Shown here piece by piece: positions 1 to 20,756 of a DNA stretch of 20,756 nt (the first letter of the stretch is position 1; each line of letters begins with the position of its first letter). A program made the translations under genes and the position numbers. Source of the stretch: a virus; IMG/VR virus record IMGVR_UViG_3300047353_000977, positions 1 to 20,756 of that record. One strand, 5' to 3'. The notes under the pieces are model-generated. The model worked only from the letters and a program-made list of their open reading frames with translations, had not been told where the DNA came from and searched no databases.

Positions 1-2
1 CA

Positions 3-167
3 CTCACAGGATCAAATCCAGGAAAGTTAAATTTGTTATTGAAAAATTCCGCAGGGGACCCTTGTTTTAGTAGCGCAGTTGATGGCCGCATAACAGCAGA
101 AAATATTTCTATTCAGGGTGGAGATTTAGCTCGTGGAAATATAACTATTACAGAATTACTCAAGTAA
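3..167 (+). CDS. C-terminal fragment of an unidentified protein
   Basis: Frame 3 is open from the left edge and ends at TAA 165-167, giving 54 residues; the other two forward frames are closed by early stops. The fragment is Gly/Asn/Ser-rich and ends in alternating polar and hydrophobic residues (NISIQGGDLARGNITITELLK without its first residue), which looks like beta-structure of a phage surface or tail protein. I do not recognise the family. It stops 20 nt before the PhoH gene, with a GTGTAATA motif in between, so it is probably the last gene of an upstream unit. Confidence 0.6.
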   Translation, partial: LTGSNPGKLNLLLKNSAGDPCFSSAVDGRITAENISIQGGDLARGNITITELLK

Positions 168-171
168 TATA

Positions 172-179
172 GTGTAATA
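172..179 (+). promoter_or_regulatory. GTGTAATA motif, candidate phage promoter for phoH-like gene
   Basis: GTGTAATA lies in the 20-nt gap between two genes and ends 8 nt before the ATG at 188. The same core occurs before several other transcription units in this window. No -35-like partner is evident. If it acts as a -10 element, the transcript would start at or very near the start codon. Promoter function is inferred from recurrence and position. Confidence 0.5.
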
Positions 180-187
180 GAAATAGA

Positions 188-874
188 ATGTCAAAATTAG
201 AGTTCAAACAATTGAATCACAAAACAAGATTCAAGGAACGTAAATTTAGATTTACTCAAAATCAGGTCGATTTTTTAAAAACCGCGCTTGATGACGAAAC
301 AAAACTGATGTTTTTATCTGGACCCGCTGGGACTGCAAAGACGTATATGGCCGTATACTGCGCTTTGCAACTCATGATGGACTCTGACCTTGAAAAGGAC
401 ATCCTATACGTAAGGAGCATAGCTGAAAGCTCTCAGAGAAGCCTTGGCTCGCTTCCTGGATCTATTGATGAGAAGTTTGGCGTTTTCGCCACTCCGTTTT
501 ACGATAAGATCGAAGAGATGCTCCACACACCAGATATAAAATTCCTGCGCGAGAAAAGGCAATTCGAATGTATGCCAGTTAATTTTGTAAGAGGCGCGAA
601 CTGGAATGACAGGGTCGTTATTGTTGATGAGGCTCAAAACTTTACATATAACGAACTAATGACAGTTCTAACCAGAATTGGCGAAGATTCTAAGATTATT
701 ATTTGCGGCGATATGATGCAGAGCGATATTCGTGGAAGCGGATTCGCAGAAATCTTCAACGCATTTGATGATGAAGAGTCAAAAGAGAAGGGAATTTTCT
801 GCACAAGATTCGGCACAGAAGATATTAAGAGAAGTGAAATTTTAAAGTTCATTGTATCTAAGTTAGAAAAATAA
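188..874 (+). CDS. phoH: PhoH-like P-loop ATPase
   Basis: The 228-residue protein matches the PhoH family of P-loop NTPases (superfamily 1-like core), common in phages. Visible motifs are Walker A GPAGTAKT at residues 45-52, the family segment around 77-91 with SLGSLPG, an RGANWND segment at 135-141, Walker B VVIVDEAQN at 143-151, and a sensor-like IICGDMMQSD at 171-180. Its length is that of the bare PhoH ATPase domain, without an added KH or PIN domain. ATP binding and hydrolysis are expected; the phage role of PhoH is not settled, and an RNA-related function or a response to phosphate limitation has been proposed for the family. It has its own GTGTAATA motif and no clear Shine-Dalgarno. 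It precedes the sigma-terminase operon by 35 nt of A/T-rich DNA in which I see no clear terminator. Confidence 0.92.
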   Translation: MSKLEFKQLNHKTRFKERKFRFTQNQVDFLKTALDDETKLMFLSGPAGTAKTYMAVYCALQLMMDSDLEKDILYVRSIAESSQRSLGSLPGSIDEKFGVFATPFYDKIEEMLHTPDIKFLREKRQFECMPVNFVRGANWNDRVVIVDEAQNFTYNELMTVLTRIGEDSKIIICGDMMQSDIRGSGFAEIFNAFDDEESKEKGIFCTRFGTEDIKRSEILKFIVSKLEK

Positions 875-909
875 AATTTAAAAAATTATTTTTTATCTTA
901 TTATGAACC

Positions 910-1233
910 ATGACTAAATTTTGTTTTAATTGTGGGCATAAGCTAGAATACAAATTCAATCCACCCAATTTTTGCCCAAACTGTGGCACTAGTATTAACA
1001 AAACTTCATCCAAAAAGGACGAAGATATTCCCGCGTGTAAAACTTCAATCCCCTCTAAAGCTAGTGAAACCTCTGACGGTTATACTGATTCAGCTTTTGT
1101 CCCAAACATTTCAAGTCTGCAATATGAGTTGGATGACTTTGGAGCAAGCCATCAACAAACCATAGGTTCTCTAGGAGGAAAGCAAGCCCCCAAAAGAAGA
1201 CGGAATAATACCAAAAGTATCGACGATCTGTAA
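910..1233 (+). CDS. Small N-terminal zinc-ribbon protein
   Basis: The 107-residue protein starts with a clean four-cysteine zinc ribbon: C5-x2-C8 and C22-x2-C25, each pair in a knuckle of the form CxNCG. The remainder is Ser/Thr/Lys-rich and probably disordered, ending in a basic patch (KRRRN, about residues 96-100) and the acidic tail SIDDL. The stop TAA shares its last A with the ATG of the sigma-like gene (overlap 1 nt), which suggests translational coupling. Zinc ribbons of this type often bind nucleic acid or RNA polymerase, so an accessory role beside the sigma factor is possible, but only context supports it. The leader is A/T-rich without a Shine-Dalgarno, and no GTGTAA motif was found just upstream. 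Confidence 0.8.
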   Translation: MTKFCFNCGHKLEYKFNPPNFCPNCGTSINKTSSKKDEDIPACKTSIPSKASETSDGYTDSAFVPNISSLQYELDDFGASHQQTIGSLGGKQAPKRRRNNTKSIDDL

Positions 1234-1904
1234 TGTACAGTTTCGAAGACAAACTAAAGGAAATCGAAGCGGCTCTAGAGCGTAAAAGATCAAAATGGGA
1301 TTTAGACGCTTTAGCATATATTGATTACGACGACATCAAACAAACAATTATGTGCCATATACATAAGAAGTGGCACCTATGGAACCAATCAAAGCCAATA
1401 GAGCCTTGGTTAAGCAGAGTAGTGTCCAATCAATTTAAAAACCTTTTAAGAAATCATTATGGTAATTATGTACGACCCTGCCTTAGATGCAAATTCAATT
1501 CTGGCGGGACAAGCTGTTTGAAAACAATCAGCGGCAATCAAGACCAGTCTTGTGCCGAGTATGGAAACTGGGCAAAAAAGAAAAAAGCCGCCTATGATAT
1601 AAAACTAGCTGTCACCATGGAAAATCATACTAATGAAATATACCAAAGAAAAGACACTTTTCTTGATTTGGAATCAGCGTTAGGAAAATTACAAAAAGAA
1701 ATTGAATCAGAAATCACCCCAAGACAATTCAAAGCTTTCCAAATGCTCTTCATAGAAAACAAAACAGAAGAAGAAGTTGCAAAATATCTTGGATTCAAAA
1801 CAACCGAAAGAAAAAGATCAGCAGGTTATAAGCAGATCAAAAATTTAAAAAAGATTTTCCAAGAAAAGGCGAAACAAATCATAAAACAGAAAGATATTAT
1901 ATGA
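1233..1904 (+). CDS. ECF-like RNA polymerase sigma factor with Cys cluster
   Basis: The 223-residue protein has two sigma-70-family parts. Residues 30-76 resemble region 2, with the typical segment PWLSRVVSNQFKNLLRNHY around 58-76. Residues 161-207 resemble the region 4 helix-turn-helix (TPRQFKAFQMLF, then EEEVAKYLGF). Between them lies an unusual cysteine cluster, C83-x2-C86-x8-C95-x11-C107, which could bind zinc. The family role is to direct host RNA polymerase to particular promoters, here probably phage late promoters, comparable in role to T4 gp55; orthology is not claimed. It overlaps the zinc-ribbon gene by 1 nt and the next gene by 4 nt (ATGA), placing it in the packaging operon. The recurring GTGTAA motif in this window is an obvious candidate target. 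The sigma call rests on motif reading; the target is inference. Confidence 0.75.
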   Translation: MYSFEDKLKEIEAALERKRSKWDLDALAYIDYDDIKQTIMCHIHKKWHLWNQSKPIEPWLSRVVSNQFKNLLRNHYGNYVRPCLRCKFNSGGTSCLKTISGNQDQSCAEYGNWAKKKKAAYDIKLAVTMENHTNEIYQRKDTFLDLESALGKLQKEIESEITPRQFKAFQMLFIENKTEEEVAKYLGFKTTERKRSAGYKQIKNLKKIFQEKAKQIIKQKDII

Positions 1905-2947
1905 TTGAATTAACCAAAGAACAAGAAGAGCAAATTTTAGAAAGTTTTCAGAAAGACCCCAACATCTTAAACATAACCCGTACTGTGTTTAAGGATGATA
2001 AACTTGATGGCAGGTCAAAAGAAGGTAGAGCAGTCACAAAATATCTTGCAGAAAACGGCTTCAAAACAAAAACCACAAAACGCAAAAAAGCAGAAGAAAT
2101 AGAGCTAAGTGAAGAGCAGTTAGATAAAATTGAAGAACTTAAAGGCGATGGTTTAAATACTTCTGAAATTGCAGATATTATTTTCGGCGGGAAAACCACA
2201 AGACTTTCAAAGCCCTGGAGAGTCATTAACGATATTGTAAACCAAGAAAGAGAAGAGGAAAAGGAAAGAGGTCAAGACGCCGCTGGCAACTACGTTCCCC
2301 CTCAAGCTATTTCTAGGATCATTAAAAAAATCAACGATTCTACAGGTTATGGATTAGAGGAAGATAAAATGTCGCGCAATCAGAAAGCTTGTTGTGACAA
2401 ACTGCGTATCAATCTTAGTAATTCACGATTTGTTGCTATCGTAAACAATTATACAAATGCCAGAGACAAGGAATTGTTTGAGCAGGAGTTTATCAGACTG
2501 ACTTGGGACAAGCCAGACCTTACTGCTGATGAACTTAACTTGTATATGAATGTTGCGAAGGAAATTATCAACCTTGAGTTAATTACAGGTCATTTGCAAA
2601 AACTCAACGATATGTTTGAAAGCGCTGATGACCAAGACGAAATGACGGTGCGTCTGGCTGAAATTATTAAGGCTAAAAGCTCCGAATATCATCAATGCGA
2701 AACTCGTATTGAAAATTTAACAAAGAAACTTCAAGGAGATCGTGGAGCGCGTTTGGCCAGTAAACAAAAAGATACGGCCTCGTTTCTCTCTATTGTACAA
2801 CTTTTTCAAGAAGAGGAGGAAAGACAAAATATGGTCCGAATTGTAGAAATGCAAAAACAAGTAATCAAAAAGGAGGCTGAAAAGCTAGAAGGCATGGCGG
2901 CTTGGAAAGCTCGCGTTCTAGGTATTGGAATTGACGATGTCTTATAA
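1901..2947 (+). CDS. Helix-turn-helix protein, candidate terminase small subunit
   Basis: This 348-residue, highly charged protein has two apparent DNA-binding helical modules near the N-terminus: residues about 4-55, starting LTKEQEEQIL, and about 69-95, with LSEEQLDKIEELKGDGLNT followed by SEIADIIFGG. The middle is helical, and residues about 235-330 are Glu/Lys-rich with coiled-coil character. It sits upstream of the large terminase, separated by a nuclease gene, in a chain of overlapping frames: ATGA overlap with the sigma-like gene, and its 3' end runs 11 nt into the next gene. Position and the HTH plus oligomerising layout fit a small terminase that recognises phage DNA. At 348 residues it is longer than most small terminases, so it may be another packaging or replication DNA-binding protein. 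Function is inferred. Confidence 0.55.
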   Translation: MIELTKEQEEQILESFQKDPNILNITRTVFKDDKLDGRSKEGRAVTKYLAENGFKTKTTKRKKAEEIELSEEQLDKIEELKGDGLNTSEIADIIFGGKTTRLSKPWRVINDIVNQEREEEKERGQDAAGNYVPPQAISRIIKKINDSTGYGLEEDKMSRNQKACCDKLRINLSNSRFVAIVNNYTNARDKELFEQEFIRLTWDKPDLTADELNLYMNVAKEIINLELITGHLQKLNDMFESADDQDEMTVRLAEIIKAKSSEYHQCETRIENLTKKLQGDRGARLASKQKDTASFLSIVQLFQEEEERQNMVRIVEMQKQVIKKEAEKLEGMAAWKARVLGIGIDDVL

Positions 2948-3854
2948 ATGCAAAGAATGTGGAGCAGAGTTTGACTCTGAAAAATCACTGCACAGTCATC
3001 TTAAAGCACATAAGATGTATGTGGCGGATTACTATGTAAAACATTACCCGCGTTTTAATAAACTCAACGGCAATCCACTGCCATTCAAGAAGAAGGAAGA
3101 ATATTTCGAAAACGATTTCATTAACCGTTCACAACTTGTAAAGTGGTGCGAGTCAGCACCAGATTCAGAGGTTAAGGATTACATTATCGAACTCGCCCAA
3201 AGGAGAATCAAACAAAAGAAATATACTCACGCGCCATTTTATCTAGAGTTATTAAAACGCCAACTACCCGATTTGGACGTATACAAGAAACACTTTGGGA
3301 CATACATAAAAGCTTGCGAAGCTATGGGCGCCAAGCCCATCTTTAACAAGGGTATGCCCAAAGAATTCAGCGAAAACGTCGATATGGAGGTTTTGATAGA
3401 TACTAGAGAGCAGCAACCATTGGAATTTCCTAAATCACAAATTTTAAAATTAGATTTTGGAGATTATACGTTGGGTGGAAATAATTTTTCAAATACTTTT
3501 GTAGATAGAAAAAGCGCTGGTGACTTCTTATCAACATTTGGCGGCCAAGTAGATAGATTTAGAAGAGAAATGAAAAGATGTGTGGAGCTTGACAGTTATA
3601 TGTATATCGTTGTCGAGAAGCCAATTAAAACTATAGAAAAAGAAGCTATATTTACTAGAGGCAGAAGGGCGCCTAAATTGGGCTGGGTATTCTCAAACTT
3701 AATTTCGATTCAACACGAATTTGCAGGAAACTGTCAATTTGTCTTTACAGATAACAGAAAGCACAGTGAAGAAATCATTCCAAAACTTTTGCTTTTGGGT
3801 GAGAAGCTGTGGAACGTAGATGTACAATACTTTTTAGATAAGGAGAGAGAATGA
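2937..3854 (+). CDS. C2H2 zinc finger fused to ERCC4/XPF-type nuclease
   Basis: I choose ATG 2937 over an in-frame TTG at 2925 because the zinc finger begins right after it; the product is 305 residues. The N-terminus is a canonical C2H2 finger: C5-x2-C8-x12-H21-x3-H25. The C-terminal half is an ERCC4/XPF nuclease domain with DTREQQP at 155-161, GDY at 175-177 and DRKSAGD at 190-196, a close variant of the ERK-x3-D signature; D155, D176, D190, K192 and D196 are candidate active-site residues. The family cuts branched or flapped DNA using metal ions. The gene overlaps the putative small terminase by 11 nt and the large terminase by 4 nt, so the nuclease is probably made with the packaging motor and may resolve branches before or during packaging. 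That role is inference; the domain call is strong. Confidence 0.85.
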   Translation: MSYKCKECGAEFDSEKSLHSHLKAHKMYVADYYVKHYPRFNKLNGNPLPFKKKEEYFENDFINRSQLVKWCESAPDSEVKDYIIELAQRRIKQKKYTHAPFYLELLKRQLPDLDVYKKHFGTYIKACEAMGAKPIFNKGMPKEFSENVDMEVLIDTREQQPLEFPKSQILKLDFGDYTLGGNNFSNTFVDRKSAGDFLSTFGGQVDRFRREMKRCVELDSYMYIVVEKPIKTIEKEAIFTRGRRAPKLGWVFSNLISIQHEFAGNCQFVFTDNRKHSEEIIPKLLLLGEKLWNVDVQYFLDKERE

Positions 3855-5701
3855 CTTGGGATCTTGGAAATCAAAAGCCACTAAAAAGAGAGCCTGTTAA
3901 CCAGCAGGTTCTAGAACTTGAAGGATATTTAGAAGACGTAAAAGCTAAAATTTGGTTATATAAATTTTTAAAAGAAAACGTAACTTTTACCACGGAATTG
4001 TTGACTGGCATTGAGCTTTTCCCATTCCAGCATATGGCTGTTAAAGCTATGATGGAGAACGATTACTTTTTGGGAATCTGGTCTCGTGGTATGTCCAAAT
4101 CTTTCTCTACTGGCATTTTTGCTTTACTGGACGCGATGTTAAATCAGGGTGTACATATTGGAATCATTTCAAAATCGTTTCGTCAATCTAAGATGATCTT
4201 TCGTAAAATAGAAGATATATCACAAGACCCTAAAGCTGAACTGTTTAGACAATGTATAGGCAAAGTAAGTAAGTCTAACGATGAATGGTCTATGCAGATT
4301 GGCAAGAGTCGTATTACTGCTTTACCTCTTGGCGACGGTGAAAAACTTCGTGGTTTTCGTTTCCAACGAATCATTATTGATGAGCTTCTACTTATGCCAG
4401 AAAAGGTTTTAAACGAAGTTATTATGCCGTTCCTTGCCGTTGTTGAAAACCCAACGGAAAGGCAAAAAATTAAAGACGCCGAAGACGCCATGATTGAGGC
4501 TGGCAAAATGACAGAAGAGGAAAGAACGGAGTGGCCGTCGAATAAAATGATTGGTCTATCATCCGCATCCTACAAATTTGAGTATCTCTATAAAATGTAC
4601 CAAGCCTATGAAAATATGATTTTCAATCCTGGGGCGAAGAATCAAGGTAGAAGATGTATTATGCAATTTAGTTATGATTGCGCTCCAAAAGCTTTGTATG
4701 ATGAGAATTTGATTTCTCAAGCAAGGGGTACAATGAGCCAATCTCAGATTGATCGAGAGTTTAATGCCCAGTTTACCGATGACAGCGCAGGTTACTTCAA
4801 AATCAGCAAAATGGCTGAATGTACTATTGAAGACGGCGAATCACCAGCAATTGAAGTAGCTGGAGAAGAAGGTTCAGAATATATTTTGGCGTTTGACCCA
4901 TCTTGGTCTGAATCAGAAACTTCTGACGACTTTGCTATTCAAGTTATAAAACTTTTACCAGAAGAAAAGAAAGGTGTTGTAGTTCATAGTTATGCACTTC
5001 CTGGGACAAACTTGAAGAAGCATATAATTTACTTTAAATACCTTTTAGATAACTTCAACATTATTATGATTGTAGGAGACTATAATGGTGGGGTTCAGTT
5101 TATCAACTCTTGTAACGAAAGCGAAATCTTTAAGAAAGAGAAACTGGAGATTGGTGTTTTTGAGGCGGGGTTAGATAATCCACACGAATATGTAAAAGAT
5201 TTAAAAGAAGCTAGAAGAAACTACAACCTTTCTAATAAAAAGATATGTCATCTGAGAAAACCAGTATCAGTTTGGATTAGAAATGCTAACGAAATGTTAC
5301 AAACTACTTTTGATAGAAAGAAATTGTACTTTGCCGCCACAGCTATGGATGATAACTACTCGATACAGAAGGCTAAAAAAATACCAATCAAAGATTTAAA
5401 ATTCTCAAAGTACGAAGACGAAAAAAATGTTGGCGCCAAAATGATTGATTTTATTGAGCATCAGAAAGACATGATAGACTTAACAAAGGCTGAGTGCGCT
5501 TTGATACAGGTATCTACGTCTGCTGGTGGTACTCAAAGTTTTGATTTGCCAAGCAATCTAAAAAGACAAAAAGGTGTAGATAGACCAAGAAAGGACTCAT
5601 ATTCAGCTTTGGTATTAGGAAATTGGGGAATGAATATATATTATGATATGATGGATATCCCAGAGGACAGTAATCAAGGATTTACTCCAATGTTCTTGTA
5701 A
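3851..5701 (+). CDS. terL: Terminase large subunit (packaging ATPase-nuclease)
   Basis: The 616-residue protein has the two-domain layout of large terminases. The ATPase part has a Walker A-like SRGMSKS at 78-84 and Walker B RIIIDE with D177 and E178. The P-loop is a deviant form with S in place of the Gly before the catalytic Lys (K83). The RNase H-like nuclease part shows acidic residues at expected places: D349 in LAFDPSW, D410 in VGDYNG and D582 in DSYSALVLGNW. It translocates DNA into the prohead through the portal and cuts concatemers. The ATG overlaps the upstream stop as ATGA and has AGGAG at 3841-3845, one of the few clear ribosome binding sites in the window. A short gap with its own promoter-like motif separates it from the portal gene. 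Confidence 0.93.
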   Translation: MTWDLGNQKPLKREPVNQQVLELEGYLEDVKAKIWLYKFLKENVTFTTELLTGIELFPFQHMAVKAMMENDYFLGIWSRGMSKSFSTGIFALLDAMLNQGVHIGIISKSFRQSKMIFRKIEDISQDPKAELFRQCIGKVSKSNDEWSMQIGKSRITALPLGDGEKLRGFRFQRIIIDELLLMPEKVLNEVIMPFLAVVENPTERQKIKDAEDAMIEAGKMTEEERTEWPSNKMIGLSSASYKFEYLYKMYQAYENMIFNPGAKNQGRRCIMQFSYDCAPKALYDENLISQARGTMSQSQIDREFNAQFTDDSAGYFKISKMAECTIEDGESPAIEVAGEEGSEYILAFDPSWSESETSDDFAIQVIKLLPEEKKGVVVHSYALPGTNLKKHIIYFKYLLDNFNIIMIVGDYNGGVQFINSCNESEIFKKEKLEIGVFEAGLDNPHEYVKDLKEARRNYNLSNKKICHLRKPVSVWIRNANEMLQTTFDRKKLYFAATAMDDNYSIQKAKKIPIKDLKFSKYEDEKNVGAKMIDFIEHQKDMIDLTKAECALIQVSTSAGGTQSFDLPSNLKRQKGVDRPRKDSYSALVLGNWGMNIYYDMMDIPEDSNQGFTPMFL

Positions 5702-5727
5702 AAAGTTAGGAAAGTGACTTTTAAAAA

Positions 5728-5735
5728 GTGTAATT
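5728..5735 (+). promoter_or_regulatory. GTGTAATT motif, candidate promoter for the head operon
   Basis: GTGTAATT is in the 50-nt gap between the terminase and portal genes, preceded by an A run and ending 16 nt before the portal ATG. A second A/T-rich stretch containing TATAAT (5741-5746) follows. The motif belongs to the recurring GTGTAA set. Promoter function is inferred. Confidence 0.45.
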
Positions 5736-5751
5736 AACTTTATAATAAGTT

Positions 5752-7707
5752 ATGTCCAAAAGAAAATATAATAAAAAATCGGATTATTGGAATAAATTTC
5801 AAAAAGCTGCCCCGCAAGTATCGCAAGCGCAAGAGGCTGTTGAGCCAGCAACTGCTGGTGAATCTTATTATAAGTCTTTGGGGTCGTACAGCAGATCAGG
5901 ATCATTAAGTAATTTAAATAGCAATAACACAAGCACCAGGATTAACAGATCTTCTGTAACGGCCCCACTTAATAAATACAGCCAAATCCGCGCTGGACTC
6001 CTACCTTATGAAATCTCTTCTGATGGAATTAATGTAAGGGAAGCTATCGAGCTTTGTCAAAAGGCTTACGCCAATGTGCCTATTTTTAGAAACACAATTG
6101 ATATGATGTCAGAGTTTGCGAATGCTGAAATTTATCTTGAGGGCGGCAATGCAACTTCTAGAGATTTTTTCATGAAGCTCTTTGACCGAATCAAATTATG
6201 GGATTTAAAAGATCAGTATTTTCGTGAATATTATAGAAGTGGTAATATTTTTCTTTATAGACTTGATGGTAAGTTTGACCTTAATGACTTTAAAAAATTT
6301 TCTAAAATCGTAGAAGGCCAACCAAAAGAAAACAAATTCCCACTAAAGTATATTGTTTTAAATCCTTTTGAGATTGTCGCTAAACGTAGTACAGTTTTTA
6401 ATACAAAAGATGGCTCCTATGCAAAGATTCTTTCTGAATTCGATATGGAAAGATTGGCTAACCCAAAGGATGACTACGATAAGGCTGTATTTGAAGCTCT
6501 TGATCCAGAAGATCAAAAATCAATTAAAGATGGCGCTTATTTTAAAGATGGCCTTAAAATTAATCTAGAAAACGAAAGACTAGCTTATAGCTTTTATAAA
6601 AAGCAGGACTACGAGCCATTCGCTATTCCATTTGGTTATCCTGTTCTTGAGGACATTAACGCTAAAATGGAAATGAAAAAAATGGATCAAGCGATCACGA
6701 GAACAGTAGAAAATGTTATTCTTATGATCACCATGGGCGCAGAACCAGACAAGGGTGGCGTTAATCCAAACAATGTGAAGGCTATGCAGCAACTTTTCCA
6801 GAACGAGTCTGTCGGACGGGTTCTTGTGTCCGATTATACCACAAAAGCTGATTTTGTTATTCCTGATATTAACAAAGTTGTAGGCCCACAAAAATACGAA
6901 GTAATCAACCAAGACATTAAAGAAGGATTACAGAACATTATTTTAAATGAGGATAAATATAACGGCGCACAAATCAAGGCTCGCGTATTTTTAGATAGAT
7001 TAAAAGAAGCTCGTGAAGCCTTTATTCACGATTTCCTTCAACCAGAAATCCGCCGCATCTCTAAAGATTTAGGTTTTAGACAATATCCAACTGTAAAATT
7101 TAAAGATATTGATCTTCGTGATGAAACGCAGCTTATGCGAGTAGCTACAAGATTAATGGAGCTTGGTATCCTTACCGCCGAACAAGGGATGACATTATTC
7201 CACACTGGAAGATTCCCACAAGCAAGTGAATTAGAATCGGCACAAGAGAAGTTTGTAGATCAAAGAGAAAAAGGTTATTTTAATCCAGTTGTTGGAGGAG
7301 TGCCGATGATGCAAGATGAAGAAAATGATTCTACTCCAAAAGCAAAACCAACTGGAGGTATGGCTGGCCGCCCAGAAGGATCTAAAGACCAATTTTCTAG
7401 AGAAAATATTCAAGCAACAATTTACGAAGTTGAAGCATTAACATCTATAGCGAAAGAAAAAATGCTAGGCAAACTTGGAGCAGAATTGCTTACCAAAGAT
7501 CAGGAAAAAATGCTTAATACTCTTTGTGAGTCGGTTGTCTGCGCTTCCCAAAAAGAAAATTGGCAAGAAATGATTGTTTCTTGTGTAAATGATTTTAATG
7601 AAATTGAAAAATTAGGAACACTGGAAGGTATTTTTGAAATTTCAGATGCACATAAATTAGAGCTTTATCCATCAGCAATTTTATACCATTCAAACGAAAA
7701 AAATTAA
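5752..7707 (+). CDS. Portal protein
   Basis: The 651-residue protein lies between large terminase and prohead protease, where the portal gene normally sits, and has typical portal length. After a Ser/Asn-rich, probably disordered N-terminus (about 1-75) it enters a mixed fold with NVREAIELCQKAYANVPIFR and a following segment (about 97-125) typical of portals, then a long helical stem region. The last 120 residues, after a Pro/Gly/Lys linker around 540-558 containing GRPEGSKD, look like a separate helical appendix. The portal forms the dodecameric ring at one capsid vertex through which DNA passes and to which the neck attaches. There is no Shine-Dalgarno; the leader is A/T-rich. The protease gene follows after 5 nt. 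The family call rests on context and overall pattern. Confidence 0.85.
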   Translation: MSKRKYNKKSDYWNKFQKAAPQVSQAQEAVEPATAGESYYKSLGSYSRSGSLSNLNSNNTSTRINRSSVTAPLNKYSQIRAGLLPYEISSDGINVREAIELCQKAYANVPIFRNTIDMMSEFANAEIYLEGGNATSRDFFMKLFDRIKLWDLKDQYFREYYRSGNIFLYRLDGKFDLNDFKKFSKIVEGQPKENKFPLKYIVLNPFEIVAKRSTVFNTKDGSYAKILSEFDMERLANPKDDYDKAVFEALDPEDQKSIKDGAYFKDGLKINLENERLAYSFYKKQDYEPFAIPFGYPVLEDINAKMEMKKMDQAITRTVENVILMITMGAEPDKGGVNPNNVKAMQQLFQNESVGRVLVSDYTTKADFVIPDINKVVGPQKYEVINQDIKEGLQNIILNEDKYNGAQIKARVFLDRLKEAREAFIHDFLQPEIRRISKDLGFRQYPTVKFKDIDLRDETQLMRVATRLMELGILTAEQGMTLFHTGRFPQASELESAQEKFVDQREKGYFNPVVGGVPMMQDEENDSTPKAKPTGGMAGRPEGSKDQFSRENIQATIYEVEALTSIAKEKMLGKLGAELLTKDQEKMLNTLCESVVCASQKENWQEMIVSCVNDFNEIEKLGTLEGIFEISDAHKLELYPSAILYHSNEKN

Positions 7708-7712
7708 AAAGA

Positions 7713-9227
7713 ATGCATAAATACACAACAAATTTTGATTTTGAAGTAACTGCTTGCCAAGAAATTGGGGGCATTGACATTTCAAAAGCTAATATACAGA
7801 ATTTAAGAGGTTTAATCCCAACATCTATTGATCTGGATAAAAATATAGACTTAATGGGTGTGGCATTTAATGCGGCAGTAGTCAATGAATTTAATAAAAA
7901 CGGAGATGGTATAAGTACGAAAACTGCTATCGACTCTGTTCAGCAGTTTGTCCACAAACCAACAAATATAGAACACGATAAAACAAAAATCGTAGGGCAT
8001 ATTGTTAATGCTGGATTTAGTGACTATTCGGATAGCACAATTCTTATAAATGTTGATGAGAATGAGCAAAATCCTTTTAATATAGCTTTAGGCGCAGTTG
8101 TTTATAAAACCATAGACAAGGACTTTTTTGAAACCCTAAGAAAAAGTACTGACCCCAAAAGCAAGATGCATCAAACCGTTTCCGCGAGTTGGGAAATTGG
8201 TTTTAGCGAATATCAAATCGCTGTTGGAAGCAAAAACCTAAAAGAAGCAGAAATTATTTCAGACCCGAAAAAGATCACAGAAATGAAAGGTATGCTGAGA
8301 GCTTTTGGGGGAAAAGGAGTAATGGATGATGGTACTCCAATTTATCGTTTAATTGTAGGAGATGTTTATCCTTTGGGCATTGGTTTTACTATGAAGCCAG
8401 CCGCAAATGTTAAAGGAATTATTAGTAAAGATTTCGAAGAAAAAGAAGAAGTTGAAAAATCTGATAAATCACAAGCTGCGCAATTAAAAAAAATATCTAA
8501 CAAAATTTCACAAAATTTAAAAAATACTGTAAACAATACTAAAATCATGGAATTAGAAACTCTACTATCAGAAATCAAAGCATCTCTTACTGAGAAGAAA
8601 TTCTCCGAAGAGGCTATCGCTGGCATGACTGCAACTTTTGCAGACGCCATTAAACAAAAAGATGAAGAGTACCAAGCTTCTCTTGAAGCTGCAGAAAAAG
8701 AGAAGGTCAAAATCGCTTCTGCGAATGAAGAACTTCAAGCTTCTGTAGAATCTATTAAGGAAGAACTTAAGTCTGCTCAAGAACACATTGCCGAGTTCGA
8801 AGCTGCGAAAATTGCTGAAGAAGCAGTTGCTCGTTTTAATACTCGTATGGAAGAAATCGATTCTCTTTACGATCTCGAAGAAAGCGATGCCGCTTTCATC
8901 GCTGAAAAAATTAAAGGTCTCGACGAAACCGAAGAATCTTTCGCTTCGTTTAAGAGTGAGCTTGAAGTTTTTTGGGCTTCTAAAAATAAAGAAGCTAAAG
9001 CTAAATTCGAAGAAGAGATTAAGGCTCGCGTTGATGCAGAAATCGAAAAACGCCTTACTTCTCAAGCTTCCGAAGAAACAGAAGAAGAAGTTGACGTTGA
9101 AGAAGCTCTTGCAAATGCAGAGCAAACCAACGAGGAAATTCCTAACAACAACGAAGCTCAAGCTTCTGCAAAAACTTTGAAGGATAGGTTTGCTGCTGCG
9201 TTTAGCCGCGAAAACATCCTTGGATAA
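7713..9227 (+). CDS. Prohead protease fused to scaffold protein
   Basis: The 504-residue frame has two unlike halves. Residues 1-245 resemble a prohead maturation serine protease: IEHDKTKIVGHI at 86-97 (H88 the likely catalytic His) and TVSASWEIGF at 155-164 (S157 or S159 the likely nucleophile). Residues 279-504 are Glu/Lys/Ala-rich, long-helical and coiled-coil-like, as expected of an internal scaffold. The protease would digest scaffold and trim capsid proteins before DNA filling. Within the gene, base and codon use changes near residue 279: the first part uses AGA for Arg and many A/T-ending codons, the second mostly CGT/CGC like the capsid gene. An in-frame ATG at 8547 with a promoter-like motif just upstream marks the same point, so a shorter scaffold may be made separately. 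The catalytic assignment is by pattern only. Confidence 0.8.
   Translation: MHKYTTNFDFEVTACQEIGGIDISKANIQNLRGLIPTSIDLDKNIDLMGVAFNAAVVNEFNKNGDGISTKTAIDSVQQFVHKPTNIEHDKTKIVGHIVNAGFSDYSDSTILINVDENEQNPFNIALGAVVYKTIDKDFFETLRKSTDPKSKMHQTVSASWEIGFSEYQIAVGSKNLKEAEIISDPKKITEMKGMLRAFGGKGVMDDGTPIYRLIVGDVYPLGIGFTMKPAANVKGIISKDFEEKEEVEKSDKSQAAQLKKISNKISQNLKNTVNNTKIMELETLLSEIKASLTEKKFSEEAIAGMTATFADAIKQKDEEYQASLEAAEKEKVKIASANEELQASVESIKEELKSAQEHIAEFEAAKIAEEAVARFNTRMEEIDSLYDLEESDAAFIAEKIKGLDETEESFASFKSELEVFWASKNKEAKAKFEEEIKARVDAEIEKRLTSQASEETEEEVDVEEALANAEQTNEEIPNNNEAQASAKTLKDRFAAAFSRENILG
8527..8538 (+). promoter_or_regulatory. Intragenic CTGTAAACAATA, candidate scaffold/capsid promoter
   Basis: This 12-mer inside the protease-scaffold gene ends 8 nt before the in-frame ATG at 8547. 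The identical 12-mer lies on the minus strand at 13699-13710, 9 nt before the putative tail-tube ATG, and both are followed by nearly the same TAAAAT stretch. Both genes encode proteins needed in many copies. The match is seen directly; promoter activity is inferred. Confidence 0.5.
8547..9227 (+). CDS. Possible nested scaffold protein (internal start)
   Basis: ATG 8547 is in frame with the protease-scaffold gene (residue 279) and would give a 226-residue scaffold alone. Support is threefold: the codon-use shift to the highly expressed pattern begins about here, the CTGTAAACAATA motif lies just upstream, and the protein changes from protease to Glu/Ala/Lys-rich helix at this point. Nested scaffold genes sharing the 3' end of a protease gene are well known, for example lambda C and Nu3. 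The product is rich in Glu and has heptad-like stretches, as expected of a core that is removed during maturation. There is no clear Shine-Dalgarno. The alternative is that only the fusion is made and the protease cuts it. Confidence 0.5.
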   Translation: MELETLLSEIKASLTEKKFSEEAIAGMTATFADAIKQKDEEYQASLEAAEKEKVKIASANEELQASVESIKEELKSAQEHIAEFEAAKIAEEAVARFNTRMEEIDSLYDLEESDAAFIAEKIKGLDETEESFASFKSELEVFWASKNKEAKAKFEEEIKARVDAEIEKRLTSQASEETEEEVDVEEALANAEQTNEEIPNNNEAQASAKTLKDRFAAAFSRENILG

Positions 9228-9253
9228 AAAACAAAATTTAAACTTAAAAAATT

Positions 9254-9874
9254 ATGGCACTTAGATTACTCCCATTCAGACAATATAATGAGCAAGACGT
9301 TGTTAACGTTTTCGCTCTTCAAAACGCTGACGTTCTTGAGTCCACCACTGGTGACGGCAAAGGTTCTAACGGCGTTTTTGTAAAGGTCACTGACGGTAAT
9401 TTTGACCAAGATGTTATTACCTATGGTTCTAACAGCTACCTTGGCAAGACAGATTACCCATTCGTCGGTGGCGATATGTATCCCACTAACCCTCTTGAAG
9501 TTGCTGCTACTGCTTCTGGCGAAATTCCTCTTGGATTGACCCTGAATCAAACAGCCAAGACTGATGAGAATGGTGAAAAACTCATTTACAACACAACCAA
9601 GAAAGAAGAGCTTCAGGCTGTTCTCCCTGGCCAAACTGTTCCTGTTGCAACTAAAGGTATCTTTACGTTGAGCGCAAATGCTATCGAAGGTGGCGCAGCT
9701 TCTGTGTTTACTATCGGTGACGGCTTCGAAGTTGCTGGTGATGGCACTGTAGGTCCTGCTACTGTAGGTTCTGCCGCTTCTCTTGGCATGGTTCTTGGAA
9801 CTGGTTCTCGCAGTTCTCAAGGTGGCCTTACTGACCAGTTCGCTGGTGATTATGTTATCGTCAAACTTGGTTAA
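9254..9874 (+). CDS. Putative capsid decoration/stabilisation protein
   Basis: The 206-residue protein is Gly/Thr/Ala/Val-rich with few charged helices, suggesting mainly beta-structure, and starts MALRLLPFRQYNEQDVVN. It lies directly before the major capsid gene and shares its codon usage (Arg as CGT/CGC, Gly as GGT/GGC, few rare A/T-ending codons), so it is probably abundant in the virion. Decoration proteins often occupy this slot between scaffold and capsid, and that is my reading; I see no diagnostic motif. It has an A/T-rich leader without a Shine-Dalgarno and no separate promoter-like motif, so it is likely co-transcribed with scaffold and capsid. Residues about 125-190 form a low-complexity Gly/Ala/Ser-rich stretch. 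Confidence 0.6.
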   Translation: MALRLLPFRQYNEQDVVNVFALQNADVLESTTGDGKGSNGVFVKVTDGNFDQDVITYGSNSYLGKTDYPFVGGDMYPTNPLEVAATASGEIPLGLTLNQTAKTDENGEKLIYNTTKKEELQAVLPGQTVPVATKGIFTLSANAIEGGAASVFTIGDGFEVAGDGTVGPATVGSAASLGMVLGTGSRSSQGGLTDQFAGDYVIVKLG

Positions 9875-9894
9875 TAAGAAAGGAACTTTATAAT

Positions 9895-11019
9895 ATGAAA
9901 ATTACTTTAAAAAATACTCCAGAACAAGTCGAGCTTGTAAAAGCAATGGCTTCTCGCAACCGTGATGTTGCTTACGAAGCTCAAACTGCTCTTGCTGAGT
10001 TCATCGGACCTGTTCTCGCGGAAGTTATCAACAATGCTCCTGCATTGTCTAACCTCTTCACTACTCTTCAGTACAACGCTGATGACAATCCTTCGATCCC
10101 TTTGGATTTGTACTTCGACGTTTCTGATGAAGATTATGTTCAAGTTTACAGCCAAAGCCGTGCTGGCGGTCTTCCTACTTCGGAAGTTCTTCCAACATCT
10201 GCTGAACTCAAGATCGCTACTTACAGCCTTGATTCCGCTGTAAGCTTTGACCGTCGTTATGCTGCGAAAAGCCGCATGGACGTTGTCGCTAAGACAATGA
10301 CTCGTGTTGCACAAGAAATTCTTCTTAAGCAAAACAAGATCTCCGCAAATGTTGTCATGAAGGCTCTTGCTAATGCAGAGACAAATGGCCTGAAGCACGT
10401 TCAAGCTTCTAATGCTGCTAACCGTTTCGTTCTTGCTGATCTTAACAGCATGATCACACGCTCTAAGAGAGTCGTTACTTCCTTTGTTGGTGGTACTCCT
10501 GACGCTCGCCAAGGTCGCGGTGTAACTGATATCATCTGCTCTCCTGAGATCGTTGAAGAGCTTCGTGCTATTGCTTACAACCCAATCAATACCAAAGATG
10601 CTGCTGGTGGAGCTGCTGCTGCTGGCCAAGAGATGCAAACTGCAGACGTAATTGCAGAGCAAGCTTTCCAAGCTGCTGGCGCTCCTAGCTTCTATGGCAT
10701 CAATGTTATTGAGCTGAATGAGTTTGGTGCTGGCCAAGCTTTCAATACTATCTTCGATACAGAAGCAGGAAGCACTAACTATGGTGGCCACATCACCAAT
10801 ACGTTCACTCCTGCTGATGACGAAATCATCGTTGGTATCGACCGCAGTCGCGAATCTCTTGTTCGCCCAGTTGCTGTCGACGCTGAAAACGGTGGTGAGT
10901 TCAACCTTATCGCTGATGATCAATACAGCATCCGTCAAAACAAGATCGGTTACTTCGGTTCTCTCGAAGAAGGTCGTATCGTTCTTGATGACCGTGCGCT
11001 TGTAGGTATGATTGTTTAA
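9895..11019 (+). CDS. Major capsid protein
   Basis: The 374-residue protein follows the protease-scaffold and decoration genes, the standard place for the major capsid protein, and has the length and composition of an HK97-fold capsid protein: a helical N-terminal arm (1-55), then mixed alpha/beta, with a Gly/Ala-rich loop around 238-246. It forms the icosahedral shell. Codon use is strongly biased: Arg is nearly always CGT/CGC, and the codons TTA, CTA and TCA are almost absent, which leaves a 373-codon antisense frame open by accident. A Shine-Dalgarno-like AAAGGAA lies at 9879-9885, and TATAAT abuts the ATG. The gene is followed by a strong intrinsic terminator at 11041. Whether the N-terminal arm is removed by the phage protease cannot be seen. 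Confidence 0.88.
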   Translation: MKITLKNTPEQVELVKAMASRNRDVAYEAQTALAEFIGPVLAEVINNAPALSNLFTTLQYNADDNPSIPLDLYFDVSDEDYVQVYSQSRAGGLPTSEVLPTSAELKIATYSLDSAVSFDRRYAAKSRMDVVAKTMTRVAQEILLKQNKISANVVMKALANAETNGLKHVQASNAANRFVLADLNSMITRSKRVVTSFVGGTPDARQGRGVTDIICSPEIVEELRAIAYNPINTKDAAGGAAAAGQEMQTADVIAEQAFQAAGAPSFYGINVIELNEFGAGQAFNTIFDTEAGSTNYGGHITNTFTPADDEIIVGIDRSRESLVRPVAVDAENGGEFNLIADDQYSIRQNKIGYFGSLEEGRIVLDDRALVGMIV

Positions 11020-11040
11020 TAAAAACAATTAACTAAATTT

Positions 11041-11072
11041 AAGGGTCGCCTTTCGGGGCGGCCCTTTTTTTT
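11041..11072 (+). terminator. Rho-independent terminator after capsid gene
   Basis: Arms AAGGGTCGCC and GGCGGCCCTT pair over 10 bp (one wobble) around a TTTCGG loop and run into a T tract at 11065-11072. It lies 21 nt after the capsid stop, is the most GC-rich element nearby, and would separate the high-level head unit from the SAP-protein unit. Confidence 0.93.
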
Positions 11073-11092
11073 GAATTTTTTTATTTTATTTT

Positions 11093-11100
11093 TATAATAC
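11093..11100 (+). promoter_or_regulatory. TATAATAC, candidate promoter (divergent form of the motif)
   Basis: TATAATAC ends 4 nt before the ATG at 11105, just after the capsid terminator, so some promoter is expected here. It differs from the GTGTAATAC seen at two other starts only in its first two bases. In A/T-rich DNA such matches arise by chance. Confidence 0.3.
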
Positions 11101-11104
11101 AATT

Positions 11105-11746
11105 ATGGATGAATTATCTAAACAGATTAACGAAGAAGGACAAAAGCATACAGAACTTCTCGACGCAATTCCTGCCCCCAAAGAAAAGGTGCAAGAATTT
11201 ATGGAAAAGGTAGAAGAACATTTAAAAAACGAATCAATCGCCATAGAAAACAATGAAGTCAATAACGGAGAAATGCAAAAGGAGGATAAATTAAAAGATC
11301 TGCAATATGCAGATGGAAAAGAAAGAGATGAAATTGACGAAATTGAAGCTCAAGAAAAATTAAGAGGGGTAGATGTTATCTCTCCATTTGGGACATCCAA
11401 TACCAAGGTTTTTAAAAGAAAACTAGAATCCATGACTGCTGTTAAAAAAGCAAAACTGGCAGAAAGGGTTGGCGCTAGAGTTTTCGCAGATACGGATCTA
11501 CAAGACGAAGTTCTTATTAAATCATTCCATGAGTGGCGAGGAACAAACTGGGGTTCTTCTGGAAGTAGAACAGAAGAGAAAGTTAAAGCTTTAGCCTCGG
11601 ATTCTTTGGAGGATTTTGAAAAAAAATTAAAAGGCAAAACGCTTTCTGAACTTCAAGAAATGGCGATGAAGTTGGGTTTTTCTCCAAGCTTTGACCGTAT
11701 CAGGCTAATTTCAGCATTAAAACAAGCTTATTTGAAGCGTGGTTGA
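11105..11746 (+). CDS. Uncharacterised protein with C-terminal SAP-like domain
   Basis: The 213-residue protein has a Glu/Lys-rich helical N-terminal half (1-90) and a C-terminal segment (about 178-210, beginning KTLSELQEMAMKLGF) that matches the helix-extended-helix pattern of SAP/Rho-N-like nucleic-acid-binding domains. A middle segment around 132-156 contains the conserved-looking FHEWRGTNWGSSGS. I do not recognise the full protein. It lies just after the capsid terminator and before a second, smaller SAP-like gene, so it may be a minor head protein contacting DNA or a terminator/connector accessory. The leader is A/T-rich with no Shine-Dalgarno. Confidence 0.65.
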   Translation: MDELSKQINEEGQKHTELLDAIPAPKEKVQEFMEKVEEHLKNESIAIENNEVNNGEMQKEDKLKDLQYADGKERDEIDEIEAQEKLRGVDVISPFGTSNTKVFKRKLESMTAVKKAKLAERVGARVFADTDLQDEVLIKSFHEWRGTNWGSSGSRTEEKVKALASDSLEDFEKKLKGKTLSELQEMAMKLGFSPSFDRIRLISALKQAYLKRG

Positions 11747-11754
11747 TCTTTTTT

Positions 11755-11763
11755 GTGTAATAC
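11755..11763 (+). promoter_or_regulatory. GTGTAATAC motif, candidate promoter
   Basis: GTGTAATAC follows a T run directly after the preceding stop codon and ends 5 nt before ATG 11769. The same 9-mer occurs before the tape-measure gene at 17758. It argues against a GTG start at 11739, which would translate straight through the motif. Confidence 0.5.
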
Positions 11764-11768
11764 AATGT

Positions 11769-12011
11769 ATGCAAAATGAATCAGATAATATTTTAGATAA
11801 CTTAACTTTTACAAACGGAAAAGAAAAAGTTGAAGAGGTTGACGCTCCAAAGAAAAAAGTCGCAAAAAAAACAGCTAAAAAAGAATCAAAGTATTCTAAA
11901 GAGTATTTGAACAGTCTCAGTTCTCCTAAACTTAGGGCTTTATGTGTCAAACTTGGTATAAAAGTATATGGTGATAGAGCAGACATGATTGCAGATATTT
12001 TAAAAAAATAA
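11769..12011 (+). CDS. Small Lys-rich SAP-domain protein
   Basis: I start this at ATG 11769 rather than an upstream in-frame GTG at 11739, because the GTG lies inside the previous gene and the promoter-like motif sits between. The 80-residue product has an acidic N-terminus, a Lys-rich stretch (28-41, PKKKVAKKTAKK within it) like histone H1 or basic DNA-binding tails, and a C-terminal SAP-like domain (about 47-80, with SSPKLRALCVKLGIKVYG then a DRADMIADIL helix). SAP domains bind DNA or RNA. The domain resembles the C-terminus of the preceding gene, suggesting a shared origin. The role in the virion or the infected cell is unknown. Confidence 0.75.
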   Translation: MQNESDNILDNLTFTNGKEKVEEVDAPKKKVAKKTAKKESKYSKEYLNSLSSPKLRALCVKLGIKVYGDRADMIADILKK

Positions 12012-12015
12012 TTAA

Positions 12016-12477
12016 ATGAGTAACATAGGAACTCTTGCCACATCCATATTTCAAAACGAATTTGATTCTGCAGGGATTACTGTTGAATCTATTTCTGGCT
12101 GGCTAGAAAACAATCTAGGCGAATTGAATAATTTGCTTTATAGTAGTTTTTCTGGGGTAAGTGGTAATGTATCTGGACTGAATTTAGAAGAGCAGAACAT
12201 TTATCAAGAAATGTTTCTTCATCATTATTACAAAAAACAAACTAGAGATACCTTACGAGGTATTATCGACAATACAAACAACATTACAAGCGTCAGAGAT
12301 GGCGAACAAACGATTTCTTTTGTAAATAGGAACGAGGTATCCAAAGTATATAAAGGACTCGCTCAGGACGCATATAGCAGGTTAGAAGACCTTGTGTATA
12401 GTTACAATAGCTACCAAGCAAGCCCAAGGCAAGTCGGTGGCATAGAATCAAGAGCGCAAACAACTGGCACTAATTAA
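12016..12477 (+). CDS. Probable head-tail connector or virion protein
   Basis: The 153-residue protein begins MSNIGTLATSIFQNEFDSAG and is helical, with aromatic-rich YQEMFLHHYYKKQTRDTLRG in the middle and a Gln/Ser/Gly-rich tail. Small helical proteins between capsid and neck genes are often head-tail adaptors that dock on the portal, and that is the best contextual guess; no motif proves it. It starts 4 nt after the preceding stop, has no Shine-Dalgarno, and is the last plus-strand gene before the convergent junction, followed by a hairpin terminator at 12501. Confidence 0.6.
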   Translation: MSNIGTLATSIFQNEFDSAGITVESISGWLENNLGELNNLLYSSFSGVSGNVSGLNLEEQNIYQEMFLHHYYKKQTRDTLRGIIDNTNNITSVRDGEQTISFVNRNEVSKVYKGLAQDAYSRLEDLVYSYNSYQASPRQVGGIESRAQTTGTN

Positions 12478-12500
12478 TTTCCCCAGAGTTTATCTCTGAT

Positions 12501-12536
12501 AGCGTGATCTCTGCGTAGCGGGGGTTGCGCTTTTTT
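12501..12536 (+). terminator. Rho-independent terminator for plus-strand unit
   Basis: RNA arms AGCGUGAUCUC (12501-12511) and GGGGUUGCGCU (12521-12531) pair over 11 positions, four of them G-U, followed by a T run at 12531-12536. A small hairpin CAGAG-TTTAT-CTCTG precedes it at 12484-12498. Because of the G-U pairs it is much weaker on the opposite strand, consistent with a plus-strand role. Confidence 0.7.
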
Positions 12537-12542
12537 ATGGGT

Positions 12543-12580
12543 ACAAAAAAAACCCCGTCAAATTCGACGGGGTTAGTTTT
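12543..12580 (-). terminator. Terminator for the minus-strand tail block, perfect hairpin
   Basis: Arms AACCCCGTC (12551-12559) and GACGGGGTT (12566-12574) form a perfect 9-bp stem. Read on the minus strand, the stem is followed by a run of eight T (plus-strand A run around 12545-12552). It lies 23 nt past the stop of the putative tail-tube gene. On the plus strand a shorter T run (12577-12580) follows, so it could also act as a backup in that direction. Confidence 0.9.
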
Positions 12581-12597
12581 AAATATTGAAGGGCTAC

Positions 12598-13689
12598 TTA
12601 GCTGTTCGCTCCAGAAAAGAAGATATTGTTGTCTGCATCACTTGGGCCACCAATTTGGGTGGAGAATGTCAAATCAACGGTCTTATTCGATCCAATCGAG
12701 GAACTGAAGGATTCAGATTCAAGTTTTGCATTCTTAAGTTTGTACTTAGTAATCTCAGTATTTTCTCCAGCATTTTTGAATGTTAAAGTAATATCAATAC
12801 CAGCAGAGCTATCAATAGTATCCGCAAGATTTTCAGCAGTAATTTCATTTACGATAGCAGAGACACTAAGTGTAGCATTCACTGGGAAGTCAACTGTTCT
12901 AGCGAATGGGAAGCGAGAACCAAGTCTCTCAAGTGGGCTTCTGCTCATAGACAGGGAAAGTGAAGCGCTTTGAACGTGAGCGCCAGCGCTACCATCAGAA
13001 ATATCAACAATTGCATCACTACCAGCATTACCAAAGGACACTGTAACATCACCTGGGCGGAGCGCTGAAACAGTACTTGTTCCAGTTGTTGCTGCAGAAA
13101 GCGTTAAATCTCCAACAACTTGTGAACCATCTGATTGGCTGATAGACGGGAGTTCGATACCGCTGTAACCAACAGAGCTTCCGCTTGCATCTGTAACAGC
13201 ATTAATATTTGCAGCTTCAAATGAAACAGAGACGGTTGGGATAGATCCAACAGAAGCATCGACTGTATAGTCTGTAAGGTAAGCGTTACCAATGCCAATT
13301 ACAGGCATAGTACCAGCTTCAGTGGTTTGACTAATAGCGTCAATACCTTCATCAGCAGTAACAATAAATAAATTCTTACCAGAGCTTGCGGTCATGTGAC
13401 CAGATGCAAAACCAACGTTAAAGTCGGAATTTGCGAAACCAAGAGCTTCTTCATTGAAGCCGTCTCCTAGGTAGTAAGAAGCATCAAAAGATACTGTTGG
13501 AGCTTCAAGAACAATAGAATCAATTCTAGCCAAAGAGCCGTACTGATTAATGTCTTGACGGGAAATGTTAAAAGAGTAGTTCGCAGACTGGACTCTTTGA
13601 AGTTGTTTATGATTTCCTGATGCTGTTGAATCAGCTTCTTCGGACACATACAACGCTTCGGATTGATAAATTACTCGATTTCTAGCCAT
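12598..13689 (-). CDS. Putative major tail tube protein
   Basis: The 363-residue protein, starting MARNRVIYQSEALYVSEEAD, is Ser/Thr/Gly/Ala/Val-rich with regular beta-strand alternation and almost no long charged helices, the composition of a tube protein with added Ig-like surface domains. It ends its operon just before a strong terminator, and its promoter-like motif is the same 12-mer as before the internal scaffold start, pointing to high expression. The tail tube is built from stacked rings of this protein around the tape measure. Residues about 1-60 contain QRVQSANYSFNISRQDINQY, a segment I associate with tail tube proteins. The minus orientation is opposite to the head genes. Sheath or other tail structural protein is the alternative. 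Confidence 0.65.
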   Translation of the reverse strand: MARNRVIYQSEALYVSEEADSTASGNHKQLQRVQSANYSFNISRQDINQYGSLARIDSIVLEAPTVSFDASYYLGDGFNEEALGFANSDFNVGFASGHMTASSGKNLFIVTADEGIDAISQTTEAGTMPVIGIGNAYLTDYTVDASVGSIPTVSVSFEAANINAVTDASGSSVGYSGIELPSISQSDGSQVVGDLTLSAATTGTSTVSALRPGDVTVSFGNAGSDAIVDISDGSAGAHVQSASLSLSMSRSPLERLGSRFPFARTVDFPVNATLSVSAIVNEITAENLADTIDSSAGIDITLTFKNAGENTEITKYKLKNAKLESESFSSSIGSNKTVDLTFSTQIGGPSDADNNIFFSGANS

Positions 13690-13698
13690 AATATTTTA

Positions 13699-13710
13699 TA
13701 TTGTTTACAG
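13699..13710 (-). promoter_or_regulatory. CTGTAAACAATA, candidate promoter for tail tube gene
   Basis: On the minus strand, CTGTAAACAATA follows an A run and ends 9 nt before ATG 13689. It is identical to the intragenic 12-mer at 8527-8538, and the following bases also match apart from one indel. Confidence 0.5.
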
Positions 13711-13731
13711 TTTTTTTTGTTAAATGTGAAA

Positions 13732-14547
13732 TTATTGTCTTGGGAATCTGTACTGAGAAACATCAAAGTCGATAAATCCTACTTTCAAATCTCCAATTGA
13801 TTGTTTTTGCGCTCTATCAGAAAGTTTAGAAACAACAACATCTTCAATATACATAGGTAATTCGTCACCCTTGTAAGTGCTTGATAAACCTGTATAGTTA
13901 AAAGATCCATCTTTCAGGTCGCCGTATTCCGTAGATGGGTGGCCGCTAAATGGGATCATTGTTATTTCCTTGTGTCTAGCATCGGCAAAAATTGATAAGA
14001 CTCCATCAAGGCCAAAAGTATCTTCTGCTAATACAACAGCCTTAATTGTCATTTTTGTTTCATCCTCTCCTCCAAAAGCAAGAGGGACATTTGTAACAGT
14101 TTCACTATTTATAAAGATAGCTGGAACAGCTTGGTCATATGGTTCAATTCCGCTTTCTGAATCGCCGTATCTGCTATTTTGTACGAATTTACTTTCTAAA
14201 ATTAAATCCTCTTCTGTTTCGTTTGTGAGATAAACATTAAAATCTTTTACGGCAAAGGTGCCAGTGATTGTCTCGCTTGTTCCAAAATTGCCGCCAGTTT
14301 CAATAATTCTCCCATTCTCAAAATCAAAAATTATATCGTTCGCCCTGCCACTACCCATAAAAGATGAAGGTATAGTCGCTTCAGAGATAGTGGAATCATT
14401 AACCCATTGTTTGTAGGGGCTTGCATAAACTTTATAACCATCTGGCAATCTTGAATCATCAAAGTAATGTAGAGTCCCTGTTTTGTTTGAAAAAGCTTCT
14501 CCTTTTGTCAACAAGTGATTGTCAAACCACAAAAGGAAGCTAGTCAT
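13732..14547 (-). CDS. Uncharacterised virion protein of the neck-tail block
   Basis: From ATG 14547 the product is 271 residues and begins MTSFLLWFDNHLLTKGEAFS. It is rich in Gly, Ser, Thr, Asp and aromatics with beta-type alternation and no signal peptide; I recognise no family. It lies between two neck-like genes upstream and the tube gene, so a tail-terminator or tail-associated structural role is likely. The start is uncertain: the only good ribosome binding site, AAGGAG, lies 34 nt upstream of this ATG, correctly spaced for an in-frame ATT at 14574 that would add nine residues (IKPQYQHKV, initiated with Met) and would overlap the stop of a 25-codon ORF. Either start keeps the same frame. 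Confidence 0.7.
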   Translation of the reverse strand: MTSFLLWFDNHLLTKGEAFSNKTGTLHYFDDSRLPDGYKVYASPYKQWVNDSTISEATIPSSFMGSGRANDIIFDFENGRIIETGGNFGTSETITGTFAVKDFNVYLTNETEEDLILESKFVQNSRYGDSESGIEPYDQAVPAIFINSETVTNVPLAFGGEDETKMTIKAVVLAEDTFGLDGVLSIFADARHKEITMIPFSGHPSTEYGDLKDGSFNYTGLSSTYKGDELPMYIEDVVVSKLSDRAQKQSIGDLKVGFIDFDVSQYRFPRQ

Positions 14548-14569
14548 TACTTTGTGCTGATATTGTGGT

Positions 14570-14647
14570 TTAATAAGAGTCTCCTTTCTTTAAATTTTCA
14601 ATCGCCAACAAGGGCTGTAGGTTGGAGTTTTGGGAAATTCGCTTCAT
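14570..14647 (-). CDS. Possible 25-residue leader ORF
   Basis: ATG 14645-14647 opens a 25-codon frame (MKRISQNSNLQPLLAIENLK, then KGDSY) ending at TAA 14570-14572. It starts 8 nt after a GTGTAAAT motif, in the 116-nt gap between two minus-strand genes. Its last codons contain the AAGGAG that would serve the next gene, and its stop shares one T with the ATT candidate start of that gene. Such a layout suits translational coupling or a leader peptide. It is short and could be chance. Confidence 0.35.
   Translation of the reverse strand: MKRISQNSNLQPLLAIENLKKGDSY
14581..14586 (-). promoter_or_regulatory. Shine-Dalgarno AAGGAG deciding the next start
   Basis: AAGGAG on the minus strand is 6 nt from an in-frame ATT (14574) and 33 nt from the first ATG (14547). 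The ORF stays open between them. Most genes in this window lack such a site, so its presence here is informative about the start. Confidence 0.5.
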
Positions 14648-14655
14648 TAAAATAT

Positions 14656-14663
14656 ATTTACAC
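14656..14663 (-). promoter_or_regulatory. GTGTAAAT motif, candidate promoter
   Basis: GTGTAAAT begins directly after the stop codon of the 197-residue neck-like gene and ends 8 nt before the 25-codon ORF. It belongs to the recurring motif set and would drive the unknown virion gene downstream. Confidence 0.45.
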
Positions 14664-15257
14664 TTATAGTTCTAGGTTGGAAAATTCTTTTTCGTACTTC
14701 TTTATGAAAGCTGTAATGTATTGAGTATTCTTAAATCTTGACTTTTTTCTAACTTTGCGAGGGGATTGTACACCTAAACCAGATCTACTGTTTTGGGTTG
14801 ATTTTAATAAATAGTATCCAAGTCCAGATATTCCTGTTTCGATACCCTTTGCCCAGCTTCTGCCACTTGCCCAAGGCATGGGGGTGACAGCGAAAACATC
14901 CCTTGGCTCTGGGAGCATTACAGAAAATTCAATCTCTCTTTTTGTCACTTTTATAAGTTTAAAGTCAGTTCTGAGTAAAACCTCTTCAATTGGGTCAATT
15001 GGATCGTATCCTTCTTCAAAACCAATAAAAGAAAAAAGATTGCCACTGCCGCCGCCAAGTGTGCCGCTAATATTTTTTGCGTTTATTCCTATCTCAATTT
15101 CTTTTGTGACGGGGTGGTTTAAGAATTCAGAAATCATTTGGTTTTTCTTTTTCTGAAAAGCCGTACGGAAGATCTTCCTAACCTGCTCCTTGGCAATGTT
15201 AGGTATTTGATTTTCTAAAGTTGTTTGGATTTCTGTGTAGTATTCGTAATTACTCAT
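14664..15257 (-). CDS. Probable neck or tail-completion protein
   Basis: The 197-residue protein starts MSNYEYYTEIQTTLENQIPN with a helical N-terminus (1-50), then a beta-rich middle containing the turn GTLGGGSGN, the aromatic segment MPWASGRSWAKGIETGISGL and a very basic C-terminal third (VRKKSRFKNTQ region). The layout, with a helix followed by a beta domain and a basic tail, is like proteins that complete the tail end or neck. I cannot name the family with certainty. Its ATG overlaps the end of the upstream 152-residue gene by 8 nt, so the two are translationally coupled and probably act at the same head-tail junction. Confidence 0.6.
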   Translation of the reverse strand: MSNYEYYTEIQTTLENQIPNIAKEQVRKIFRTAFQKKKNQMISEFLNHPVTKEIEIGINAKNISGTLGGGSGNLFSFIGFEEGYDPIDPIEEVLLRTDFKLIKVTKREIEFSVMLPEPRDVFAVTPMPWASGRSWAKGIETGISGLGYYLLKSTQNSRSGLGVQSPRKVRKKSRFKNTQYITAFIKKYEKEFSNLEL

Positions 15258-15708
15258 CTAGGGGTTTTAGAAAGAAGTGATAATATTGTGGGCCAAGCAT
15301 TCCAGTTGCACTTCCCTTGCTTGAAATTTCATATTTGCGCCCTTCAAATTCACACCTTTTTGCCTCTTTGAGAATTTCAAATCCACTTGGATCAACTGTA
15401 ATTCTTACAGATCCGTTAATTAAATCAATATCTGGTTGAGAATTTATTTCGCTGTCGGATAAAGTCTCGTCTTTAGCATTTATATATTTAATTCTAGCTT
15501 TAATGCTATGTGAAACAACTGTTCTAGAAACTGAGGTGTTTCCTGTGTTTGTTTTGCCATAAACACCATTATATGTAGAACTCGCTGCGATTAAAACTTT
15601 TTCTCCTTCTTCGTAAACAGTTATTGTTCTAGCAAAGGTTTTGTGTACATTGTCTATGATTCCTTGGAGTTGAGTTTTTAGGGTTTCTGATACATATGAA
15701 GTCGCCAT
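15250..15708 (-). CDS. Probable head-tail joining (neck) protein
   Basis: The 152-residue protein begins MATSYVSETLKTQLQGIIDN, a helical start, followed by beta-rich sequence. It ends with CEFEGRKYEISSKGSATG and GPQYYHFFLKPL, a short beta C-terminus resembling head-closure or stopper proteins, which are about this size. It is the first gene of the minus-strand block, with a GTGTAAAA motif 6 nt upstream of the ATG and back-to-back with the plus-strand motif for the next unit. Function is from context and shape, not from a diagnostic motif. Confidence 0.6.
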   Translation of the reverse strand: MATSYVSETLKTQLQGIIDNVHKTFARTITVYEEGEKVLIAASSTYNGVYGKTNTGNTSVSRTVVSHSIKARIKYINAKDETLSDSEINSQPDIDLINGSVRITVDPSGFEILKEAKRCEFEGRKYEISSKGSATGMLGPQYYHFFLKPLDE

Positions 15709-15714
15709 GTCTAC

Positions 15715-15722
15715 TTTTACAC
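15715..15722 (-). promoter_or_regulatory. GTGTAAAA motif, minus half of divergent promoter pair
   Basis: GTGTAAAA on the minus strand ends 6 nt before ATG 15708. With the plus-strand copy at 15729 it forms a perfect inverted repeat TTACAC-TTTTTT-GTGTAA (15717-15734), so the two divergent units would start from one symmetric site. Confidence 0.55.
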
Positions 15723-15728
15723 TTTTTT

Positions 15729-15738
15729 GTGTAACATA
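15729..15738 (+). promoter_or_regulatory. GTGTAACATA motif, plus half of divergent promoter pair
   Basis: GTGTAACATA lies 15 nt before ATG 15754 and is the right half of the palindrome shared with the minus-strand motif. Confidence 0.5.
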
Positions 15739-15753
15739 TTCTAGGCAAAAGGA

Positions 15754-16044
15754 ATGAAGGCTCAGGATTTTTTAAATGATAGGTCGGATTATTATATCCG
15801 TTTTCTGTTCAAATCGTTTTTGAACACTCTAGAAGATTTGCAATCTCATCACGAGATTAATTTTGGCAAGTTGTATGATAGCTTACCAGAAGAATATCAC
15901 AATTTAGTCGATATGGCTGATTACTTTGATGATGATTATTTTGCGAATTATAGAAAAAAAGTACTAGATCTTGGAAATTCTGTTCTTCGGGATTATAATA
16001 ATGAAGTGGGAAATCTCACTGTAGAATTTAGATTTAAAAATTAA
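15754..16044 (+). CDS. Small acidic uncharacterised protein
   Basis: The 96-residue protein is acidic and aromatic-rich (DYFDDDYFANYRKK around 56-69) and probably all-helical. I do not recognise it. It is the first gene of the chaperone-tape-measure unit, 2 nt before the next ATG, so it is likely needed for tail assembly. AAAAGGA lies directly against the ATG, too close to be a good ribosome binding site. There is no other in-frame start nearby upstream that would improve spacing. Confidence 0.65.
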   Translation: MKAQDFLNDRSDYYIRFLFKSFLNTLEDLQSHHEINFGKLYDSLPEEYHNLVDMADYFDDDYFANYRKKVLDLGNSVLRDYNNEVGNLTVEFRFKN

Positions 16045-16046
16045 TT

Positions 16047-16784
16047 ATGGCGCAAGGAAATATTTACAAGTTTACTCTTGAAAAACAAGAAAAACAAAAA
16101 GTAGAAGTAGAACGCAAAAACAAAGAGACTGGGGAAACAGAAACTGTCTTGCAAAACAAGACTATTAAGACTCCAATTGAATTTGTTATTAAAAAACCTA
16201 CTCGTAGAATTATTGATGAAGCTGAGGCTCAATACGCTATTGAACTTAGTAAAAATATCAAAAAGGGTATTGTTACCAAGGATATGATGGTTAAGAAATA
16301 TGCGGATACTGGGGGCAACCTAACTGAACAACAGGTTAAAGATACACTTAGAAAAGTTCAAAAAAGCAACGAACTAACAAATAAAATTCAACTCCTTACA
16401 GCAGCGAACAAAAAAGAAAATAAAGAAGAAATCGAAAAACTAGAACAAGAGCTTCTAGCTCTTCGCAAAGATCTTATTGAGATGGAAATGTCAATGCAGG
16501 GAGTATACGAACATACGGCAGACTCTCGCGCAGAAAGATCAGTGCTTCTTTGGTATACAATTCAACTTGCAAAAAAAATTGTAGAAGGCGAAGAGCAGTC
16601 GTTTTTTGATGGAATCATTTACGAAGATCAACTCGAAGATTTATATAAAAAAGATGAGAGCGAGAACGAAATAGAGAAAGAAGCTTTATCTAATTTTATG
16701 TTAATAGTATCTTATTGGTTTTACAACAATAATGCTACCGAAGATGAAATTAAGGAATTTTTAGAAAACCAAAAAAGTGAATGA
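16047..16784 (+). CDS. Probable tail assembly chaperone, first frame
   Basis: The 245-residue protein lies two genes upstream of the tape measure, where tail assembly chaperones sit. It has a beta-like N-terminus (YKFTLEKQEKQKVEVERKNK, then a strand IKTPIEFVIKKPTRR), a long Glu/Lys coiled-coil segment at about 105-150, and a helical C-terminus ending in acidic residues. The N-terminal layout, substrate-like strands followed by RIIDEAEAQYA, suggests a protein that binds the tape measure as it is made. The stop TGA lies 8 nt inside the following frame, and an A6 run (16771-16776) just before the overlap is a possible slip site. Family assignment is contextual. Confidence 0.6.
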   Translation: MAQGNIYKFTLEKQEKQKVEVERKNKETGETETVLQNKTIKTPIEFVIKKPTRRIIDEAEAQYAIELSKNIKKGIVTKDMMVKKYADTGGNLTEQQVKDTLRKVQKSNELTNKIQLLTAANKKENKEEIEKLEQELLALRKDLIEMEMSMQGVYEHTADSRAERSVLLWYTIQLAKKIVEGEEQSFFDGIIYEDQLEDLYKKDESENEIEKEALSNFMLIVSYWFYNNNATEDEIKEFLENQKSE

Positions 16785-17757
16785 TGACAAACTAGCTGAC
16801 ATCATTGTTGAAGTGTTTGATGGGGTCACTGTCTTGGATTCAAGCTTTGGCCCCATTTATGTTAAACATTTTCACCAACTAGATACAAGAAAAATATTTT
16901 CTAAAAAAAGAGCTTACATTAAGGAGGCTGAAGGCAGGGGATTAATGACTGAAAAAGAGTCATTAGATTTATTAATTAAAGATAAAATGTGGGACATGGA
17001 TTCTGAATCAGAAATTCAGGAAAAGAAAAAGTTCATAGACAACATGAAAAAATCTTTAACCAAGATAAAACTTCCTTCTCAAAGAGAGGGTCACAAAAAA
17101 TTAATAGAATTAGAACAAGATAAGTTAAACAAGCTTTCTTTTGAAAGAGAAAAATTGGTTGGTTTAACGGCAGAAAAATATGTAGAGAAAAAAGTAAATC
17201 AAGAATTCTTTGAAAGTCTTTTGTTTTCCGATAAAGATTTAAAATTTAAAATCTATGATGATATTAGTTATGATGAAATGAACAAAATCAGAGAAATTTC
17301 ACAGTTAGAAGATGTTTTCTTTAAAAAATTTTCTGATGATAATATATCAAGATCTGTTTTGTCTCCTTTTTTTGGACCTTATTTAGCTTATGCAGAAGAT
17401 GTTTTGGGGATGTTTGGCACTCCGCTAAAAAGTTTAACCGCTTTTCAATTAAAAATACTTTCATATGCTAGAAGTTTTTTGAATATTTTTAAAAATACTC
17501 AAAAAGACATTCCTGAACATGTGGCAAAAGATCCAGGATTATTGTTGGAATTTTACGAATCTCAAAAAAATAACAACAACCAAAGAAAGACAAAAGCATC
17601 AGAGGGATCTGGGGGGACAACATATTTTGGCGCGAACAAACAAGATATAGAATCAGTCAAAAATTCAGATGAAAAAGTCATAACATTATCCGACGAAATT
17701 AAAAAGAAGGGTGGAAAATTGGATATGAAACAAATGATGGAATTGCACGGAGTTTAG
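16777..17757 (+). CDS. Probable second tail assembly chaperone frame
   Basis: This 326-residue frame begins at GTG 16777 (VNDDKLADIIVEVFDG, with Met at initiation); the ATGs nearby are in other frames. It overlaps the preceding gene by 8 nt and lies in the +1 phase relative to it. It is Lys/Glu/Asp/Phe-rich and helical, with a coiled coil at about 75-130, a more hydrophobic middle (SVLSPFFGPYLAYAEDVLGM) and a disordered tail. In many phages the second chaperone is made by programmed frameshifting from the first. Here the frame is open upstream only to TAG 16762-16764, which leaves just the A6 run as a crossing point. Separate initiation at GTG by coupling is equally possible. It ends directly before the tape-measure promoter motif. 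Confidence 0.6.
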   Translation: MNDDKLADIIVEVFDGVTVLDSSFGPIYVKHFHQLDTRKIFSKKRAYIKEAEGRGLMTEKESLDLLIKDKMWDMDSESEIQEKKKFIDNMKKSLTKIKLPSQREGHKKLIELEQDKLNKLSFEREKLVGLTAEKYVEKKVNQEFFESLLFSDKDLKFKIYDDISYDEMNKIREISQLEDVFFKKFSDDNISRSVLSPFFGPYLAYAEDVLGMFGTPLKSLTAFQLKILSYARSFLNIFKNTQKDIPEHVAKDPGLLLEFYESQKNNNNQRKTKASEGSGGTTYFGANKQDIESVKNSDEKVITLSDEIKKKGGKLDMKQMMELHGV

Positions 17758-17766
17758 GTGTAATAC
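17758..17766 (+). promoter_or_regulatory. GTGTAATAC motif, candidate tape-measure promoter
   Basis: GTGTAATAC starts on the base after the preceding TAG stop and ends 6 nt before ATG 17773. It is identical to the motif at 11755. The leader contains no Shine-Dalgarno, so a near-leaderless transcript is likely if this is a -10 element. Confidence 0.5.
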
Positions 17767-17772
17767 TATTAT

Positions 17773-20756
17773 ATGGCAAGAGCAAAAGTAGGAGTAGAGT
17801 TCACCCCAGTTGACAGTAGGAAGGTAGAATCAGCATTAGCTAGGATACAAGCCCAAGCTAAAGGCGTTAATTTCGGCAGAGGCGCCGAATCAATTAATAA
17901 ACTCTCCCGTCCGTTGGGCAAGATTACTGGACAGGCCACTGAGTTCCAGAAATCGTTAGAAGCTTCTAATGCTCGTGTTTTAGCTTTCGGTGCGTCTGTC
18001 GTAGTCATTAATAAACTTTCTCAAGCTTTTGGCGCACTTGTATCTAACACAATTAAAGTGGAAGCGACTTTTGCAAAAATTAACACAATTCTTGGTGGAA
18101 CAAGAAAGGAATTAGAAGCTTTTGGTAATGGAATTTTTAAGGTCGCCCAAAATACAGCGACATCTTTTGATCAAGTAGCCGAAGGTGCGTTAGAGTTAGC
18201 TCGCCAAGGTCTTAGTGTAGAGCAAACCCTTTCTCGTGTTGAAACAGCGTTGAAACTAGTTCGGGTAGCTGGCATTGATTCTCAGCAAGCTGTGGCAGGT
18301 CTTACTGCCGCGATTAAAGGCTTTGAGGGTGCGGGACTAACAGTAGCCCAAATCGGAGACAAACTTGCGGAAGTCGATACAAAATTCGCTGTGTCTACTG
18401 AAGATTTAATTAACGGTCTTGAGCGAGCGTCTGCATCCGCTCGTGTAGCAGGTGTTTCATTTGATGAGCTTTTGGGTATTATAACCACAGTTCAAGAAAG
18501 AACTCAGCGAGGTGGCGCGGTTATTGGTAACGCCTTTAAAACTATTTTTGCAAGAATGGGGAGAACGGACACACTCGCCGCTCTTCAGGATATAGGAATT
18601 TCTGTTTTAGATGCTGAAGGAAATGTAAGGGACGCAATTCCTTTATTTAAAGAGTTGGCGACAGAGCTTGATAAGATGGGATTAAAAAGCATCCAAGCTG
18701 GTGATATTATTCAAAAAGTTGCTGGAGTTAGGCAGCGAGATATTTTAATTAGTTTAGTTGAAGACTTGAACTCTGAGCAAAGCCAGTTCGCAAAATCACT
18801 AGGTGTTTCCGCTAGTGCGACTGGGGCATTGGATCAAAAAAATGCGAAATTGAATGACACCCTAGAAGCTTTAATTAATAATTTAACAACGGGTGGACAA
18901 AAGTTAGCGTCTGTTATCGGAGAAATTGGTTTTACGGACGCCGCGCAAGATATTTTAAAAGCTTTTTCTTCTGTTGTCACTGGAATTACGGATTTGCTTC
19001 AAGGGGATTCAATAGGAAGTAAATTCGCCCAAGGAATTGTGAAGGGTATAGGCGGAGTTTTAACTGGCCCAGGGCTTGCTTTAATTAGTGCGATTTTTAT
19101 TAAGCTTTTTGTTGATTTAGCTAAGTTTGGAGCAACCTCACTTAAACAAATTTTAGGCATAAATAAAGCGGCAGCGCAACAAGCCACCCTTCAACAATCT
19201 GTTTTACAAACACTCCTTCAAAATGAAAACATCCAAAGAGAAATTTTAGCTCTTGAAGGTAACAAGGTTGCTCAAGAGCAATTATTGTTAAAAATTTACA
19301 ACCAACAAGCTGCCGCTTTAGCTAGGGTTCAGAAGGCTGCTACTACAGTAACCCCTGGGCTTTTTGGCGCAGGTCTGCGTGGCGGCGAAGGAGGAGTAAA
19401 ACCAAAAGGCAAAGCATCTAGTGGTTATATTGCCGCCGAAGCTCGTGATGTTTCTCGTGGTGTTGGTGGTGCGCCAGCAAGCGCTAAAGTTGTTTCAATT
19501 CCTAATTTTGCTTTTGGCGGCGGTAAGCGTGGCACAATGGTTGCTAACAGTAGCGAGTATTTTGTCCCTAATTATGCTGGTGGTGGTGACGCTATATTTA
19601 ATCAGAATATGGTTAAGTCTATGGGTCTTCCTTCTGGCGCAAAAAAGATAAATGCGGCTGGTGGGTATGTTCCAAATTTTGCAAAACCTACAGTTGTACA
19701 GGATTCAAGATTTGCTTTAATTACTCCAAACAAAACATCAGGTACAATTGCTACTGGGAAGTCAAGCACTGGAAAAAGTTATAGCTTTCCAATTTTTGGA
19801 TATAACGATGCAAAATTAAAAGGTACGGAAACTCAAGACTTTATAAAACGGGTTGGAGACTTTGGTGTTTCATTAGCTAATAAAGAATCAAAGATAATGA
19901 CTGGCGGCAGACCATCTTCATCAAAAATTAATAAACTAGGAAACGCTGGATCAATATCTTCTTTAGCTGGTGTTATTTATGAAGCCGCTATAAGTTCTAT
20001 ATTAAAAAGTCCAGAATATGATTTAACTCAAACGGCTACATTTGATTTTGTTGGCGCTAAAGCTAGAAATGATATAGCAAAAATGTATCCTGGGCTTTCT
20101 CCTGACGCTAGATTTATAGAGGCTAAAATTTCTGGCAATACCAGAATATATAACAACATGGCCAATAAGATGGAAGGGTTTGGCGCTGGCGCAAAAACAC
20201 TTCCAAGAAAAGCCTTAGGCCAATTGCAGAAAGCTAGGGTGGCTGGACCAAGTAGAAAAGCTGTTGAAAAAGAATTCAAAGGAGCAGCTTCTGGTTACAT
20301 CCCTAACTTCGCTGGAGGCTTAGAGGGCGCGATTATGCGCGAACAGGCCGCAGGTCTTCCGCTTAATCAAATCAGAATTAATCAAAACGGAAAACTCCGC
20401 AACGCTCAAAACCCAATGGGTCTTGCTGTTACCAACACAAGAGACGAGCCAACTGGCGCAATTCCAAACTTTAATCAAGGTGGTATGATTAATATGCCCA
20501 TGTCTAAAAATTTGGAAAAAATGGCAGAAAGAATGATTAAAGCCAACAAAAAACAGACGGCGTCGATGGAAGATTTTTCGGGTCGCTTGGTGACCACCTC
20601 TATAGCTTTAAGTTTTTTAAGTTCTGCTTTTAGTGGGGCTGGGAGTGGTATAGGTAAATTTGTCAGTGAGTTAGCTTTAGCGGGATCAATGTTATCTGGT
20701 TTGGCTATGTTAAAGGGGCCATTGAACAACCTTAGTACAAAGTTAGTAAATTTTGG
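17773..20756 (+). CDS. Tape-measure protein with modular C-terminal insert (partial)
   Basis: The frame is open from ATG 17773 to the window edge, giving 994 codons so far. Residues about 97-406 match the TP901-type tape-measure core: EATFAKINTILGG, then SFDQVAEGALELARQGLS, and TTVQERTQRGGAVIGNAFKT. Residues about 421-457 are hydrophobic and could cross a membrane; about 464-522 form a Gln-rich coiled coil. From 550 the protein changes: Gly-rich linkers carry I/V-P-N-F/Y-A motifs at 576-580, 598-602, 633-637, 843-847 and 897-900 (last Ala replaced by Asn). The segment 638-836 between two of them has E737, D758 and E783-A-K785 in a PD-(D/E)xK-like order. A hydrophobic stretch at about 943-990 follows. 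Tape measures set tail length and are ejected ahead of the DNA. The family call is strong; the nuclease reading is inference. Confidence 0.88.
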   Translation, partial: MARAKVGVEFTPVDSRKVESALARIQAQAKGVNFGRGAESINKLSRPLGKITGQATEFQKSLEASNARVLAFGASVVVINKLSQAFGALVSNTIKVEATFAKINTILGGTRKELEAFGNGIFKVAQNTATSFDQVAEGALELARQGLSVEQTLSRVETALKLVRVAGIDSQQAVAGLTAAIKGFEGAGLTVAQIGDKLAEVDTKFAVSTEDLINGLERASASARVAGVSFDELLGIITTVQERTQRGGAVIGNAFKTIFARMGRTDTLAALQDIGISVLDAEGNVRDAIPLFKELATELDKMGLKSIQAGDIIQKVAGVRQRDILISLVEDLNSEQSQFAKSLGVSASATGALDQKNAKLNDTLEALINNLTTGGQKLASVIGEIGFTDAAQDILKAFSSVVTGITDLLQGDSIGSKFAQGIVKGIGGVLTGPGLALISAIFIKLFVDLAKFGATSLKQILGINKAAAQQATLQQSVLQTLLQNENIQREILALEGNKVAQEQLLLKIYNQQAAALARVQKAATTVTPGLFGAGLRGGEGGVKPKGKASSGYIAAEARDVSRGVGGAPASAKVVSIPNFAFGGGKRGTMVANSSEYFVPNYAGGGDAIFNQNMVKSMGLPSGAKKINAAGGYVPNFAKPTVVQDSRFALITPNKTSGTIATGKSSTGKSYSFPIFGYNDAKLKGTETQDFIKRVGDFGVSLANKESKIMTGGRPSSSKINKLGNAGSISSLAGVIYEAAISSILKSPEYDLTQTATFDFVGAKARNDIAKMYPGLSPDARFIEAKISGNTRIYNNMANKMEGFGAGAKTLPRKALGQLQKARVAGPSRKAVEKEFKGAASGYIPNFAGGLEGAIMREQAAGLPLNQIRINQNGKLRNAQNPMGLAVTNTRDEPTGAIPNFNQGGMINMPMSKNLEKMAERMIKANKKQTASMEDFSGRLVTTSIALSFLSSAFSGAGSGIGKFVSELALAGSMLSGLAMLKGPLNNLSTKLVNF

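What the first reader, a model, noticed from the sequence alone, without database searches (positions are those of the whole stretch)
19420..20475. Repeated I/V-P-N-F/Y-A motifs in Gly-rich linkers of the tape measure
The C-terminal part of the tape measure has at least five copies of a short motif (IPNFA, VPNYA, VPNFA, IPNFA, IPNFN), often preceded by Gly-Tyr and Ala/Ser/Gly. They lie at residues 576, 598, 633, 843 and 897, plus a decayed SGYI at 550. One is followed by a longer conserved-looking block (849-893, including REQAAGLPLNQIRIN and NPMGLAVTNTRDEP). Regular tape measures are helical and heptad-like; spaced, near-identical linkers around unlike segments suggest modular cassettes. The motifs could be protease sites, binding sites for a tail chaperone, or recombination points for swapping cargo. 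I recall similar motifs in uncultured marine phage proteins but cannot verify it.
Basis: partly seen in the sequence, partly recalled or inferred. Interest (0 to 1): 0.85.

Follow-up and report, generated by a model that had tools for sequence, protein, structure and literature searches.

The report
Swappable cargo cassettes in phage tape-measure
A short conserved peptide, G[YF][IV]PNFA, marks the edges of interchangeable enzyme-like modules inside the tape-measure protein of a large group of uncultured tailed phages, which suggests that these phages carry a swappable set of effector proteins inside their tails and inject them with their DNA.

Summary
In detail: the tape-measure ORF (17773-20754 +, open at the contig end) has five [IV]PN[FY] motifs at the stated residues, against 0.01 expected, plus a decayed sixth at residue 550 that is intact in relatives. 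The motif is specific: 86-96% of the GYIPNFA, GFIPNFA and GYVPNFA hits returned from 2.9 million viral contigs lie in frames with at least two such motifs, and all 35 divergent N-termini tested match tape-measure families. Motif positions are conserved; the stretch between motifs 3 and 4 is replaced wholesale. In one pair, flanks are 97-99% identical while the cassette is 27% identical, with both DNA breakpoints at the motifs. Between motifs lie 404 distinct segments in 97 BLAST clusters, including a full CCA tRNA nucleotidyltransferase and a staphylococcal-nuclease domain. The window's own cassette belongs to the commonest class; 144 of 152 members keep E..D..[DE]xK, the PD-(D/E)XK nuclease signature, but its fold found no PDB match. 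Best reading: a modular effector carrier whose cargo travels in the tail and reaches the host. Cassette architecture and swapping are shown; delivery and enzyme activity are inferred. Cleavage or chaperone binding at the motif is untested.

The parts
17773..20754 (+). tape measure protein ORF (994 aa held, 3' end open at contig end)
   Evidence: PF10145 PhageMin_Tail E=1.6e-28; PHROG tape measure families, best 2.3e-45
18139..18681 (+). PhageMin_Tail domain (aa 123-303), conserved core of the tape measure
19420..19431 (+). M0: decayed motif SGYI (aa 550-553)
   Evidence: intact GYIPNF or GFIPNF in relatives such as L066, L060, L320
19498..19512 (+). M1: IPNFA (aa 576-580)
19564..19578 (+). M2: VPNYA (aa 598-602) in the conserved SEYxVPNYA context
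19663..19683 (+). M3: GYVPNFA (aa 631-637), left border of the swapped cassette
   Evidence: window/L005 DNA similarity ends at 19681
19684..20286 (+). polymorphic cassette (aa 638-838), PD-(D/E)XK-like nuclease candidate
19981..19983 (+). Glu (residue 101 of alignment A2), motif I glutamate
20044..20046 (+). Asp (residue 122 of alignment A2), motif II aspartate
20119..20127 (+). Glu-Ala-Lys (residues 147-149 of alignment A2), [DE]xK motif
20293..20313 (+). M4: GYIPNFA (aa 841-847), right border of the swapped cassette (homology resumes at the preceding Ala-Ser)
20317..20451 (+). conserved block REQAAGLP..QIRIN..NPMGLAVTNTRDEP (aa 849-893), follows the last cassette in this family
   Evidence: in 112 of 114 ORFs that have the block it sits after the last cassette
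20461..20475 (+). M5: IPNFN (aa 897-901)

Best explanation
The tape measure protein of this phage group is a modular effector carrier. A conserved N-terminal ruler domain and a variable C-terminal region flank one to about ten internal cassettes, each bracketed by a Gly-rich [AS][SG]G[YF][IV]PNFA linker. Cassettes are exchanged between phages by recombination at or inside the linkers, and each codes for a separate domain, often enzyme-like. In this window the single long cassette (19684-20286) is a PD-(D/E)XK-like nuclease candidate. Working model: the cargo is threaded in an extended or unfolded state inside the tail tube as part of the tape measure, is ejected into the cell ahead of or with the DNA, folds there and acts at the start of infection, for example on host nucleic acids, on competing DNA or against defences. 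Shown here: architecture, motif specificity, swapping, purifying selection, conserved catalytic-type residues, and recognisable enzymes in sister cassettes. Inferred: travel in the tail, delivery to the cytoplasm, enzyme activity, and the benefit to the phage.
For: Five motifs with 0.01 expected. Motif positions conserved in about 35 relatives found by homology, not by motif. Window versus close-group relatives with a different cassette: N-term 72-88%, linker 77-86%, cassette 23-37%, block 71-87%. L030/L033: N 100, linker 99, cassette 27, block 100, C 99, with DNA similarity ending 14 nt past the start of IPNF in M3 and resuming 13 nt before IPNF in M4. Opposite incongruence: L016/L031 dS 1.68 in the core but 0.20 in the cassette. 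Cassettes under purifying selection, dN/dS 0.03-0.38 in homologous pairs. 144 of 152 non-redundant cassettes of the window's class keep E-D-[DE]xK; E, D and K are the only invariant columns of alignment A3, whose members are mostly 15-28% identical to the first. Sister cassettes: CCA tRNA nucleotidyltransferase (NF008137 1.2e-41, phrog_2244 8.1e-58) inside a 3548-aa frame with PhageMin_Tail; SNase PF00565 1.9e-9, above cut-off; weaker GHKL ATPase, GNAT, ParB_N. All 35 divergent motif-bearing N-termini match PHROG tape measures. 81 cassette orders in 210 ORFs. Literature: tape measures are described as cargo ejected from the tail lumen, and a TMP-like effector is packaged inside an injection particle (PMC13277306).
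Against: No experiment shows that these cassettes are in the virion or are injected. AF2 models of two nuclease-class cassettes (pLDDT 89 and 82) have no PDB or BFVD fold match, and the class has no convincing Pfam hit. hhalign to Mrr_cat aligns E, D and K in register and beats shuffled controls, but with a probability of only 1%. Most of the 97 clusters have no recognisable family.
Confidence: 0.66

Rival explanations
1. The cassettes are inert structural spacers: segments that set tail length or fill the tail lumen, varying by drift, with the motifs as flexible or chaperone-binding linkers.
For: They sit in a length-determining protein and vary in length (about 200-300 aa in close relatives); most have no known domain.
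Against: A whole CCA-adding enzyme and an SNase domain occur as cassettes. In the commonest class only catalytic-type residues are invariant. Purifying selection with discrete allelic replacement is not drift. The model of the window's cassette is a confident alpha/beta domain, not a coiled coil.
Confidence: 0.12
2. The nuclease-like cassettes are selfish homing-type elements: the nuclease domain drives its own spread by cutting other alleles, and any phenotype is incidental.
For: The nuclease-like class is the most frequent (176 of 404 segments) and cassettes move horizontally.
Against: Near relatives show allelic replacement, not filled versus empty sites; many cassettes are not nuclease-like; the replaced tract stops at the motif without long co-conversion.
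Confidence: 0.08
3. A polymorphic toxin-immunity system used for competition between phages or lysogens, with a cognate immunity gene for each cassette.
For: Constant carrier plus swappable effector domains resembles polymorphic toxins (PMC3482391); one TMP-like effector of an injection system forms a toxin-antitoxin pair (PMC13277306).
Against: L030 and L033 differ in cassette yet are 97-99% identical over 1.8 kb before and 6.1 kb after it, so there is no adjacent cassette-specific gene there. A CCA enzyme is not an obvious toxin.
Confidence: 0.08
4. The cassettes act on the virion's own business (processing of incoming DNA, envelope penetration) rather than on the host.
For: Known tape-measure enzyme motifs act on peptidoglycan (TM4, Piuri and Hatfull 2006, cited in PMC13277306); a nuclease could act on the entering genome.
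Against: The diversity of types (tRNA nucleotidyltransferase, GHKL and GNAT candidates) is hard to fit to one entry step.
Confidence: 0.06

Closest known systems
Sle1 and Tme effectors of actinobacterial contractile injection systems (PMC13277306)
   Same: tape-measure-related carrier with interchangeable functional domains, packaged inside a tail-like particle
   Different: those are C-terminal domains in bacterial injection systems without a capsid; here the cassettes are internal, between peptide motifs, in a phage contig with a terminase gene
Polymorphic toxin systems, including MuF-linked phage toxins (Zhang et al. 2012, PMC3482391)
   Same: constant delivery module with variable effector domains exchanged by recombination
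   Different: the variable domain is internal and may be multiple; no neighbouring immunity gene in the pair tested; carrier is a tape measure, not MuF
Mycobacteriophage TM4-type tape measures with a peptidoglycan-hydrolase motif (Piuri and Hatfull 2006, cited in PMC13277306)
   Same: enzyme function embedded in a tape measure
   Different: one envelope-acting motif, not swappable slots with nucleic-acid-type enzymes
PD-(D/E)XK nucleases (Mrr_cat, Cap4 and PDDEXK_1 compared here)
   Same: E ... D ... [DE]xK order with a following K or Q; in-register hhalign to Mrr_cat
   Different: no significant family or fold match; the predicted order of strands and helices is not the textbook one

Membership tests
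Tailed-phage tape measure protein | PhageMin_Tail / PHROG tape measure N-terminal domain | tested here: met
   PF10145 1.6e-28; phrog_4211 2.3e-45
Tailed-phage tape measure protein | sets tail length and resides in the tail lumen | not testable with these tools
   needs virions
PD-(D/E)XK nuclease superfamily | ordered E, D, [DE]xK catalytic residues conserved | tested here: met
   144 of 152 cassettes; E, D, K invariant in A3
PD-(D/E)XK nuclease superfamily | restriction-endonuclease-like fold | tested here: inconclusive
   two AF2 models, no PDB match by Foldseek or VIA
PD-(D/E)XK nuclease superfamily | profile similarity to known families | tested here: inconclusive
   hhalign to Mrr_cat score 14.7 versus shuffled maximum 11.4, probability 1%; no convincing Pfam hit
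PD-(D/E)XK nuclease superfamily | metal-dependent DNase or RNase activity | not testable with these tools
   needs purified protein
Polymorphic toxin systems | constant carrier with exchangeable effector domain | tested here: met
Polymorphic toxin systems | cognate immunity gene next to each toxin | tested here: not met
   L030/L033 flanks unchanged although the cassettes differ; upstream compared over 1.8 kb only
Polymorphic toxin systems | toxin at the C-terminus of the carrier | tested here: not met
   cassettes are internal, followed by a block and a long C-terminal region
Sle1/Tme effectors of contractile injection systems | bacterial injection system without phage head genes | tested here: not met
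   terminase large subunit (1.6e-25) and a weak portal match (0.0055) in the window; IMG/VR virus record

The most novel reading that the evidence does not exclude
A whole clade of uncultured phages uses its tape measure as a multi-slot injection magazine: peptide-delimited slots accept unrelated enzymes (nuclease-like domains, SNase, CCA tRNA nucleotidyltransferase, GHKL, and by eye kinase-like and ADP-ribosyltransferase-like domains) that are delivered ready-made into the host before any phage gene is expressed, as an exchangeable first-strike or counter-defence arsenal.
Probability: 0.55. Interest if true: 0.93.

Novelty: new variant of a known kind. Interest (0 to 1): 0.82.

Why it matters
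Tape measures are usually seen as rulers. If they are also cargo carriers, a short peptide motif becomes a search key for a hidden class of injected phage effectors, and the cassettes are candidate counter-defence or host-takeover enzymes that would act before transcription of the phage genome. A systematic survey of phage protein mosaicism flagged tape measures as mosaic by sequence but could not confirm any genuine recent case (PMC10684548); the L030/L033 pair appears to be one. The motif borders also define natural slots for studying how proteins are loaded into and ejected from tails.

Tried and rejected
A DNA-level recombination signal as the reason for motif conservation: rejected, third codon positions vary freely. 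Motif as a capsid-protease site shared with capsid proteins: no other ORF of the window has it in frame. Cassette-region homologues in cultured phages: none found by tblastn with two different queries. Fold identification: two AF2 models, three Foldseek and two VIA jobs gave no match, so the nuclease call rests on the sequence signature. Profile search of solved structures: best hits were lectins at E=0.02, judged chance. Pfam, PHROGs, NCBIfam and PADLOC scans of 106 representative cassettes of the other clusters recognised only a few. Kinase-like, ADP-ribosyltransferase-like and HAD-like readings of several cassettes are by eye and got no Pfam support. Host: only two binned metagenome contigs (Flavobacteriaceae L355, Verrucomicrobiales L356) among the GTDB genomes gave a high-scoring relative covering the motif region, too weak to name a host. 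A literature search for the peptide IPNFA found nothing relevant.

Full report
Observation. The ORF 17773-20754 (+), open at the contig end, carries IPNFA, VPNYA, VPNFA, IPNFA and IPNFN at residues 576, 598, 633, 843 and 897. About 0.01 would be expected; residue shuffles of the region never gave more than two. The protein is a tape measure: PF10145 E=1.6e-28, PHROG tape-measure families down to 2.3e-45. The SGYI at 550 aligns with an intact GYIPNF or GFIPNF in relatives, so there are six ancestral motif sites in this stretch.

Conservation of position. A homology search with the TMP, not with the motif, returned 50 IMG/VR loci. In about 35 close or middling relatives M1, M2 and M3 lie at nearly the same residues (about 578, 600, 635), followed by M4 and M5 54-62 residues apart. 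Across these, Pro and Asn of M1-M4 are invariant while third codon positions vary, so selection acts on the peptide.

Specificity. Of the returned hits 198/206, 184/199 and 119/138 lie in frames with at least two motifs; most others are in short or unrelated frames. Thirty-five divergent N-termini from such ORFs align, all but one at 37-47% identity to the first, and all match PHROG tape measures. Five larger phage contigs (59-113 kb) searched whole had no more than two exact hits each, all close together, on one strand and at the TMP. So the motif is a signature of one tape-measure clade.

Swapping. Against close-group relatives with other cassettes the window's TMP is 72-88% identical in the N-terminal part, 77-86% in the linker, 23-37% in M3-M4, and 71-87% in the M4-M5 block; only L036 keeps a 71% cassette. 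L030 and L033 are 100/99/27/100/99% identical in N/linker/cassette/block/C. At DNA level similarity continues 14 nt past the start of IPNF in M3 and resumes 13 nt before IPNF in M4; blastn similarity of the window with L005 ends at 19681. Synonymous divergence shows transfer in the other direction as well: L016/L031 core dS 1.68, cassette 0.20; L020/L021 1.16 and 0.18. dN/dS in homologous cassettes is 0.03-0.38, mostly higher than in the core but well below 1, so the domains are functional. Flanking genes do not change with the cassette in L030/L033 (1.8 kb upstream, 6.1 kb downstream), which argues against an adjacent immunity gene.

What the cassettes are. Between motifs in 294 frames there are 404 distinct segments of 90 aa or more in 97 single-linkage BLAST clusters; 210 long ORFs show 81 different cassette orders. 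The largest cluster (176), which includes the window's, has the order G..FE ... D ... [DE]xK ... [KQ]; 144 of 152 non-redundant members are complete, and E, D and K are the only invariant columns in alignment A3. That is the PD-(D/E)XK signature (established knowledge). Support beyond the signature is weak: no convincing Pfam match, AF2 models of two members (pLDDT 89 and 82) with no PDB or BFVD match, and an hhalign alignment to Mrr_cat that places E, D and K in register with score 14.7, above column-shuffled controls (maximum 11.4) and above the Mrr-PDDEXK_1 comparison (12.1), but with a probability of 1%. I put the nuclease assignment near 0.7.

Firm enzyme cases come from sister phages. 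L325 encodes a 3548-aa TMP frame in which a complete CCA tRNA nucleotidyltransferase (NF008137 1.2e-41; phrog_2244 8.1e-58; PolyA_pol 9.4e-15) lies between two GYVPNF motifs, in the same frame as PhageMin_Tail 8e-24. L146 carries an SNase domain (1.9e-9, above cut-off) between motifs. Weaker matches are GHKL ATPase, GNAT, ParB_N and AAA. Kinase-like and ADP-ribosyltransferase-like readings are by eye only.

Mechanism. Shown: motif-delimited slots, exchange at the slots, functional constraint, enzyme domains in some slots. Inferred: since tape measures fill the tail lumen and are ejected (PMC13277306 and references there), the cargo should travel inside the tail, presumably extended or unfolded for domains as large as the 469-aa CCA segment, and fold after ejection. 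The role of the motif itself (protease release site, chaperone or tube binding, folding boundary) is open. The conserved block after the last cassette (112 of 114 cases) may be part of the same apparatus.

Comparison. Nearest in kind are the reconfigurable TMP-like effectors Sle1/Tme of contractile injection systems (PMC13277306), polymorphic toxins (PMC3482391) and TM4-type tape measures with a hydrolase motif. As far as I know none has internal, peptide-bracketed, multiply stacked cassettes in a phage tape measure. A large survey of phage protein mosaicism could not confirm recent tape-measure mosaicism (PMC10684548); L030/L033 looks like such a case. A search of open-access literature found no mention of the motif, which does not exclude papers outside that library.

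Limits. The window gene is incomplete at its 3' end, so further cassettes or motifs beyond 20756 are not excluded, although relatives such as L036 and L002 have none after M5.

Noticed in passing
L325:7575-8981 (+): Complete CCA tRNA nucleotidyltransferase, HD-like part included, embedded in a 3548-aa tape-measure frame between two GYVPNF motifs.
   Followed up: partly
L146:8760-9344 (-); L232:9909-10439 (-); L251:763-1293 (-): SNase-type cassettes between IPNF motifs in tape measures (L146 above the Pfam cut-off, L251 below it).
   Followed up: partly
L195:5327-7036 (+) and L183:5042-6751 (-): GHKL ATPase-like domain, with an HEAAH metalloprotease-like motif further on (by eye), as one 570-aa cassette.
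   Followed up: no
L352 (12862 bases), frame on the - strand: Eleven motifs in one 2253-aa frame, with the motif pair SKGHIPNYGL / NSGFVPNYSA occurring twice, suggesting internal duplication of a cassette row.
   Followed up: no
window 20476-20754 and C-terminal parts of L002-L039: The tape-measure region after M5 is also strongly variable between close relatives (16-55% identity to the window), a second polymorphic zone.
   Followed up: no
window 12598-15708: Four genes on the minus strand inside an otherwise plus-strand structural module; none matches a PHROG family.
   Followed up: no
window 7713-9227: 504-aa protein that by eye looks like a prohead protease fused to a scaffold-like coiled coil; only a weak PHROG match.
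   Followed up: no
window 2925-3854: By eye a C2H2 zinc finger followed by an ERCC4/XPF-type nuclease motif (DTREQQPLEF ... VDRKS).
   Followed up: no
window 1233-1904: Weak sigma-factor match (PHROG 4.7e-4), a possible phage-encoded sigma factor.
   Followed up: no
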